DNA of 64,000 nucleotides, from positions 1 through 64,000 of the forward strand of contig NZ_AOLY01000005.1 in assembly GCF_000336635.1 (NCBI RefSeq). Reading direction: 5' to 3'. A model generated the notes under the pieces. The model saw only the letters and a list, made by a program, of their open reading frames with translations. It did not search any database and was not told the DNA's origin. This DNA comes from Haloarcula japonica DSM 6131 (GTDB lineage Archaea > Halobacteriota > Halobacteria > Halobacteriales > Haloarculaceae). Within the stretch, counting starts at the first letter, position 1. Every line of letters begins with the position of its first letter. Position numbers and translations under genes: made by a program. Positions 1 to 64,000 of the stretch are shown here, in pieces.

Positions 1-2
1 CA

Positions 3-1055
3 ACCGAGGAGTTCGCGGACCTCTGTATGGAGGCCGTCAAGGCAAACGCCGACTATCAGGGCTACCCGCTCGGGACCGCCCTCGCGCGCCCGGTCATCGC
101 CAAGGCCATCCTCTCGGTCGCCGAGGAGCAGGGCTGTTCGGCCGTCGCCCACGGCTGTACCGGCAAAGGGAACGACCAACTGCGCTTCGAGGCCGTCTGG
201 CGTGACTCCGACCTCGATGTCATCGCACCGGTGCGTGAACTCGGGCTCACCCGCGAATGGGAGAACGAGTACGCCGCGGAGAAGGGCCTGCCCGTCGAGG
301 GCGGCGACGGCGGCCGCTACTCCATCGACACGAACCTCTGGAGCCGTTCCATCGAGGGCTCCGAACTGGAAGACCCGAGCACCATCCCAGCCGACGACAT
401 CTACAAGTGGACCGAGAACCCCTCCGACAAGGACGCCGAACTCGTCGAGGTCGAATTTGAGGAAGGCGTTCCCGTTGCTGTCGACGGCGATGAACTCGGC
501 GGCGTCGAACTTATCGAGCAACTCAACGCGCAAGCGGGTGCCCACGGCATCGGCCGCACGGACATGATGGAAGACCGTATGCTCGGGCTGAAAGTCCGCG
601 AGAACTACGAACACCCCGCGGCCACCGTCCTGCTGACGGCCCACGAAGCGCTGGAAGGCCTCGTCCTCACGCAGGAAGAGCGCCAGTTCAAGGCCCAGGT
701 CGACCAGGAGTGGTCCCAGAAGGCCTACCAGGGCCTCGTCGACGCGCCGCTGACGGGCGCGCTCGAGGCGTTTATCGACGACACCAACGAGCGCGTCACC
801 GGGACCGTTACGGTCAAACTCGAAGGCGGTCACTGCCGCCCGGTCTCGCGCGAATCGGACTACGCCGTCTACAGCGAGTCGGCGGCCTCGTTCAACGAGG
901 AGGACGTCTCCGGGGGCATCACCCAGCAGGACGCCACCGGCGTCGCGAAGTACCACGGCTTCCAGTCCCGTTTGGCGAACAAGATTCTGGCCGACGCAAA
1001 GAAGGGCGCCGCCGTGACCGACGGCAGCGGCGACAGCGAGGACACGGAGGAGTAA
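3..1055 (+). CDS. argG: argininosuccinate synthase, 5'-truncated by window edge
   Basis: Joins citrulline and aspartate with ATP to give argininosuccinate, the next-to-last step of arginine synthesis in the cytoplasm. The frame is open from base 3, so the N-terminal ATP-loop region lies outside the window. The visible part contains the AHGCTGKGNDQLRFE segment typical of the synthase family, near visible residue 45 counting from the first in-frame ATG (base 27), and then the central and C-terminal synthase domain. The C-terminus is an acidic tail ending in DSEDTEE. It ends 4 nt before argH, so the two are almost certainly co-transcribed. Confidence 0.95.
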   Translation, partial: TEEFADLCMEAVKANADYQGYPLGTALARPVIAKAILSVAEEQGCSAVAHGCTGKGNDQLRFEAVWRDSDLDVIAPVRELGLTREWENEYAAEKGLPVEGGDGGRYSIDTNLWSRSIEGSELEDPSTIPADDIYKWTENPSDKDAELVEVEFEEGVPVAVDGDELGGVELIEQLNAQAGAHGIGRTDMMEDRMLGLKVRENYEHPAATVLLTAHEALEGLVLTQEERQFKAQVDQEWSQKAYQGLVDAPLTGALEAFIDDTNERVTGTVTVKLEGGHCRPVSRESDYAVYSESAASFNEEDVSGGITQQDATGVAKYHGFQSRLANKILADAKKGAAVTDGSGDSEDTEE

Positions 1056-1059
1056 GCGA

Positions 1060-2562
1060 ATGAGCGACGGCGAGGATCACGAGACGGCGGACGCCACCGG
1101 AGACCACGACGAGACGGTCGTCCGCCGCGACCGCTTCGCGGGCGGGCCCGCCCGGTCGTTCCTCTCCTCGCTGTCGGACGACGAGCGCATCTTCGCGGCC
1201 GACCTGGCTGTCGACCGCGCCCACGTCGTGATGCTGGCCGAACAGGAGATCATCGACCGCGAGACGGCCGGTGAGGTGCTGGCCGCACTGGCGGCTGTTG
1301 AGGAGGCGGGCCACGGAGAGCTGCCCGACGGCGAAGACGTTCACGAAGCCATCGAGAGCGCCGTGATTGAGCGTGTCGGCCCCGCCGGCGGCAAGATGCA
1401 CACCGCGCGCTCGCGCAACGACGAGGTGGCAGCCTGCATCCGCTACCGCCTGCGCGAAGACATATTGGACCTCGTGGAGACCCTCATAGGAGCCCGCGAG
1501 CGACTCATCGAAGTGGCTCGCGCCGAGCGCGAGACGGTGATGCCCGGCTACACGCATCTCCAGCCCGCACAGCCGACGACGGTCGCCCACTGGGTGCTGT
1601 CCTACGAACAGGCGCTCCAGCGCGACACCGCACGGCTGCTGGATGCCTACGAGCGCGTCAATCAGAACCCGCTGGGGTCGGCCGCGTTCGCCGGGACTCC
1701 CTTCGACGTGGACAGGGAGCGCACGGCGGAACTGCTCGGGTTCGAGGGCGTCGCCGAGAACTCGATGGACGCCTCGGCCACGCGGGATTTCCTCGTCGAG
1801 ACGACCAGCGCGGTGGCGACGCTGGCGACGAACTTGTCGGGGCTGGCCGAGGACGTGGTCGTGATGGCGAGCAAGGGCCACGTCGACCTCGACGACGACT
1901 ACGCCTCGACGTCCTCTATCATGCCCCAGAAGAAGAACCCGGACACGCTGGAACTGGTCCGCGGTCGAACGGGCGACGCCGTCGGTGGGCTGAACGGCCT
2001 GCTGACCAACCTGAAAGGCCAGCCGCGCGCGTACAACCGCGACCTGCAGCGCGCCGGCCGGCACGCCTGGGACGCAATCGACAGTGTCACCGAGAGCGTG
2101 GCCGTGGCCGCTGGTGCGGTCGCGACCGCGGACTGGCCCGCCGACACGCTCGAAGCCGCGGCTACCGATGGATTCGCGACGGCGACCGGCGTGGCGGACC
2201 TGCTGGCGATGGCCGGCGTGCCGTTCCGGACAGCCCACGAGGTCGTCGCCGAGGCGGCGGCGGGCCTGGGTCCCGAGGAGGACGCGCCCGACTACGAGGC
2301 GCTGTCGGCCGTTGCCGAGGACGTGCTGGGCGAGCCCTTGTCGACTTACGTCGATCGCGAGGCGTTGGCGGCTGCGCTTGACCCGACCGAAAGTGTCGCA
2401 ATGCGGGACTCTCGGGGTGGCCCGGCCCCCGACGCCGTCGCCGAGCAGGTATCGGTGGCTGAGGATGCCCTCGCCGCCGACAGCGAGGAACTGACTGACC
2501 GCCGGCAGGCGGTTTCACAGGCGACTGACCGGCGCCAGACGGAGGTGGACCGATATGTCTGA
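1060..2562 (+). CDS. argH: argininosuccinate lyase
   Basis: Splits argininosuccinate into arginine and fumarate. The 500-residue protein carries the fumarase/aspartase superfamily signature SSIMPQKKNP at residues 285-294, on the mobile catalytic loop. It also has HTARSRND (114-121) and PGYTHLQPAQP (162-172), which holds the catalytic His. The N-terminus has a haloarchaeal acidic extension of about 20 residues. The C-terminal 60 residues are Ala/Asp-rich as in homologues. It starts 4 nt after argG. A GTCCC/GGGAC hairpin at 2572-2586 follows the stop and may end the argGH transcript. Confidence 0.96.
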   Translation: MSDGEDHETADATGDHDETVVRRDRFAGGPARSFLSSLSDDERIFAADLAVDRAHVVMLAEQEIIDRETAGEVLAALAAVEEAGHGELPDGEDVHEAIESAVIERVGPAGGKMHTARSRNDEVAACIRYRLREDILDLVETLIGARERLIEVARAERETVMPGYTHLQPAQPTTVAHWVLSYEQALQRDTARLLDAYERVNQNPLGSAAFAGTPFDVDRERTAELLGFEGVAENSMDASATRDFLVETTSAVATLATNLSGLAEDVVVMASKGHVDLDDDYASTSSIMPQKKNPDTLELVRGRTGDAVGGLNGLLTNLKGQPRAYNRDLQRAGRHAWDAIDSVTESVAVAAGAVATADWPADTLEAAATDGFATATGVADLLAMAGVPFRTAHEVVAEAAAGLGPEEDAPDYEALSAVAEDVLGEPLSTYVDREALAAALDPTESVAMRDSRGGPAPDAVAEQVSVAEDALAADSEELTDRRQAVSQATDRRQTEVDRYV

Positions 2563-2693
2563 ACGACCACCGTCCCCTCGCGGGACAATTATACCATACT
2601 TCTGATACACGAATCGGAAACGTGGAGGATTTGGAGTTTTGATACGATTAGAGTGCGGTGTGTGTTGTTAAACTATTCTGATATGTTCGAAGG

Positions 2694-2700
2694 CTTTAAG
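2694..2700 (+). promoter_or_regulatory. TATA element of the argW-argF operon
   Basis: The stretch CGAAGGCTTTAAGTGG contains an archaeal TATA box (CTTTAAG) about 30 nt before the argW start codon. That spacing predicts transcription starting at or within a few bases of the ATG, that is, a leaderless mRNA. The surrounding 165 bp between argH and argW is clearly richer in A+T than the genes. Confidence 0.6.
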
Positions 2701-2727
2701 TGGATCCCTGTCACAGGATGAACTACA

Positions 2728-2892
2728 ATGGCAGAATGCATCGAGTGTGGGGCGGACGTGTCCCTGCACGACAACCTCGAAGTTGGAGAGATCGTTGACT
2801 GTACCACCTGCGGTGCCGAGCTGGAAGTCGTCGGCGCCGACCCCGTCGAGCTCGACAGCGCACCCGAGCTCGAAGAGGACTGGGGTGAGTGA
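2728..2892 (+). CDS. lysW: amino-group carrier protein LysW/ArgW
   Basis: A 54-residue acidic carrier protein. Its C-terminal glutamate side holds the growing amino acid so that glutamate (and in other organisms alpha-aminoadipate) is protected during ornithine or lysine synthesis. The sequence shows two Cys pairs, CIEC at residues 4-7 and CTTC at 25-28, forming a zinc ribbon, and the diagnostic C-terminal motif EDWGE. Only a LysW family member ends this way. It heads the argX-C-B-D-E-F operon with its own TATA box. Because an aspartate kinase is encoded nearby (14,938), I expect it to serve arginine rather than lysine, but the sequence alone does not prove that. Confidence 0.95.
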   Translation: MAECIECGADVSLHDNLEVGEIVDCTTCGAELEVVGADPVELDSAPELEEDWGE

Positions 2893-2979
2893 GGTGTTCG
2901 CGGTGGCGCGGCGTTCGACGCCGTACGTGACGCCCGTGGCGGTTGACGCCGCGAGCCGCGAACCCACGGAGGACTCAGT

Positions 2980-3876
2980 ATGAAAGTCGGACTCCTCTAC
3001 TCGCGCATCCGCCGGGACGAGAAGCTGCTCCTGTCGGAACTGCGCGAGCGCGATCACGAGATCGAGAAGATAGACGTTCGCAAACAGCAGTTCAATATCC
3101 ACGAGGCCCCCGAGGCCTTCGAGGATCTGGACATCGTCGTCGACCGCTGTCTGGCGACCAGCCGCAGCGTGTACGCGACGAAGTTCGCGAAGGCCTACGG
3201 CGTCCCCGTGGTCAACGGCCCCGAGGTCGCCGACACCTGCGCGGACAAGGTCAACAACAGCCTCGCGCTGGAAGCGGCGGGCGTGCCGACGCCGAACACG
3301 GATGTCGCGTTCACGAAGGACGCGGCGCTGGAATCCATCGAGAAGTTCGGCTACCCCTGCGTCCTGAAGCCGGTCGTCGGCTCCTGGGGTCGCCTGATGG
3401 CGAAGATCGACTCCCGCTCGGCCGCCGAGGCCATCCTCGAACACAAGGAGACGCTCGGCCACTACGAGCACAAGATCTTCTACGTCCAGGAGTTCGTGGA
3501 CAAGCCCGGCCGCGACATGCGCGTGCTGGCCGTCGACGGCGAACCGATTGCGGCGATGGTCCGCTCCTCGGACCACTGGCTCACCAACGCCGCGAAGGGC
3601 GCAGAAACCAACGAGTTCGAACTGGACGACCGCGCGCTGGAACTGGTCGAGAAGGCCTCCGACGCGGTCGGCGGCGGCCTGCTCGGTATCGACTTAATGG
3701 AAGTCGGTGTCGACGAGGAAAGCGGTGAGTTCGAGGACTACACGGTCCACGAGGTCAACCACACCGTCGAGTTCAAGGCGCTGAACGAGGTCACCGACGT
3801 GGACGTGCCTGCGAAGGTCGTCGACTGGCTCGAACAGAAGGCGGCGACGGAGGCCGACGCCGAGGTGACAGCATGA
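2980..3876 (+). CDS. argX: glutamate--LysW ligase (ATP-grasp)
   Basis: RimK-like ATP-grasp ligase of 298 residues that attaches glutamate (or alpha-aminoadipate) to the C-terminal Glu of LysW. The ATP-grasp core is seen at VLKPVVGSWG (around residues 128-137) and at the Mg-binding EVNHTVEFKAL near the C-terminus (around 258-268). The start MKVGLLYSRI follows an 87-nt spacer after argW. Its last codons overlap the start of argC in an ATGA arrangement. LysX and ArgX differ only in specificity residues that I cannot assign confidently, so the Glu preference is inferred from the arginine context. Confidence 0.9.
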   Translation: MKVGLLYSRIRRDEKLLLSELRERDHEIEKIDVRKQQFNIHEAPEAFEDLDIVVDRCLATSRSVYATKFAKAYGVPVVNGPEVADTCADKVNNSLALEAAGVPTPNTDVAFTKDAALESIEKFGYPCVLKPVVGSWGRLMAKIDSRSAAEAILEHKETLGHYEHKIFYVQEFVDKPGRDMRVLAVDGEPIAAMVRSSDHWLTNAAKGAETNEFELDDRALELVEKASDAVGGGLLGIDLMEVGVDEESGEFEDYTVHEVNHTVEFKALNEVTDVDVPAKVVDWLEQKAATEADAEVTA

Positions 3877-4910
3877 CGTACTCCGCGAGCGTCGTCGGCG
3901 GTTCCGGCTTCACCGGCGGGGAACTGCTTCGCATCCTCGACGGCCACCCCGAGTTCGAACTGGCGCAGGCGACCAGCCGCTCGAAGGAGAACAAGACCAT
4001 CGGCCACTCCCATCCGAACCTCCGGCACTCGGACCTGCGCTTTTCGTCGCCGGAGGACCTGGAGTCGGTCGACGTGCTGTTCGCCGCGACGCCCCACGGC
4101 GTCTCGATGGAGCAAATCGACGCGTTCCAAGAGGCCGCCGGCACGGTCGTCGACCTCTCGGCGGACTTCCGCCTCGACAGCGAGGCCCAGTACGACGAGT
4201 GGTACGACGGGCACACGCGCCCGGAACTGCTCGAACAGAGCGAGTACGCGCTGCCGGAACTCAACCGTGACAACCTCGCGGGTGCAGACCTCATCGCCTC
4301 GGGCGGCTGTAACGCCACGGCGACGATCCTTGGCCTGCTCCCGCTGTTCGAGGCCGACATCCTCTCCGGCAACGAGCAGGTCGTCGTCGACGTGAAGGTC
4401 GGCTCCAGCGAGGGCGGGGCCGGCGGCGGCGAGGCATCCAGCCACCCCGAGCGCTCGGGCGTCGTCCGCCCGTACGCGCCCACGGGCCACCGCCACGAGG
4501 CCGAGATCCAGCAGTTCCTCGGCATCGACGTGTCCTTCACCGTCCACGCGGTGGACATGATCCGCGGCGCGAGCGCGACCTGTCACGTCTTCCCCGAGGG
4601 GCCCGTCTCGAAGGGCGACCTCTGGGGCGCGTACCGCGGCGAGTACGAGGACGAACCGTTCGTCGAACTCGTCGCCGGCGGTGGCGGCGTCTACCGCTAC
4701 CCCGAACCCAAATCGGTCGCGGGCACGAACCGCGCCGAGGTCGGCTTCGAACTCGACCCCGGCAACAAGCGACTGGTCGTGTTCTCGGCCATCGACAACA
4801 TGATGAAAGGGTCGGCGGGCCAGGCGGTCCACGCGGCCAACGTCGCACTGGGCATCGAAGAGACGGCGGGCCTGGAGTTCCAGGGGCTCCACCCCGTCGG
4901 CGCACCGTAA
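3873..4910 (+). CDS. argC: [LysW]-glutamyl/aminoadipyl phosphate reductase
   Basis: NADPH-dependent reductase converting LysW-bound gamma-glutamyl phosphate to the semialdehyde. The 345-residue protein has an N-terminal Rossmann motif GGSGFTG (9-15) and the catalytic Cys146 in SGGCNATATI, the family signature. The start overlaps the stop of argX by 4 nt, indicating translational coupling. It belongs to the ArgC/LysY family, and its place in the operon supports the LysW-bound substrate. Confidence 0.94.
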   Translation: MTYSASVVGGSGFTGGELLRILDGHPEFELAQATSRSKENKTIGHSHPNLRHSDLRFSSPEDLESVDVLFAATPHGVSMEQIDAFQEAAGTVVDLSADFRLDSEAQYDEWYDGHTRPELLEQSEYALPELNRDNLAGADLIASGGCNATATILGLLPLFEADILSGNEQVVVDVKVGSSEGGAGGGEASSHPERSGVVRPYAPTGHRHEAEIQQFLGIDVSFTVHAVDMIRGASATCHVFPEGPVSKGDLWGAYRGEYEDEPFVELVAGGGGVYRYPEPKSVAGTNRAEVGFELDPGNKRLVVFSAIDNMMKGSAGQAVHAANVALGIEETAGLEFQGLHPVGAP

Positions 4911-4929
4911 CCCCTGGAGAGGCTTTTTC

Positions 4930-5790
4930 ATGACAGTAGTTATCAAAGTCGGTGGCGCTCGCGCGGTCGACCCTGCGGGGGCGCTTGCGGACGTGGCATC
5001 GTTAGTGGCCGACGGTGAGCAAGTCGTCGTGGTACACGGCGGCTCCACCAAAGTCGACGAGACGCTCGAACGGCTCGGCGTCGAGCCCGAATACGTCGAG
5101 ACCCCGTCGGGCGTCGTCGGCCGGTTCACGGACGAGACCACGATGGAGGTGTTCGAGATGGCGTTTGGCCACCTGAACACCCAGCTCGTCGCCGGCCTCC
5201 AGAGCGAGGGCGTCGACGCGGTCGGTCTCAACGGCGTCGACGGCAAACTGCTCTACGGACCGCGCAAGTCCGCAGTGCGGGTCGTCGAGGACGGGAAGAA
5301 GAAGATCCGCCGTGGCGACCACTCAGGGACCATCAAGCAGGTCAACGGCGACCTGCTGGACTCGCTGCTCGACGATGGCTACACACCGGTTGCTGCGCCA
5401 CCCATGGCCGGCGACGACGATGGGGAAATCATTCCCGTCAACACGGACGCCGACCGCTCGGCGGCGGCCATCGCCGGCGAACTCGACGCGCAGCTGGTAC
5501 TCTTGACCGATGTCGAGGGCGTCTACGCTGACCCCGATGACCCGTCGACACTCATCGAATCGGTCGAGACGGCGGCCGACTGGGATGCGCTTGAGGACGC
5601 CGCGGAAGGCTTCATGAGCCGGAAGATCATGGCCGCCGAGGAGGCGCTCGACGGCGGCGCACCCGAGGTTGTGGTGGCCGACGCCAACGCCGAGTCACCG
5701 ATCCTCTCGGCGCTTGACGGCGGCGGCACCCACGTCCACGCGAACGCACTCGAACAGGACACAGACAAGACAGCGACGGAGGAACAATGA
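4930..5790 (+). CDS. argB: [LysW]-glutamate/aminoadipate kinase
   Basis: Amino acid kinase of 286 residues that phosphorylates the side chain of LysW-bound glutamate. Family features are IKVGGA at residues 5-10 (phosphate-binding glycines), VVVHGGS (about 33-39) and the C-terminal nucleotide site TDVEGVYADP. It lies 19 nt after argC and overlaps argD by 4 nt. The last 15 residues form an acidic tail. It lacks the N-terminal helix used by hexameric arginine-inhibited NAGK, as expected for LysZ-type kinases. Confidence 0.93.
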   Translation: MTVVIKVGGARAVDPAGALADVASLVADGEQVVVVHGGSTKVDETLERLGVEPEYVETPSGVVGRFTDETTMEVFEMAFGHLNTQLVAGLQSEGVDAVGLNGVDGKLLYGPRKSAVRVVEDGKKKIRRGDHSGTIKQVNGDLLDSLLDDGYTPVAAPPMAGDDDGEIIPVNTDADRSAAAIAGELDAQLVLLTDVEGVYADPDDPSTLIESVETAADWDALEDAAEGFMSRKIMAAEEALDGGAPEVVVADANAESPILSALDGGGTHVHANALEQDTDKTATEEQ

Positions 5791-6911
5791 GCGGATTCGT
5801 CTTCAACGAGAAACCCATCCAGATCGAACGTGGCGACGGTGCCTACGTCTACGACGACGGCACAGAGTACCTAGACATGGGCGCGTCCTATGCCTGTGTC
5901 CCGCTGGGACACGGCCATCCGGCGGTCCAAGAAGCCGTCAGCGACCAGCTAGAGAAGATCACGTACGTCCAGGCGTCGTACCCGAACGCCGAGCGGACGG
6001 CGCTGTACGACCTGCTGGCCGACACCGCGCCGGACCCGATCAACAAGACCTGGCTCTGTAACTCCGGGACTGAGGCCAACGAGGCCGCACTGAAGTTCGC
6101 CCGGTCGGCGACGGGCAACTCCAAGATTGTCGCGACGATGCAGGGCTTCCACGGCCGGACGATGGGCGCGCTGGCGACCACGTGGAAAAACAAGTACAAG
6201 AAGCCCTACGAGCCGCTCATCGGCGACGTGGAGTTCGTCCCCTACGACGACAGCGAGGCGCTGGACGAGGCTGTCGACGAGGACACCGCCGCGTTCATCG
6301 TCGAACCGGTCCAGGGTGAGGGCGGCATCAATCCGGCCTCGGACGGCTACCTCGAAGCCGCACGGGAGATCACCGAGGACGCCGGCGCGGCGCTCATCTT
6401 CGACGAGGTCCAGACTGGGATGGGCCGGACCGGTGCGCTGTGGAACTCCCAGCGGGCCGACGTCGCGCCCGACATGATAACCGCGGCGAAGGGGCTGGGC
6501 AACGGCCTCCCCGTCGGCACGACGCTGTGCCGGGACTGGATCGCCGAGGACTACGGCTCCCACGCCTCGACGTTCTCGGGCGGGCCGGTCATCTCGGCGG
6601 CCGCCGGCGCGACCGTCTCGACCGTCGTCGAGGACGACGTTCCCGAAAACGCCGCTGCGATGGGCGACTACCTCCAGACCGAACTGGAAGCGGCCGTCGG
6701 CGACGACGTGCGGGATATCCGCGGCGAGGGCCTGATGATCGGCGTCGAGGTCGGTCGCGGCGCGAACGCGGCGCTGAAGGAACTCGCCCTGAACCACCAA
6801 GTGCTCGCGCTGCCGGCCGGCCGCACCGTCGTGCGCCTGCTCCCGCCGCTGACCATCGACGAGTCCCACGCCGACGCCGTCGTCGATGCGCTGTCGGAGG
6901 TGGTTGGATGA
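5787..6911 (+). CDS. argD: [LysW]-aminoadipate/glutamate semialdehyde aminotransferase
   Basis: PLP-dependent class III aminotransferase (374 residues) giving LysW-bound ornithine (or lysine), with glutamate as donor. Visible motifs are NSGTEANEAALKFAR (PLP phosphate cup), FDEVQTGMGRTG (Asp that contacts the pyridine nitrogen) and the Schiff-base Lys in ITAAKGLGNGLP. It overlaps argB and argE by 4 nt on each side (ATGA junctions), so the middle of this operon is tightly coupled. Confidence 0.93.
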   Translation: MSGFVFNEKPIQIERGDGAYVYDDGTEYLDMGASYACVPLGHGHPAVQEAVSDQLEKITYVQASYPNAERTALYDLLADTAPDPINKTWLCNSGTEANEAALKFARSATGNSKIVATMQGFHGRTMGALATTWKNKYKKPYEPLIGDVEFVPYDDSEALDEAVDEDTAAFIVEPVQGEGGINPASDGYLEAAREITEDAGAALIFDEVQTGMGRTGALWNSQRADVAPDMITAAKGLGNGLPVGTTLCRDWIAEDYGSHASTFSGGPVISAAAGATVSTVVEDDVPENAAAMGDYLQTELEAAVGDDVRDIRGEGLMIGVEVGRGANAALKELALNHQVLALPAGRTVVRLLPPLTIDESHADAVVDALSEVVG

Positions 6912-7969
6912 GCGAAGCCGCGAGCCGCGAGGCCGACACCGAGGCCCGCGACCTGCTCGAAGCGGTCGTCCGCATCCCGTCGGTCTCGCGCGACGAGACG
7001 GAGGCGGCCGAACGGCTGGTCGAGTTCTTCGAGGCCCACGGCCGCGAGGCGTGGCTCGACGAGGTCGGCAACGTCCGCGCGCCAGCCGACGACGGCGTCC
7101 TGCTCACCTCCCACATCGACACCGTCCCGGGCGACATCCCGGTCCGCGTCGAGGAGGGTGACGAGGGCGACGTGCTCTGGGGCCGCGGCAGCGTCGACGC
7201 GAAGGGGCCGCTGTGTGCGATGGCCGTCGCCGCCGTCCGCACCGGGGCCTCCTTCGTCGGCGTCGTCGGCGAGGAGGTCGACTCGAAGGGCGCCCGCTAT
7301 CTGATCGAGGACCGCGAGACGGCACCCGATGCCGTCATCAACGGCGAACCCTCCGGCTGGGAGGGCATCACGCTCGGCTACCGCGGCCTGCTGGCCGGAA
7401 CGTACGTCGCGACCAGCGAGTCCGGTCACTCCTCGCGCCCGGAGAATAACGCAATCCAGGACGCCATCGACTGGTGGTCTGCGGTCGACGACGAGTTCGC
7501 CACCGACGAGTGGCACCCCGTCTTCGAACGTGTCACCTGCAAGCCCGTCGATTTCAAGGGCGGGACGTCGACTGACGGGCTCTCCGTCGAGGCGACGATG
7601 GACGTCCAACTGCGGGTCCCGCCGGAGTACAGCACCGACGAGATCCGCGAGATCGCCGACGGATTCCTGACGAACGGGACCGTCAACTGGGACGACAAGG
7701 TGGAACCGGTGATGCAGAGCCCCCGGACCAGCGCCGCCCGGGCGTTCCGGGCCGCGATCCGGCAGGCGGGCGGCGATCCTACGCTGCTTCGCAAGACAGG
7801 TACCAGCGACATGAACGTCTACGCGAAGGCGTGGGACTGTCCGATGGTGACATACGGTCCCGGCGACTCCGACCTCGATCACGCACCGAACGAGCACCTC
7901 CCGCTCGATGAATACGACCGCTCCGTCGCGGTGCTTGAGACCGCGACCGAACGCCTGCTGGAGGACTGA
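6908..7969 (+). CDS. lysK: [LysW]-ornithine/lysine hydrolase
   Basis: M20-family zinc peptidase of 353 residues that releases ornithine (or lysine) from the carrier. Metal-site motifs are LLTSHIDTVPG (His), GRGSVDAKGPL (bridging Asp), VVGEEVDSKG (Glu-Glu) and the C-terminal HAPNEHLPLDEY (His). I chose the ATG that overlaps the argD stop in an ATGA junction. The reading frame stays open further upstream inside argD, but that part is a shadow frame. argF follows after 1 nt. The role (equivalent to ArgE) is inferred from the operon. Confidence 0.92.
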   Translation: MSEAASREADTEARDLLEAVVRIPSVSRDETEAAERLVEFFEAHGREAWLDEVGNVRAPADDGVLLTSHIDTVPGDIPVRVEEGDEGDVLWGRGSVDAKGPLCAMAVAAVRTGASFVGVVGEEVDSKGARYLIEDRETAPDAVINGEPSGWEGITLGYRGLLAGTYVATSESGHSSRPENNAIQDAIDWWSAVDDEFATDEWHPVFERVTCKPVDFKGGTSTDGLSVEATMDVQLRVPPEYSTDEIREIADGFLTNGTVNWDDKVEPVMQSPRTSAARAFRAAIRQAGGDPTLLRKTGTSDMNVYAKAWDCPMVTYGPGDSDLDHAPNEHLPLDEYDRSVAVLETATERLLED

Positions 7970-7970
7970 T

Positions 7971-8867
7971 ATGGACATACTCGACGTCGACGACCTCACG
8001 ACCGACGAACTGACGACCGTCCTCGACCGCGCCGCGGCGATCAAGGCCGACCACGGCGAGGGGAGTCCGAGCGACCTGCTGGACCAGCAGACACTGGGCA
8101 TGATATTCGAGAAGCCATCGACGCGAACCAGGGTCTCCTTCGAGACGGGGATGACGCAACTGGGCGGCCACGCCGTGTTCCTCGGCCCCGACGACATCCA
8201 TCTGGGCCACGGGGAACCAGTCAAGGACACCGCCCGCGCACTCGGCCGGTACGTCGATTTCATCATGGCTCGTGTGTTCGACCACGCCGACGCGGAAGAA
8301 CTGGCCGAATACGCTGAAGTCCCGGTCATCAACGGGCTGACCGACGACGCCCACCCTTGCCAGACGCTCGCCGACCTGCTGACCATCCGCGAGCAGTTCG
8401 GCGACTTCGATGACGTGTCCGTAGCGTGGGTCGGCGACGGGAACAACGTCTGCCAGTCCTTTGCCATCGGCGCGGCGATGGTCGGCATCGACCTCACCGT
8501 CGCCACGCCGGAGGGCTACGGCATCTCCGAGAACGTCGCCGACCGCGCCGCCGCCTTCGGCAACGCGCCCGAGACCACCCACGACCCCGAAGCAGCGGTC
8601 GCCGACGCCGACGTGGTGTACTCCGACGTGTGGGTCAGCATGGGCCAAGAGGACCAGCGCGGCCAGAAGCTCGAAGACTTCGAGGGCTTCCAGATCACGA
8701 CAGACCTGCTCGGCGACCGGCCGTTCATGCACTGCCTGCCCGCCCACCGCGGCGAGGAGGTCACCGATGACGCCATCGAGTCGGAGAACGCCGTTGTCTG
8801 GGACCAAGCGGAGAACCGCCTGCACGCTCAGAAGGGACTGCTCGTGTGGCTGTCCGAGCAGGCGTAG
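7971..8867 (+). CDS. argF: ornithine carbamoyltransferase
   Basis: Transfers the carbamoyl group to ornithine, forming citrulline. The 298-residue protein has the carbamoyl-phosphate site STRTR (50-54), HPCQ (128-131) and the ornithine-binding HCLP (254-257). The ATG directly follows the argE stop; an upstream in-frame start at 7908 would overlap argE by 62 nt and is less likely. The last 57 nt are duplicated 164 bp downstream. Last gene of the operon. Confidence 0.95.
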   Translation: MDILDVDDLTTDELTTVLDRAAAIKADHGEGSPSDLLDQQTLGMIFEKPSTRTRVSFETGMTQLGGHAVFLGPDDIHLGHGEPVKDTARALGRYVDFIMARVFDHADAEELAEYAEVPVINGLTDDAHPCQTLADLLTIREQFGDFDDVSVAWVGDGNNVCQSFAIGAAMVGIDLTVATPEGYGISENVADRAAAFGNAPETTHDPEAAVADADVVYSDVWVSMGQEDQRGQKLEDFEGFQITTDLLGDRPFMHCLPAHRGEEVTDDAIESENAVVWDQAENRLHAQKGLLVWLSEQA

Positions 8868-8869
8868 TA

Positions 8870-8898
8870 CCGTCCCGAGCGGAGCGAGGGACGGCTTT
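8870..8898 (+). terminator. argF terminator hairpin, first copy
   Basis: Inverted repeat CCGTCCC (8870-8876) / GGGACGG (8888-8894) with a 11-nt loop, followed by a short CTTT run, 2 nt after the argF stop. A second copy of the same hairpin follows the duplicated argF tail. Confidence 0.6.
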
Positions 8899-8974
8899 GC
8901 CCCAGGTTTTTGCGCGAGTGGTCATGAACGAAGTGAACGACCCGACGCGGAAAAAGTGGCTGCCGGCACAGGCA

Positions 8975-9031
8975 GAGAACCGCCTACACGCTCAGAAGGG
9001 ACTGCTCGTGTGGCTGTCCGAACAGGCGTAG
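8975..9031 (+). pseudogene. duplicated 3' end of argF (fragment)
   Basis: These 57 nt repeat the last 57 nt of argF (8811-8867) with only two differences, both G-to-A and both synonymous in the argF frame, and end on the same TAG. The stretch before it does not resemble argF, so this is an isolated tail fragment with no start of its own. The following terminator hairpin is duplicated with it. It looks like the remains of a segmental duplication, or of a recombination event that regenerated the gene end. Confidence 0.85.
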
Positions 9032-9033
9032 AC

Positions 9034-9064
9034 CCGTCCCGAGCGAAGTGAGGGACGGCTTTTT
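9034..9064 (+). terminator. terminator hairpin, second copy
   Basis: CCGTCCC (9034-9040) / GGGACGG (9052-9058) followed by CTTTTT. It is the counterpart of the hairpin after argF and has the better T-run of the two. Confidence 0.65.
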
Positions 9065-9070
9065 CCCACC

Positions 9071-9162
9071 GAAAGACTCGCGTCGCTCGTCTTTCGAGCC
9101 TTGCTTCGCTCCGTTCAGCAAGACCACGTGTTTGCGCGAGTGGTAAGCGCGCAGCGCTTACC
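9071..9162. terminator. hairpin cluster between convergent genes
   Basis: Three further inverted repeats lie here: GAAAGAC/GTCTTTC (9071-9095), CTTGCT/AGCAAG just after it, and a strong one with 9-bp arms and a 3-nt loop, GGTAAGCGC/GCGCTTACC (9142-9162). They lie between argF (+) and the phosphoribosyltransferase gene (-), which converge here, and may work as a bidirectional terminator. The 14-mer TTTGCGCGAGTGGT occurs at 8909 and again at 9131, tying this stretch to the duplication. Confidence 0.5.
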
Positions 9163-9181
9163 CGAGCGGGAAAAACGCGGG

Positions 9182-10159
9182 CTATAGAAACACCGACGAG
9201 GCTCGTTTGACGAAGTCGACGGGGTCCGACCGGAGTTGTTCGACGTATCGAAGCGGGTCGGATTTGACGGCCTCGATAGACATCTGGCCGTTTCTGGCGA
9301 CGCGGTTCAGATACCCCTGCTGGAGCATCCGGTTTTGCTCCTTGCTGTAGACGGGTTTACTCGTCTGCATGGCAATCGTCCGCGCCTGAGAGTGTGAGCT
9401 CTCGATGAACAGTTTGGCATCCGAGGACTGGTACACCGTGGCCTTGTACTCGCCGTGGTTGCCTGCGGCAACCCGCGTGGCCTTGTCCGGGTACTGCATC
9501 ATCACCAGCTCGGCGTACTCGATTCCGTGCTCGTCGAGCCAGGCGGCGGTCTCGCTGCGGTACTTCTCCAGCCGACAGGTGACTATCTTCCCGATTTCCA
9601 CCGAGGGAACACAGATAGGGTCGACAGTCGCGATGAACTCCCGGTATTTCGGCCCGTCGTCGTTTTCTTCGGGCGTCGGGTCGCGACAGAGGATGCCATC
9701 CAGATCAACGCAGGACTTCGCGAGGAAATCGTGGTGCATCATGTTCCACTCGAACACTCTCGGGAACGGCAGGGTCTGGGCGTAGGTATCAACGAACCGC
9801 TCGGAGCCCTCGTCCACGTACACAGCGCCGTAGTACACGTCCGCAGACAGGTCCAGGTCGCCGATAGTCGACTGTGCGCCGGTCATTTCGCTGCCGGTGT
9901 AGACGGTGTCGTCCACGACCAGTATCTTCGAGAACTCCGAGAGGTCGAACTCACCGTCGTACCGTTCTCCCGTCTGTAGGAGTCTCCCCTCCCGCAGTCC
10001 GTCGATATCCGTCATCGGGAGATTGAGATGCAGCGAAAGTAAGTTTGACACTAGCATCCCGCTTCTGGGTATTCCGACGATCAGATCCAGGTCGTTTGGC
10101 AGATCGACGATCCACTCCTGCGTATCGGCACTGAGATGGGAGAAACTCCTGTAATTCAT
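9182..10159 (-). CDS. phosphoribosyltransferase-like/HAD-like fusion protein
   Basis: A 325-residue two-domain protein. Residues 1-120 form a type I phosphoribosyltransferase fold with the PRPP-binding loop ILVVDDTVYTGSEM (79-92). Residues 148 onward begin a HAD-like domain with motif I VDLDGILCRD (151-160) and a motif II-like IVTCRLEKYR (192-201), then a region like GNHGEYKA. The C-terminal 80 residues are not recognised. No neighbour explains its role: argF converges on it, and a regulator lies behind it. Its upstream region is unusually A+T-rich, so recent acquisition is possible. The substrate cannot be predicted. The family assignment is firm for the PRTase loop and moderate for the HAD part. 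Confidence 0.75.
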   Translation of the reverse strand: MNYRSFSHLSADTQEWIVDLPNDLDLIVGIPRSGMLVSNLLSLHLNLPMTDIDGLREGRLLQTGERYDGEFDLSEFSKILVVDDTVYTGSEMTGAQSTIGDLDLSADVYYGAVYVDEGSERFVDTYAQTLPFPRVFEWNMMHHDFLAKSCVDLDGILCRDPTPEENDDGPKYREFIATVDPICVPSVEIGKIVTCRLEKYRSETAAWLDEHGIEYAELVMMQYPDKATRVAAGNHGEYKATVYQSSDAKLFIESSHSQARTIAMQTSKPVYSKEQNRMLQQGYLNRVARNGQMSIEAVKSDPLRYVEQLRSDPVDFVKRASSVFL

Positions 10160-10600
10160 TGGTTTCTGGAAGTAGGAAGTATTAGCATCCTCATCGTAGC
10201 TCGAACATCACGAGGAGAAATGCGCTTACTTCTTTTCAAATGACATCAGTTGGTGAGTGTTAATGCTTTTGATTTGTAAATCATTAGGATATTATTTTAG
10301 AGAGGAAAGTACGGTTGTCGAGTCTTCTTCCGCTCCGGGGCTATTTCCACCCGAAACAGTGCCCTTTCCGATGATTTTGACAATATTACCCACAGTATCC
10401 GCCGTCGTCGGAGCGTGAGAGCTGACGGTTCCGGCTGAAATAGTGCGTTTTTTGATACATCTGGAAAACGGGTTTCATAATCAGTCTTCCGGGTCACCGT
10501 CGGCGGTTCGGAATCGGATGGACACGGACCGCGACGACGCCGTCGCGGTGAGGTTGAGGTAACGGCCCAGTTTATCCGGGTTGGAACAATACAGATCGGT
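10160..10600. other. A+T-rich intergenic region
   Basis: 440 bp between the divergent PRTase-HAD gene and the TrmB-like regulator. No credible gene is seen; the 104-codon open frame on the minus strand (10,297-10,611) has no recognisable features and odd composition. It contains an inverted repeat TGATTT-GT-AAATCA at 10,271-10,284, a possible operator, and a TATA box (TTTATC, 10,571-10,576) 25 nt before the regulator start. Confidence 0.5.
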
Positions 10601-10990
10601 ATGTCTGTCAACCCGTCTCCGGACCAGTTCCACGAGCTGATGGTCGACGACGAACCGAACCTCTCGGACGTGATGGCCTGTGTCTTTGGCGTTCAAGAAC
10701 ACGAAGTACGGACGTATCAGACATTGCTTGAGACTCCTGCAAGCACTGTCGAGGAACTCGCTGACGAACTCGGTCGGGATCGCTCGAACATCAACCGGTC
10801 GCTGTCGACGCTCCGCGAGAAGGGGCTCGCGACGCGGAAACGGCGATTGCTCGACGGCGGCGGCCACGTCTACCAGTACACTGCGACACCGCTGTCAGAG
10901 GCCCGCGAGCTGATGCACGAGACCCTCGACGAGTGGACTGCGGTGGTCCATCACCGTATCGACGAGTTCGACGCCAGCCCCGGTGAGTGA
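10601..10990 (+). CDS. TrmB-like winged-helix transcriptional regulator
   Basis: A 129-residue DNA-binding protein. The N-terminal third is a short acidic leader, then a winged helix at about residues 35-95: EVRTYQTLLE, VEELADELGRDRSNINRSLSTLREKGLATR (the helix-turn-helix and recognition helix) and the wing GGHVYQYTA. It ends in a short helix and lacks the sugar-binding domain of full-length TrmB, so it is a stand-alone HTH of the haloarchaeal TrmB/MarR-like kind. Its targets are unknown; the divergent or following gene is possible. The promoter TTTATC box indicates a leaderless mRNA. Confidence 0.8.
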   Translation: MSVNPSPDQFHELMVDDEPNLSDVMACVFGVQEHEVRTYQTLLETPASTVEELADELGRDRSNINRSLSTLREKGLATRKRRLLDGGGHVYQYTATPLSEARELMHETLDEWTAVVHHRIDEFDASPGE

Positions 10991-11067
10991 TAGCTGCCGT
11001 GCCGTGAGCGCCGACGGTATGGCCGGCAACCGTCCGACTTTTGCCCGGTGGGGGCGTGGTCCCGACA

Positions 11068-12447
11068 ATGGCTGACCTGCAACTCACCGACGACGTGCCG
11101 CCGGTTGCCGACGACGGCGTCTGGCTGGCCTGTATCGAGTGTGGTGAGACGTTCGCGCCCTTCGACGCAATCCGCTACACCTGCGACGACTGTGACGGCC
11201 TGCTCGAGGTTCGCTATGACGACCTGCCGACCTTCGACGAGTTCGAGGGGTCGGGCGTCTGGAGATACAACGCCGCCCTGCCCTTCGAGGAGGGCGTCAC
11301 GCTCCCAGAGGGCGACACGCCGCTGCACGAGATGCCCCGCCTGAAAGACGACATCGGTGTCGACGCGCTCCGCGTGAAACACGAGGGGATGAACCCCACT
11401 GGCTCGTTCAAGGACCGCGGTATGACTGTCGGTGTCCGAGTCGCTCAGGAGGTCGGCGTCGACCGACTGGCCTGTGCCTCGACGGGCAACACGTCCGCGG
11501 CGCTTGCGGCCTACGGCGCTCGCGGCGGGATGGAGACGCTCGTGCTCCTCCCCGCCGGGAAGGTCGCGGCTGGCAAGATCGCACAGGCGAGCCTCCACCG
11601 CGCGCGTATCCTCGAAGTCGACGGCAACTTCGACCAGTGTCTCGACATCGTACAGGACCTCGCACAGCGTGGTGAGGCCTACCTCCTCAATTCGCTGAAC
11701 CCCTTCCGGCTGGAGGGCCAGAAGACCATCGGGCTGGAGATCATGGAGGAGTTCTACGCCGACCACGGCGAGTACCCGGACCGCATCGTCCTGCCGGTCG
11801 GCAACGCCGGCAACACCGCGGCGCTGTACAAGTGCTTCCGCGAACTCGTCAAGGCCGGCGCGATAACCGAGGAGCAGGTGCCCAAACTCACCGGTGTGCA
11901 GGCTGAGGGGGCCGCGCCGATGGTCGAGGCCATCGAGAACGGATACGAGGACACCCGCCGCTGGGAGGACGTCGAGACCCGCGCGACCGCCATCCGAATC
12001 GGCAATCCGGTCAACGCGCCGAAGGCGCTGCCGGGCATCCGGGAGACCGGCGGCACCGCCGTCGCCGTCTCCGACGAGGAAATCACCGAAGCACAGCGCG
12101 ACATCGCCGGGGAGGGCGTCGGCGTCGAACCGGCCTCCGCCGCCTCCGTCGCCGGCCTCCGGAAGCTCCGGCGCGAGGGCGAGGTCGATAGCGACGAGTC
12201 GGTCGTCTGTCTGACCACGGGCCACCTGCTCAAAGACCCCGAAGCAGCCGCCGAAGCCGGGAACGAGCCGGAGCCAGTCGCAAACAGCACCGAGGCCGTG
12301 CTGGACCTCATCGAAGAACCGTCGTCGATCACCGGGACGGTTCGGCGACAGGTATCGAAGGCTGCCGACGCGCCGCTGGTCCCGGCGCTGGTCGCCAGCG
12401 GCCTCGGCGTCGCGTACCTCTACCGCAAACTTCGCTCGAAGAAGTAA
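11068..12447 (+). CDS. thrC: threonine synthase-type PLP enzyme
   Basis: Fold-type II PLP enzyme of 459 residues, expected to convert O-phosphohomoserine to threonine. The N-terminus carries a zinc ribbon-like CIEC...CDDC (about residues 18-42), usual in archaeal ThrC. The Schiff-base Lys sits in NPTGSFKDRGM and the PLP phosphate loop in VGNAGNTAALY. After the catalytic domain, the C-terminus has a linker and then a hydrophobic segment (about residues 431-452) followed by RKLRSKK, which resembles a membrane anchor and is not part of the usual enzyme. The start at ATG 11,068 is preferred over an upstream TTG. Confidence 0.85.
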   Translation: MADLQLTDDVPPVADDGVWLACIECGETFAPFDAIRYTCDDCDGLLEVRYDDLPTFDEFEGSGVWRYNAALPFEEGVTLPEGDTPLHEMPRLKDDIGVDALRVKHEGMNPTGSFKDRGMTVGVRVAQEVGVDRLACASTGNTSAALAAYGARGGMETLVLLPAGKVAAGKIAQASLHRARILEVDGNFDQCLDIVQDLAQRGEAYLLNSLNPFRLEGQKTIGLEIMEEFYADHGEYPDRIVLPVGNAGNTAALYKCFRELVKAGAITEEQVPKLTGVQAEGAAPMVEAIENGYEDTRRWEDVETRATAIRIGNPVNAPKALPGIRETGGTAVAVSDEEITEAQRDIAGEGVGVEPASAASVAGLRKLRREGEVDSDESVVCLTTGHLLKDPEAAAEAGNEPEPVANSTEAVLDLIEEPSSITGTVRRQVSKAADAPLVPALVASGLGVAYLYRKLRSKK

Positions 12448-12587
12448 GGTCGGCGAGGGCGGCCACGAACCGCTCCGCGGCCGTGCTGGAGTTTCCGGCC
12501 GAAAACTGACTGTGCCGGCTCTCCGTTCCGTGTTTTCCCGTCTTCTACCCAGTAGAAATATCCATCTCCCCTGGGAACAGCTAACCA

Positions 12588-12689
12588 ATGGACGCACAGA
12601 CGCGGGGCGTGTCGGGAGTGCCGTGTCGGAACACTGCTGTCGAGACGCCGCTTGCACTGAGGATGCCACCGACCGGGGTAGTGCTGTGA
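12588..12689 (+). CDS. possible 33-residue leader ORF before DUF4166 gene
   Basis: ATG at 12,588 opens a 33-codon frame (MDAQTRGVSG...TGVVL) whose TGA overlaps the GTG start proposed for the next gene (GTGA at 12,686). That arrangement would couple translation. No homology is recognised and the codon usage is not decisive, so it may be only leader sequence. Confidence 0.25.
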   Translation: MDAQTRGVSGVPCRNTAVETPLALRMPPTGVVL

Positions 12690-13360
12690 CGGGCGTCTAC
12701 GAGCGGGCGCTGGGCGAGGCCGCGGCCGACCTCCACCCGAAGGTCCGCGACCGGTACAGCCTCGCTCCGGACGACGGGACGGTCTGTGTCGGCCGCGGCG
12801 AGATGGATATCACCCGTGGAACGCTGGTCCTGCCGGCGCTGTATGCGATGACGACCCAGAACATGCTGTTTCCCGAAGCCGGTGAGGGCGTGCCGTTCTC
12901 AGTGACGACGGTGGCCTACACGACCGAGGGCGGTCACGAGGCCATGACGACCCGCCGCGCGTTCGACTTCGGCGAGACAACCCGTCTGTTCGACTCGCTG
13001 ACCGTCTGGGACGCCGAGGCCGAGCGGCTGCTTGACTTCCTGGGGACCCACGGCCGGATCGCCAGCGAACTCCATCCGCGGGTCGAGGACGGCGCGCTCG
13101 TGGTGACCGGCGGCCGCCAGTGGGCCCGTCTGGGCAACCGATACGTTCCCCTGCCGGGGCCGCTGGCCGCCAACGTGGAAGTCCGCGACCGCTACGACGA
13201 GGCCGACGAGCGCTACCACGTCACCGCGACCGTCGAGAACGACCTCGTGGGCCACATGCTCGGCTACCGCGGAACGTTCACGCAGGAACAGACCGACGGC
13301 GACGGGACGCCCGACGACCTGCGAATCGTCCGCGGGCTCGACCGACTCCCGCCGCGATGA
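12686..13360 (+). CDS. DUF4166 domain protein
   Basis: A soluble protein of about 224 residues with the DUF4166 pattern: LHPKVRDRYSL near the N-terminus, GRGEMDITRG, then a beta-rich C-terminal half with VEDGALVVTGG and LPGPLAANVEVRDRYDE. The biochemical role of DUF4166 is unknown. The next gene encodes a YndJ-like membrane protein and overlaps it by 4 nt; in Bacillus, YndJ also carries or neighbours a DUF4166 unit, so the two parts likely work together. The GTG at 12,686 is chosen because the domain begins right after it. Confidence 0.75.
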   Translation: MTGVYERALGEAAADLHPKVRDRYSLAPDDGTVCVGRGEMDITRGTLVLPALYAMTTQNMLFPEAGEGVPFSVTTVAYTTEGGHEAMTTRRAFDFGETTRLFDSLTVWDAEAERLLDFLGTHGRIASELHPRVEDGALVVTGGRQWARLGNRYVPLPGPLAANVEVRDRYDEADERYHVTATVENDLVGHMLGYRGTFTQEQTDGDGTPDDLRIVRGLDRLPPR

Positions 13361-14331
13361 GTGACCGCGCCGGCGGGGCCCGGCAGCCAGCGCCCGGTCA
13401 CATCACCCAGCCGACCATCGGTAGTGTCGCCGTGGCGGACCTGAGCGCGGCGCTCGGGGTAGCGGTCTGGCTGGCGCTGACGGCCGCCGGCGAACTGGAC
13501 GCCATCGAACGGGCGCTCGCACTCGCGCCGCTCGTGTTAGTCCCGCTCGCGCTCCGGACAGCGGTGACCGGGACGTTTGAGGGGGCCGCGAGGCGGTACA
13601 CGACCACAGCCATCTGGCTCCAGCCGGTCGGCGCGCTCCTGCTCGCGGCATCACTGGTCGTCCAGTCACCGGCTCCGCTGGCCGCCGGACTCGCCACGCC
13701 GTGGCTTGCGGTCACCGGCCTCCTCGGACTCGTTGCGCTCGCACGGACGCGTACGCGGCAGACGCTGACGCTCCCAGAGACTGCTATCGATGCCGGCTTG
13801 GCTTACGTCTCAGTTGGCGCGGTCGCGCTCCTGTTGGCCCATCTCGACCTGACGCTCTGGTTCGACCGTGTCATCATTCGACTGACGGCAGTCCACTTCC
13901 ACTACGCCGGGTTCGTCCTCCCGGTGGCGGCGGGACTGACCGGCCGTCACCTCGCCGTTCATTCGCGTGGATTCCGCACCGTCGTCGGTGTCATCCTCGT
14001 CGGCCCGGCGCTCATCGCGGTCGGTATCGCCTTCTCGCCGCTGGTAGAGGTCGTCGCAGTGAGCTTCTTCACCGCCGCCGTTGCGGCCTTCGGCGCTGTG
14101 GTCCTGCGTCGCGTCGTCCCGACCTGCCCTCGACCGCAGGGGCTCTTGCTCGGCATCGCGGCCGTGGCGCTCCCGATTTCGATGGCGCTCGCACTCGGCT
14201 ACGGGATATCGACGTTCACGGGCCGGTCGCTGGGGCTGACGATCTCGACGATGATTGCGCTCCACGGCTCGCTCAACGCCTTCGGGTTCGGACTGTGTGC
14301 GACGCTCGGGTGGCGGCTCTCGGTTTCCTGA
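13357..14331 (+). CDS. YndJ-like multi-pass membrane protein
   Basis: A 324-residue hydrophobic protein with about eight to ten predicted membrane segments, starting after a 20-residue cytoplasmic leader. The stretch AVHFHYAGFVLPVAAGL and the final IALHGSLNAFGFGLCATLGW match the conserved regions of the YndJ family. The function is unknown. It starts in an ATGA overlap with the DUF4166 gene, giving a two-gene operon. Confidence 0.75.
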   Translation: MSDRAGGARQPAPGHITQPTIGSVAVADLSAALGVAVWLALTAAGELDAIERALALAPLVLVPLALRTAVTGTFEGAARRYTTTAIWLQPVGALLLAASLVVQSPAPLAAGLATPWLAVTGLLGLVALARTRTRQTLTLPETAIDAGLAYVSVGAVALLLAHLDLTLWFDRVIIRLTAVHFHYAGFVLPVAAGLTGRHLAVHSRGFRTVVGVILVGPALIAVGIAFSPLVEVVAVSFFTAAVAAFGAVVLRRVVPTCPRPQGLLLGIAAVALPISMALALGYGISTFTGRSLGLTISTMIALHGSLNAFGFGLCATLGWRLSVS

Positions 14332-14337
14332 TGCCGG

Positions 14338-14736
14338 TCAGTGCTCCGCTCGCTCCGGCTCTAACCGGTAGCGCGTCGTCTCCTGTCCGTCGAACCGGGG
14401 ACCGTTTCCGGTGGAGGTGAACCCGACCGCCTCGACAGCGGCCCGGACTTCTGATTCGTCTTCCGGTAGAAGTAGCTCGACTGACATATGCTCTCGGCGA
14501 GCGAATTCGATGGGGTCCGTCAGGAGTTCTTCGCAGGCGTCGCTCGACCCGGCCAGTTGCGTCACGTGGACGGTCCCACGCTCGGCGTCGAAGCTCACGA
14601 ACCCCACAATCTCGTCGTCGGCCTCGGCTACGCGGACGGTGCGGTCGTGAACGAGGTTCTGCATCACGTCCGGCGGCCCGTCAGCGAGGGCAGCCAGTCG
14701 CTCGGCGTCGTCCTCAATAGCGTCGCGAATATCCAT
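14338..14736 (-). CDS. GNAT-family N-acetyltransferase
   Basis: About 132 residues. MDIRDAIEDDAERLAAL at the N-terminus and VAEADDEIVGFVSFD (strands 2-4) are typical of GNAT acetyltransferases. The acetyl-CoA loop is degenerate (GSSDACEELLTDPIEFARR in place of R/QxxGxG/A), and the C-terminal AVEAVGFTSTG segment is the usual late strand. The start is chosen at MDIRD; a longer frame reaching 14,808 begins with non-homologous sequence. The substrate is unknown. It converges with the YndJ gene. Confidence 0.65.
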   Translation of the reverse strand: MDIRDAIEDDAERLAALADGPPDVMQNLVHDRTVRVAEADDEIVGFVSFDAERGTVHVTQLAGSSDACEELLTDPIEFARREHMSVELLLPEDESEVRAAVEAVGFTSTGNGPRFDGQETTRYRLEPERAEH

Positions 14737-14937
14737 GTACATGTGTGGGAACCCCACGCAAATAAACGGTGTGTCGGACGTTTCGGGTCGCGTTCGCCTC
14801 CGTAGCAATAGGTCTTCACGCGACGGACTCCGTCGGGTCCTGCAGACAGTGCGATGTGGAAACAGATGGACACAGTTATCCCGAGCGACGGATAACGCGA
14901 GGGCAATGGTTCACGTACACACGGGCACGGTGGTAGC

Positions 14938-16113
14938 ATGCGCGTAGTCGCCAAGTTCGGTGGGACGAGCCTCGGCAGCGGCGACCGCATCAACCGGGCC
15001 GCGGACTCGATTGCCGCTGCTGTCCAGCAGGGCCACGAGGTCGCTGTCGTCGCCTCGGCGATGGGTAACACGACCGACGAACTGCTCGACGAGATCAACT
15101 ACGACGCCGACTCCGCGGACCGCGCTGAAATCGTCTCGATGGGCGAACGGACCTCCGTCCGGATGCTCAAAGGGGCGCTCGCTGCCCGCGGCATCGAGGC
15201 CGTCTTCCTCGAACCCGGCAGCGAGGACTGGCCGATCATTACCGACGAGTACGGCGAGGTCGACGTCGAGGAGACACAGAAGCGCGCCCACGCGCTGGCC
15301 GGCCAGCTCAAGGACGTCGTCCCGGTCATCACCGGATTCCTAGCCGAGGACCACCAGGGCAACGTGACGACGCTCGGCCGTGGCGGCTCCGACACGAGCG
15401 CCGTGATGATGGGCGACTACATGGATGCCGACGAAGTCGTCATCGTTACCGATGTCGAGGGCGTTATGACCGGCGACCCACGGGTTGTCGAGGGCGCTCG
15501 GAACGTCGGCAAGATTTCCGTCGACGAGCTCCGGTCGCTGTCGTTCCGGGGGGCCGAGGTGGTCGCGCCGTCGGCGCTGTCCTACAAGAGCGACGACCTC
15601 GGCGTTCGCGTCGTCCACTACCAGCACGGCGACTTGCTCGCCGGTGGTACGTCCATCCAGGGTGAGTTCCAGAACCTCATCGACCTACAGGAACAGCCTA
15701 TCGCCTGTGTGACCGTCGCCGGCCGCGCCATCCGGAACAGTCCGGGTATCCTCGCGGACCTGTCGGGCGCTATCGCCGACGAGGAGATCAACATCGAGGC
15801 CAACTCCTCGGGGATGGACTCGCTGACGTTCTACGTTGACGAGGATGACGCCGAGGAGGCCGAAGCATTGCTGCACGCTCGTATCGTCGACGACGAGACG
15901 CTCTCGTCGGTCACTGTCGAGGACGATATCGCCGTTATCCGCGTCACCGGCGGCGACCCGAGCCAGTCGGCGCTCGCCCACCAAGTCGTTGAACCGCTTG
16001 CCGACGCCCATATCCATCTCTACGACGTGATTACGTCCGCGACGTCGGTCTCCGTGTTCGTCCCGTGGGAGGACCGCGAACAGGCCCTCTCGCTCGTGCA
16101 GGACGTGTTCTAA
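14938..16113 (+). CDS. lysC: aspartate kinase
   Basis: Phosphorylates aspartate, the first step toward threonine, methionine and diaminopimelate/lysine. The 391-residue protein begins with VVAKFGGTSLGSGDRI (kinase signature), has GRGGSDTSAVMMG and TDVEGVMTGDPR in the kinase domain, and two ACT domains in the last 130 residues (GILADLSGAIADEEINIEANSS and a second one), the usual site of feedback inhibition. The monocistronic position suggests its own promoter in the 130 bp upstream. Its presence supports a standard aspartate route and leaves the LysW system free for arginine. Confidence 0.95.
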   Translation: MRVVAKFGGTSLGSGDRINRAADSIAAAVQQGHEVAVVASAMGNTTDELLDEINYDADSADRAEIVSMGERTSVRMLKGALAARGIEAVFLEPGSEDWPIITDEYGEVDVEETQKRAHALAGQLKDVVPVITGFLAEDHQGNVTTLGRGGSDTSAVMMGDYMDADEVVIVTDVEGVMTGDPRVVEGARNVGKISVDELRSLSFRGAEVVAPSALSYKSDDLGVRVVHYQHGDLLAGGTSIQGEFQNLIDLQEQPIACVTVAGRAIRNSPGILADLSGAIADEEINIEANSSGMDSLTFYVDEDDAEEAEALLHARIVDDETLSSVTVEDDIAVIRVTGGDPSQSALAHQVVEPLADAHIHLYDVITSATSVSVFVPWEDREQALSLVQDVF

Positions 16114-16127
16114 ACGCTGAGTTCTTT

Positions 16128-16796
16128 TTAATCAGTTGAGGAGGCCTGCTCGAACCGGCTCGCGGGCAGCAACAGTTCGCTGACTTCGGGGAGGTGTTTC
16201 AGGTTATAGACGATTTTCGCGTCGTCAGAGACCGGTGCGGCGATACACGACAGGCGAATCCCCTTCTCTGTGAGTTCGGGCGGGAGGATGTGGCTCGCCG
16301 GCGACGGCATCTCGCCCTCGACGACCGCGACCGCGCAGTTCGTACACGCGCCGCCGCGGCAGGCAAACGGCCACGCAAAGCCGTTCTTTTCGGCCGCTTC
16401 GAGCAGCGTGTCGTTCGGGTCGACGTAGAACCGTCCGAAATCAGACGACCGCAGGTTCGCGTCGGCGGCCTTCTCGAACAGGTCCTCGTCTTCGAGCGCC
16501 CAGCCGTGGTCCTCCAGCACCTCGAAGTTGAGAAACGCCACCATCGGGTCGTCCGGTTCCGGCGGGGCTTCCTCGGTTTCAGACCCGGATTCGGCCGTCG
16601 GTGACTTGTCCGGCAGCGGGTCTCCGGGCTCGTAGCCGTTCTGCAGTCGCTCGTAGGCGTCCTTGACTGTCTGGAACTCGGCCGTCGAGCCACCCTGGTC
16701 GGGGTGTGCCTCTTTCACCCGCTCGCGGTACGCGTCGACGATCTCCCCGTCGTCGGCGTCCGGCGTGATTCCGAGGACCTCGAATGGGGACTCCAC
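16128..16796 (-). CDS. J-domain / 2Fe-2S ferredoxin fusion protein
   Basis: A 222-residue protein with two modules. Residues 1-55 are a J-domain (SPFEVLGITPDADDGEIVDAYRERVKEAHPDQGG...AYERLQ) with the HPD tripeptide at 31-33. After an acidic linker (56-85), residues 86-215 are a plant-type ferredoxin with the halophilic N-terminal insertion and cluster ligands Cys146, Cys151, Cys154 and Cys184 (CRGGACTNC plus a distant Cys). The J-domain implies contact with an Hsp70 (DnaK), the ferredoxin part implies electron transfer. Function of the combination is unknown. It converges with lysC. Confidence 0.88.
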   Translation of the reverse strand: MESPFEVLGITPDADDGEIVDAYRERVKEAHPDQGGSTAEFQTVKDAYERLQNGYEPGDPLPDKSPTAESGSETEEAPPEPDDPMVAFLNFEVLEDHGWALEDEDLFEKAADANLRSSDFGRFYVDPNDTLLEAAEKNGFAWPFACRGGACTNCAVAVVEGEMPSPASHILPPELTEKGIRLSCIAAPVSDDAKIVYNLKHLPEVSELLLPASRFEQASSTD

Positions 16797-16881
16797 GCCA
16801 CACAGTAGCGGTCACGGACATAAATCCCCTCCCCCCGCTGCAGTTTCTGCAGGCTGCTGGCGACGGTCGATGCGGCCCTCT

Positions 16882-17580
<699 letters not shown>

Positions 17581-17659
17581 TGCTAGTGTCTACCTCCTGT
17601 GGGGTCTTGAGTGTCGGTCCTGGCTCAGTATCTGTGCCCGGTGCTTTGCTGCCATCCGC

Positions 17660-18268
17660 TCACTCTCCGTTGTACACTGCCACGTCGAACTCCCCGGCCG
17701 ACCCCGCGACGCCGGCCGAACAGACGGCGTGCTCGTACTCGTGGTCGTACACCTCACGGGCCACCTCGCTGGCGTCGGTCGCGCCCAGGTCGAACGCCGT
17801 CGGGCTGTTCTCCTCGTATGTCGCCACAAGCGTCGGCTCGGTGACCTCCTCGACGAGCAGCGCGTCCCGACGGACAGTCCCGATGACCGCGCCCGGCCCG
17901 TCGGCGTTCGTCGTCGGGTCCGCCGCGTCGACGCCGACGACACCGGCGACCCGCGGCGTGTCGTAGTCGTCCTTTTCGAAGTCGAGCGAGAGGAGCGGCT
18001 CTGCGATGGCGTCCCGTGCCGGATAGCCGAGTTCGAGCTTTTCAGCGATTGGGTCGACATGGGAGCCGTTGCCGACGACTGCGCCGTGCTCGGTGACCCG
18101 GACGCCGTTGTAGGAGATGTAGGGATTGTCCGTCTCCGGGGCGTCCGGCGTCGGCTCGACGGTCACCGTCCCGTCGCGCTTGACTGCCTGGCGGTTGGGG
18201 AACGAGCGCGAGGAGACGCGGTACGCGCCGACCTCGGGACTGACGACGACGAATCGTCCAACGTACAT
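17660..18268 (-). CDS. purO: IMP cyclohydrolase, archaeal type
   Basis: Closes FAICAR to IMP, the last step of purine synthesis in many Archaea, in place of the bacterial PurH domain. The 202-residue protein starts [26 protein letters not shown] and has the [18 protein letters not shown] and [10 protein letters not shown] segments typical of PurO. The gene is followed by the phosphoesterase on the same strand. It is a good marker of archaeal origin. Confidence 0.93.
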
Positions 18269-18398
18269 ACGCGAGTGTGCACAGCACCCAGAAAAAGCGC
18301 TGTCGATGTCTCGCCGCCCGGTGTCGGAATGACGCTATTGTCCTGATAGGTTATGAGGGCTGCTGACACGCTTCATGTCCGACCGAATCGCGCAACGC

Positions 18399-18405
18399 TT
18401 ACAAA
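18399..18405 (+). promoter_or_regulatory. promoter of tRNA-Gln
   Basis: CGCTTACAAAGGGG contains TTACAAA about 30 nt before the mature tRNA 5' end. This A+T element within GC-rich flanks fits a haloarchaeal tRNA promoter. Confidence 0.55.
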
Positions 18406-18433
18406 GGGGCACCCGATACTGTAGGGTGCACAC

Positions 18434-18506
18434 AGTCCATTGGGGTAGAGGCCAATCCTGAAGCCTTCTGGGGGCTTCGACCCTGGTTCGAATCCAGGAT
18501 GGACTA
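18434..18506 (+). tRNA. tRNA-Gln (anticodon CTG)
   Basis: The sequence folds as a 73-nt tRNA without an intron: acceptor arms AGTCCAT / ATGGACT with discriminator A, D-arm beginning GGGGTAG, anticodon stem AAGCC/GGCTT with loop TTCTGGG, hence anticodon CTG reading CAG codons, and T-arm CCTGG-TTCGAAT-CCAGG. CCA is not encoded. In Archaea this tRNA is charged with Glu and then amidated. Its 3' half recurs twice just downstream. Confidence 0.95.
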
Positions 18507-18724
18507 TTTCTGTGGCGAGCAAACTCGCGAGCCATGAAATCGTAGTTACTGATTCGGACCCTGCCAGTCGCGCACAGCGAAGCGAGCACGTCTGGCTCCG
18601 GTTCGAATCCAGGATGGACTATTCTTCTCGTGAACAATTCGTGAGCGATGGCGTCGTAATTACTGGATTCGAGCCTTGGATGGCGAGCGAAGCGAGTCTT
18701 CCTCTGGTTCGAACCCATGCGGAA
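18485..18724 (+). repeat. degenerate tandem copies of the tRNA-Gln 3' end
   Basis: The T-arm plus acceptor strand (24 nt, 18,485-18,508) is repeated exactly at 18,600-18,623, and a weaker copy (GGTTCGAACCCATGCGG) begins at 18,706. The spacers are also related: each has a small GC hairpin (GCGAGCAAACTCGC; CGTGAACAATTCGTG) and TCGTAGTTACTG / TCGTAATTACTG. Units are therefore about 115 and 106 bp. Open frames across this stretch are not credible genes. The arrangement resembles leftover attachment sites of tRNA-targeting elements. Confidence 0.85.
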
Positions 18725-18798
18725 CAGCCGGCGACGAAGGCGCTGGCAAGCATCGGCTCGCACCCTGGATACTTGTATCTCGCTCCGAGAGTACGCGT

Positions 18799-19230
18799 AT
18801 GGCTCCCACGCACGTCCTCGTCCCGCTGGACGGGTCACCGCTGGCTGACGAGGCGCTGACGTACGCGCTGGAGACGTTCGACTGCCGGATTACAGTCCTG
18901 AACGTCGTCGCGCCCATCGATGCGGGGATGAGCGAGGGCGGCTTACTCGAACCGGACGCGGACCGCCAAGCGGCGGCCGACGACCGGGCCACGAAGCTCG
19001 TCGACCGGGCGTCACAGCAGGCCGACGAGGTCGGTCGGGAAATCGGGACCGCCGTCGAGACCGGCGACCCGGCCGAGACGATTCTTGCGTACGTCGCGGA
19101 GAGTGACGTGGACCAGGTGGTGATGGGCGGCCACGGCGGGACGCGAAACGAGATCGCCCGGCGGTTACTGGGGACCGTTGCGACAGCGGTCGTCAGCGAA
19201 GCGCCGGTGTCGGTGACGGTCGTCCGGTAG
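18799..19230 (+). CDS. universal stress protein (UspA family)
   Basis: A 143-residue single-domain Usp. The N-terminus THVLVPLDGSPLADEAL and the C-terminal ATP-binding signature MGGHGGTRNEIARRLLGTVATAVV match the ATP-binding class. A dyad GATAC-TT-GTATC (18,768-18,779), which includes TATA-like sequence, lies 20 nt upstream and could be a promoter or operator. Its cellular role is unknown beyond the family's link to stress. Confidence 0.9.
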   Translation: MAPTHVLVPLDGSPLADEALTYALETFDCRITVLNVVAPIDAGMSEGGLLEPDADRQAAADDRATKLVDRASQQADEVGREIGTAVETGDPAETILAYVAESDVDQVVMGGHGGTRNEIARRLLGTVATAVVSEAPVSVTVVR

Positions 19231-19304
19231 CGGGTCGTCCGGACCGCTGCCAGCATTTTCCGAGATCCACGGCCCGGAGCGGGGCACAGCGACACCGATC
19301 CGTC

Positions 19305-20498
19305 TCAGACCTGGCTTCCGAGAACCGCTTCCAGCGCCTGATACACGCCGAAGCCGAGCACGACGCTGGTGACGAGCGTGATGAGCCAGAACCCGACAGT
19401 CACGCCTATCTTGCGGCGGGAGACGCCGGCGGAGCCGCCGGCCAGGCCGCCGCCGATGACTCCGGAGATGATGATGTTGTTGAACGAGATTGGGATGCCT
19501 AGCGCGATGGCGGCCTGGGCGATGATGAAGCCGGGGACCAGCGCGGCGATGGAGCGGCGGACGCCGAGTTGCGCGTACTCGCGGGAGGTCGCCTGTAGCA
19601 GCCGAGGTGCACCCATCCACGCGCCGCCGAGGATACCCACAGCACCGAGCGCCAGCAACACCAGCCCGGGCAGACCCAGTTCGGCACGGTAGAGGTTTTC
19701 GAGTGGCCCGGTTGCGAGGCCGACCTGACTGCCGCCACTGGAGAAGGCGACGACGCTGCCGAGAACGACGAGGAAGGTCTTGATGCCCTTGTCGACGGAG
19801 GCCTGCGTCTGTAGGCGGATGTAGTAGAAGCTCCCGGCGGCGACCAGCAGTGTCGCGGCGACGGCGGCGATATCTGTCCCGGCGACCATCGCGGCAAAAC
19901 CGGCCAGTGAGCCCTGTTCGGTGCCGGCAGGCGAGGGGATGATGCTCAACTGGACGTTGGCGACGATACCACCGACGACGCCGGCGAGCAGCGGGACACC
20001 GACTGTTTCGGGGATGTCGTCCCGGCGTAACACTGTCGCGGTGAGGTAGGCCAGACTACCTGACACAGGTGGAACGAGCAGCCAGAAGATGGCGATACGG
20101 CGGTAGGTGTCGAACACCGGCTGCCCGCCGAGCGACAGGCCGACGCCGACCATCGCGCCCGTCGTCGCGAACGCCGCCGGAACGGGGTAGCCCGAGTAGA
20201 TTCCAAACGCCATGAATCCGGTTGCGGTCAACAGCCCAGCGACGGCTGCAAGCGATGTGATGGCGACCCCGTCGATGAGGCCGGCTCCGACTGTCTCGGA
20301 GATACTCCCACCCTGGGTCAGTGCGCCCAGCGCGGCGAGGATGCCGATCAGGAAAGCGGCGCGCATTGTCGAGATAGCGTTCGCGCCGATAGCCGGGGCG
20401 AACGGCGGTGAATTGCTGTTCGCACCGAGTGTCCAGGCCGTCACAAGCCCGGTGATCGTTGCGAGGGCGACCAGCGCCCAGAAAACGACGGTGGTCAC
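19305..20498 (-). CDS. PiT-family inorganic phosphate permease
   Basis: Integral membrane cation-phosphate symporter (397 residues, about ten to twelve membrane segments). Both halves of the inverted repeat carry the PiT signature: GANSNSPPFAPAIGANAIS near residue 25 and GIPISFNNIIISGVIGGG near 345. No PhoU-like regulator is next to it; the universal stress protein gene converges on it. The ion coupled (Na+ or H+) cannot be told. Confidence 0.85.
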   Translation of the reverse strand: MTTVVFWALVALATITGLVTAWTLGANSNSPPFAPAIGANAISTMRAAFLIGILAALGALTQGGSISETVGAGLIDGVAITSLAAVAGLLTATGFMAFGIYSGYPVPAAFATTGAMVGVGLSLGGQPVFDTYRRIAIFWLLVPPVSGSLAYLTATVLRRDDIPETVGVPLLAGVVGGIVANVQLSIIPSPAGTEQGSLAGFAAMVAGTDIAAVAATLLVAAGSFYYIRLQTQASVDKGIKTFLVVLGSVVAFSSGGSQVGLATGPLENLYRAELGLPGLVLLALGAVGILGGAWMGAPRLLQATSREYAQLGVRRSIAALVPGFIIAQAAIALGIPISFNNIIISGVIGGGLAGGSAGVSRRKIGVTVGFWLITLVTSVVLGFGVYQALEAVLGSQV

Positions 20499-20673
20499 CG
20501 CGTGCTGAGCCCCGCTGGGGCCTGCCAGTTGTTGCTGTGTGAACGCGACCAGACTGTCATTGCCAGCCGTTCACACCCGGTACATAAAATGCCCGCGGCG
20601 TCGGTATCGACAGCCAATCGGCCCGCCTTGCCCTGATTTGTCGCCGATGTGGCTAATGTGCGACACCGAAGTC

Positions 20674-20679
20674 TTTAAC
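20674..20679 (+). promoter_or_regulatory. TATA box of the BMP lipoprotein gene
   Basis: GAAGTCTTTAACGCC holds TTTAAC 25 nt before the ATG at 20,704, consistent with a leaderless transcript. This also supports the chosen start over an in-frame upstream codon at 20,539. Confidence 0.55.
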
Positions 20680-20703
20680 GCCTATCGACACCGCTGGTGG
20701 GAC

Positions 20704-21813
20704 ATGTCACAGCGAAGGCGCACGTTCATCAGCAGCGTCGGTACCGCAACTGCAATCGGGTTAGCCGGATGTCTCGGTGGCGATGGCGGCGACGGTGGAG
20801 ACACCGACAGCGATGGTGGCGACGGCGGCGACGGCGATAGCGGCCCGGCCGCTCGTATCGGAATGGTGTACGCGACGGGTGGGCTCGGTGACGGGTCGTT
20901 CAACGACCAGGCTCAGACCGGCGCTATCCGATCAGCAGACGAGCTAAACATCGAATACGACGAATCTCAGCCGGAAGCGGTACAGGACTTCAGCAGCCTC
21001 CAGCAGCAGTACGCGCAGTCCTCGAACCCGGATTACGACCTCGTCTGCTGTATCGGCTTCCTGCAGGCGGACGCCCTCACGGAGACCGCCAGCCAGTACC
21101 CCGAGCAGGACTTCATGATCGTCGACTCCGTCGTCGAGGCGGACAACGTCGGCTCGTACGTGTTCGGTGAGCATCAGGGCTCGTTCCTCATTGGACTGAT
21201 GGCCGCGAAGCTGACCAGTCAGGACTTCTCGGCTGGCAACGGCTCCACACAGGCTGACTCTGCGAGCGTCGGCTTCGTCGGCGGCGTCGAGGGCGACCTC
21301 ATCGGCCGCTTCGAAGCCGGCTACAAAGCTGGCGTCAAGTACGCGGAGGAAGACGTCGACGTCCAGACAGCCTACGTTGGCGACTTCAACGACCCTTCCG
21401 GCGGGCAGGAGGCGGCCCTCTCGATGTACGAATCTGGGGCGGATATCGTCTACCACGCGGCCGGTAACACCGGGACTGGCGTGTTCCGGGCTGCTCAGGA
21501 GGCGGAGCGCTTCGCAGTCGGCGTCGACCGCGACCAGTCGGTCACGAAATCGGACTTCAGCGATGTCATCCTCGCAAGTATGGTCAAACGCGTCGACAAC
21601 GCCGTCTACACCTCGGTTGAATCAGTCGTCAACGACAACTTCGAGGGCGGCGCTGTGAACACGCTCGGCCTCGAACAGAACGGTGTTGAAGCGGTGTACG
21701 GCCAGCAGCTCGGCTCGGAGATCCCACAGGACATCAAAGACCAGGTGTCCGAGGTCCGCCAGAGCATCATCGACGGCGACATCAGCGTGCCGACTGACCC
21801 CAACAACGCCTGA
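20704..21813 (+). CDS. BMP-family ABC transporter substrate-binding lipoprotein
   Basis: Extracellular solute-binding protein of 369 residues, expected to bind nucleosides. The N-terminus MSQRRRTFISSVGTATAIG with LAGC lipobox is a Tat-type lipoprotein signal; mature protein starts with Cys and a Gly/Asp-rich linker. The PnrA/BMP fold is indicated by GMVYATGGLGDGSFNDQAQTG, VCCIGFLQADAL, FVGGVEGDLIGRFEAGYKAG and YHAAGNTGTGVF. It leads the ABC operon; the ATPase gene follows after 174 nt with a promoter of its own (GTTAAAAC at about 21,953). Confidence 0.92.
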   Translation: MSQRRRTFISSVGTATAIGLAGCLGGDGGDGGDTDSDGGDGGDGDSGPAARIGMVYATGGLGDGSFNDQAQTGAIRSADELNIEYDESQPEAVQDFSSLQQQYAQSSNPDYDLVCCIGFLQADALTETASQYPEQDFMIVDSVVEADNVGSYVFGEHQGSFLIGLMAAKLTSQDFSAGNGSTQADSASVGFVGGVEGDLIGRFEAGYKAGVKYAEEDVDVQTAYVGDFNDPSGGQEAALSMYESGADIVYHAAGNTGTGVFRAAQEAERFAVGVDRDQSVTKSDFSDVILASMVKRVDNAVYTSVESVVNDNFEGGAVNTLGLEQNGVEAVYGQQLGSEIPQDIKDQVSEVRQSIIDGDISVPTDPNNA

Positions 21814-21987
21814 GACAGATTGTTAGAGCGATTTGTCGGTCTGTTCCGCCCCCGCGGTCGGAACTATCCGAAAATAATATACAACAGTCCGGCTGAGTCA
21901 CCGCGGCCACACACGTAGTTGCCGCATATTTTTGCCAGACATGTGGAACCGTGAAGTTAAAACAACGGGACGGTAACGGCTCAGAGT

Positions 21988-23544
21988 ATGGAACAGGCCG
22001 TCCACCTCGATGGTATTACAAAGCGGTTTCCGGGGGTAGTCGCGAACGACGATGTCGATCTGGCGGTCGAGAAGGGGACGGTTCACGCACTGCTCGGAGA
22101 GAACGGTGCGGGCAAAACCACCCTGATGAACGTCCTCTACGGGCTCTACCAGCCCACCGAGGGGACGGTCAACGTGCACGGCAAGACACAGCAGTTCGAC
22201 TCGCCGCGCGACGCAATCGACGAAGGTGTCGGCATGATCCACCAGCACTTCATGCTGGTCGATCCGATGACCGTCACCGAGAACATCACGCTTGGGAACG
22301 AGCCCCGCAAGTGGCTTGGACTTACGGTCGACAGCGAGCAATCCCGAAAACAGGTCCGTGAACTGTCCGAGCGGTACGGGTTCGACGTGGACCCCGATGC
22401 TCGCATCGAAGACGTCGGCGTCGGCGTCCAGCAGCGCGTCGAGATCCTCAAAGCTCTCTACCGCGGTGCAGACGTCCTGATTCTGGACGAACCGACGGCA
22501 GTACTCACGCCACAGGAAGTCGAGGACCTCTTTCGCGTGCTTGATGAGCTGACCGACCAGGGCAAGACGATTATCTTCATCACGCACAAGCTCGGCGAGG
22601 CGATGGAGGCTGCCGACGAAATCACTGTCCTGCGCGAGGGGAAAAACGTCGGAACGGTGCCGGCCGACGATATCACTCGGGAGGAACTGGCCGAGATGAT
22701 GGTCGGTCGGGAGGTGCTGCTGGATCTCGACCGAGACCCCGCCGAGCCCGGTCGGTCTATCCTCGACGTCGAGGACCTCGTTGTGGAGGACGACCGAGGT
22801 GTCCGCGCTGTCGACGGGATTTCGCTTGAGGTCCGAGCCGGCGAGGTACTCGGCATTGCTGGCGTCGATGGGAACGGCCAGTCGGAGCTGGTCGAGGCGA
22901 TTACCGGGCTCCAGATGCCTGACGAGGGAACGATCACGTACGACGACGTCGACCGGACCACCGACAGCCGCCGGGAGCGCATCGAGGCCGGGCTGGCTTA
23001 CATCCCCGAGGACCGCCAGGAGCGGGGGCTGGTGATGGACTTCGAACTCGTCGAAAACGGCCTGCTGGGGAGCCAGCACGCGGCCGACTACACCTCGAAG
23101 GGGCGTATCGACTGGAACTACACGCGCGACCACGCGGAGGAGATAATCGAAGAGTACGACGTTCGGCCGCCGGATGCCAATGCCCACGCCAAGTCCCTCT
23201 CCGGGGGGAACCAGCAGAAGTTCGTCGTCGGCCGGGAGTTCGCCCGTGACCCGCGTCTCGTCGTCGCCTCCCACCCCACTCGCGGTGTGGACGTCGGGTC
23301 GATGGAGTTCATCCACGATCAGATCAACGCGCTCCGCGAAGCGGGCCGGGCCGTGTTGCTCATCTCCTCGAACCTCGATGAGGTCCAGTCGCTCTCGGAC
23401 CGTCTCGCCGTCGTCTACGAGGGCGAGATCGTCGATATCGTCGACCCCGAGCGCGTGACCGAGGAACAGCTCGGACTGCTGATGGCCGGCCAGCAACCTG
23501 ATGCCGTCCCGACTATCGCGGCTGACGGGGAGGGCCACCGATGA
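21988..23544 (+). CDS. nucleoside/sugar ABC transporter ATPase (tandem)
   Basis: Cytoplasmic ATPase of 518 residues with two nucleotide-binding domains in one chain. The first has Walker A GENGAGKT (about residues 37-44), a signature-like region VGVQQRVEIL and Walker B LILDEPT. The second has GVDGNGQSE in place of a canonical Walker A, LSGGNQQKFVVGRE, and ASHPTRGVD, where the usual EPT is SHPT. Such a degenerate second domain is normal in this family (RbsA/NupA type). A leaderless promoter precedes it. It overlaps the permease gene by 4 nt. Confidence 0.93.
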   Translation: MEQAVHLDGITKRFPGVVANDDVDLAVEKGTVHALLGENGAGKTTLMNVLYGLYQPTEGTVNVHGKTQQFDSPRDAIDEGVGMIHQHFMLVDPMTVTENITLGNEPRKWLGLTVDSEQSRKQVRELSERYGFDVDPDARIEDVGVGVQQRVEILKALYRGADVLILDEPTAVLTPQEVEDLFRVLDELTDQGKTIIFITHKLGEAMEAADEITVLREGKNVGTVPADDITREELAEMMVGREVLLDLDRDPAEPGRSILDVEDLVVEDDRGVRAVDGISLEVRAGEVLGIAGVDGNGQSELVEAITGLQMPDEGTITYDDVDRTTDSRRERIEAGLAYIPEDRQERGLVMDFELVENGLLGSQHAADYTSKGRIDWNYTRDHAEEIIEEYDVRPPDANAHAKSLSGGNQQKFVVGREFARDPRLVVASHPTRGVDVGSMEFIHDQINALREAGRAVLLISSNLDEVQSLSDRLAVVYEGEIVDIVDPERVTEEQLGLLMAGQQPDAVPTIAADGEGHR

Positions 23545-24821
23545 GCGACGACGCCCCGTCGCGGAACGGCGGCGACCCGCCGGCACCGGACTCGGACGGC
23601 CGGTGGTCACAGTACCGACAGCGACTCATCAGGCTGGGCCAGACCTCCGTCGGCGAGCGGATTCTCATCGCCGTCTCGGCGCTGTTGCTCTCTATCGTCG
23701 TCGGGACAGTCATCGTCACCGCTGCGGGACTGATGGCGACGTGTCGGTCGCCGGTACTCACCTTCGGTTCCACGACGCTGTGTTACGACCCGTTCTACGT
23801 GTTCAACCGGCTGTTCCTCGGCGCGCTGGGCGATCCCTTCGCTGGCGGCTGGTCGCCGCTGAACGCGCAGTTCGCGGCGACGCTTCGGGAGACGACGATT
23901 CTGGTGTTCACCGGACTCTCGGTTGCCCTGGCGTTCCGTGCTGGCATCTTCAACATCGGGACGCAGGGCCAGCTTATCATCGGCGCACTGGCGGCCGCAC
24001 TGACGGTGCTATGGGCCGGCTCGCTGGTCTCTGGGACGGTCGCACTCGTTCTGTTTATTCCGCTCGGGCTGCTCGCCGGCGCAGTTGGCGGCGGCCTCTA
24101 CGGCGCGATCCCCGGCGCGCTGAAAGCCTACGCCGATGCGAACGAGGTCATCACCACTATCATGCTCAACTTCGTCGCTGTCCGGGTGACGCTGTATCTC
24201 GTCCGGAACCACTTCGCCGACCCGACGAGTCAGGCGACACAGACCCGGACACTGCCCGTCGAGGGGCAGTTCCCCTCGATACTGTTCGACCCGCGGACGG
24301 ACTTCTCCTTGCTCGCACTCCTGATTGCACTCGTGTTCGTCGGCGGCGTCTACTACCTGCTCGAACACACGGCCTTCGGCTACGACTTGCGGACCGCGGG
24401 TATCCAGCCCGCGGCCGCGGAGTACGGCGGTGTCGACTCCGCTCGAACCATCCTGACCTCGCTGACGCTGTCGGGCGCGCTCGGCGGTATCGGCGGGGCC
24501 GTATTCGTGATGATGACTCTCGGGAAGTTCCAGACCGGCATCCCGAGCTACGGTTTCGACGGAATCACCGTCTCTATCCTCGCCGGCAACAACCCCATTG
24601 GGGCCGTCTTCGCCGCGCTACTCTTTGGTGTCCTCAAGTCCGGCTCGAACGTGGTGGCGTTCGCGACCAACGTGCCGCCACAGTTGGTCGGCGTCCTCCG
24701 TGGCTTGATCATTCTGTTCGTCGCGATGCCGGAGTTCTTCCGTATCATCGGCCGGCGGCTCGCAACGCGCGAGCCCGACAGTCCGGCCACTGCGACCGCG
24801 GGAGGTGGTGCCGATGACTAA
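23541..24821 (+). CDS. ABC transporter permease, nucleoside type (NupP-like)
   Basis: Membrane component of 426 residues with a 45-residue acidic cytoplasmic leader, then about eight to ten membrane segments. FRAGIFNIGTQGQLIIGAL and GFDGITVSILAGNNPIGAV are the family's conserved loops (BPD_transp_2). It overlaps the ATPase gene by 4 nt (ATGA) and the second permease by 8 nt. Confidence 0.92.
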   Translation: MSDDAPSRNGGDPPAPDSDGRWSQYRQRLIRLGQTSVGERILIAVSALLLSIVVGTVIVTAAGLMATCRSPVLTFGSTTLCYDPFYVFNRLFLGALGDPFAGGWSPLNAQFAATLRETTILVFTGLSVALAFRAGIFNIGTQGQLIIGALAAALTVLWAGSLVSGTVALVLFIPLGLLAGAVGGGLYGAIPGALKAYADANEVITTIMLNFVAVRVTLYLVRNHFADPTSQATQTRTLPVEGQFPSILFDPRTDFSLLALLIALVFVGGVYYLLEHTAFGYDLRTAGIQPAAAEYGGVDSARTILTSLTLSGALGGIGGAVFVMMTLGKFQTGIPSYGFDGITVSILAGNNPIGAVFAALLFGVLKSGSNVVAFATNVPPQLVGVLRGLIILFVAMPEFFRIIGRRLATREPDSPATATAGGGADD

Positions 24822-25878
24822 CGACAGCGCCATGGATCGACTCTCATCGGCGTCAGGCCGGCTGTTCATTGCCACCGCGGCGTTCCTCACACTGGCCGTG
24901 CTGGCCGGGTTCGGACTCCTCGCGCCGGCGTCGACCCCCGGACAGATATTCTGGGTGCTGGCCTCGAAATCGACGCTGTCCTCGACGCTGCGGCTCTCGG
25001 TCCCGATTGTGCTGGCCGCGCTGGGTGGCATCTTCGCCGAGAAGAGCGGCATCATCAACATCGGGCTCGAGGGGCTACTCATCATCTCGGCCTTCGCAGC
25101 TATCTTCGGGGCCGACGCCACCGGTTCGCTGTGGCTCGGGTTCCTCATCGGCATCGTCGCGTCGACGCTGCTCGCTGGCGTGTTCGCCGTCGTCTGTATC
25201 GAGTTCCGCGCCGATCAGATCATCGCCGGGCTGGCCGTCTGGCTCATCGCGCTCGGCCTCGCGCCGTTCGCCTCGCAGGTGTTCTACGGCGGGCCAAACA
25301 CCAGTAACGTCGGCACCTTCGATACGATAACGGTCCCGACGCTGGCCGACATCCCGTTCTTCGGCGCGCTGTTCGACGCTTCGCCCGCGGTGTACATCAT
25401 GTTTCTCGCCGTGGCGGCGTCGTGGTACGTGCTGAACCGCACCACCTTTGGCCGCTGGGTCCGTGCCGCCGGCGAGAACCCGAAGGCGCTGGACACCGCC
25501 GGTGTCGACGTGTCTCGCGTCCGCTACGCCGCCGTCCTCCTCTCCGGCGTCCTCTCGGGAATGGGCGGGGCTGCGCTGGCGATCAACATCGGCCAGTTCA
25601 CCGGCAACGGCCCGACGATGGTCAACGGAAAGGGGTTCATCGCCATCGTCGCCTATCTGTTCGGCAACTACAACCCGGTCGGCGCGCTGCTGTCGACGAC
25701 GCTGTTTGCCGGCCTCGATGCCGTCCAGTTGCGCCTCCAGACGGCCGATGTCATCGCCGTCCCCGACTCGCTGGTCCAGACGATTCCGTTCGTCGCCGTC
25801 ATCGTCGTCCTCGCGCTGGTGGGCAAGACTCGCCTGCCCGAAGCCGCTGGCGAGCACTACGAGTCCGGCGAGGAATGA
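24814..25878 (+). CDS. ABC transporter permease, second subunit (NupQ-like)
   Basis: Partner permease of 354 residues. It shows EKSGIINIGLEGLLIISAF and GKGFIAIVAYLFGNYNPVGAL, parallel to the motifs in the first permease. The ATG at 24,814 overlaps the end of the first permease by 8 nt, which implies coupled translation; a GTG at 24,805 is an alternative. The two permeases plus the ATPase and BMP protein make a complete importer. No purine-salvage enzyme is next to it to narrow the substrate. Confidence 0.92.
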   Translation: MTNDSAMDRLSSASGRLFIATAAFLTLAVLAGFGLLAPASTPGQIFWVLASKSTLSSTLRLSVPIVLAALGGIFAEKSGIINIGLEGLLIISAFAAIFGADATGSLWLGFLIGIVASTLLAGVFAVVCIEFRADQIIAGLAVWLIALGLAPFASQVFYGGPNTSNVGTFDTITVPTLADIPFFGALFDASPAVYIMFLAVAASWYVLNRTTFGRWVRAAGENPKALDTAGVDVSRVRYAAVLLSGVLSGMGGAALAINIGQFTGNGPTMVNGKGFIAIVAYLFGNYNPVGALLSTTLFAGLDAVQLRLQTADVIAVPDSLVQTIPFVAVIVVLALVGKTRLPEAAGEHYESGEE

Positions 25879-26014
25879 ACTAGGAACAACTTTCTCTGGG
25901 CTTGTTTCTGCCCGCAGCACTTGATCGAATGCGAACAGGAACAGTCCAATCGGGACCAGTCGCCTTCCCTAGCCGAACACTGATGTGCGCGGCAGGCACA
26001 GGACGAGGTAGCAA

Positions 26015-28690
26015 ATGTCGCGCCGATATGACCACGCCCGGGTTCAAGAGTACTGGCAGCAGGCCTGGGAGCGAGACGGAGTCTTCGAATGCCCCACTGA
26101 CGCCGAGGACCCGACATACGTGCTGGGGATGTTCCCCTACACTTCCGGCTCGTTGCACATGGGACACATCCGGAACTACGCCATCACCGACGCGTACGCT
26201 CGATATCGGCGGATGGCGGGCGACGACGTGCTCCACCCGATGGGGTGGGACGCCTTCGGCCTGCCGGCGGAGAACGCGGCCTACGAGCGGAACACGGACC
26301 CCGAGTCCTGGACCCGGACGTGTATCGACCAGATGAAAGACGACCTCCGGGAGATGGGCTTTGGCTACGACTGGTCTCGCGAAATCACTACCTGTGACCC
26401 CGAATACTACCAGTGGAACCAGTGGCTGTTCACCCAGTTCTATGACGAGGGGCTGGTGGACTACGGCGCGGCGACCGTGAACTGGTGTCCGGGTTGTGAA
26501 ACAGTGCTTGCTGACGCACAGGTCGAAACGCCGCCGGAAGCCGACGAATCCGAGACGACCGCCAATACCGGCCACAGTCATACCCACGGCGGCGTCTGCT
26601 GGCGCTGCGGGACCGGCGTCGAGCAACGGGACCTCGACCAGTGGTTTTTCGCCATCACCGACTACGCCGAGGAGTTGTATCACGGGCTGGACGACCTAGA
26701 GGGGTGGCCCGACGGCGTTCGAGACAGCCAGCGAAACTGGATCGGCCGCCAGGAGGGCGCTCGGGTCACCTTCGAGGTCGACCACGACGGTCACGAAACC
26801 GTCGAGGCGTTCACGACGCGACTGGACACAGTGTACGGCGCGACGTATCTGGCGCTGTCGCCGGGCCACGACCTCGCCCGAACGCTGGCCGACGAGGACG
26901 ACGCCGTGGCCGAATACGTGGAATCAGTGGCGAGCACGGACGACGCCGGGATGAGCGGCGTCGAGACAGGCATCACTGCGACCCACCCCTACACCGGCGA
27001 GGAACTGCCGGTGTACGTCGCGGCGTACGTCCTCGATGACGTGGGTACGGGCGCAGTCATGGGCGTGCCGGCCCACAACGAGCGGGACCACGCCTTCACC
27101 GACGAGCACGACTTGCCCGTCAAGCAGGCCGTCGAACCGGTCGACGGCAGCGGGACGGACCTGCCACACGCGCCCTACACCGGCGATGGGATGCTCACGA
27201 ACAGCGGCGAGTACGACGGCCTCGCCAGCGCCGCCGCCCGCGAGCGCCTGCGCGAACACGAGGCTGCCGAGTCCGCGGTGACCTACCGCCTGCGGGACTG
27301 GCTCATCTCCCGGCAGCGCTACTGGGGAACGCCGATTCCAATCGTCCACTGCGACGACTGCGGTCACGTCCCGGTTCCGGAGGAGGACCTGCCGGTGGAA
27401 CTCCCCGACTACGTCCAGACGACCGGGAACCCGCTCGATGCCGCCGAGGAGTGGAAACAGACGACCTGTCCCGACTGCGGGGCCGACGCGGTGCGGGAGA
27501 CGGACACGATGGACACCTTCGTTGACTCCTCGTGGTACTTCCTCAGGTATCTGTCTCCACACTTCGCAGACGCTCCCTTCGACCAAGACACCGCCGACGA
27601 GTGGCTCCCGGTCGACGTGTACGTCGGCGGGGAGGAACACGCGGTGTTGCACCTCCTCTATATTCGCTTCTTCACACGCGCCCTGTCTGATATCGGCCTG
27701 CTGGACCGCGAGGAACCCGTCGAGCGACTCATCAATCAGGGGACGGTGCTACACAGCGGCGAGAAGATGTCTAAATCGAAGGGCAACGACATCGCGCCCC
27801 ACGAGTACGGGGCCGAGACGACGCGGCTGTTCGTCCTCTCGGCGGCCCACCCCTCGCAAGACTTCGAGTGGACCGTGAAGGACGTCTCGACGGCCTACGA
27901 CTTCCAGCAGACGCTGTATCGCCTTGTCACGGAATACACTGACAGAACGGAGACACGGACCGAGAGCGCCGACCACGACGCCTACCTGGAGCGGGAGATC
28001 GACCGGACCATCGCGGCCGTCACCGAGGAGTACGACCGCTTCCGCTTCCATCGCGTCATCGGCGAACTCCAGCGCTTCGCCCGCCTGCTGGGGCGCTACG
28101 CGAGCTACGACCGTCCCTATCAGTTCGCCTACGGCCGCGGCCTGCGGGTGCTCGCCGGCCTCGTCGCGCCAATTGCGCCGTTCCTCGCCGAGGAGATGTG
28201 GCAACTGCTCGACGAGGACGGCCTCGTCGCCGAGAGCCGCTGGCCGGAACCGTTGCGGGACGTGGACGACTACCGCATCGAGCGGCAGGTCGTCCGCCGG
28301 ACGCTCGACGACGTTCGCGAGATCACGGAGGTCGTCGACATCGACGAACCGAACGAGATCGAACTCGTCGTCGCCGCCGACTGGAAGTACCGCGCCTACG
28401 AGATCGCCCGCGAGTCGGACCCGGACGACGCCATCGTCGGCGAAATCATGGCTGATGAAGAAATCAAACAGCACGGCGACACAGCCGCCGATTTCGCCGA
28501 CCGACTGGCCGACCGCGGGGCGGGGCTCGAACCGATTATCGACGGTGAGCCCGAACTCGACACGCTCCAGCAGGCCGCGTGGCTGTTCGAAGACGAGTTC
28601 GGTTGTGATGTCGTCGTCCGGCGGGCCGCACCTGACGACGACCTCGCAGCCAAAGCGCGACCGAACAAGCCCGCGATTCACATCTCTTGA
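26015..28690 (+). CDS. leuS: leucyl-tRNA synthetase, bacterial type
   Basis: Charges tRNA-Leu. The 891-residue protein has HMGH at 48-51 and KMSKS at 584-588. Its conserved core is that of bacterial LeuRS, not the archaeal/eukaryotic form: HPMGWDAFGLPAENAA, NWCPGCETVLADAQV, CWRCGTGVEQRDLDQWFF and SQRNWIGRQEGA. The CP1 editing domain is present (TTRLDTVYGATY; VMGVPAHNERDHAF). In the zinc domain, between two Cys pairs, there is an acidic, His-rich insertion of about 20 residues (near 173-195, including HSHTHGG). A four-residue VHIS-like tail ends the protein. Confidence 0.95.
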   Translation: MSRRYDHARVQEYWQQAWERDGVFECPTDAEDPTYVLGMFPYTSGSLHMGHIRNYAITDAYARYRRMAGDDVLHPMGWDAFGLPAENAAYERNTDPESWTRTCIDQMKDDLREMGFGYDWSREITTCDPEYYQWNQWLFTQFYDEGLVDYGAATVNWCPGCETVLADAQVETPPEADESETTANTGHSHTHGGVCWRCGTGVEQRDLDQWFFAITDYAEELYHGLDDLEGWPDGVRDSQRNWIGRQEGARVTFEVDHDGHETVEAFTTRLDTVYGATYLALSPGHDLARTLADEDDAVAEYVESVASTDDAGMSGVETGITATHPYTGEELPVYVAAYVLDDVGTGAVMGVPAHNERDHAFTDEHDLPVKQAVEPVDGSGTDLPHAPYTGDGMLTNSGEYDGLASAAARERLREHEAAESAVTYRLRDWLISRQRYWGTPIPIVHCDDCGHVPVPEEDLPVELPDYVQTTGNPLDAAEEWKQTTCPDCGADAVRETDTMDTFVDSSWYFLRYLSPHFADAPFDQDTADEWLPVDVYVGGEEHAVLHLLYIRFFTRALSDIGLLDREEPVERLINQGTVLHSGEKMSKSKGNDIAPHEYGAETTRLFVLSAAHPSQDFEWTVKDVSTAYDFQQTLYRLVTEYTDRTETRTESADHDAYLEREIDRTIAAVTEEYDRFRFHRVIGELQRFARLLGRYASYDRPYQFAYGRGLRVLAGLVAPIAPFLAEEMWQLLDEDGLVAESRWPEPLRDVDDYRIERQVVRRTLDDVREITEVVDIDEPNEIELVVAADWKYRAYEIARESDPDDAIVGEIMADEEIKQHGDTAADFADRLADRGAGLEPIIDGEPELDTLQQAAWLFEDEFGCDVVVRRAAPDDDLAAKARPNKPAIHIS

Positions 28691-29140
28691 TTACTCGGTC
28701 GCGGCTGCTGTCTCCTCTTGGGCGGCCTCGTGGGCGTCGGTCACAGCGCCGACCAGCTTCTCCCGGTGCTCATGGTATGTCAGGTGCGTACGACAGTCAC
28801 AGTCCGAACAGCCGAAGGCGTCGATACCCTCGAAGCCCTCCGCTGTCGGTCCGTCGATCCGTTCTGCGACGGCGCATTCGATGTCGGCCTCGGTCGTGAC
28901 GACTTGGCCGACGGTCGTTGCCGCATCGCCGAGCAGGTAGTCGATGTGCCAGTGCCGGGTGTCGTTGTCGCCGGCGGCGACGGCGCGGTGGCGGTCGATG
29001 CGGCCGAAGCCGCCGCTTCCCAGTGCGCTCCCGGTGTAGGCGTACCAGCCTGCCGGGAACTCGATCTCGCCCAGCGCACCGACCGTAATCGGCCCGCCGG
29101 CGTCCCGTTCGAGTACCAGCGTGTAGGTGCCGCCGGGCAT
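28691..29140 (-). CDS. DUF123 (GIY-YIG-like) protein
   Basis: A 149-residue protein of the DUF123 family, which shares the fold of GIY-YIG nucleases. GTYTLVLERD (4-13) and AGWYAYTGSALG (about 30-41) correspond to the two halves of the GIY-YIG core; RHWHIDYLL and CDCRTHLTYH follow. Some DUF123 units are fused to endonuclease III, so a DNA-repair link has been proposed, but activity is not shown. Its stop codon abuts the leuS stop (convergent, no gap). Confidence 0.85.
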   Translation of the reverse strand: MPGGTYTLVLERDAGGPITVGALGEIEFPAGWYAYTGSALGSGGFGRIDRHRAVAAGDNDTRHWHIDYLLGDAATTVGQVVTTEADIECAVAERIDGPTAEGFEGIDAFGCSDCDCRTHLTYHEHREKLVGAVTDAHEAAQEETAAATE

Positions 29141-29148
29141 GCGCCCGC

Positions 29149-29439
29149 TCAGGTCCCGATGTCGGGGTCGGCGGCGAGTTCGCCAAACCCGTCGATACGG
29201 AAGGGCCGAGAGTCGGTGCAGTCCTCGTTCTCGGCGGCGAGTTCGCCGATGACCCAGTTGAACCGGCGCTGGAACCCATCGTAGGGCGCGTCCGCGAGCA
29301 GGTCGGTGACACGGTCGCTCGTCAGGTCCTCGTCGTACTCTTCGGCGAAGTCGGCGATGTTCTCGGCGGCTGTCTGTGCGATTTCGTCGTCAGTCTCGTC
29401 TGCGAACGCCGCGGTGAGGTCGTCGGTCAGTTCGGACAT
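29149..29439 (-). CDS. conserved haloarchaeal hypothetical protein
   Basis: A small acidic protein of 96 residues that I cannot assign. It starts MSELTDDLTAAFADETDDEI and is mostly helical, with no membrane segment and one Cys. The start is put at this ATG since the extension to 29,556 runs into the promoter region of the divergent rhomboid gene and is basic. The DUF123 gene follows 8 nt downstream, so they likely share a transcript. Confidence 0.7.
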   Translation of the reverse strand: MSELTDDLTAAFADETDDEIAQTAAENIADFAEEYDEDLTSDRVTDLLADAPYDGFQRRFNWVIGELAAENEDCTDSRPFRIDGFGELAADPDIGT

Positions 29440-29531
29440 ACACGACATAATGCGACGATGCCACGTATGCGTTCTGCAACGGTTCGGGGTGTCCGAGCGT
29501 TTCTTGTATCGAGAGCGACAATATCGGTTCG

Positions 29532-30164
29532 ATGAAGCCGCTGCGACAAAGCCCAACCGTGGTCACGCTGGCTGTCATCGTTGCTGTGTTCCTCACACAG
29601 CAGGCCGTCGGCGTGGTGACTGCCCCGCGGAGCCTGTTCGCCCTCTCCCCGCCGCTGTTCAGTCGCCCCTGGACGCTCGTTACCAACGTGTACGCACATG
29701 CTGGCCTGCCCCACCTCCTCGCAAACGCCACCGGGCTGGCGCTCGCTGGCGTCGTCCTCGAACGCCGGACGTCGCCGCTCCGGTTCCACGCCTTCTTCGT
29801 CTCGACCGGCGCACTCGCCGGGGTTTCGCAGGTCTCGATAGCCAGTCTCGTCGGCCCGTTCGTGCCCGGGATGGTCAGCCACGTCTCCGTCCTCGGGGCC
29901 AGCGGCGCGGTGTTTGCCCTCTTCGGCTACCTGCTCGCTGCCAACCGCCTGACTGACACCGTCATCGGTGGATTCCAACTCGCGCCGCGCGTCCAGTTAG
30001 CGCTGGCTGGCGTCGTCGCCGCCGCGATCACGTTCGCGACCGCGAACCCCGGTGTCGCGCTTATCGCACACTTCACCGGCCTCCTGCTTGGGTTCCTTGC
30101 CGGCCGCGTCCACCTGCTGCGGCCGACTGACTCACAGCGCACGCCCGGGACCGCGAACTACTGA
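29532..30164 (+). CDS. rhomboid-family intramembrane serine protease
   Basis: A 210-residue protein with six predicted membrane segments. Rhomboid features: HAGLPHLLANATG (His61/Asn65 region) in the second segment, GASGAVFALFGY with catalytic Ser124, and AHFTGLLLGFLAG with catalytic His180. The WR motif of the L1 loop is not obvious. It is divergent from the hypothetical gene at 29,439. Its substrate is unknown. Confidence 0.88.
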   Translation: MKPLRQSPTVVTLAVIVAVFLTQQAVGVVTAPRSLFALSPPLFSRPWTLVTNVYAHAGLPHLLANATGLALAGVVLERRTSPLRFHAFFVSTGALAGVSQVSIASLVGPFVPGMVSHVSVLGASGAVFALFGYLLAANRLTDTVIGGFQLAPRVQLALAGVVAAAITFATANPGVALIAHFTGLLLGFLAGRVHLLRPTDSQRTPGTANY

Positions 30165-30299
30165 ATTGGCCGCTCCCGATTCCGAGCGAGTGCTCACCCT
30201 CACTGACTGCTCGTGTCGCTGCTGAGGGACGCCAGCAAAGACATGGGCCCACCCTGTAGGAACTTGATAACAATATGTGTTGAATCCGTAGCTCAGTGT

Positions 30300-30467
30300 A
30301 TGTGGGACAGTGACACAAAAGCGACTGATCCACCACTGGGGAGGTGTCCGGCTTGTGACGTGACGATTCCCGCAGCGAATCTCGTTATCGCGTACGACAC
30401 GGCCGGTGACTGGCCGCGGATGCTCGCCACGTGTCCGGATTGTGAGGACGCCGTGAACCCAGTGTGA
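30300..30467 (+). CDS. small CxxC...CxxC zinc-ribbon protein
   Basis: A 55-residue protein with Cys pairs at residues 16/19 (RCPACD) and 45/48 (TCPDCE), the spacing expected of a one-zinc ribbon. The core reads TIPAANLVIAYDTAGDWPRMLATC. I chose the ATG at 30,300; the in-frame extension upstream to 30,213 is unlikely. It is typical of the many small Cys-pair proteins of haloarchaea, and its role is unknown. Confidence 0.7.
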   Translation: MWDSDTKATDPPLGRCPACDVTIPAANLVIAYDTAGDWPRMLATCPDCEDAVNPV

Positions 30468-30610
30468 TTCCTATCGGGGCAGACATGACAGCCTCCGGAG
30501 ACGTGAATACACATAGACACGCTGGCGCAGTCGCCTATCTGTGTAGTGACCACGGATTAGGTGCGGTATACTGTTGATTCAACCAATGATACCGAGGCCA
30601 GACAGGGGGA

Positions 30611-30922
30611 GTGACGGTGGGGTCATCGAGCGGCGATAGCCCTCCGCTCCCACACCGGAGCGACACCGACAGACTGCGACCGACGGACCCCAGCCGATAT
30701 CTCGATACGCTCGCGTTTACGGTTCGCGGGGTCTGGACCGTGACGCTCGCCGGTGTCCGACCGTTCGCGTTCTGGGCAGCGGTCATGTTACCGCTGCTGT
30801 ATCTCCCCTTGCTCTACGGCGTTGGAACAGGGCAGGATACGGCGCTGTTCCTCGAACTCGTCGCTTGGCACGTCGCTTCTATCGTCCTCGGCCACGGACA
30901 TACGCCATTCTGGAGCCGATAG
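30611..30922 (+). CDS. small membrane protein, unknown
   Basis: A 103-residue frame starting with GTG, directly after a GGGGGAG stretch that could act as a ribosome-binding site. The first 45 residues are hydrophilic; two hydrophobic segments follow (VRPFAFWAAVMLPLLYLPLLYG and LVAWHVASIVLGHG). No family is recognised. The hydrophobic pattern and acidic/polar N-terminus make a real gene more likely than not. Confidence 0.5.
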   Translation: MTVGSSSGDSPPLPHRSDTDRLRPTDPSRYLDTLAFTVRGVWTVTLAGVRPFAFWAAVMLPLLYLPLLYGVGTGQDTALFLELVAWHVASIVLGHGHTPFWSR

Positions 30923-31015
30923 CCTGGCAACCGTCTCACTACCGTTCTACGGACGCCGGTCATCGGTTTTCCACCTGAAACAATGGGGGTGTGGTGACGG
31001 TTCTCTCCCTCGCCG

Positions 31016-31753
31016 TCAGCCGACGAAAACCTGCTTATCAAGCCGCTCAGTAGCGGTCTCTGCCAGCGTTTTGAGGTTCACCGTGTCCTCACGGTTGTAT
31101 GACACCAGTGTTTCGAGTGCACCGTCCTTGCCCTGTTCGTGTTCCCGCCAGAGCCGTACCGCGTCTCGGCCGGAAATATCCGGTCGGTCCCGCTCGATAC
31201 CGATGTCCTGTTCGACCTGTTTGAGGCCGCCGTCGAGTCCGATCTTCTTGCAGGTGTACATCAGGTCCAGATGCGGGCGGTCGAGGTCGATATCGAAGTT
31301 CGCTTCGAGGAAGGGTACGTCGAAGCGCTTGCCGTTGAACGTCACCAGCATGTCCGCGCCGTCGAACGCGGCCCGAAGGTTCTCTGCGGTGAGGTCGTCG
31401 CCGGCGATGAGCGTCTGTGTCTCCCCGTCCTGATGGAGGCTCACCGTCGTTACCTGATTGCGATCCTGGTCGAGCCCAGTCGTCTCGATGTCGAAGAAAC
31501 AGGCCCGCTCGCGGAAGGTCTCATATAGCCGCCAGCGCTCGCTGTTGGGGAACGTATGATCGAAGTATGTAACGTCGGTCTCGGCGATCCGTTCGCGCCC
31601 CTCGTCGATGAACTGCTGGATGCGGTCGCCGCGCTGGCCGCCGACGACGGACGGTTCGAACTCGTCCCAGTGGGTGACGCCCTGCTCCCAGATGGACCGC
31701 TCGGTCTTCTCCCCGACGCCGTCGGTTCCGATGAAACTGTTCTCGACGCGCAC
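31016..31753 (-). CDS. RNase H-like DEDD exonuclease (YprB-like)
   Basis: A 245-residue protein with the 3'-5' exonuclease fold. Motif ExoI is ACFFDIETTGL, ExoII is LVTFNGKRFDVPFLE, and the C-terminal ExoIII contains SYNREDTVNLKTLA; ligands are the Asp/Glu residues in these. The N-terminal 75 residues (WEQGVTHWDEF...) resemble the lead-in found in the YprB/RNase_H_2 family. It acts presumably on DNA or RNA 3' ends. A Cys-pair micro-protein gene lies 79 nt upstream on the same strand. Confidence 0.82.
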   Translation of the reverse strand: MRVENSFIGTDGVGEKTERSIWEQGVTHWDEFEPSVVGGQRGDRIQQFIDEGRERIAETDVTYFDHTFPNSERWRLYETFRERACFFDIETTGLDQDRNQVTTVSLHQDGETQTLIAGDDLTAENLRAAFDGADMLVTFNGKRFDVPFLEANFDIDLDRPHLDLMYTCKKIGLDGGLKQVEQDIGIERDRPDISGRDAVRLWREHEQGKDGALETLVSYNREDTVNLKTLAETATERLDKQVFVG

Positions 31754-31832
31754 GCTCTCGGGTAGAGGGTGGGCTATATGTAAGCCCGTCGGTGCGCGTG
31801 ACAGGCGACCGGAGCGTCATGTCCCACCCGGG

Positions 31833-31997
31833 CTAACGTCCACACATCGGAAGGATGCTGTCGTACACTGATTGACTTTCCACGGATACGACGACTGTGC
31901 TATCGCAGCTATCACACACTGACTGGGGCCGGTCGAACGTCCGCTCACAGAACGGACAGACGAACACCGACGCACCGGTGGGCTGGGCGTTGGACAT
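31833..31997 (-). CDS. small CxxC...CxxC zinc-finger protein
   Basis: A 54-residue frame read on the minus strand. It has Cys14/Cys17 (VCPFCERTF) and Cys28/Cys31 (VCDSCDST), a compact treble-clef or zinc-ribbon pattern, plus a later Cys52. The N-terminus is MSNAQPTGASVF. A TATA-like TATAGCGG and a 12-bp perfect palindrome lie just upstream. It precedes the exonuclease gene in the same direction and may be cotranscribed with it. Function unknown. Confidence 0.7.
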   Translation of the reverse strand: MSNAQPTGASVFVCPFCERTFDRPQSVCDSCDSTVVVSVESQSVYDSILPMCGR

Positions 31998-32019
31998 ATC
32001 GACCGATGGGATGCCGCGA

Positions 32020-32031
32020 ACGAACGTTCGT
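32020..32031. promoter_or_regulatory. 12-bp perfect palindrome, candidate operator
   Basis: ACGAACGTTCGT lies 22 bp upstream of the zinc-finger gene start and between it and a TATA-like element (CGTATAGC, read on the minus strand at about 32,035-32,042). A site between TATA box and start is the usual place of an archaeal repressor. The divergent Usp-like gene at 32,144 shares this 146-bp region. Confidence 0.45.
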
Positions 32032-32143
32032 CCGCTATACGTATGCAGTGGCAGCGAGCCACCGGCTATGTGTGTAACACACCTGCTGTACGCAGCTACT
32101 GACGAGCGAAAGCACGAAGCCGAGCGACGCCACAGAATAGCCC

Positions 32144-32518
32144 ATGACGACGTTTCTGCTCGCCACCAACTCGGTTCACGTCACAGCGGCTGCCGCTGAC
32201 TACCTCCAGCACCGTCTCGACCCGACAGATGATGACGATATCGTCGTGGTCGCCGTCCGCGACCCCGATGCCCCATCGCGTGACGCGGGTGACGCAGTCA
32301 ATGTCGCCCGCTCGCGGCTCGCGTCGTTTATGCCCGTAACGGAAACGAAAGACGGTGAACCCGTGACGGAGCTACTGGCGGCCATTAACGAGCACGACCC
32401 GGACGAACTCCTCATCGGCCCACATCGCGGGACCGACGACAGCGACGGCCTCGGGTCGACGGCCCGGGACCTCCTCGCCCGTGTTGACCGCCCCGTTATC
32501 GTCCTCCCCCTTCCCTAG
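32144..32518 (+). CDS. UspA-like protein
   Basis: A 124-residue protein related to universal stress proteins: MTTFLLATNSVHVTAAAADYL at the N-terminus, ELLAAINEHDPDELLIGPHRG and a C-terminal STARDLLARVDRPVIVLPLP, where Usp proteins have the nucleotide-binding G-rich loop. The ATP-binding glycines are mostly lacking, so it is probably of the non-ATP-binding class. Its stop overlaps the end of the convergent ParA-like gene by 4 bp. Confidence 0.7.
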   Translation: MTTFLLATNSVHVTAAAADYLQHRLDPTDDDDIVVVAVRDPDAPSRDAGDAVNVARSRLASFMPVTETKDGEPVTELLAAINEHDPDELLIGPHRGTDDSDGLGSTARDLLARVDRPVIVLPLP

Positions 32519-33243
32519 CGGGAGAACAGGCTGCCGTCCTCGAAGGTCAGGCCGAGGTCGACATCGAACAGGTCCTCAGTCATCGCGGCGACGGCCGGAG
32601 CAACATCGCTATCGGGGTTTGTCGCAAGCGGTCTGGGCGTACCCGGTTCGATGTGTGGAATCGTATGCGCTGCATCCGCGATGGATTCGTCGGTATCGCG
32701 GTGGACGCGGGTCGCGACGACGGCTGATGCCGGCGCGCCGATGTCACGGAGGCGGCCCTGCTGTCGCGGAAGCAGGTCGCTGCCGCGCTGGCTAGCCGGG
32801 AGCACAAGCGCCCGCCGTTGTGTGGTCGTGACAGCGGAGACAGTCTGATTCGATGCGACCGGCGGCACATCGAGCAGGACGTGGTCGAACCGGCCGGCTA
32901 GCTCCTCGATAGCCTGTTCGAGCGTCTGTGCGCTCTCGGCTGACTTCGCGCGAGCGAGGCGCTCGAACGGCGCGTGGGCTGGACAGAGTGCGACCCGCCC
33001 GTCGGCGTCGATACCCCACTCGAACAGTGCGTCGTCGACTGACGCGTCGCCGACGGCCACCGCGGTCACGTCGGCGTCAAGTCGCCCGTCGACGTACGTC
33101 GCCAGCCCCTGTGTGCCAAAGGCCGCGTCGACGACAGCGACGGACCGCCCACTCCGGGCCAGCGTCGCCGCCGTCTCGACTGTCAATCTGGTCGTTCCAG
33201 CCCCACCGGTACACCCGACAAACGCAAGCGTCGAAACCCCCAT
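32515..33243 (-). CDS. ParA/MinD-like protein with degenerate P-loop
   Basis: A 242-residue protein of the SIMIBI ParA/MinD group: SVAVVDAAFGTQGLATYVDG, HVLLDVPPVASNQTVSAV and a MinD-like C-terminal half. The Walker A reads GCTGGAGTTR (10-19) instead of KGGxGKT/S, so both the signature Lys and the P-loop Lys are replaced by Thr. ATP binding is therefore doubtful. No ParB or partition site is near. Its role is unknown. Confidence 0.75.
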   Translation of the reverse strand: MGVSTLAFVGCTGGAGTTRLTVETAATLARSGRSVAVVDAAFGTQGLATYVDGRLDADVTAVAVGDASVDDALFEWGIDADGRVALCPAHAPFERLARAKSAESAQTLEQAIEELAGRFDHVLLDVPPVASNQTVSAVTTTQRRALVLPASQRGSDLLPRQQGRLRDIGAPASAVVATRVHRDTDESIADAAHTIPHIEPGTPRPLATNPDSDVAPAVAAMTEDLFDVDLGLTFEDGSLFSR

Positions 33244-33285
33244 GCGTCGCTGTTGGCGTATCTTTCGGTAAAAAGATAGGGAATT

Positions 33286-33714
33286 TTACGCCTGCTCGGC
33301 AACGATGTCCGACTCGATGGCGTCCAGTTCGGCGTCAGAGAGTTCGGGGCGGTCGGTGACCAGCGCGTGAATCGGTCGGCCGCCATCGTCCTCGAACCGC
33401 GGGACGATGTGTCCGTGGACGTGGGGAACCTCCTGGCCGGCTTCCTCGCCGTTGTTGAACGCGACTGTGCTGGCGGGAGCGTCGACGGCCGACTCGACGG
33501 CGGGGACGAGTTCGTACAGCGTCGACATGACCGCACCCGCCACGTCGGCGGGCGTGTCGTTCAGCCGCTCGTGGTGGGCTTTCGGGATGACGAGCGTATG
33601 GCCCGGCGAGAGGGGGTTCGCGTCCAGAAACGCCAGCACGGTGTCGTCCTCGTAGACGGTGCGGCCGGGGATGTCGCCGGCAACGATCTGACAGAAGATG
33701 CAGTCCTCGCTCAT
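33286..33714 (-). CDS. HIT-family hydrolase
   Basis: Histidine-triad nucleotide-binding protein of 142 residues, likely a nucleoside monophosphoramidase or dinucleotide hydrolase. It begins CIFCQIVAGDIPGRTVYED (residues 5 onward) and has the HxHxH triad in VPHVHGHIVPRF. Zn-binding CxxC at the N-terminus (CIFC) is typical of HINT. It is followed 42 nt later by the ParA-like gene on the same strand. Confidence 0.92.
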   Translation of the reverse strand: MSEDCIFCQIVAGDIPGRTVYEDDTVLAFLDANPLSPGHTLVIPKAHHERLNDTPADVAGAVMSTLYELVPAVESAVDAPASTVAFNNGEEAGQEVPHVHGHIVPRFEDDGGRPIHALVTDRPELSDAELDAIESDIVAEQA

Positions 33715-33748
33715 GGTCGTCCCTGTGTCCGGCGGTCACAAGAAGGTT

Positions 33749-34372
33749 CTAGGTGTCGCTGACATCGGCGACCGCGTCTGTGATAGCATTGACGTACGTC
33801 TCGCGGTCGTAGCCCAGCCGTGAGAGCCAGACCTCCTGATACGACGGGTGGAGCAGCGGAACCACGGGAACGCCCAGCGCGTTGCTCCGACGGGGGTCAA
33901 GCACGCTATCGAGGAAACCGTCGAGGGTTGCATCGTCCAGCGCCAGCACTGTCTTCGTCGCGTGTTTCCCGGTCGTCACGACTGCCGCCGGTTCGACCGT
34001 CTCGACCTCTCTAACGAGGTACGGCCGGCAGTTCGCCAGCTCCGCGTCGGTCGGGTCGCGGTTCCCCGGGGGGTGGCACTTCACGGCGTTCGTGTAGTAG
34101 CAGTCCTCGTGGCCGAACCCGGCATCGGCGAGCACCTGCCGGATTTTCCGGCCAGAGCGCCGCGAAGTATAGGCCATCCCAGTCAGGTTGCCGCCCTGCC
34201 AGTGCTCGGCCTCGGGGTCCCCCTCGGCAGGGGCTTCGCCAACGACGACGAGGTCGGCTGACAGCGGGCCGTTGCCCCACGAGATACAGGTCCGACTGTC
34301 GGCGAGTTCCGGGCAGCGCTGGCAGTCCTCAGCGAGGCCGTTTCGCTCCGCTTTGTCCGGAAACGTTGGCAC
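33749..34372 (-). CDS. family-4-type uracil-DNA glycosylase
   Basis: Removes uracil from DNA (base excision repair). About 207 residues from a GTG start. The iron-sulfur Cys set is seen at CQRC (17/20) and in NAVKCHPPGNRDPTDAELANC, typical of family 4. The active site region is VVVGEAPAEGDPEAEHWQGG where family 4 has GEAPGxxE, and the leucine-loop motif is LLHPSYQEV. The canonical Gly after GEAP is replaced by Ala and Glu is shifted, so it may be a divergent member. The open frame continues to 35,725 antisense to ileS, but only this part is real. Confidence 0.82.
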   Translation of the reverse strand: MPTFPDKAERNGLAEDCQRCPELADSRTCISWGNGPLSADLVVVGEAPAEGDPEAEHWQGGNLTGMAYTSRRSGRKIRQVLADAGFGHEDCYYTNAVKCHPPGNRDPTDAELANCRPYLVREVETVEPAAVVTTGKHATKTVLALDDATLDGFLDSVLDPRRSNALGVPVVPLLHPSYQEVWLSRLGYDRETYVNAITDAVADVSDT

Positions 34373-34476
34373 ATGCGATGTGAGGGCTGTGCGTGGCAAA
34401 CCGGTGGCGATCAGTACACGCCTCGGCCGCCGCGCAGCACAAAGCGTTTGCCGGCAGCCCCTATCACGACGCATGT

Positions 34477-34647
34477 ATGCCCTCTTACGAGTACAAGACG
34501 CTCGATGTTGACACCGGGATGTTCGGCGGTAGCAGCGTTCCCGTGGACGAACTGAACGACCTCGGAGCCGACGGCTGGGAAGTCGTCGCACCGATAACCG
34601 AAAATAGCGGCCAGACAGCCGGGTTGCTCCTCCAGCGCGAGCGCTGA
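34477..34647 (+). CDS. DUF4177 small protein
   Basis: A 56-residue protein, MPSYEYKTLDVDTG...LNDLGADGWEVVAPITE...LLLQRER, which matches the DUF4177 pattern (N-terminal YEYK, DGWEVV core, hydrophobic last strand). Function unknown. The next gene is ileS, 82 nt later with its own promoter. Confidence 0.75.
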   Translation: MPSYEYKTLDVDTGMFGGSSVPVDELNDLGADGWEVVAPITENSGQTAGLLLQRER

Positions 34648-34702
34648 CCAGCGCCACACTGGTGCCGTGCCATCTGAACGGCACACATACAACCGATTGT
34701 CC

Positions 34703-34708
34703 TTTATT
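34703..34708 (+). promoter_or_regulatory. TATA box of ileS
   Basis: CCTTTATTGG has TTTATT 22-27 nt before the ileS ATG at 34,730, the leaderless spacing. It supports this ATG over the upstream in-frame codon at 34,667. Confidence 0.55.
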
Positions 34709-34729
34709 GGAGGCGGCGAATGTGCCGGT

Positions 34730-37700
34730 ATGGAACGTTTCGCCGCTGTCGATGACCAGTACGACCCCGACGCCGTTGAGGACGGCGTCTTCGAGTACTG
34801 GGACGATGTCGACGCCTACGAGCAGACGAAGGCCCACCGGGCCGACGGCGAGGACTACTTTTTCGTTGACGGGCCGCCCTACACCTCCGGCGCGGCCCAC
34901 ATGGGAACGACGTGGAACAAGACCCTGAAGGACTGTTACATCCGCTACCTGCGGATGCAGGGCTACGACGTCACCGACCGGCCGGGCTACGACATGCATG
35001 GCCTCCCCATCGAGACGAAAGTCGAGGAGCGCCTCGACTTCGAGAACAAGAAAGACATCGAGCAGTTCGGCGAGGAGAACTTCATCGAGGAGTGCAAGGC
35101 CTTCGCCGAGGAGCAACTCGACGGCCTCCAGTCGGACTTTCAGGACTTCGGCGTCTGGATGGACTGGGACGACCCGTACAAGACGGTCAACCCCGAGTAC
35201 ATGGAGGCCGCCTGGTGGGGGTTCCAGCAGGCTCACGAGCGCGACCTCGTCGAACAGGGCCAGCGATCCATCAATCAGTGCCCGCGGTGTGAAACTGGCA
35301 TCGCCAACAACGAGGTCGAGTACCACGATGTCGGCAAGCCGTCGATTTACGTCAAATTCCCCCTGGCGGACCGCGAGGGCAGTCTGGTCATCTGGACGAC
35401 GACCCCGTGGACCATCGTCGCCAACACCTTCGTCGCCGCCGACGGCGACCTCGAATACGTGGGCGTCGACGCCGAGAAAGACGGCGAGACGGAACGGCTC
35501 TATCTCGCCGAGGCCTGCGTCGAGGACGTGTTGAAGGCCGGCCGGTACGACGACTACGAGGTCGTCGAGACGCTGTCCGGCGAGGAGATGGTCGGCTGGG
35601 CGTACGACCACCCGCTCGCCGAGGAAGTCCCCGATCACGCCCAGGGCGAGGGCTCCGGGCAGGTGTACACCGCCGACTACGTCGAGGCCGACCGCACCGG
35701 GCTCGTCCACTCCGCGCCCGGCCACGGTGAGGAGGACTTCGAGCGCGGGCAGGAACTCGGCCTCGAAATCTTCTGTCCGGTCGGCTCAGACGGCGTCTAC
35801 ACTGACGCGGCCGGCAAGTACGCCGGCACCTTCGTCCGCGACGCCAACGACGAGGTTATCGACGATCTCGACGACAACGGCGTCCTGCTCTCCAGCGAGG
35901 AAGGCCACACCGTCCGCGAGGGGCAGTGCTGGCGCTGTGACACCGACATCGTCCGCATCGTCACCGACCAGTGGTTCATCACGGTGACCGATATCAAGGA
36001 CGAACTGCTGGCGAACATCGAGGACAGCGAGTGGTATCCGCAGTGGGCCCGCGACAACCGCTTCCGGGACTTCGTCGAGGACGCACCGGACTGGAACGTC
36101 TCCCGGCAGCGCTACTGGGGTATTCCGATTCCGATCTGGCTTCCTGAAGACTGGAGCGGTGATATGGACGACGCCATCGTCGTCGGCGACCGCGAGGAAC
36201 TCGCCGAGCGGGTCGATCAGGACATCGACCCCGAGAGCGTTGACCTGCACAAGGGCACGGTCGACGACCTCACCATCACCGAGGACGGCACGACCTACAC
36301 CCGTGTCGGCGACGTGTTCGACGTGTGGCTCGACTCCTCCGTCGCGACGTGGGGGACCGTCGACTACCCCGAACAGACCGAGGACTTCGAGGAGCTGTGG
36401 CCCGCCGACCTCATTATGGAGGCCCACGACCAGACCCGCGGGTGGTTCTGGTCCCAGCTGGGAATGAGCACCGCCGCGACCGGTGACATCCCGTACAAGC
36501 AGGTGCTGATGCACGGCTACGCCAACATGCCCGATGGCCGCGGCATGTCCAAATCGAAGGGCGTCCTCATCGACCCCCACGAGGTCATCGAGAAGCACGG
36601 CCGCGACCCGATGCGGCTGTTCCTCCTGTCGGTGACCGCGCAGGGCGAGGACATGAACTTCTCGTGGGAGGAGACAGCCGAGATGCAACGGCGGCTGAAC
36701 ATCCTCTGGAACGTCGCCCGGTTCCCGCTGCCGTACATGCGTGCGGATGACTTCGACCCGGAGGAAACGACAGTAGCGGACGTTCGTGACGACCTCGAAC
36801 TCGTCGACGAGTGGGTCCTGTCACGGCTCCAGAGCGTGACCGAGGCGATGACCGACTCGATGGACGACTTCGAGAACGACAAGGCGGTCGACGAACTGCT
36901 CGAGTTCGTCGTCGAAGACGTCTCCCGCTTCTACATCCAGGTCGTCCGGGAGCGGATGTGGGAAGAGGAAGACAGCGCCTCGAAGCAGGCCGCATACGCC
37001 ACCCTCTACCGCGTGCTCGAATCTGTGGCCGCGCTGTTCGCCCCGTTCACGCCGTTCGTCGCAGAGCAGGTCTACGGCGCGCTCACCGGTGACGCCGGCC
37101 ACCCGACGGTCCACATGTGCGACTGGCCCGAAGTCGACGCCGACCTGCACGACCCGGCGCTCGAACGCGAGATCGAGGTCGTCCGCGAGGTCGAGGAAGC
37201 GGGCTCGAACGCCCGCCAGCAGGCCGAACGCAAGCTCCGCTGGCCCGTCACCCGCGTCGTTATCGACGTGGATAGCGACGACGTGGCCGACGCGGTCCGC
37301 GCCCAGGAAGCCATCATCGCCGACCGGCTCAACGCCCGCGCCGTCGAGGTCGTCGGTGCTGACGAGGAGTGGGGCGAACTCCAGTACTCCGCCGAGGCCG
37401 ATATGAGCGAACTCGGCCCGGCCTTCGGCGACGACGCCGGCCGCGTCATGAACGCGCTCAACGAATCCCGCATCGGCGAGCAGTCACTCGATACCCTCGA
37501 AGGTACAGTGAGCGACGCGCTCGGCGAGGACGTCAACCTCACCGAGGCGATGGTCGAGTTCCGCCGCGAGACGCCCGAGGGCGTTACTGGAACGGAGTTC
37601 GCCGCGCTCGACGGCGGCGGCGTCGTCTACGTCGACACGGCGCTGACCGAGGACATCGAGAGCGAGGGGTACGCCCGCGAAGTCATCCGCCGGGTCCAGG

Positions 37701-37933
37701 AGATGCGCAAGGACCTCGAACTGGACATCGAGGAGCGGATTGTCGTGGATCTGGCTATCGACGACGAGCGCGTCGATTCGCTCGTCAGAGAGCACGAGGG
37801 CCTCATCAAAGAGGAGGTCCGCGCCGACGAACTCGGCGGCGTCGAGGACGGCCACCGCAAGACGTGGGAAGTCGAGGGCGTGGAGATGGAGATCGCGATT
37901 GCTCCGGTCGCGGCCGCCGAAGCGTCGGACTAG
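34730..37933 (+). CDS. ileS: isoleucyl-tRNA synthetase
   Basis: Charges tRNA-Ile. The 1,067-residue protein has the class I motifs HMGT (57-60, in the HIGH position) and MSKSK at about 606. The CP1 editing domain has TTPWTIVANTFVA and VHSAPGHGEEDFERG. A C-terminal domain of about 250 residues follows. The sequence is of the archaeal/eukaryotic IleRS kind, unlike the bacterial leuS in the same window. Confidence 0.95.
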   Translation: MERFAAVDDQYDPDAVEDGVFEYWDDVDAYEQTKAHRADGEDYFFVDGPPYTSGAAHMGTTWNKTLKDCYIRYLRMQGYDVTDRPGYDMHGLPIETKVEERLDFENKKDIEQFGEENFIEECKAFAEEQLDGLQSDFQDFGVWMDWDDPYKTVNPEYMEAAWWGFQQAHERDLVEQGQRSINQCPRCETGIANNEVEYHDVGKPSIYVKFPLADREGSLVIWTTTPWTIVANTFVAADGDLEYVGVDAEKDGETERLYLAEACVEDVLKAGRYDDYEVVETLSGEEMVGWAYDHPLAEEVPDHAQGEGSGQVYTADYVEADRTGLVHSAPGHGEEDFERGQELGLEIFCPVGSDGVYTDAAGKYAGTFVRDANDEVIDDLDDNGVLLSSEEGHTVREGQCWRCDTDIVRIVTDQWFITVTDIKDELLANIEDSEWYPQWARDNRFRDFVEDAPDWNVSRQRYWGIPIPIWLPEDWSGDMDDAIVVGDREELAERVDQDIDPESVDLHKGTVDDLTITEDGTTYTRVGDVFDVWLDSSVATWGTVDYPEQTEDFEELWPADLIMEAHDQTRGWFWSQLGMSTAATGDIPYKQVLMHGYANMPDGRGMSKSKGVLIDPHEVIEKHGRDPMRLFLLSVTAQGEDMNFSWEETAEMQRRLNILWNVARFPLPYMRADDFDPEETTVADVRDDLELVDEWVLSRLQSVTEAMTDSMDDFENDKAVDELLEFVVEDVSRFYIQVVRERMWEEEDSASKQAAYATLYRVLESVAALFAPFTPFVAEQVYGALTGDAGHPTVHMCDWPEVDADLHDPALEREIEVVREVEEAGSNARQQAERKLRWPVTRVVIDVDSDDVADAVRAQEAIIADRLNARAVEVVGADEEWGELQYSAEADMSELGPAFGDDAGRVMNALNESRIGEQSLDTLEGTVSDALGEDVNLTEAMVEFRRETPEGVTGTEFAALDGGGVVYVDTALTEDIESEGYAREVIRRVQEMRKDLELDIEERIVVDLAIDDERVDSLVREHEGLIKEEVRADELGGVEDGHRKTWEVEGVEMEIAIAPVAAAEASD

Positions 37934-38051
37934 CCCGGCACGCGACCAGCGGGCAGCCTCAGAACAGGCGAGCAGCAATCAAATAGAGCCGCGAGCTATG
38001 ACGGCTGCCGGAGTCGGAGTAATTCCCCCGCTATAGGCGAAACAAGAGTGA

Positions 38052-38906
38052 CTACAACTGGTCTGCGACGACCGGCGCGGCGCTGACCTCGCTGACGGCG
38101 CGTTCGAGCGTGTCCGTCCCGTAGACGGCTTCGACGCCGGCGCTGTTGAGTTTTGTCAGGGCGTTGCTGGCGAGCATCGGGTGGACGCAACTGACGAACA
38201 CCCGTTCGGCGTTCCGTTCCGTGAGGACGCCGACGGATTCGCTCATCGTCGACCCGGTGGCGATGATATCGTCGACCAGTACGACGTCCCGGCCCTCAAC
38301 CGGCGCGTCGCTTGGACTGATTTCGATGTCACCGGTATCGTAGTCCCGGTCCTTCTCGAAGAAGTCCGTCTCCCCCTCACCGTAGGCGTTCCGGACCGTT
38401 GTCGCGAGGGCGATTGCGCCTTCGTCGGGCGAGAGAAAGAGCGGATCTGTCAGGTCCACAGGCAGCGGGTCGGCGAGAACGCTCGCCGCGTCGACGTTGG
38501 TAGCTGGGACGTCGAAGAAGTCACAGACGGCCGGTTCGTGGGGATTTACCGTCAACACGCGGTCGGTCCCCGTCGAAATGGCGCGGGCAATCGCCCGCGA
38601 GGAGACCGGCTCGCCAGGCTTGAACGCCTCGTCCTGGCGGGCGTAGCCCATGTACGGGATGACAGTGATGACCTCGCTCGCGCCGCTTTCACGGGCCGCG
38701 TCCTGCAACTGGAGCAACTGCAGGTGTGCGTCGCTGTCGACAGTGGAAGCGACGACGACGGCACGCTCGCCGTCGACCGCTTCGGGGACCCGGACGACGT
38801 GCTCACCGTCGGGGAACCGTTCGTACTCGACCCGTCCGAGCCGCTCGCCCGTCACCTCGGCGAGGGTCGCCGCGAACGCCTGCGTGTCTGCCCCGGGGAT
38901 AATCAT
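38052..38906 (-). CDS. prs: ribose-phosphate diphosphokinase
   Basis: Makes PRPP from ribose 5-phosphate and ATP, feeding purine, pyrimidine, His and Trp synthesis. About 284 residues. It has ERFPDGEHVVRVPE (PRPP synthase N-domain), IPYMGYARQDEAFKPGEPVSSR (ATP/ribose-5-P binding) and DVVLVDDIIATGSTM (PRPP loop). The start is the ATG of MIIPGADTQ; the frame's upstream extension is not homologous. It lies convergent with ileS, and the 236-bp A+T-rich region on its other side is shared with a signalling gene. Confidence 0.94.
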   Translation of the reverse strand: MIIPGADTQAFAATLAEVTGERLGRVEYERFPDGEHVVRVPEAVDGERAVVVASTVDSDAHLQLLQLQDAARESGASEVITVIPYMGYARQDEAFKPGEPVSSRAIARAISTGTDRVLTVNPHEPAVCDFFDVPATNVDAASVLADPLPVDLTDPLFLSPDEGAIALATTVRNAYGEGETDFFEKDRDYDTGDIEISPSDAPVEGRDVVLVDDIIATGSTMSESVGVLTERNAERVFVSCVHPMLASNALTKLNSAGVEAVYGTDTLERAVSEVSAAPVVADQL

Positions 38907-39142
38907 GTGCGGTGGGTGGCTGTCCGGGCTAAACCTCTTTTCGATTCCCCGACACCGTGGCTGACTCTCTCCGTAGACAAATATATCATAATCTATACTT
39001 ATCGAGACAACACTCACGTAGCTTGTGTAATCATGCCAATTCTGGGACACAATGACATATTCGCATAATATTATTTACAACTAGATGAGGTATTTATCTC
39101 TACTCGATTCCAAAGTACGAACAGAGCAGTCCCTCCAAAATA

Positions 39143-40252
39143 ATGAAGATATTACATCTGGATGACGAACCTGATTTTGCGGATTTGACCGCCCAGTTTC
39201 TCGAACAGGAAAACGAACGGTTCGAAGTTCAAACGGCAACGAGCGGGACTGATGGCATTGCGATTCTTCGGGCGGAGGACATCGATTGTATCGTCTCAGA
39301 CTATGATATGCCAGTCATGGACGGGCTGGAGTTCCTGGCTGCAGTCCGTGAAGAGTCGCCTGACCTGCCGTTCATCCTTTTTACTGGCAAAGGAAGCGAA
39401 GAGATCGCGAGCGAAGCTATTACTGCCGGCGTGACGGAGTACATCCAGAAAGAGCACGGGACTGAACAGTACGCAATTCTGGCCAATCGAATCACAAACC
39501 TTGTCGAACGCTACCGTGCCGTCCGTACAATCGACCGTAGCTACAGGGCGATGAAGACTGCTAGCGAAGGGATCAGCCTCATCGACCCGGACGGGACGTT
39601 TTCATATGTGAACCCTGCCTTTGCGGACCTATTTGGATACGAGCAGGATGAACTGGCCGGCGAGCCCTGGACGGTTCTGTACCACGACGATGAAGCGGAC
39701 CGGCTAGAGAACGACATCATCCCAGCGGTCAAAGAAAACGAGTACTGGTCGGGCGAAACAGTTCGACTGATGAAAGACGGAGACAGGCTCGTTACGAACC
39801 ATCGCCTGGCTCACGCTGACGACGGGGTAATCGTGTGTACGGCGCGGGACATCACCCCCGAACGGACGCAGTTGACGAGACAGAGCACTCAGTTCGACGT
39901 TCTTATCGATGCCATGGACGACCACGCCTTCTTCACTCTTGACCACGAGGGCTACGTCACTCGCTGGAACGACGGTGCCCGACGATTCACGGGCTACGAT
40001 GTGGACGAGATCCTGGGAGCGCACGTTTCGACGTTTTTCGAGGAGTCTGATCTGGCGAACAGCCTTCCCGAGCAACTCCTCGATACCGCGAAAACAGACG
40101 GGACCGTTTCTCATGAAGGGTTACAGATCCGCCAGGACGGCACGCGTTGCTGGACAGACATGGCGCTCTCTGCGAGCTTTGACGAGTCCGGGGCACTCCG
40201 GGGCTACGGGATCATCTTGAAAGAAGCCGACAGACAGCAAATACCGCAGTAA
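39143..40252 (+). CDS. receiver-PAS-PAS signalling protein without output domain
   Basis: A 369-residue protein. Residues 1-125 are a receiver domain with the acidic pair Asp7/Asp8, phospho-acceptor Asp53 (VSDYDMP), Thr in LFTGKG and Lys in YIQKEHG. Two PAS domains follow: SYRAMKTASEGISLIDPDGTF and IDAMDDHAFFTLDHEGYV with VTARDITPER-like and ILKEADRQ ends. Haloarchaeal relatives usually continue with a histidine kinase or HTH domain, but this frame stops after the second PAS. No kinase is adjacent. Partner and signal are unknown. Confidence 0.85.
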   Translation: MKILHLDDEPDFADLTAQFLEQENERFEVQTATSGTDGIAILRAEDIDCIVSDYDMPVMDGLEFLAAVREESPDLPFILFTGKGSEEIASEAITAGVTEYIQKEHGTEQYAILANRITNLVERYRAVRTIDRSYRAMKTASEGISLIDPDGTFSYVNPAFADLFGYEQDELAGEPWTVLYHDDEADRLENDIIPAVKENEYWSGETVRLMKDGDRLVTNHRLAHADDGVIVCTARDITPERTQLTRQSTQFDVLIDAMDDHAFFTLDHEGYVTRWNDGARRFTGYDVDEILGAHVSTFFEESDLANSLPEQLLDTAKTDGTVSHEGLQIRQDGTRCWTDMALSASFDESGALRGYGIILKEADRQQIPQ

Positions 40253-40327
40253 GAAGGCATGGACGCCGGTCGATACTATGAAGGTCGGATAGAACTGCGA
40301 AGTCCCGCTTAGATACTACTGATCGAA

Positions 40328-41134
40328 TCAGGTTACAGCGACGCCGACGACATCGGGGACGCCCAGCGAGCGCTGTCGCCAGCCGCCCTGTCCGTCGGCG
40401 GTCGCCTCGGCGGCGGTCGCGACGAGGAAGGTCCCGTTCTCGGTGATAGCGTAGGTGTCGTCGCCGTACGTCACGTCGACGACGCGCTCGGTGGCCGGCA
40501 ACGAACAGGGTTCCCACGCACCGTTTGCCAGTTCGTACAGACCGTCCGCCGCGGCGGCGTGGACGCGTTCGCCGTCGCTTGCCACCGCCAGATGGTGGCC
40601 CGATCGGACTTCGGTCCACTCGCCGTTCTCGCCCTCGTAACGGTACAGCCCGCTCTCGGTCGCGGCGTAGTCGCCGGCCACGTCGGCCACATCCACGAGG
40701 CCGAGCCGGTCAAGCGACGGCAGAGTGTACACGCCATCGGCCGCGGCGAGGCGGTCGCCGTCGATGGCGCGTACCTCGTCGACGCTCCCGAGATCGGTCC
40801 ACTCGCCGCTGTCGTACCGAGCGACGCGGCCGTCGCCGGCTGCGAGCAGTCCGTCGCCGTCGTAGCCGACGGCGGTGGCCGGCCCGAACCCAGTCGGGAC
40901 AAAGCCGTCGTCAGTCAACACGAGCACGTCCTCGTCGGTAGCGACCGCGACTTCGCCGCTCGCGCCGGCCACGTCACGGGCGTTGCACCGCTCGCTCAGG
41001 CTGAACCGCCCGATCTGGCCGCCGGCCGTTTCGACGCGGGTGACGCCCAGTCCCGATGCGACGTACGCATGGGTCTCCGGGCGTTTCTCGCCGTACATCC
41101 GCTTTTCCGAGAGCGCGATGTCGTCGTCGCTCAC
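40328..41134 (-). CDS. haloarchaeal beta-propeller-like protein
   Basis: A 268-residue protein composed of short repeated strands (DVAGASGEVAVATDEDVLVLTDDGFVPT; LAAADGVYTL; YAATESGLYRYEGENGEW; VHAAAADGLYELANGAW; YAITENGTFLVAT), the pattern of a beta-propeller with blades of about 40 residues. No enzymatic motif is visible. It starts on a GTG 1 nt after the hemL stop and is transcribed with it. It looks like the HVO_0234-type proteins of haloarchaea; function unknown. Confidence 0.7.
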   Translation of the reverse strand: MSDDDIALSEKRMYGEKRPETHAYVASGLGVTRVETAGGQIGRFSLSERCNARDVAGASGEVAVATDEDVLVLTDDGFVPTGFGPATAVGYDGDGLLAAGDGRVARYDSGEWTDLGSVDEVRAIDGDRLAAADGVYTLPSLDRLGLVDVADVAGDYAATESGLYRYEGENGEWTEVRSGHHLAVASDGERVHAAAADGLYELANGAWEPCSLPATERVVDVTYGDDTYAITENGTFLVATAAEATADGQGGWRQRSLGVPDVVGVAVT

Positions 41135-41135
41135 C

Positions 41136-42473
41136 TCATATCGCCTCTTTGTATGCTTCGAGCGCATTCTCTATGTCTTCACCTGTGTGGGCATCACAGA
41201 TGAACTGTGACTCGAACTGGTTCGCCGTGAGGAACACGCCCCGGTCTTTCATCGCGGGCCAGAACAGGCGCTCCCACCGCTCGGTTTCAGCCTGCTTCAC
41301 GTCGCCCCCGTTCTTGGGACAGTAGTCGAAGCGCGGACAGGACTCCTGCTGCCGGCAGCCAGCCTCACAATGTCCGTCGAAGGAATCGGGTCCGTCGCGG
41401 GTGAAGATGACCTTGAACATCGAATCCCGGCCGACGACAGTGTATTCGGGGGCCTGGTCCCGGAGGATGTCCTGCAGGCCGGACCGGAGCCGGTCCCCGA
41501 GCTCGTTGACGTGGCTGTATACGTCGTGTTCAGCCGCATACCGCAGCGTCTCCAGACCGGCCGCCATCGTCACGGGGTGGCCAGAGAACGTCCCGGACTG
41601 GAACACGTCGCCGGCGGGCGTGAACTGCTCGATGATCTCGCTCTTGCCACCGATTGCACCGACCGGGAACCCGCCGCCGACGATCTTCCCGAACGTGGTG
41701 ATATCGGGGTCGATGCCGAACGCGCCCTGGGCACACTGGAGGCCCCCAACCCGGAAGCCGGTGATGACTTCGTCGAAGATGAGCAGGGAGCCGTGGTCGT
41801 CACACAGTTCGCGCAGGGTCTCGTGGTACCCCTCGACCGGGTGGACGATGCCGTAGTTCCCGAGAATGGGCTCGGTGAGGGCGGCCGCGATGTCGTCGCC
41901 GTGTTCCTCGAACACCTCGTGGGCGGCCTCTTCGTCGTTGAACGGGACGGTCAGCGTGTGCTCGGCGAAGCTCTCGGGGATGCCGGGGCTGGACGGAGCG
42001 GTGTGGTCGCCTTCGCCCTCGACCAGCGTGGACTCCTGTGCACCGTGGTAACCGCTCTGCATCACGACGATTTTATCGCGGCCGGTGTAGCCGCGGGCGA
42101 GCCGGACCGCCGAGACGGTCGCTTCGGTACCGCTGTTGACGAACCGCAGCATCTCGACGCTGGGGACGTGGCGGGTGACGAACTCGGCCAGTTCGACCTC
42201 GACTTCGGTGGGTGCGCCGTACATCGGCCCCTCGGCGGCGTGTTGCTGGATGGCCGACTGGACCTGCTCTGGCAGGCTGTGGCCGAGCAGTAGCGGGCCG
42301 TAGCCGAGGACGAAGTCGATGTAGCGGTTGCCGTCGGCGTCGATGACGTGCCCGCCGTCGCCTTTCTCGACGAAGAACGGGTAGGGTCGTGTCGCCCGAA
42401 CGGAGGAGTTGACGCCGCCCGGAAGCACCGACAGGGCGCGGTCGTACAGCGCTCGCGACTGCTCGTGGTTCAT
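41136..42473 (-). CDS. hemL: glutamate-1-semialdehyde 2,1-aminomutase
   Basis: Forms 5-aminolevulinate from glutamate 1-semialdehyde for heme and siroheme synthesis. 445 residues. Typical family features: [32 protein letters not shown] and Schiff-base Lys in [13 protein letters not shown] Cys-rich insertion ([19 protein letters not shown], before [17 protein letters not shown]) contains four Cys within 20 residues. The start ATG ([13 protein letters not shown]) is 220 bp from divergent nasA. Siroheme is needed by the nitrite reductase in this region. Confidence 0.92.
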
Positions 42474-42574
42474 GGTGAGCCCTTCGACCGCTGTCAGAAA
42501 GAAACTGTTGTTACCGGCGGCGCGGCCGGCCCGGTGGACGGATGTCTGAATCCCGGACTGGAAGTAAGGATTTC

Positions 42575-42592
42575 GTAAAGAGTTACTGTTAT
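42575..42592. promoter_or_regulatory. shared nas promoter element, nasA copy
   Basis: GTAAAGAGTTACTGTTAT, identical to the 18 bases at 46,477-46,494 upstream of the second MFS gene. It contains a GTAA-AGAG-TTAC dyad followed by a TATA-like GTTATAC. The last base is 102 nt before the nasA start. It sits in the divergent hemL-nasA region and could affect both. Confidence 0.6.
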
Positions 42593-42693
42593 ACATTGGG
42601 TGTTCATCTACGTAGTTACGAGAATGGTAGCCGAACGTACTGTAATATCATGTAAGAGTGGACAGACGGGCGTCGGACGGCGCGTGATCGGCT

Positions 42694-44754
42694 GTGAGTG
42701 ACTGGGTGCCGACGACGTGTATGCGGTGTGCGGTTGGCTGTGGACACATGCACCGCGGCGCGGACGTGGGCTACGGGATCGACACCGCCCGCGGCGACGC
42801 CGCGCACCCGGTCAATCAGGGGCTGGCCTGCGCTCGCGGGCTCCGGGAGAGCAAGGACCCCGACGGGGAGTGGCTCACCCGGCCCATGGTCCGCAGCGGC
42901 GGCGAACTCCGACAGACCCAGTGGGACGTGGCCCTGGCCCACGCCGTCGAGGGGCTCCAGTCCGTCCACCAGCGGGACCCCGACTCCGTCGCCGTACTGG
43001 GCAGCGGTCAGCAGACGAACGAGGCCGCCTACGCGCTGGGGAAGGTCGCCCGCGGCGGCTTCGGCACGCGCAACTACGACGCCAACACGACGCTGTGCAT
43101 GGCGAGCGCCGTCACCGCCTACTACCAGGCGTTCGGCAGCGACGCACCGCCGTGTACCTACGCCGACATCAGCGACGCCGACCGCCACGTCGTCTGGGGC
43201 GCGAACCCGGCAGTCGCCCATCCAGTCATGTTCCGCTGGCTTCAGCAATCCACCGACGAGGACGGCGTCGAAATCATCGTCGTCGACCCCGTTCGCTCCG
43301 AGACCGCGGAGAACTCCGCGCACCACGTCGCGCCCGACCCCGGCAAGGACCTCGCGCTGGCCCGAGCCGTGCTCGCTCGCATCGTCGAGACGGGGCGGGT
43401 CGACCGCGAGTTCGTCGACGAGGCGACCGAGGGCTTCCAGAAGCTGCTCGCGACCCTGCCTGACGCCGACGACGCGGCCGCCGAGGCCGGCGTCGAGCCG
43501 GCTGACGTGGACCTGCTTGCAGACGCGATGGACCAGCGGGCACTCATCTACTGGGGCATGGGCATCAATCAGCATGTCCAGGGCACCGAGACCTCGCGGG
43601 CGCTCATCGACCTGACGCTGGCGACGGGGAACCTCCGGCCCGGCGGCGGTCCGTTCTCGCTGACAGGCCAGGCCAACTCCATGGGGACCCGCATCTGCTC
43701 CTCGAAGGGGTCCTGGCCCGGCCAACGGGCCTTCGAGGACCCGGACCACCGCCGTACCGTCGCCGACCACTGGGACGTACCGGTGGACCGCCTCCCCGAC
43801 GACACCGGTCCCGGCCCGGTCGGGATGCTCGAAGACGAGCCAGACGCCGTCTGGGCCGTCGCCACGAACCCCGTCGCCGGGATGCCCGAAGCCGATTCGG
43901 TCCGCGAGACGCTGGAAGACGCGTTCGTCGTCGTACAGGACGCGTTCCACACCGAAACGACCGAGATCGCTGACGTGGTCCTGCCCGCCGCGACGTGGGG
44001 GGAAAGCGAGGGCACGACGACGAACATGGAGCGGACCATCTCCCGCGTCCGGCCAGCGACCGACGTGCCGAGCGGCGTCAAGCCGGACCTGGACATCATC
44101 GCCACCATTGGCTCGCGGCTGTTCCCCGGCCTGTTCGAACACACGACGCCGGACCCGTCGGACGTGTTCGACGAGTTCGCTGCGCTCACCGAAGGGACGG
44201 TCGCCGACTGCTCGGGCATCACCTACGAGCGACTGGACGACGTGCACGCCGTCAGGTGGCCCGCGCCCGACGAGGACAGCGCCGGTGGCTACCGCTACTA
44301 CGACGAGGAGTCGTGGTCGTTCCCAACCGCCTCCGGCCGCGCGCAGTTCTCCACCGGCCGGCAGGGGTCGCTCCCGGAGCCGACCGACGAGGACTACCCG
44401 CTGACGCTGACGACCGCTCGGGAGGCCGACGGGTACAACACCGGCGTCCGCTCCCGCGGCGGCGAGGCCGGCACGCTGGTGGCCCGCATCCACCCCGAGA
44501 CGGTCGACGCACACAGCGGTCTCGTCACCGACGGTGAACTGACCGTCGAGACCCGCCGCGGCTCCGCGACGGTCGCCATCGACCGCGACGAAGGCGTTCC
44601 TGCGGGGATGGTGTGGCTCCCGATTCACCACCCGGTGACGAACCGGCTGACCCTTTCCGACCGGGACCCCCAGTCCGACGAGCCGAACTTCAAGCAATGT
44701 GCCGCCCGCCTGGTCGCCGCCGAGGCCGAACTGCCGCCCGCCGCGGCTGACTGA
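42694..44754 (+). CDS. nasA: assimilatory nitrate reductase, catalytic subunit
   Basis: Molybdopterin enzyme reducing nitrate to nitrite in the cytoplasm with reduced ferredoxin as probable donor. 686 residues from a GTG start. The N-terminal [4Fe-4S] ligands are Cys9, Cys12, Cys16 and Cys46 (TTCMRCAVGC...LACARG). NYDANTTLCMASAV (Cys135) supplies the Mo thiolate, as in NasA. GMGINQHVQGTETSRAL, the AATWGESEGTTTNMERT segment and a C-terminal molydopterin-dinucleotide domain with WLPIHHPVTNRLT complete the fold. No Tat signal, consistent with an assimilatory role. It is converged upon by the MFS gene at 44,845. Confidence 0.9.
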   Translation: MSDWVPTTCMRCAVGCGHMHRGADVGYGIDTARGDAAHPVNQGLACARGLRESKDPDGEWLTRPMVRSGGELRQTQWDVALAHAVEGLQSVHQRDPDSVAVLGSGQQTNEAAYALGKVARGGFGTRNYDANTTLCMASAVTAYYQAFGSDAPPCTYADISDADRHVVWGANPAVAHPVMFRWLQQSTDEDGVEIIVVDPVRSETAENSAHHVAPDPGKDLALARAVLARIVETGRVDREFVDEATEGFQKLLATLPDADDAAAEAGVEPADVDLLADAMDQRALIYWGMGINQHVQGTETSRALIDLTLATGNLRPGGGPFSLTGQANSMGTRICSSKGSWPGQRAFEDPDHRRTVADHWDVPVDRLPDDTGPGPVGMLEDEPDAVWAVATNPVAGMPEADSVRETLEDAFVVVQDAFHTETTEIADVVLPAATWGESEGTTTNMERTISRVRPATDVPSGVKPDLDIIATIGSRLFPGLFEHTTPDPSDVFDEFAALTEGTVADCSGITYERLDDVHAVRWPAPDEDSAGGYRYYDEESWSFPTASGRAQFSTGRQGSLPEPTDEDYPLTLTTAREADGYNTGVRSRGGEAGTLVARIHPETVDAHSGLVTDGELTVETRRGSATVAIDRDEGVPAGMVWLPIHHPVTNRLTLSDRDPQSDEPNFKQCAARLVAAEAELPPAAAD

Positions 44755-44844
44755 GGCTCGCTGGCACCGTCGGCCCTTCTCGTGCGGTGCTGTCGACTGC
44801 GTTTTTCGAGCCCACCAGCGGACAGGTCGCGAAAAAGCGCCGAG

Positions 44845-46158
44845 CTAATCGTCCGCCGGCACGGCGTCGGCCGCAATCGTCGGCTGGTTGTTGTACAGCC
44901 GTTCCGAGAGCGCGACGGAGACGAACGCGAGCACGACGAAGACGGCGAATCCAGTAGCGTAGCCGGCTGTACCGTAGACGTCGACGAACACGCCGAGCAC
45001 TGGTGGGACGACGAAGCCGCCGAACGCGCCGAGCCCGCCGACGAGGCCGGACGCGCCGCCGACGGCCTCGGGGACGTATTTGGGCACGAGCTGGAACACG
45101 GCGGCGTTGGCGACGCCCATGCCGACCGCGAGCGAGATGGTCGCCCAGAGCGCAATCGTGTAGTTACGCGTCGTGACGACAGCGAGTGCGGCAACGCCGA
45201 CGAGTACGAAACTCAGGACGGCCGTCACCTCGCCGCCGATGCGGTCGCTCAGGATGCCGCCGGGAACGCGGATGAGCGCCGCTAACAGCGTGAACGCCAC
45301 GGCGGTCAACGCACCGGCCGACTGGGCGTCCATCCCGTGGACCGCGGTCCAGTAGGAGGGGAGCCACACCGTGAGTGCGAGGAAGCCGCCAAAGGAGGTG
45401 AAAAACAGCGCGACCAGCACCCACGTCCGGCGGATGGCCGCCGCCTCGCGGATGGACTCGAAGGCGTCACCGCCCGGGAACAGCTCTTGGCCGTACTCCT
45501 TCGCCCGCTCACGGCTCGCTTCGGCGTCAAGCCCGCCGTCCCGTAGCTGAAACGAAGGCGGGTCGACCGCGATGGCCGCGTACGCGATGGTCCCGACCAC
45601 GAGGAAGCCGAACCAGACGAGATACGCGTTCGTCAGCCCCAGCGCTCCGAGCGCGATCGGCAGCAGGAGCGTGAAAAACCCCGGCGAGCTGTTACCCAGG
45701 CCGGCGTACACCGCGAGCACGGTTCCCTGGGTGTCCTTCGGATACCAGTAGGCGGTCTGTGTCGTCCCGACCGAGAACACGGCGATGCCACAGCCGCTCA
45801 GGGACCCGAACAGGAAGACGAGCGGGTACAGCGTCATCGTCAGCCCGTCGGGATAGAACACCGTGAGCAACACCGCCAGGCCGCCCATCCCGACGATAGA
45901 GAGCCCCAGCAGGACCAGAAACGGCCGCTTCGGGCCGACATCGTCGACCCACGCGCCGAACGGAATCCGCAACAGCGAGCCGGTCAGTTGCGGCGCTGCG
46001 ACGAGCAACCCGAGCGCGAGCCCCGACAGGCCCATCGCCGACTCGAACTCCGAGGCGACGGGGCCATAGAGGACGACGCCGGCGAACCCGATGAAGAAGC
46101 CGAGCGTCGCTGACGTCAGTCCCTGCCGGGGCGACCCACGAACCTCACTGTCGTCCAT
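44845..46158 (-). CDS. MFS transporter, nitrate/nitrite type
   Basis: A 437-residue protein with twelve membrane segments. It begins LGFFIGFAGVVLYGPVASEFE and has the MFS loop GAWVDDVGPKRPFLVLLG between segments 2 and 3 and the nitrate signature-like glycine runs GLGNSSPGFFTLLLP and GGLGAFGGFVVPPVLG in segments 5 and 11. It belongs to the NarK/NasB family by context. The region before its start is very A+T-rich. Confidence 0.8.
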   Translation of the reverse strand: MDDSEVRGSPRQGLTSATLGFFIGFAGVVLYGPVASEFESAMGLSGLALGLLVAAPQLTGSLLRIPFGAWVDDVGPKRPFLVLLGLSIVGMGGLAVLLTVFYPDGLTMTLYPLVFLFGSLSGCGIAVFSVGTTQTAYWYPKDTQGTVLAVYAGLGNSSPGFFTLLLPIALGALGLTNAYLVWFGFLVVGTIAYAAIAVDPPSFQLRDGGLDAEASRERAKEYGQELFPGGDAFESIREAAAIRRTWVLVALFFTSFGGFLALTVWLPSYWTAVHGMDAQSAGALTAVAFTLLAALIRVPGGILSDRIGGEVTAVLSFVLVGVAALAVVTTRNYTIALWATISLAVGMGVANAAVFQLVPKYVPEAVGGASGLVGGLGAFGGFVVPPVLGVFVDVYGTAGYATGFAVFVVLAFVSVALSERLYNNQPTIAADAVPADD

Positions 46159-46265
46159 ACACTATCGCCAGTTCCTTGATTAAATATATTTTCGGTATAG
46201 GGGTAGAAACGTATGGAAAATATTGCGAGAGTTGCTAATATACACAAAATAGGGCTATTAGATTG

Positions 46266-46329
46266 TTCAATTGGACAGTATACTTCTAATCAAACCGTAC
46301 CGGGATCGGCCACTCAATTCAATTGGACA
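46266..46329 (+). repeat. 12-bp direct repeat TTCAATTGGACA
   Basis: Two identical 12-mers start 52 bp apart, about five helical turns, with CAATTG palindrome at the centre of each. They lie about 110 and 160 nt upstream of the start of the leftward MFS gene. They look like paired binding sites for a regulator. Confidence 0.55.
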
Positions 46330-46476
46330 AATAGACATATAGGGGCGAATACAATGAAAAACATCTAAAATATTCTCTTCCGGTCGGCATATTTGATTTT
46401 TCAACGTCCTTAAGGAGAGCATATTCGATGGTATATTGGTCGGCTATTCAACCAGCCTACATAGAATTACCGTTCT

Positions 46477-46494
46477 GTAAAGAGTTACTGTTAT
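46477..46494 (+). promoter_or_regulatory. shared nas promoter element, narK copy
   Basis: GTAAAGAGTTACTGTTAT, identical to the nasA copy at 42,575, 124 nt upstream of the start. The TATA-like GTTATTAAC at its end suggests a leader of about 100 nt for narK. Confidence 0.6.
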
Positions 46495-46606
46495 TAACTG
46501 GCGTTGCATTCGGTCAAAATGTGATAATGTGGTCGAACATCCAAAATAAAACCAAATCGGTGTACAAACACTCGCAGATGAACCCATCTGATAGGCAGTC
46601 CGAAAC

Positions 46607-46613
46607 GGAGGTG
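46607..46613 (+). promoter_or_regulatory. Shine-Dalgarno site of narK
   Basis: GGAGGTG lies 5 nt before the ATG at 46,619. Most genes in this window are leaderless, so this strong site indicates a transcript with a 5' leader and fixes the start. Confidence 0.7.
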
Positions 46614-46618
46614 TCCGC

Positions 46619-47941
46619 ATGGGACTGATCAGGATGACGAAGTACCGGACGCTGCTGCTCGCGACTATCGGGTTCAATTTCTCGTTTCTCATCTGGTTCT
46701 CGTTCGCGCCGTTTACCGGTCCGATGGCCGAGGAGTTCGGGCTCTCGACCGCGGAGATCGGTATCCTGGCGAGTTCGGCCATCTGGATGGCCCCGTTCGG
46801 ACGGATGCTCACCGGCTGGCTCTCGGATAAGTTCGGCGCGCCGGCTATCTTCGCCATTGTGCTGGCCTACGTCGGTGTGTTCTCGATGGCGAGCGCCTTC
46901 GCACAGGACTACGCCGTCTTCTTCGTGTTGCGACTCATCGTAGCGACGGCCGGCATCACCTTCGTCATCGGCATCCAGCACGTCGCCGAGTGGTTCGAAG
47001 AGGAGAACCTGGGACTGGCGGAGGGCATCTACGCTGGCGTCGGGAACGCCGGTGCCGCCGGCGGCGCACTGATTCTCCCCCGCGTGTTCGGCTCCGGCTG
47101 GAGCGGGCCGCTGTTCTCGACGAACTGGCGGGCCGCGTTCTTCTATACCGGCATCGTCTCGATCCTCCTCGCAATCGCCTACTACACGCTCGGCGAGGCC
47201 GCGAAGACCGAGGCGAAACGCCAGGCGACCAAGGAGAACACCAACTTCAAAGGCTGGCTACACACGGCCACGCGGTACGGCACTGTCGTCCTTGCGGCCG
47301 CGTACATCATGTCCTTCGGCCTCGAACTGTCGATGAACGGGTGGCTCGCCACCTACTACCGCGAAGCGTTCAACCAGGACAACCTCGTCATTGCGAGCAC
47401 CTTCGCGGCGACGTTCTCGATTGCTGCGGGACTGCTCCGGCCGTTCGGTGGCTACGGCAGCGATCTGCTGGCCCGCAAGGAGAAGAACATCCTGCCGTTC
47501 TTCAAGGGCCAGTACCGCGAACAGTGGACGTTCCTTGGGCTCTGTTTCATCGTGGTGATGATGTTCGGCATGACGCTGGCCGGCCTCTCCGGGGTCCTGC
47601 TGAACGCCGTCGTCATCGGCTTCCTCGTGGGCACGGGCTGTGCCTGGGCTGAGGGCGCGATATTCGCACAGGTGCCTGCGATGTTCCCCAACGACTCGGG
47701 CTCGGTTGCGGGCGTCGTCGGCGGCGTCGGCACCGTCGGTGGTATCGTCTACCCGCTGTTTTACTCCGCGCCGTGGCTGGCGAACCTCCACCTAGGGTAC
47801 TCCGTAGCCGCTGTCACGATGATCCCCATCGTTGCCCTGTCGGCGTGGGTGTTCCGACCGGAGATCGCGAAAATCGCCAACACGGCCGGGTTCACCGGTA
47901 GCACGCAGGACGCTCCCTCCGTCGCCCCCGGTGACGACTAA
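46619..47941 (+). CDS. narK: nitrate/nitrite transporter NarK family
   Basis: MFS transporter of 440 residues with twelve segments. It begins [22 protein letters not shown], typical of Nar[18 protein letters not shown] and [18 protein letters not shown] are the nitrate-signature regions in segments 5 and 11, and [13 protein letters not shown] is the segment 2-3 loop. It differs clearly from the MFS protein encoded divergently. Nitrite reductase follows 375 bp later. Confidence 0.88.
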
Positions 47942-48316
47942 GACGCGGCTCTCGACCCTGACCGTCAGCGACGCCGGTCCGACGCGCACGACTGACGCCG
48001 CGGCTCCGCAGATACAGTCCCCGTCGGCTGAATCACGCTAGCCCGACCGACCAGGGCGCATTCGCGCTGCCAGATCTCTATATCGACGCCGTCTTGCGGT
48101 TTCGTTTTTTCAACGCCTCCGATATATAACATCCTTAAACACCTCTGAGACGGTATAATTCTGGACGGCTGTTGTGCTAGTCACCTCGGTTCTTCACTTC
48201 TTCAACGATCAGTGTTATAAGGAATCAGGCTGAGTGTTTAGACGTGAATTAGCGGACGTTCGGGAAGATATGAGCGACAAAAAATCACATTCATTAAGAA
48301 CTGAGGGTGACTGAAG
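47942..48316. promoter_or_regulatory. intergenic control region upstream of nirA
   Basis: 375 bp without a gene. It contains TTTTTCAACG (48,106-48,115), also found at 46,397-46,406 before narK, a GATATATAAC box at 48,121, the motif ACTTCTTCAAC (48,196-48,206) and a TTATAAGG box (48,214-48,221), which could be the main promoter. GAGGGTGA (48,303-48,310) is a ribosome-binding site 6 nt before nirA. Confidence 0.55.
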
Positions 48317-50083
48317 ATGGTACACAAAAAAGAGGAGTACAAGGAGGAGTTGTACGGTGACGAAGTACGAGAGAAACTAGAGGAGTTCGCCGAGAAGGGG
48401 TGGGATTCCATCCCCGAGGACGAGCGCGAGAAGTGGTTCTCCCGGTTCAAGTTCTGGGGCGTGTTCCACCACCGCGGCGGCCAGGAGTCGTACTTCATGA
48501 TGCGGCTGACCAACTGCGGCGGCGTCCTGGAGCCCGATCAGCTCCGCGCCATCGGTGAAGTCGCCCGTGATTACGCGAAAGGGCCGGCAGAGAACCCCGA
48601 GTTCGGGAACGGCTGGATCGACCTCACGACACGGCAGTCCATCCAACTGCACTGGCTCAAGCTCGAGGACATTCCGGAGATCTGGGAGAAGCTCGAAGCC
48701 GTCGGCGTCTCATCGCGCTCGGCCGGCGGTGACACGATGCGGAACATCTCCGGCTGTCCGGTCGCCGGCAAGGCCGAGGAGTACGTCGAGTCCCGGCCGA
48801 TCCTCGACGAGATTCAGGAGACCATCCGCGACGACGACGATCTGGCGAACATGCCCCGGAAGTTCAACATCTCGGTGTCCGGCTGCCGGCAGGGGTGTGC
48901 CCAGGACAGCATCAACGATATCGGACTGGAGCCGGCCCGCAAGATTATCGGCGGGGAGGAGGTCGAAGGGTTCAACGTCTGCGTCGGCGGCGGCCTCGGC
49001 GGCCGCGAACCCCGCGAGGCCCGCCCGCTCGACCTGTTCATCCGACCCGAACACGCCGTCGAGACGGTCCGGGCCTTCGTCGAGTTCTACCACGAGGCGG
49101 GCAACCGCCAGAACCGCTCGAAGAACCGCGCTCGGTTCTTCGTCGACGAGCACGGGACCGACGCCATTCGCGAGGAACTCGACGAGCGACTGGACTTCGA
49201 ACTCGAAACCGCCGGCACCGACTTCCGCGGGGAGTACACGTACAACGCTGGCGAGCGAACCGAATACGGTGCCCACGACCACGTCGGTGTCTACGACCAG
49301 AAAGACGACAAGAACTACGTCGGGCTCTCGGTGCCGGTCGGTCGACTCTCCGCCGAGGATGCCATCGAACTCGCGGACCTCGCCGACGCCTACGGCTCCG
49401 GCGAGGTGCGACTGACCCGCCGACAGAACCCGCTCATCATGGACGTGCCCGACAGGAACCTCTCGAACCTCCTCAACGAGCCGCTGCTGGAGAAGCACTC
49501 CCCCGAGCCGAACCCGTTTGTCCAGGGCGCGATGGCCTGTACCGGGACGGAGTTCTGCTCGCTTGCGCTCACGGAGACGAAGGCGCGGATGGCCCGCCTG
49601 CTCCGCTGGCTCGGCGACAACGTCGAGGTGCCCGACGACGTGGACCGCATCAAGATGCATTTCTCGGGCTGTACGGCCGACTGCGGCCAAGCGATGACGG
49701 CCGACATCGGCCTGCAGGGGATGCGCGCCCGCAAAGACGGCCAGATGGTCGAGGCCGTCGACGTGGGCGTCGGCGGCGGCATCGGCGAGGAGCCAACGTT
49801 CATCGAATGGGTGCGCCAGCGCGTGCCCGCCGACGAGGTGCCGGGCATGATCGCCAACATCATCGAGGCCTACGCCGCGTTGCGCTCGGAGGGCCAGACC
49901 TTCCGCGAGTGGGTCGACGCCACCGGCCACGAGACTATCGTCGAACTAGCCGAACCCCACGAGGTCGAGGGGTACACCGACCCGTGCCTGGCCGACGGCA
50001 AGCAGTCGTGGTACCCCTTCGACGACGGCGACAGCCCGGCCCCGACCGACGCCGAGGGCCAGCCGATTTCGGCGGATGACTGA
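48317..50083 (+). CDS. nirA: ferredoxin-nitrite reductase
   Basis: Six-electron reduction of nitrite to ammonium with ferredoxin. 588 residues. The two halves each show a ferredoxin-like (NIR/SIR) domain. Siroheme-[4Fe-4S] ligands are Cys408, Cys414 (CTGTEFC), Cys452 and Cys456 (SGCTADC). NISVSGCRQGCAQD is the pseudo-repeat in the first half. It begins with a charged acidic/basic leader (MVHKKEEYKEELYGDEV). A SD site and the long region upstream indicate regulated expression. It has the role called NasD in Haloferax. Confidence 0.93.
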   Translation: MVHKKEEYKEELYGDEVREKLEEFAEKGWDSIPEDEREKWFSRFKFWGVFHHRGGQESYFMMRLTNCGGVLEPDQLRAIGEVARDYAKGPAENPEFGNGWIDLTTRQSIQLHWLKLEDIPEIWEKLEAVGVSSRSAGGDTMRNISGCPVAGKAEEYVESRPILDEIQETIRDDDDLANMPRKFNISVSGCRQGCAQDSINDIGLEPARKIIGGEEVEGFNVCVGGGLGGREPREARPLDLFIRPEHAVETVRAFVEFYHEAGNRQNRSKNRARFFVDEHGTDAIREELDERLDFELETAGTDFRGEYTYNAGERTEYGAHDHVGVYDQKDDKNYVGLSVPVGRLSAEDAIELADLADAYGSGEVRLTRRQNPLIMDVPDRNLSNLLNEPLLEKHSPEPNPFVQGAMACTGTEFCSLALTETKARMARLLRWLGDNVEVPDDVDRIKMHFSGCTADCGQAMTADIGLQGMRARKDGQMVEAVDVGVGGGIGEEPTFIEWVRQRVPADEVPGMIANIIEAYAALRSEGQTFREWVDATGHETIVELAEPHEVEGYTDPCLADGKQSWYPFDDGDSPAPTDAEGQPISADD

Positions 50084-50085
50084 CC

Positions 50086-50187
50086 ATGGCTGAGATAGAC
50101 TGTCCGACCGACCACACCGACGACGATCCGCCGGAATCCGCGGCTGAGGGGGTGGCATACGACGCGGCACCGGAGCTACTGGAGTAA
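50086..50187 (+). CDS. 33-residue acidic ORF after nirA
   Basis: ATG 2 nt after the nirA stop opens MAEIDCPTDHTDDDPP...APELLE, a strongly acidic peptide (pattern of a real haloarchaeal protein) with one Cys. No homologue known to me. The close coupling suggests a product of the nir transcript. Confidence 0.45.
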   Translation: MAEIDCPTDHTDDDPPESAAEGVAYDAAPELLE

Positions 50188-50348
50188 CGCGGCCCCGGCC
50201 CCGAACGGCCGGATTCGGCGGCGCGACCCGCCTCTCTCAGGGCGTGTCCGTCTGCCTCTGACAGACGGGGACTGCTCGTGTCCACGTCCCCACTCGGTTC
50301 TCTGTTTGCCGTATTTTTCGGGTGTATAGTCGTCGCTGAGATCCGGGT

Positions 50349-51704
50349 CTAATCCCCGTAGTCTCCGAGTTCGCACTCGGCGGCCGGGCCGCCGTCACAG
50401 TCGTATCCGACCGCTTTCGTAACCCTGAGCAGGTCATAGAACCGACCGAGGGACTGCTCGGACTCGGGAAGCCCTTCGACCACCGGCACGCCACGCTGGG
50501 CCTGATGGTCACAGCGCCGCATCGTCTGGCTGCCCAGCCCAACCGAATATTCGTGATCTTCCAGCTCTCGGATAACCGCCGGCGGGTAGAACGTACCGGC
50601 TCGCTCGACAGCCGCGGCGTACTGGAGTGTCTGCGCGTAGGCCAGATGGGCCACGCCGGAGGGTCGCTGTGCGTTCCCATACTCCGCGGTGAAGGCGTTC
50701 TTGAACTCGTTCGAGAGGTCGGACGAGGCGCTGGTATCCCACGCCACCGTCCCGACGACACCGTCGAGCGCCGTCGAGGCGTTCTGTGCCACGATGCGGT
50801 TGTACAGCGGCACCACAATCCCTACCTCGTCAGGGAGGATTTCCTGTGCCTTTGTCAGTGAGTTCGCGGCGTCGAGTCCGTAGTGGTCGAGGAAGACGAC
50901 CTCCGCACCGGCGTCCCTGGCCTGTTTGAGTGGCTCCTCGTAGTCCGTCGTCCCGAGACGCGTCGGGATACTCGTGAGTTCGACCCAGCCACTCGACGTG
51001 AAGAAATCACGGATCGACGACTCCATCGTTTGCCCCCAGTTGTAGTCCGCGTAGATCTGGACGTACTGGGCGTCTCGGCCGAACCGTTCTTTGAGCACCG
51101 GAACCAGCGCCTGTGCGGTCATGTACGCGTTGAACATCTCCCGGAAGCTGTAGCGGACACAGTCCCTCCCAGTCGTATCGTTCGAGTGCGTCAGGCAGCA
51201 CATATACGGGACCTTCTGGGCCTGTGCGACCTCCTGCTGAGCGATGGCGACGGAACTGGATGAGCCGCCGGAGAACATGATGACGTCGTCCTGCTCGATC
51301 ATCTCCTCGGCGTTGGCCGTCGCGACATCCGGCTTCGTCTCCGTGTCTGCAGTGACGTACTCGACGGTTTTTCCGAGCATGCCGTCACCGCTGAGTACGT
51401 CAAAGGAGCCCTGTCCGACCCAGCCACCGCCCCCGTTGAGATGCTTGACGGCCAGTTCGTACCCCCGAAGTTCGTCGCGCCCTTCGGCAGCGTATGTCCC
51501 GGACTGTGGCACATTGAAGCCGAGCGTTACCGCATCGCCGCCGACCGGATAGTTCCCGAGCGGTGGGTGCTCCGGTGTGTTTTCGGCTCTCGATCCCCCG
51601 CCTTGGCACCCCGCCAGCCCGGCGAGCCCCGCGGCACCGACCCCACCGGCAAGTTGTAGTAGCGACCGCCTGTCAACTGCTTCTCCCCCTCTTTCCAATC
51701 CCAT
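50349..51704 (-). CDS. orphan Tat lipoprotein, branched-chain amino acid-type binding protein
   Basis: A 451-residue periplasmic-binding-type protein (Leu/Ile/Val or urea/amide type, family type I). N-terminal DRRSLLQLAGGVGAAG with LAGC is a Tat lipoprotein signal. GFNVPQSGTYAAEGRDELRG and VTADTETKPDVATANAEEMI match the LivJ/UrtA fold; EVVFLDHYGLDAA and SGVAHLAYAQTLQYA are later conserved regions. No permease or ATPase of this importer is nearby. Given the nitrogen genes on both sides, a nitrogen compound is a reasonable but unproven ligand. The start is at the ATG of MGLERGG. Confidence 0.8.
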   Translation of the reverse strand: MGLERGGEAVDRRSLLQLAGGVGAAGLAGLAGCQGGGSRAENTPEHPPLGNYPVGGDAVTLGFNVPQSGTYAAEGRDELRGYELAVKHLNGGGGWVGQGSFDVLSGDGMLGKTVEYVTADTETKPDVATANAEEMIEQDDVIMFSGGSSSSVAIAQQEVAQAQKVPYMCCLTHSNDTTGRDCVRYSFREMFNAYMTAQALVPVLKERFGRDAQYVQIYADYNWGQTMESSIRDFFTSSGWVELTSIPTRLGTTDYEEPLKQARDAGAEVVFLDHYGLDAANSLTKAQEILPDEVGIVVPLYNRIVAQNASTALDGVVGTVAWDTSASSDLSNEFKNAFTAEYGNAQRPSGVAHLAYAQTLQYAAAVERAGTFYPPAVIRELEDHEYSVGLGSQTMRRCDHQAQRGVPVVEGLPESEQSLGRFYDLLRVTKAVGYDCDGGPAAECELGDYGD

Positions 51705-51871
51705 ACCAGCTGTTTTGATGGTAAATATATATAATACTTTTTTCAGTAGAAATGGGTGAACAATTAGCATAGAGGGTACTAGTATCTGGTAATAACGTCT
51801 GTGTTCTCTTCCGCGATTACATCCACCCTGGCCGCGCACGGAACAGGGGGAGCAGAGATAGTGTACCGATG

Positions 51872-52516
51872 TCAGTCGAGAATATTGCCGGCTTCGGTGT
51901 CTACCGCCACGTCGGTGTCGAGGTCGATATCCTGAATAAGCGCAACGAGGTCCTCCAGTTCGGGGAACGTGTACACGGTCATCCCGAGGTCGCCGTCGTC
52001 GACGGTGATACGCGAGTCGACGACGAACACCAGATCCGAGTCCGGCCAGCCGCCCATTTCATCGACGATGCCGTCGGCCGGTCCGAACACGAAGTTCGGG
52101 GTCCCCATATCGATGGTTGTCTCCAGCACGTTGGCCCACCCGTCGATGAACGCGGAGGTCATGATGTTGCCGATCTCCTGCATCGCCGACCGTTCCATGT
52201 CGGAGAACCCCTCGCCCTCGCTCGGTTCGCCCATCCCGCCCATCATCGCGCTGGCCATCTGCTTGCTGTCCTCCGGTTCGAGCAGGAACAGAACGTAGCC
52301 GTAGGGCGGTTCGTTCAGTTCGACGTAGATGCCGACGCCCTTGTCGTCGCCGATGTGTGTTTTGACGTCCTCAATGTCGAGAAAATTGATCTGTGAGGTC
52401 CGAACTGTCGCGTCGAGCCCGGTCAACTGACCGAGGTTCTCCGCGACTGTTCCGGACCCCTCCTTCGCCATCTGGTTGAAAAGGTCCAGCTTCCGCACGT
52501 CGACTTTCAAGCCCAT
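51872..52516 (-). CDS. cheC: CheC-family chemotaxis phosphatase
   Basis: A 214-residue CheC-like protein. The phosphatase signature ExxxN occurs in MQEIGNIMTSAFIDGWA (about residues 114-130), and an N-terminal copy is partial (MAKEGSGTVAENLGQLTG). It dephosphorylates CheY-P or modulates adaptation, as known for archaeal chemotaxis systems. No che cluster is adjacent. It may serve the transducer at 55,346. Confidence 0.9.
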   Translation of the reverse strand: MGLKVDVRKLDLFNQMAKEGSGTVAENLGQLTGLDATVRTSQINFLDIEDVKTHIGDDKGVGIYVELNEPPYGYVLFLLEPEDSKQMASAMMGGMGEPSEGEGFSDMERSAMQEIGNIMTSAFIDGWANVLETTIDMGTPNFVFGPADGIVDEMGGWPDSDLVFVVDSRITVDDGDLGMTVYTFPELEDLVALIQDIDLDTDVAVDTEAGNILD

Positions 52517-52726
52517 ACCTTCTGGAGCGGCGCGAGCGGCTTAACGCCACCGCTGGGAGCCACACTCACCAGTGGATTGGGTCTGGTAGCCGACCGTCGG
52601 TAGTTCCACAGGGTACAAGAGAAGACATTCAGCCACCACGCAGTCGCTATAGACACGTCCCGTTGTCCCTCTGGGCATGTCTCATCCCCTGAACCGGCAG
52701 GAAAAACAGGGCTACGGGCGTCGTCT

Positions 52727-53185
52727 TCAGACGTCAGTTCCGTCGACCGGGAACTGCTCGTGTTCACACACCGTGTTCAGTACAACCGATGTCGAGGCGG
52801 ATCGGATATCCTCGTCGGTCAGCAGCGTCTTTATCCGCTCGTTCATCGACTGCGTGTCGGTGAACTTCCCGACGGCCACGATGTCGTGGTCGCCGGTCAC
52901 TTCGTAGACCGCAATCATCTCGCGTCGATCCCGTAACTGGTCCACCACCCGTCCGAGCCCGTCGCCCTCGACGGAGAGCTGGAACACGGCGGTCACGTCG
53001 TAGCCCAGCGCCCCGTAATCGATGTCGACGGTGTATTCGTCGATCACACCGGTCGCCTCCAGGTCGTCTATCCGGCGCGATACCGTGGTCGCCGCGATGC
53101 CGGTCGCAGCGGCGACGTCACGGGCGCTGGCCCGGCCGTCCTGGAGCAGTGCGTTCACTACCTGTCTGTCGGTATCATCGACCAT
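52727..53185 (-). CDS. Lrp/AsnC-family transcriptional regulator
   Basis: A 152-residue regulator. HTH part: DRQVVNALLQDGRASARDVAAATGIAATTVSRRIDDLEATGVI; C-terminal RAM domain: YDVTAVFQLSVEG...VYEVTGDHDIVAVGKFTDTQSMNERI. It ends the amtB-glnK-lrp group; its start is 9 nt after glnK stop, so it probably controls ammonium or amino-acid genes from the same transcript. Confidence 0.9.
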   Translation of the reverse strand: MVDDTDRQVVNALLQDGRASARDVAAATGIAATTVSRRIDDLEATGVIDEYTVDIDYGALGYDVTAVFQLSVEGDGLGRVVDQLRDRREMIAVYEVTGDHDIVAVGKFTDTQSMNERIKTLLTDEDIRSASTSVVLNTVCEHEQFPVDGTDV

Positions 53186-53194
53186 TTCGTCCGC

Positions 53195-53560
53195 TCAGAC
53201 TGCCTCTGGGCCTTCTTTGCCGGTTCGGACCTGGTAGGCGTTGTCCACGGGGAGGACGAATATCTTGCCGTCACCTTTCTCGCCGGTGTGGGCACCGTCG
53301 GCGATGGCATCGACGACATCCTTTGCGGGGATGTCGGCGACCACCGTCTCGACTTTGACCTTCTGATGCAGGTCGACGACGTACTCCTCGCCGCGCCACT
53401 GTCCCTTCTTTGCGGGCTGTGAGCCGCGGCCGGACACGTTCGTCACTGTCAGCGAGGGTGCGCCGACCTCCGCCAGCGCCTTCTTTACATCGCCGAGTTT
53501 GTCCGGTCGAACCATTGCCACTACCATCTTGATTTCAGAATCGTCGGTTTCGTCAGTCAT
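53195..53560 (-). CDS. glnK: P-II nitrogen regulatory protein
   Basis: A 121-residue trimeric PII signal protein that senses 2-oxoglutarate, ATP/ADP and nitrogen status. It shows [25 protein letters not shown]-loop region [24 protein letters not shown] with Tyr60, and C-loop [21 protein letters not shown]. It probably blocks AmtB through the T-loop. The gene overlaps amtB by 8 nt, the classic amtB-glnK pairing. No GlnD site is evident. Confidence 0.94.
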
Positions 53561-54881
53561 CTTGGGAACCTCCGTCAGTACGCATGCTCGGGCTCACTTT
53601 ACCACCATCGGCAACGACGCTCTCGCCACCACCGAACTCGGGGTAGGTCTCGACGCCGTGTTCGCTGACGTCCAGCCCTTCCTGCTCGTGCTCGGGCGTA
53701 ACTCGGGCCTGACCGGCTGCCTTGAGGGCGTACCAGACAACCCCGGTTGCGACAATCGTCCAGCCCGCGATAGCGGCGACTCCGATCAGCTGTGCGATGA
53801 AGGCGTTGATGACCGACCCGACCGTGCCGGACGTGGCGACGAACGGGAACAGCAGCGTACCGAGCACACCGGCGCTACCGTGAACCGGGAAGACGGCACA
53901 GACGTCGTCGATTTTCATCCGGTTCTCGATGAAGCTGAACACGACCGGCAGCTGTCCGCCTGCGAGGCCGCCGACGATGATTGCGCCCCACCACGTCGTG
54001 GTGTCGGGAATCGCCGTGATGCCGACCAGTCCGGCGAGCAGTCCGTTTGCCACGTACAGGGTGTCGACCTTCCCGGTTTTCAGCCACGCGACCAGTCCGG
54101 CACCCATCGCACCACAGGCCATCGCGATAGTCGTCGTCATCGCGACACGGCCGACCGTCGCGAACGCACCGAGGGCAAGCGATCCGTCCTCGACGACGAA
54201 GACGGTCGCCGCCGTACCGACGTTGAAACCGTACCAGCCAAACGCCAGAATGAGCGTTCCCAGAACGGCGAACGTCAGGGAGTGGCCCGGGATGACGTTC
54301 GCGGAGCCGTCCTCGTTGTACCGACCCATGCGTGGGCCGAGGACGTATGCCGCCGTGAGGCCCGCGATGCCGCCCATGCCGTGGACGATCATCCCGCCGG
54401 CGAAGTCGTGGAATGCCTCGCCGCCGAAGCTAATGTACGCGCCGGCCCACGTGATTCCGGTGACGACGGGGTAGATGACCGCCGCCAGCAGGAACGTGTA
54501 CGTGATGTACGCGCGGAGCTTGGCTCGTCCGGCGACTGCGCCGGAGACGATGGTCGCTGCCGTCATCGCGAAGACAGCACCGAACAGCCAGCCGACGTAG
54601 TCGTTTGCGGCCCCGGCACCGAACGCGGGCGAGAACCCGCTGCCCCCGACCAGGGAACTGATCCCCGAGCCGATAAGGAAGAACACCGTCACCCCGACCG
54701 ACCAGGTCAGGAGGTTCTTCGTCAGCTGGTTCGCGACGTTCTTCGAGCGCACCTGCCCCGCCTCCAGCATGGCGAAGCCAGCGTGCATGAAGAAGATCAG
54801 GAACGATACCACCAGTACCCACATCAGGTTGACACCCTCCGCGAGTACGGTCGGATCTACTTGTAGTGCAGTGTAGCTCAT
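53553..54881 (-). CDS. amtB: ammonium transporter
   Basis: Amt/Rh channel of 442 residues with eleven membrane segments. Conserved features: [22 protein letters not shown] and [14 protein letters not shown] in segment 1-2; [17 protein letters not shown] (conserved pore His region) and [16 protein letters not shown] (second pore His). AGGTGA 7 nt before the start is a ribosome-binding site. It is first in the amtB-glnK-lrp operon. Confidence 0.93.
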
Positions 54882-55345
54882 TTCTAGCTCACCTGTTTCG
54901 TTTTGTCATCGACTGCCGTCTGCATGTCCAACTTTCCCCCATTCTGGCTCAACTTCTTCAACTCTTTCACGAGAAAGGGTCTGGTAACAGCACTACATAA
55001 GGTTTGCCTTTATGAATACGGAAATTAGAGGGGATGTGGTAGACGACCGTCCAGATTATGGTATGATATTATGGATATAAGGTTGTTCTACGTAAAGAAA
55101 GTCCGTATATGCACACTGGAATTTTGGACGTTTGTCGACCCCGGTTCCGGCCGCAGGGGGCCAAATAGGCCGTTTTTGCTTGCGCGCGCTCTCGGCTGGC
55201 GGGTGTTGCCAGCGACAACAGGGTTATACCTCGCGACCACAGATTCGGATTTAGTATAAATGTCCGGAAAACAGTGGGGGGACGTGGCACAATGTGCCGA
55301 TAAACTGTACAAGTCGATTATGCTTCGGAGGGTTCATAGCTGATT
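54882..55345. promoter_or_regulatory. divergent control region of amtB and the transducer
   Basis: 464 bp without a credible gene. Toward amtB: motif ACTTCTTCAAC (54,952-54,962), AACTCTTTCAC just after it, and a CATAAAGG box (reading left, about 55,008-55,015). Toward the transducer: a TTAGTATAAATG box at about 55,251-55,262, 84-95 nt before its start. At 55,159-55,176, GGCC-AAATA-GGCC followed by GTTTTT looks like a small terminator on the plus strand. Confidence 0.5.
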
Positions 55346-56956
55346 ATGGCTTCGGACCACTACCCCTCCGTTCCGGACCAGTCGACGGCCGTGACAGAGG
55401 AACGGGCAGTCGCGAACGCACAGGGCGCACTCGATGTCGTTCAGGCGGCGTCGGTGACTGTCGGCGAGCAGCTCGCGGCAATTGACGACCGTGCAACGGC
55501 ACAGGCGACCGACGCACAGTGGATCGCCGATGAGGTGTCGTCGCTTTCGGCTACAATCGAAGAAATCGCTGCGACTGCGACCGAGGTCAGCGAGCAGAGC
55601 CAGCGGGCAACGGATGCGGCAAACGACGGGCGGAAAGCGGCGGCTGACGCCATCGAGTCGATGGACGAGGTCCGCGAACTGGGCCAGGCGGTCGCCACAG
55701 AGGTGGCCGCCCTGCAGGACCAGGTCGACCGTATCGCCGATGCGCTGGCCGGCATCGACCGCATCGCTGATCAGACGAATATGCTCGCGCTGAACGCCTC
55801 GATAGAGGCAGCGCGGGCAAGCGGCACCACCGATACGGACGGGTTCGCCGTCGTTGCAGACGAAATCAAGGGGCTCGCCGAGGAGTCCCAGCAGCAGGCT
55901 GAGGAAATCGAGACGACGCTGGCTGCGGTTCGGGATGCCACCGATGACACCGTTGCCCAGCTCGACGAAGCTATCGACGGTATCGACACCGGGGCCGAGC
56001 AGGTCACCACGGCGATGGCTCGGCTCGACGACGTGGCCGACACCGTCGCGGAAACGGCCGACGGCATCGCGTCCGTCTCGGCGGCGACCGATGAGCAGGC
56101 GACGACGAGCGAAGCGGTCGCCCAGCGGTGTGAGACGGTGTCGGACCGCGCCGCTGCTATCGAAGACGACCTCTCCGAGATACGTGCCGCCCGCTCCGAA
56201 CAGACTGCAATGCTGGACGAGATCGACGACGTGCTCGCCGCTGCCGAGGCCGACCGGCAGGACCGACTGGCGGACGCGCCGACGGTCCCGACCGGCATTG
56301 CCGGCCTCGACGATCTCTGTGGCGGTGGCCTCGTCATGGGCGGTCAGGCTGTCTTCCGATACGCTGACGGGACCCAGGTCGACGGGGTCGTTGCGCAACT
56401 GTGCGCGACGGCTGTCGCCGCCGGCCGGGCGGTGTCGCTGACGCCGCCGCCGTCACTGGACCGGTCGACGCTGGCCGCCGCGTTCGCGGCGACCGACCAC
56501 TCGCTCGAAGACGCGCTCGACGACGACGCCCTGTTCATCCTCGACATGTTCGGGCACTGGGACGCCAGATACAACATGTTCGACCTCGAACGGACCTCGC
56601 TCGCCACCGCCAACGAGACGACGGCGACCAGACGGGACGCCCCGCTGGTCATCGTGGGCAACATTCAGGGAGAGATACGGATGATGGGCGAACAGGCCGC
56701 CAGAGAAGCCCGGTACGAGAACGATGACGGCGTCTTCGAACCCCACGACACAGTGGTCAACGTCATCGACGACGACGCGGTCCCAGCTACGCTCGCGGCG
56801 TTCTACTCGGGCGCTGCCGATCAGGAACTCACGCTGACACAGACTGACGGCCGCGAGTACCTGACGCTCACGGCCTCGCCGCGTGGCACTGTGGGGACGA
56901 AACAGTCGGTCTCCCGGCTGTCGAGCCCACCCTTCCTCCGGCTCAGAGACAACTGA
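55346..56956 (+). CDS. soluble transducer: chemoreceptor signalling domain plus degenerate KaiC-like domain
   Basis: A 536-residue cytoplasmic protein. Residues about 60-310 form the coiled-coil methyl-accepting signalling domain with hairpin tip DRIADQTNMLALNASIEAARA (138-158) and DGFAVVADEIKGLAEESQ (165-182). From about residue 313 the sequence resembles a KaiC/RecA domain (PTGIAGLDDLCGGGLVMGG), but the Walker A site is replaced by YADGTQVDG and no Lys is present; ALFILDMFGHWD is the Walker B-like strand. No membrane segment and no HAMP domain. It should signal to CheA/CheW in the cytoplasm. It overlaps the following kinase by one base. Confidence 0.88.
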   Translation: MASDHYPSVPDQSTAVTEERAVANAQGALDVVQAASVTVGEQLAAIDDRATAQATDAQWIADEVSSLSATIEEIAATATEVSEQSQRATDAANDGRKAAADAIESMDEVRELGQAVATEVAALQDQVDRIADALAGIDRIADQTNMLALNASIEAARASGTTDTDGFAVVADEIKGLAEESQQQAEEIETTLAAVRDATDDTVAQLDEAIDGIDTGAEQVTTAMARLDDVADTVAETADGIASVSAATDEQATTSEAVAQRCETVSDRAAAIEDDLSEIRAARSEQTAMLDEIDDVLAAAEADRQDRLADAPTVPTGIAGLDDLCGGGLVMGGQAVFRYADGTQVDGVVAQLCATAVAAGRAVSLTPPPSLDRSTLAAAFAATDHSLEDALDDDALFILDMFGHWDARYNMFDLERTSLATANETTATRRDAPLVIVGNIQGEIRMMGEQAAREARYENDDGVFEPHDTVVNVIDDDAVPATLAAFYSGAADQELTLTQTDGREYLTLTASPRGTVGTKQSVSRLSSPPFLRLRDN

Positions 56957-58305
56957 TGTTCGGTATCGACGACACCGGTCGGATTACGTTTGCGACAGAG
57001 GAGTTCGCTGCACTGCTTGCCCGAACATCCGCCGAACTTGTCGGCACACCCGTCGACACGCTGGTGGCAGCCGAGGATCGCGAGACACTGGCCGAAGCCA
57101 GACAGGCCGTCAGCAGTGCTTCAGACCGGCTGACACGGACCTGCCAGGTCACACTGCGCCAGAGCGACCGCTCTCGCCCGGTTACGATTGAACTCACGAC
57201 CGCAAACGACGGGTCCGTGGTCGGCTCGCGCTGCCAAACGACCGAGACAGCCGACCCGTTTCAGCACCTGTTTGACCTCATCCAGGACGCGGTCGTCGGC
57301 TTCGAAATCGTCAATTTCGTCCCGATTGTGCGGACGGTCAATCCCGCGTTCATCGAGACTTTCGGATACGACCGCGAGGAAATCGTCGGCGACCCCCTCA
57401 ACGAGTACATCGTTCCCGGTGACCGTGTTGAAGAGGCGGTCAACTACGACGAGCGAACGGCCGCCGGGGAAGTCAACTATGCCGTCGTCTCCCGGGAAAC
57501 AGCCGACGGCTGCCGCGAGTTTATCTATCGCGGCGTCCCGTACGACACGGTCGACGGCCGTCGCTGTGGGTTCGCGATGTACACGGATGTGACGGACAGC
57601 CGGCGGCAAAAGCGCCGGCTCCGTGTTCTCCATCGCGTCCTGCGGCACAACCTTCGGAACGAACTCTCTGTCATGTTCGGGACGTCCGAATACGTTCGTG
57701 CCCACGCAGCCGACTCGTCCGTCTCGCTGGCCGCCTCCCGCGCCCTCGACGCGGCTGACCGCCTCGCCGCCGTCAGCGAGAAAGCCCGGAGCGTCGAAAC
57801 CGCGCTCGACGGGGACGCCGACCAGTCGGTCGACGCGGCGGCATTGGCCCGGTCTGTCGCTGATAGCTATCGCCCGGATGCACCGGTCGAAACGGCACTC
57901 CCGAGCACACTCCCTGTCACTGGTGGGACGGCCGTCTACGACGCCGTCGACAATCTTGTCGAGAACGCAGTCGAACACACACTGCCGGGTACGGCCGTCC
58001 GAATCACAGCTGAACAGGCCAACGGCGACGCGTTCGTCCGTGTTCTCGATGACGGCCCCGGTATTCCCGCCGCCGAGCGAGCCGTCGTGTTCGAGGACGC
58101 GGACATCACGAACCTCCAGCACGGGAGTGGCCTCGGTATCTGGCTCGCCCGGTGGGTCGCCGAGACGGCCGGCGGCAGCATTGAGTACGACCGAACCGAC
58201 GGGTGGACGACCGTCTCGCTTCGGTTCCCGCTGTCCGATGCCGATACCGAGGACGTGCTTACAGTGCTCGATGCCCCGGAATCAGCGGCCGAGCCGACGC
58301 GGTAG
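56956..58305 (+). CDS. PAS-domain sensor histidine kinase
   Basis: A 449-residue cytoplasmic kinase. It has a short partial PAS-like start (FGIDDTGRITFATEEFAALL), a full PAS domain (QHLFDLIQDAVVGFEIVNFVPIV...FGYDREEIVGDPL), an H-box LHRVLRHNLRNEL with phospho-His about 231, N-box DNLVENAVEHTLPG, and G-boxes VLDDGPGIPAAER and GSGLGIWLARWV. No linked response regulator. Its ATG overlaps the transducer stop (TGATG), so both are translated together. Confidence 0.9.
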   Translation: MFGIDDTGRITFATEEFAALLARTSAELVGTPVDTLVAAEDRETLAEARQAVSSASDRLTRTCQVTLRQSDRSRPVTIELTTANDGSVVGSRCQTTETADPFQHLFDLIQDAVVGFEIVNFVPIVRTVNPAFIETFGYDREEIVGDPLNEYIVPGDRVEEAVNYDERTAAGEVNYAVVSRETADGCREFIYRGVPYDTVDGRRCGFAMYTDVTDSRRQKRRLRVLHRVLRHNLRNELSVMFGTSEYVRAHAADSSVSLAASRALDAADRLAAVSEKARSVETALDGDADQSVDAAALARSVADSYRPDAPVETALPSTLPVTGGTAVYDAVDNLVENAVEHTLPGTAVRITAEQANGDAFVRVLDDGPGIPAAERAVVFEDADITNLQHGSGLGIWLARWVAETAGGSIEYDRTDGWTTVSLRFPLSDADTEDVLTVLDAPESAAEPTR

Positions 58306-58375
58306 TCGCTGCGACGCTCTCAGAAGTATCCTGCCCCAGTAGCCACGGCCGGCGAGGCCGACGCAGACCGGGACG

Positions 58376-58858
58376 TTATCGCCTGAGCGCCGCAGTGAGT
58401 GCGATTGCACCCAGCACGACGCTTGCCAGCGCCAGCGGCGACAGCGGCGGTACGTCGAGCTGAAAAAGCAGCGTCGTCACCACGACAGCTCCCCCGACCA
58501 GCCCTGTCGTCCCCGCGATGTGGGTGAGTTCGACGGGCGTACCGGGTGCTGTTCCGAGGTCCGCGTAGAGGTCGATAGCCGCATGGGCAAACGTCCAGGC
58601 CAGCACCGTCGCACCGCCGGCGACCAGCACTGTCGTCGTGGTTGCTCCCTGAAGCGCGGCCACCAGCAGTGCCAGAAACAGCGACGCGCTGGCGAAGTCG
58701 ACCAGCCGTCCGGACTGAATCAGTTGCCCGCCAGCGAGCAGGACCACGCCGACGAGGGCGGCGGCAGTCGAGACGGCGCTGATACCGGCGACGAACAGCG
58801 TCACAACGCCCGCCGCCAGCGCCGCACTGCCACAGACGACCCCGGTCCGGGTACTCAT
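58376..58858 (-). CDS. haloarchaeal membrane protein (DUF7519-type)
   Basis: A 160-residue membrane protein with four to five hydrophobic segments (AALAAGVVTLFVAGI; LVGVVLLAGGQLI; FLALLVAALQGATTTTVLVAGGATV; LVGGAVVVTTLLFQL; LASVVLGAIALTAAL) and an acidic loop. Function unknown. The gene overlaps the DUF58 gene by 4 nt, and the same kind of small membrane protein accompanies DUF58 genes in other haloarchaea. Confidence 0.65.
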   Translation of the reverse strand: MSTRTGVVCGSAALAAGVVTLFVAGISAVSTAAALVGVVLLAGGQLIQSGRLVDFASASLFLALLVAALQGATTTTVLVAGGATVLAWTFAHAAIDLYADLGTAPGTPVELTHIAGTTGLVGGAVVVTTLLFQLDVPPLSPLALASVVLGAIALTAALRR

Positions 58859-60111
58859 CGGCCACCCCGCTGGGCCCGTTCAGTGACTCGTTCCAGCGAC
58901 TCCGCCGCGGGCCAGTCGTGGACGGCGATGCCAGCGGCTCGCAGTCGACGGAGCCGTTCGCGGCGTTCGAGCCGCGCCAGCCGGTGGCCCGCCGTATCCG
59001 TCGCAGTCGGGTCGGGGCTCAAGACCGTCACCGGGTGGCCGCTGGCGGCGAGTCGGCGGACCAGCGCCTCGCTGTCGTCGTCACACAGCGGGCCGAGAAA
59101 GACAATGTTCGCCGCCGTCGGCAGTTGCGCGATGAGCTTCGTCGTATCCGGTGTTCGGGTGACTGATGTCGCGGCGAACGCACGGTCGGTCCTGAGCAGG
59201 TCCCGGGCCTGTTGCTGGTGTGCGGCGCTCGTGCCTGGTGCGAGCCACGCGCCATGTGGCGAGTACGCCGCGACGCCGACCTCGTGGCCGTCTTCCGGGA
59301 GTCCCTCGACGAGGGCGACGGCGGCCATCGTGGACCGCTCGATTGCCGTCTCGGCATCTGGACGCGGCGCGAGCGCGGCGGCTGCTCTGGCGTCGACGAC
59401 CACGACGACCGTCGCCGACTGTTCGCGGCGGAACTCGACGGTCCGCAGGTCGCCCGTACGGGCGTACTGATTCCAGTCAACGCGGGAGAGCGGGTCGTTC
59501 GAACGGTGCTCCCTGACCGCGTAGAAGGAAACTCCTTCGCCGCCCTCGTCGACAGGCACCGTCCCGGGCCGGCGAGCCACTGCGGGGACCAGCGGCAACA
59601 GTGCCGAACTGGCCGGCTGCTCCCAAGTAACGGTATCAGGCTCGGCCGTGACGGTCGTTCGTCGGGCGACGACGCCGACCACGTCCCTGACGACGACTGT
59701 CGCCGGGTCGAACACGCAGCGGTCGGTCCCCCCGGTAATCTCGTAGGTGATTGTCGTCGATGCGCCGGGGCGCAGCGCCGCCCCCAGTGACGCCGATCCC
59801 TCAACGACGCGGACGGAATCCGGGACGCCATCGGCGAGCCGGAGGTCCGGAATCGTCCGTGACCCGTCGTTGCGGACCGTGAGTGCGACAGTCACTCGCT
59901 CACCCAGTGCCGGTTCAGTCGGTGTGATGGACCGCTGTATCGACACGTTCGCGGCTGGCGGGACGGCGACGCGGTCGTACGCGCTCAGCGTGACGCCGAG
60001 CCCGCCCAGCAACACGAGCGCGGGGACCTGTCCCACAAGCCCGACGCCGACGGCGACCAGCGCGGCCCCGGCCAGCCCGAACCAGCGGCCGGTGCGGTGA
60101 ACCTCGCTCAT
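58855..60111 (-). CDS. DUF58 domain protein
   Basis: A 418-residue protein. Two N-terminal hydrophobic segments (FGLAGAALVAVGVGLVG, LVLLGGLGVTL) anchor it; an Ig-like extracellular part follows (ERVTVALTVRNDGSRTIPDL). The DUF58 core EHRSNDPLSRVDWNQYARTGDLRTVEFRREQS leads to a VWA-like fold with VVVVVDARAA. Such proteins usually act with a MoxR ATPase. Start ATG overlaps the preceding gene by 4 nt. Confidence 0.85.
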   Translation of the reverse strand: MSEVHRTGRWFGLAGAALVAVGVGLVGQVPALVLLGGLGVTLSAYDRVAVPPAANVSIQRSITPTEPALGERVTVALTVRNDGSRTIPDLRLADGVPDSVRVVEGSASLGAALRPGASTTITYEITGGTDRCVFDPATVVVRDVVGVVARRTTVTAEPDTVTWEQPASSALLPLVPAVARRPGTVPVDEGGEGVSFYAVREHRSNDPLSRVDWNQYARTGDLRTVEFRREQSATVVVVVDARAAAALAPRPDAETAIERSTMAAVALVEGLPEDGHEVGVAAYSPHGAWLAPGTSAAHQQQARDLLRTDRAFAATSVTRTPDTTKLIAQLPTAANIVFLGPLCDDDSEALVRRLAASGHPVTVLSPDPTATDTAGHRLARLERRERLRRLRAAGIAVHDWPAAESLERVTERAQRGGR

Positions 60112-60635
60112 CGCTCCTCGTCGCGCCGTCGGAGTTCCGCCGTCGCGTGAGCGACACGCCGCTGGAACGGGTGGATGCCCGAGAGCCACCCGGACAACCG
60201 CGCCCGGAGCGATATCGGCGTCCCGTCGAACAGCTCCCGGGCCGGCTCCCTGTCCGCCCACGCGCCGGATCGGAGCGCGTCCGTCGCCTCGTCGGGCGAG
60301 AGCCCGTTGCGCTGGAGGACGGTGACAGCGACCCCCTCGACACGTTTCCGAATGGCTTCTTGCCCGGCCCCGGCACTAAGCGCCTCGTCGATGTCGTCGC
60401 CAGGGACCGTGACGTACTGGCTGTCAGTGTCCGGGAGCGCCATCCCGCGGTCGCTGTCGAGGGAGCGAACGAGGAGCGCCAGCAGTGCGACACCGCCGGC
60501 GAAGACAGCCGCGGCGAGTATCGGGAGATCCGAGACAGCGCCAGCGGGCAACAGCGGCGCGCCGATGGCAGCGAGACCGACACCGATGGCTGTTGCGACG
60601 AGGCCGAGTGCCAGCGGAACCCGGCGCAGTGTCAC
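60108..60635 (-). CDS. DUF7269-type membrane protein
   Basis: A 175-residue protein with two N-terminal hydrophobic segments (LALGLVATAIGVGLAAIG, AAAVFAGGVALLALLV) and a soluble part with EAIRKRVEGVAVTVLQRNGLSPDEATDALRSGAW. Relatives always sit between DUF58 and DUF4129 genes in haloarchaea. It overlaps the DUF4129 gene by 4 nt. Function unknown. Confidence 0.65.
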   Translation of the reverse strand: MTLRRVPLALGLVATAIGVGLAAIGAPLLPAGAVSDLPILAAAVFAGGVALLALLVRSLDSDRGMALPDTDSQYVTVPGDDIDEALSAGAGQEAIRKRVEGVAVTVLQRNGLSPDEATDALRSGAWADREPARELFDGTPISLRARLSGWLSGIHPFQRRVAHATAELRRRDEER

Positions 60636-61345
60636 GTCTCTGCCTCCCCTGCGTACTTGTCGGCGTCTTTGTTCTCAGAAGCCACGTCGTCGGGATTCGC
60701 TGCGATGTCGTCCGTATCGTTGGTCGCCCGTTCCAGCGCCTCGCGGGCCTGCGATTCCAGAGCCGCGTCCAGCTGGTCTCGGCCGTAGCGGACCCGTTCG
60801 AACGCCGACCGTAGCGAGGCGACGGCGTCGGGGTCGGCACCAGCCGCTGTCGCGTCCGCCTCGATATCCTGTGGCGTCGAGGAACTGCGGTCCGGGGCTA
60901 CCGCGTCTTCGAGGGCGGCCCACGCGCGGTACACGTCGTTGGTAAGTGGGATATCTATCTCGGCAGCGCTATGCGACGGGCTCCTCGCGGACTCCGCCGT
61001 TGCGACGGCTGGCGTCTCGCCGCCTGTTTCGTCGATTGTCCGGCTCTGGCCGGCCAGTCGCCACAGCACCGCGAGCCCGACCGCGAGGCCGACGGCGAGC
61101 GCACCGACTGCCGGGGCGGGGACACTCGGCAGCAGCGCGCGGGCACCGTTCTCGCTTTCGGGCGGGTCGATGCTACCTGGTGGGTCGCTGAGGCCCTGTC
61201 CGTCGGGGTTGTCGATCTCGCTGTCGTCCCGGGTCATCTCCGCCTGATCGGACCCGGTAGCCGCGTCGAGGCTTGCGGCCCCGACGCTGAACGACAGCAG
61301 CGCAATCGCGGCGACAACCGCCACGAGGAGGGACTGTCGCTGCAT
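60632..61345 (-). CDS. DUF4129 domain membrane protein
   Basis: A 237-residue protein with a signal/anchor start (MQRQSLLVAVVAAIALLSFSVG), a 40-residue acidic linker, a membrane segment (PAVGALAVGLAVGLAVLWRL) and a C-terminal DUF4129 domain (AWAALEDAV...TPQDIEADATAAG...LRSAFERVRYGRDQ). DUF4129 occurs in transglutaminase-like and MoxR-linked loci. It heads a four-gene operon of coupled genes and lies after hemB. No MoxR gene is in the window. Confidence 0.75.
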   Translation of the reverse strand: MQRQSLLVAVVAAIALLSFSVGAASLDAATGSDQAEMTRDDSEIDNPDGQGLSDPPGSIDPPESENGARALLPSVPAPAVGALAVGLAVGLAVLWRLAGQSRTIDETGGETPAVATAESARSPSHSAAEIDIPLTNDVYRAWAALEDAVAPDRSSSTPQDIEADATAAGADPDAVASLRSAFERVRYGRDQLDAALESQAREALERATNDTDDIAANPDDVASENKDADKYAGEAET

Positions 61346-61448
61346 ACAGCCACTCCGCTCCTGGCACATGAATAGGTTAGGGACCTGTCGTTCGCTGGAA
61401 CGCTCCACGGGCGCGATTCGAACAGGTACACGCGGAGAACGGCCCCGC

Positions 61449-62429
61449 TCAGAGTTCGTCTGCGAGGTCCTCGGCGAAATAGGTGAGAATCAGGTCCGCG
61501 CCGGCGCGTTTGATCGATAGCAGTGACTCGTAGGCGACCGCTTCGAGGTCGAGCCAGCCTTTCTCGGCGGCGGCGTGCAACATCGCGTACTCGCCGGAGA
61601 CGTTGTAGGCGGCGACGGGGTGGTCGTAGGACTCCCGGACCTCCTTGACGATGTCCAGGTACGGCAGCGCCGGCTTGACCATCAGCACGTCCGCGCCCTG
61701 CTCGACATCCAGGTCAACCTCGCGGCGGGCCTCGCGTGCGTTCGCGGGGTCCATCTGGTAGTGCCGGCGGTCACCGAAGGCCGGCGCGCCGTCGGCGGCG
61801 TCCCGGAACGGGCCGTAGAAGGCCGACTCGTACTTCGCGGCGTAGCTCATGATCGGCACGTCGGTGTTCCCCTGGGCATCTAAGGCCGCCCGGATCGCGC
61901 CGACCATGCCGTCGATCATGCCCGACGGCGCGACCATATCGGCTCCGGCCGCGGCGTGGCTCGCGGCGATTTTCCCCAGCAGGTCCAGCGTCTCGTCGTT
62001 GCGCACCGTCAGCCGCGGGTCCTCGGCGGCGGCGTCTTCGAGGACGCCGCAGTGGCCGTGGTCGGTGTACTCACAGAGACAGACATCCGTGATGACGTAG
62101 GCGTCGGTTTCGTCGGTGATCCGGCGGGTCGCCTCCTGCACGACGCCGTCCTCAGCCCAGGCACGGCTCCCGCGCTCGTCTTTCGACTCCGGGACGCCGA
62201 ACAACATCACCGCTTCGACGCCAGTTTCGAGAACTTCTTCGACGCGATCCACGGCGTCCGCAACAGGGACCCGCTCGTGGCCCGGCATCGTCTCGATGGG
62301 GACGCGCTCGTCGGTCGTCGCGTCCACGAACACCGGGGCGATGAGGTCCGACGCCGAGAGGTCCGTCTCGCGTACCAGCGGTCGAACGCCGTCAGTCCGC
62401 AGGCGGCGCGGGCGCTGTGTCAGGTTCAT
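61449..62429 (-). CDS. hemB: porphobilinogen synthase
   Basis: Joins two 5-aminolevulinate molecules to porphobilinogen. 326 residues. It has the zinc-binding Cys set DVCLCEYTDHGHCG, Schiff-base lysines in SYAAKYESAFYGPFR and MVKPALPYLD, and the N-terminal arm QRPRRLRTDGVRPLVRET. It is the second heme-pathway gene of the window after hemL. Separate from the DUF4129 operon by 103 bp. Confidence 0.95.
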   Translation of the reverse strand: MNLTQRPRRLRTDGVRPLVRETDLSASDLIAPVFVDATTDERVPIETMPGHERVPVADAVDRVEEVLETGVEAVMLFGVPESKDERGSRAWAEDGVVQEATRRITDETDAYVITDVCLCEYTDHGHCGVLEDAAAEDPRLTVRNDETLDLLGKIAASHAAAGADMVAPSGMIDGMVGAIRAALDAQGNTDVPIMSYAAKYESAFYGPFRDAADGAPAFGDRRHYQMDPANAREARREVDLDVEQGADVLMVKPALPYLDIVKEVRESYDHPVAAYNVSGEYAMLHAAAEKGWLDLEAVAYESLLSIKRAGADLILTYFAEDLADEL

Positions 62430-62475
62430 ACTGCCCTGTCAGTCCGTGGGCGGCATCAACCCACCGCTTACCGAC

Positions 62476-63204
62476 CTACTCCGTCTCGATTCGCTCGCGG
62501 AGCCAGGCCGCCGCGTCGGCGACGGCCGCCGGGTCGTCGCCGGTGATCTTCACCCGCCCCGGCGTGTCGTCCTTGCGGGGATAGCTCCCGACAGCCACGT
62601 CGAACTGCTCGCGGGCCGCAGTGATGTGGGTGACGAGCGCGCCTTCGGGCGCGGGCGTGTGCATCGTCTCCGTCGTCCGGTCGCCGTCGAACTCGTCGGC
62701 CACGGTCTCGTACATCGCTTGCAGTTCCTCGGGGATGCCCGGGAACACGTACACGCGGTCGATGACACAGCCGGCGGCGAAGCTCTCGTCGGTCAGCAGC
62801 GCCTGCCCGCCCTCGGGGACCGACGCCCACGCGTCGAGATCCAGGTCCATGTCGTAGCGGTCCACCATCTCGGGGTTATCGTCGGCGAACTGTTCGGCCT
62901 TCGCTTCGAGATGGGCCCGAACGTCGTCCGGAACGACGAGGTCACGGCCGAACGCCCGCGCTACGGCTGCTTTCGTCACGTCGTCCGGCGTCCCGCCGAT
63001 GCCCCCAGTGACGATGACCGCGTCGAAGGCGTCGTGATACCGCGCCACGGCTTCGGCGATGACCGCCTCGTCGTCGGGCACAGTCAGGACGCGGGTGACA
63101 GTGGCTCCTGCGGCCGTGAGCCGGCGGCCCAGCCACGACGCGTTCGTGTTCTCCGTGTCGCCAGCAAGCAGTTCGTCTCCGACGGTGAGCAGTGCGACCT
63201 CCAT
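62476..63204 (-). CDS. CinA/MoaB-domain protein
   Basis: A 242-residue protein of the MoaB/Mog-like fold as in the N-terminal part of CinA: MEVALLTVGDELLAGDTENTNASWLGRRLTAAGA, FDAVIVTGGIGGTPDDVTKAAVARA (molybdopterin/ADP-ribose motif) and YVFPGIPEELQAMYE. It lacks the C-terminal amidase (PncC) domain. The role may be pyrophosphatase on ADP-ribose-like compounds or molybdopterin-related; not decidable here. Confidence 0.85.
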   Translation of the reverse strand: MEVALLTVGDELLAGDTENTNASWLGRRLTAAGATVTRVLTVPDDEAVIAEAVARYHDAFDAVIVTGGIGGTPDDVTKAAVARAFGRDLVVPDDVRAHLEAKAEQFADDNPEMVDRYDMDLDLDAWASVPEGGQALLTDESFAAGCVIDRVYVFPGIPEELQAMYETVADEFDGDRTTETMHTPAPEGALVTHITAAREQFDVAVGSYPRKDDTPGRVKITGDDPAAVADAAAWLRERIETE

Positions 63205-63375
63205 TACGTCGTCGTGGGTGGCTGGCGGCGTTAAGGGTTTGGCCGGTCGGCAATCCGTTCTCCGGATACACCGCCATGTTACGGTCCAATCGGTATTAAT
63301 GGTATATTATGACATTAGATCTAGTCTAGCCATATTTCGGTAACATACATATACTGGGTCCTGTTAATCTATATC

Positions 63376-63504
63376 ATGGTACTTGTCAGCAATTGCGTCG
63401 ACTGCCTCAAACCCGTCGACCCGGACCGACACCGCTCGGCGAACACAGCTAGTGAAAACCGCGGCGAGGAATCCGAGACACGCCCGCGGGAAGTGACAGA
63501 CTGA
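63376..63504 (+). CDS. 42-residue Cys-pair micro-ORF
   Basis: MVLVSNCVDCLKPVDPDRHR...TRPREVTD, 42 residues with one CxxC (Cys7/Cys10). It might be a small zinc or metal-binding protein but lacks a second Cys pair. The 387-bp region between the cinA-like and TrkA-type genes otherwise shows A+T-rich promoter sequence (GGTATATTATGACATTAGATC) for the leftward gene and nothing further. Confidence 0.35.
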   Translation: MVLVSNCVDCLKPVDPDRHRSANTASENRGEESETRPREVTD

Positions 63505-63591
63505 CCGCACAGCCGACAGCGGAGTGATTCGTCGCCACGCACCGACACCGCCCAGTGTGGCGGGACCGGACAGCCGTAGACAGCTACAGCA

Positions 63592-64000
63592 ATGGGACTC
63601 GCTAACAGTACAGACACGGACCGGTCGCTGCTCCGGCGGCTCGCCCGACCGGTGCTCGCGTTCGTCGGGCTGGTCGTCGCCGGTGTGGTCGGGTTTGTCA
63701 CGCTCGGCGGCGTCGGCGTCGTCAACGCACTGTTCTGGCTGCTCGATCCCACGAGCATCGAACTCCACTTTCAGAGTCACGACGGACCGGCAACGCTGGT
63801 CAAGAGCTACGCTATCGTAGTGCTTACTGGTCTCGTCATCGCCGGTCTGTGGACCGGCGAGACAGCGCTATCGGCGGCCTTCGGCGGCCGGATTCAGGAA
63901 GAACTCACACGCATGCAAATCGCACAACGAATCGAGGACCTGGAGGACCACGTCGTCGTCTGTGGCTACGGAACGTTCGGACAGACCGTCGCCGACCAGA
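63592..64000 (+). CDS. ion channel/TrkA-N domain protein, 3'-truncated
   Basis: The visible 136 residues show two membrane segments (LARPVLAFVGLVVAGVVGFVTLG; SYAIVVLTGLVIAGLWTG) and the start of a Rossmann fold at DHVVVCGYGTFGQTVADQ, the TrkA-N (RCK) domain that binds NAD(H). The gene likely encodes a K+ channel or a related regulated membrane protein; selectivity-filter sequence is not visible. The gene runs beyond the window. Confidence 0.75.
   Translation, partial: MGLANSTDTDRSLLRRLARPVLAFVGLVVAGVVGFVTLGGVGVVNALFWLLDPTSIELHFQSHDGPATLVKSYAIVVLTGLVIAGLWTGETALSAAFGGRIQEELTRMQIAQRIEDLEDHVVVCGYGTFGQTVADQ

Follow-up and report, generated by a model that had tools for sequence, protein, structure and literature searches.

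In this work we have analysed a 64,000-nt stretch of haloarchaeal DNA (here called the window) and found that the promoters of its nitrate-assimilation genes nasA, narK and nirA share a short conserved element, which we term the nas box. Judged from comparison across the class, the 18-mer GTAAAGAGTTACTGTTAT, which stands before nasA and narK, is the Haloarcula version of a wider haloarchaeal element with the approximate consensus TTnKTMAASRRWYASNGTTWTA. What is established here for the nas box is its sequence, where and in which orientation it stands, how it is conserved and its specificity for the regulon; we consider it probable that it is a promoter element in which the site of a pathway-specific regulator overlaps the BRE/TATA region. 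The control of nitrate assimilation in haloarchaea has been called unknown, and only unspecified palindromes at single promoters have been described (PMC8143581, PMC2483277, PMC6801745). No earlier report of a nas-box consensus was found in the openly accessible literature, although absence there is not proof. The element offers a concrete handle on the control of nitrate use in salt-loving archaea, by which the circuit becomes experimentally tractable. The features of the window to which we refer are the following.

Minus strand: hemL, probably starting at the ATG at 42473 and not at 42596
42575..42593, + strand: nas box of nasA, GTAAAGAGTTACTGTTATA; contains the exact 18-mer, is the top matrix match in the window and lies about 120 nt before nasA in relatives
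42589-42592, + strand: TTWT/TATA part of the nasA nas box (box positions 15-18)
42615..42622, + strand: predicted nasA transcription start region, placed by TATA spacing about 44 nt downstream of the first box base
42624..42701, + strand: putative nasA leader ORF of 25 codons (24 in most relatives), its stop overlapping the nasA start
42694..44754, + strand: nasA, assimilatory nitrate reductase, 686 aa, GTG start, named by homology, with the conserved N-terminus SDWVPTTCMRCAVGC
44845-46158, minus strand: second MFS transporter
46477..46495, + strand: nas box of narK, GTAAAGAGTTACTGTTATT; contains the exact 18-mer, is the third matrix match and lies 142 nt before narK in most relatives
~46520 and ~48244, + strand: predicted transcription start points of narK and nirA, at an offset equivalent to that of nasA
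46527..46628, + strand: putative narK leader ORF of 33 codons, overlapping the narK start
46619..47941, + strand: narK, MFS nitrate/nitrite transporter, 440 aa, ATG start, named by homology
48201..48219, + strand: nas box of nirA, TTCAACGATCAGTGTTATA; second matrix match, matches the degenerate pattern with 0 mismatches and lies 116 nt before nirA
48317..50083, + strand: nirA (nasD), ferredoxin-dependent assimilatory nitrite reductase, 588 aa, named by homology
52727-53185: Lrp gene, beside glnK-amtB

The exact 18-mer occupies 42575-42592 and 46477-46494, both on the + strand, and these are precisely the two places where the first-pass annotation had reported an identical element before nasA and narK. 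It gave distances of 102 and 124 nt; from the end of the 18-mer to the start codon we measured 101 nt for nasA (GTG 42694) and 124 nt for narK (ATG 46619). Its judgement that chance identity was very unlikely agrees with our shuffling, since 0.01 matches at up to three mismatches were expected (100 shuffles), and with the conservation of both copies across the genus. It had also stated in advance that the idea would fail if the 18-mer were common at unrelated genes; a scan of the rest of the 4.28-Mb genome revealed no further copy at up to three mismatches. Could the pair still be explained by chance, or by a recent local duplication of one promoter? The exact identity of the two window copies is what such an origin would leave behind. 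However, each copy is independently conserved across the genus with different flanks, and the element recurs in other genera and families; the explanation is refuted by this conservation, and we give it next to no credence.

The nearest named relatives of the window belong to Haloarcula, and the window is assigned to this genus. We searched 146 genomes of the family at up to two mismatches. The element was found in 19 of them, mostly with two copies that share a strand, and at all loci but one from this search it stands before nasA or narK. The distance from box to start codon is fixed within the genus, at 120 nt for nasA and 142 nt for narK, while the intervening sequence is poorly conserved; the window nasA, at 119 nt, has one base fewer than its relatives. 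Further examples of the wide form, GTAAACGATTACCGTTTAG, TTCAACGATTAGCGTTTTA and GTCAAGAGATAGCGTTTTG, come from nasA upstream regions of additional genera and families. We built a matrix of 19 columns on nasA promoters, and in 41 of 77 nasA upstream regions it located a clear site. Its three best matches in the window are the boxes of nasA (23.7), nirA (21.9) and narK (18.2), against a best score of 7.5 in the reversed-sequence control; the fourth, at 30266 on the minus strand (14.9), precedes no plausible gene. The copy before nirA had been overlooked in the first-pass annotation because at 7 of 18 positions its base is not that of the 18-mer.

The specificity of the matrix was assessed by counting sites that scored above 15 in 922 kb of sequence from 80 named haloarchaeal loci. 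There were 90, and 87 of them precede nasA (42), nirA (33) or narK (12) at 104-163 nt, all on the coding strand, whereas the reversed control of the same 922 kb gave 2 matches. At nirA the box lies 104-121 nt upstream in most of the 33 named loci. Of the other three sites, one was assigned to the second MFS transporter, one is a nasA promoter read in antisense and one lies at the end of a locus. In a near-identical region (L143) a site like the one at the locus end stands before nirA, and two of these three sites are accounted for. A strict degenerate pattern gave 11 matches in 28 genomes, which by coordinate comparison belong to nine nasA, one nirA and one narK. With a slightly wider pattern we obtained 29 matches in 21 NasA-positive genomes and none in 23 NasA-negative genomes. 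The gene that follows is nasA, nirA, narK, a paralogue of narK or the second MFS transporter in 27 of the 29 cases. When 391 genomes were searched, a match was present in 73 of 196 NasA-positive genomes versus 6 of 195 NasA-negative ones (Fisher p = 8e-19, a value that is overstated, as the genomes are non-independent). Three of the latter six matches precede mobA, a cofactor gene of the nitrate pathway and the nasC of the Hfx. mediterranei operon, which we recognised by its sequence. Twenty matches were picked for the unclear identity of their gene: six precede nirA, four precede mobA and ten look like chance. The pattern matches at a sulfatase gene, an hsp20 promoter and an SLC13-type gene in other genomes were taken as chance. 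In the window's own genome, the pattern with one mismatch allowed occurred in kinase-like, transposase-like and ABC-transporter contexts, at about the control rate.

The search of other haloarchaeal nas loci which the first-pass annotation had called for has in this way recovered the element across many genera, almost only at promoters of the pathway. One site at several separately transcribed or unlinked genes of one pathway, and almost nowhere else, is the distribution expected of a pathway-specific operator, and it is the one seen here. Comparison of these promoters strongly supports the view that the nas box marks a regulon of nasA, nirA and narK, to which mobA and the second MFS transporter belong elsewhere; with its class-wide ties to nasA, nirA, narK and mobA, the box would define this regulon. 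About half of the NasA loci have no scoring box, many of them with nasA apparently downstream of another gene, and regulation at these loci must therefore differ.

What kind of element is the nas box? The first-pass annotation had stressed a GTAA-N4-TTAC dyad. This dyad is indeed present in both copies of the 18-mer and nowhere else in the window, but it is not conserved in the orthologous promoters. It is often broken in relatives, because the typical Haloarcula versions are GTAAAGAGTCACTGTTAT at nasA (in many species) and GTAAAGGGTTACTGTTAT at narK, and the exact dyad occurs in 9 of 68 distinct sites. In these 68 sites no column pair covaries as an inverted repeat, and pairing is as expected from column composition, for centres at 6.5 and at 10. 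We also considered an alternative dyad, AACG-N5-CGTT, whose conservation and covariation were no better than column composition, and rejected a palindromic operator of a dimeric regulator, for which a conserved, covarying inverted repeat would be expected. Absence of palindrome covariation is unusual for the site of a dimeric regulator. Since there is no covarying inverted repeat and the dyad is found in only 9/68 sites, the box is, as read from its sequence, a directional element fused to a TATA box (TTWT). The earlier reading is corrected in two respects: the directional TMAA-SRRWYA-SNG-TTWT is meaningful rather than the dyad, and the regulon also takes in nirA. The haloarchaeal TATA motif is TTWT (PMC4983044), which the 3' part of the box matches, with TTAT or TTTT at positions 15-18 in nearly all sites. 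The box is nevertheless not merely a TATA box, because the upstream 13 nt keep most of the specificity: with these 13 columns alone, nas genes still account for 55 of the top 60 sites, but most of the specificity is not kept when only the TATA part is used.

The haloarchaeal BRE has been published as CGAAA (PMC4983044) and would lie just upstream of the TATA part; roughly at its place the boxes carry CGATT or CGGAT in most genera and AGAGT or GAGAT at Haloarcula nasA and narK. Is it possible that the box is a specialised core promoter, a non-standard BRE and TATA read directly by one TFB/TBP paralogue, of which haloarchaea have several, without a separate regulator? The strict direction toward the gene, the rigid coupling to TTWT (87 of 90 sites) and the lack of dyad covariation would all suit such an arrangement, as would the conserved positions 6-10, which fall roughly where the BRE (CGAAA, PMC4983044) would be. 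A TFB would, however, be expected to serve many promoters, and each genome has the box at no more than 2-4 promoters; the conservation of the box also extends upstream (T2, A4, A5 and TT at -2/-1). We regard a specialised core promoter as unlikely but as a serious rival. Slightly less likely again is the consequence that a dedicated BRE-TATA core promoter with one specialised TFB/TBP pair would place the pathway under a general-factor switch and not under a classical repressor or activator.

We prefer the reading in which a pathway-specific regulator site overlaps the BRE/TATA region. The nas box would then be a directional mark of the nitrate-assimilation regulon, about 19-21 bp long, its 3' third, GTTWTA, serving as the TATA box and its 5' two thirds, TMAASRRWYAS, covering the place of the BRE and reaching a few bases further upstream. 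A pathway-specific factor would bind the 5' part and, once bound, would set the access of TBP and TFB according to nitrogen supply, so that the promoters would be off on ammonium and on with nitrate or in the absence of ammonium. Transcription would begin about 44 nt downstream of the first box base, a start that we predict from TATA spacing and from which leaders of about 70-100 nt are predicted; the nas box would in this way forecast both transcription starts and leader lengths. The sequence CGTRAA, common to many nirA and several nasA promoters, lies about 44 nt from the first base of the box. In H. volcanii, 72% of mapped transcripts are leaderless (PMC4983044). In Hfx. mediterranei, nitrate induces nasABC and nasD, both of which are silent when ammonium is supplied (PMC2483277, PMC8143581, PMC8229911). 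The Amt/GlnK genes of the window carry no box, and the signal may thus not be general nitrogen status. Against the preferred reading also stand the NasA loci without a scoring box, the absence of palindrome covariation and the lack of a regulator gene that consistently adjoins the nas genes. The first-pass annotation had proposed either the site of a nitrate/ammonium regulator or an unusual core promoter, and the comparative evidence strongly supports a pathway-specific promoter element.

Which protein could bind the nas box? A search among the neighbours of nas loci found no regulator gene that consistently adjoins the nas genes. For Hfx. mediterranei nasABC an Lrp/AsnC regulator has been suggested (PMC8143581), and the nas box might be an Lrp/AsnC-type operator and high-affinity target, a special case of the regulator-site explanation in which the regulator is named. 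The nasABC promoter of that species captured an Lrp/AsnC protein, HFX_0246, in a pull-down (PMC8143581), the Lrp gene of the window adjoins glnK-amtB, and Lrp-like genes lie by nas genes in several other species. However, the nas-linked Lrp genes are few, at about the level of chance, close relatives of the window Lrp are present in 24 of 24 genomes tested, NasA-negative ones included, and both the AAAGACTAART motif (PMC6801745) and the TAGAT stretch are unlike the box. We would put forward this identification only tentatively and lean somewhat against it. As to the lack of co-distribution with the box, a global regulator need not co-distribute. The nas box itself provides a short piece of bait DNA with which the regulator can be sought.

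It is useful to compare the nas box with known systems. The GvpE UAS of gas-vesicle promoters and the Bat-type UAS of bop are haloarchaeal activator sites next to the BRE. Like them, the nas box is a short conserved element at or upstream of the BRE/TATA region and dedicated to one pathway; unlike them, it has another sequence and no supported inverted repeat, and it occurs in many genera and at genes of nitrate assimilation. Methanogens possess the NrpR operator, GGAA-N6-TTCC, which is nitrogen-regulated and overlaps the promoter. The nas box can be likened to it as a probable archaeal nitrogen-regulated, promoter-overlapping site, but the sequences differ, and direct reading of the three window boxes found no GGAA-N6-TTCC. 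The nitrogen-response network of haloarchaea is poorly understood next to the NrpR/NrpA of methanogens (PMC6801745). Of the same pathway as our element are regions 1 and 2 of the Hfx. mediterranei nasABC promoter, which are needed for expression on nitrate, with repression by ammonium; that work gave no consensus (PMC8143581). The experimentally mutated TAGAT of this species is absent from the promoters of eight box-bearing Haloferax species and is no part of the nas box in the Haloferax promoters examined. The AAAGACTAART motif of H. volcanii, linked to an Lrp regulator and located upstream of 492 genes (PMC6801745), is likewise a haloarchaeal nitrogen-related promoter motif. It differs from the nas box in sequence, in its association with alanine and polyamine/amt genes and in its abundance, 492 genes versus 2-4.

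Lastly, the short leader ORFs, which occur in Haloarcula and in some related genomes, deserve attention. Their ATG is offset from the box start by 49 nt at nasA and 50 nt at narK. Could the repeat act at the RNA level, or within leader ORFs that control the translation of nasA and narK? The similar placement of short ORFs, which begin 49-50 nt past the box at either gene and overlap the nasA and narK starts, is suggestive, and in 21 relatives the nasA leader keeps its ATG at -71 and its open frame. The box, however, lies upstream of the predicted start and hence would not be transcribed, and at Haloarcula nirA no such ORF begins near the predicted start (GTGAATTAG). Moreover, the nasA leader lacks codon-level selection, its synonymous fractions being alike in the three frames (0.24, 0.24 and 0.26) with no 3-periodicity. 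We consider control at this level very improbable. A functional nasA leader peptide is unsupported too, as codon-level selection was not seen despite the open frame. The leader ORFs could take part in translational coupling.

Because the conserved hemL start is probably the ATG at window position 42473, hemL and nasA are divergent and the nas box lies between them; the hemL reading frame called up to 42596 is probably too long. Downstream of the nasA and narK boxes, at a distance of 49-50 nt in each case, are two short leader ORFs:

42624-42701, leader ORF of 25 codons overlapping the nasA start codon
46527-46628, leader ORF of 33 codons overlapping the narK start codon

The frame of the nasA leader ORF stays open across 21 related genomes, among which no amino-acid selection on it was found. 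Between the predicted transcription start and nasA, four loci from Natrialbales-type genomes (L082, L093, L107 and L114) carry a near-perfect inverted repeat, for example GTGTGATTGTAAATCACAC, which may act as an RNA hairpin or as a second operator.

Inserted between nasA and narK is a further transporter gene:

44845-46158, minus strand, second MFS transporter

The same gap also holds this gene in Haloarcula mannanilytica (L200). The window copy has no box of its own, and the orthologue in Natronorubrum texcoconense (L230/L334) does have one. The box was likewise found upstream of mobA, the gene for molybdenum cofactor guanylyltransferase, at four loci (L363, L364, L365 and L375), three of them from genomes without a strong NasA match. 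At a distance of 2.6 kb from nirA is another group of genes:

52727-54881, Lrp/AsnC gene at 52727-53185 with adjoining glnK and amtB

No nas box was found at amtB or glnK in the window.

Lastly, single in-frame TGA stops interrupt the nasA matches of L319 and L321, and another lies within the nirA match of L161; these stops, in loci from other genomes, may reflect pseudogenes or sequencing errors.
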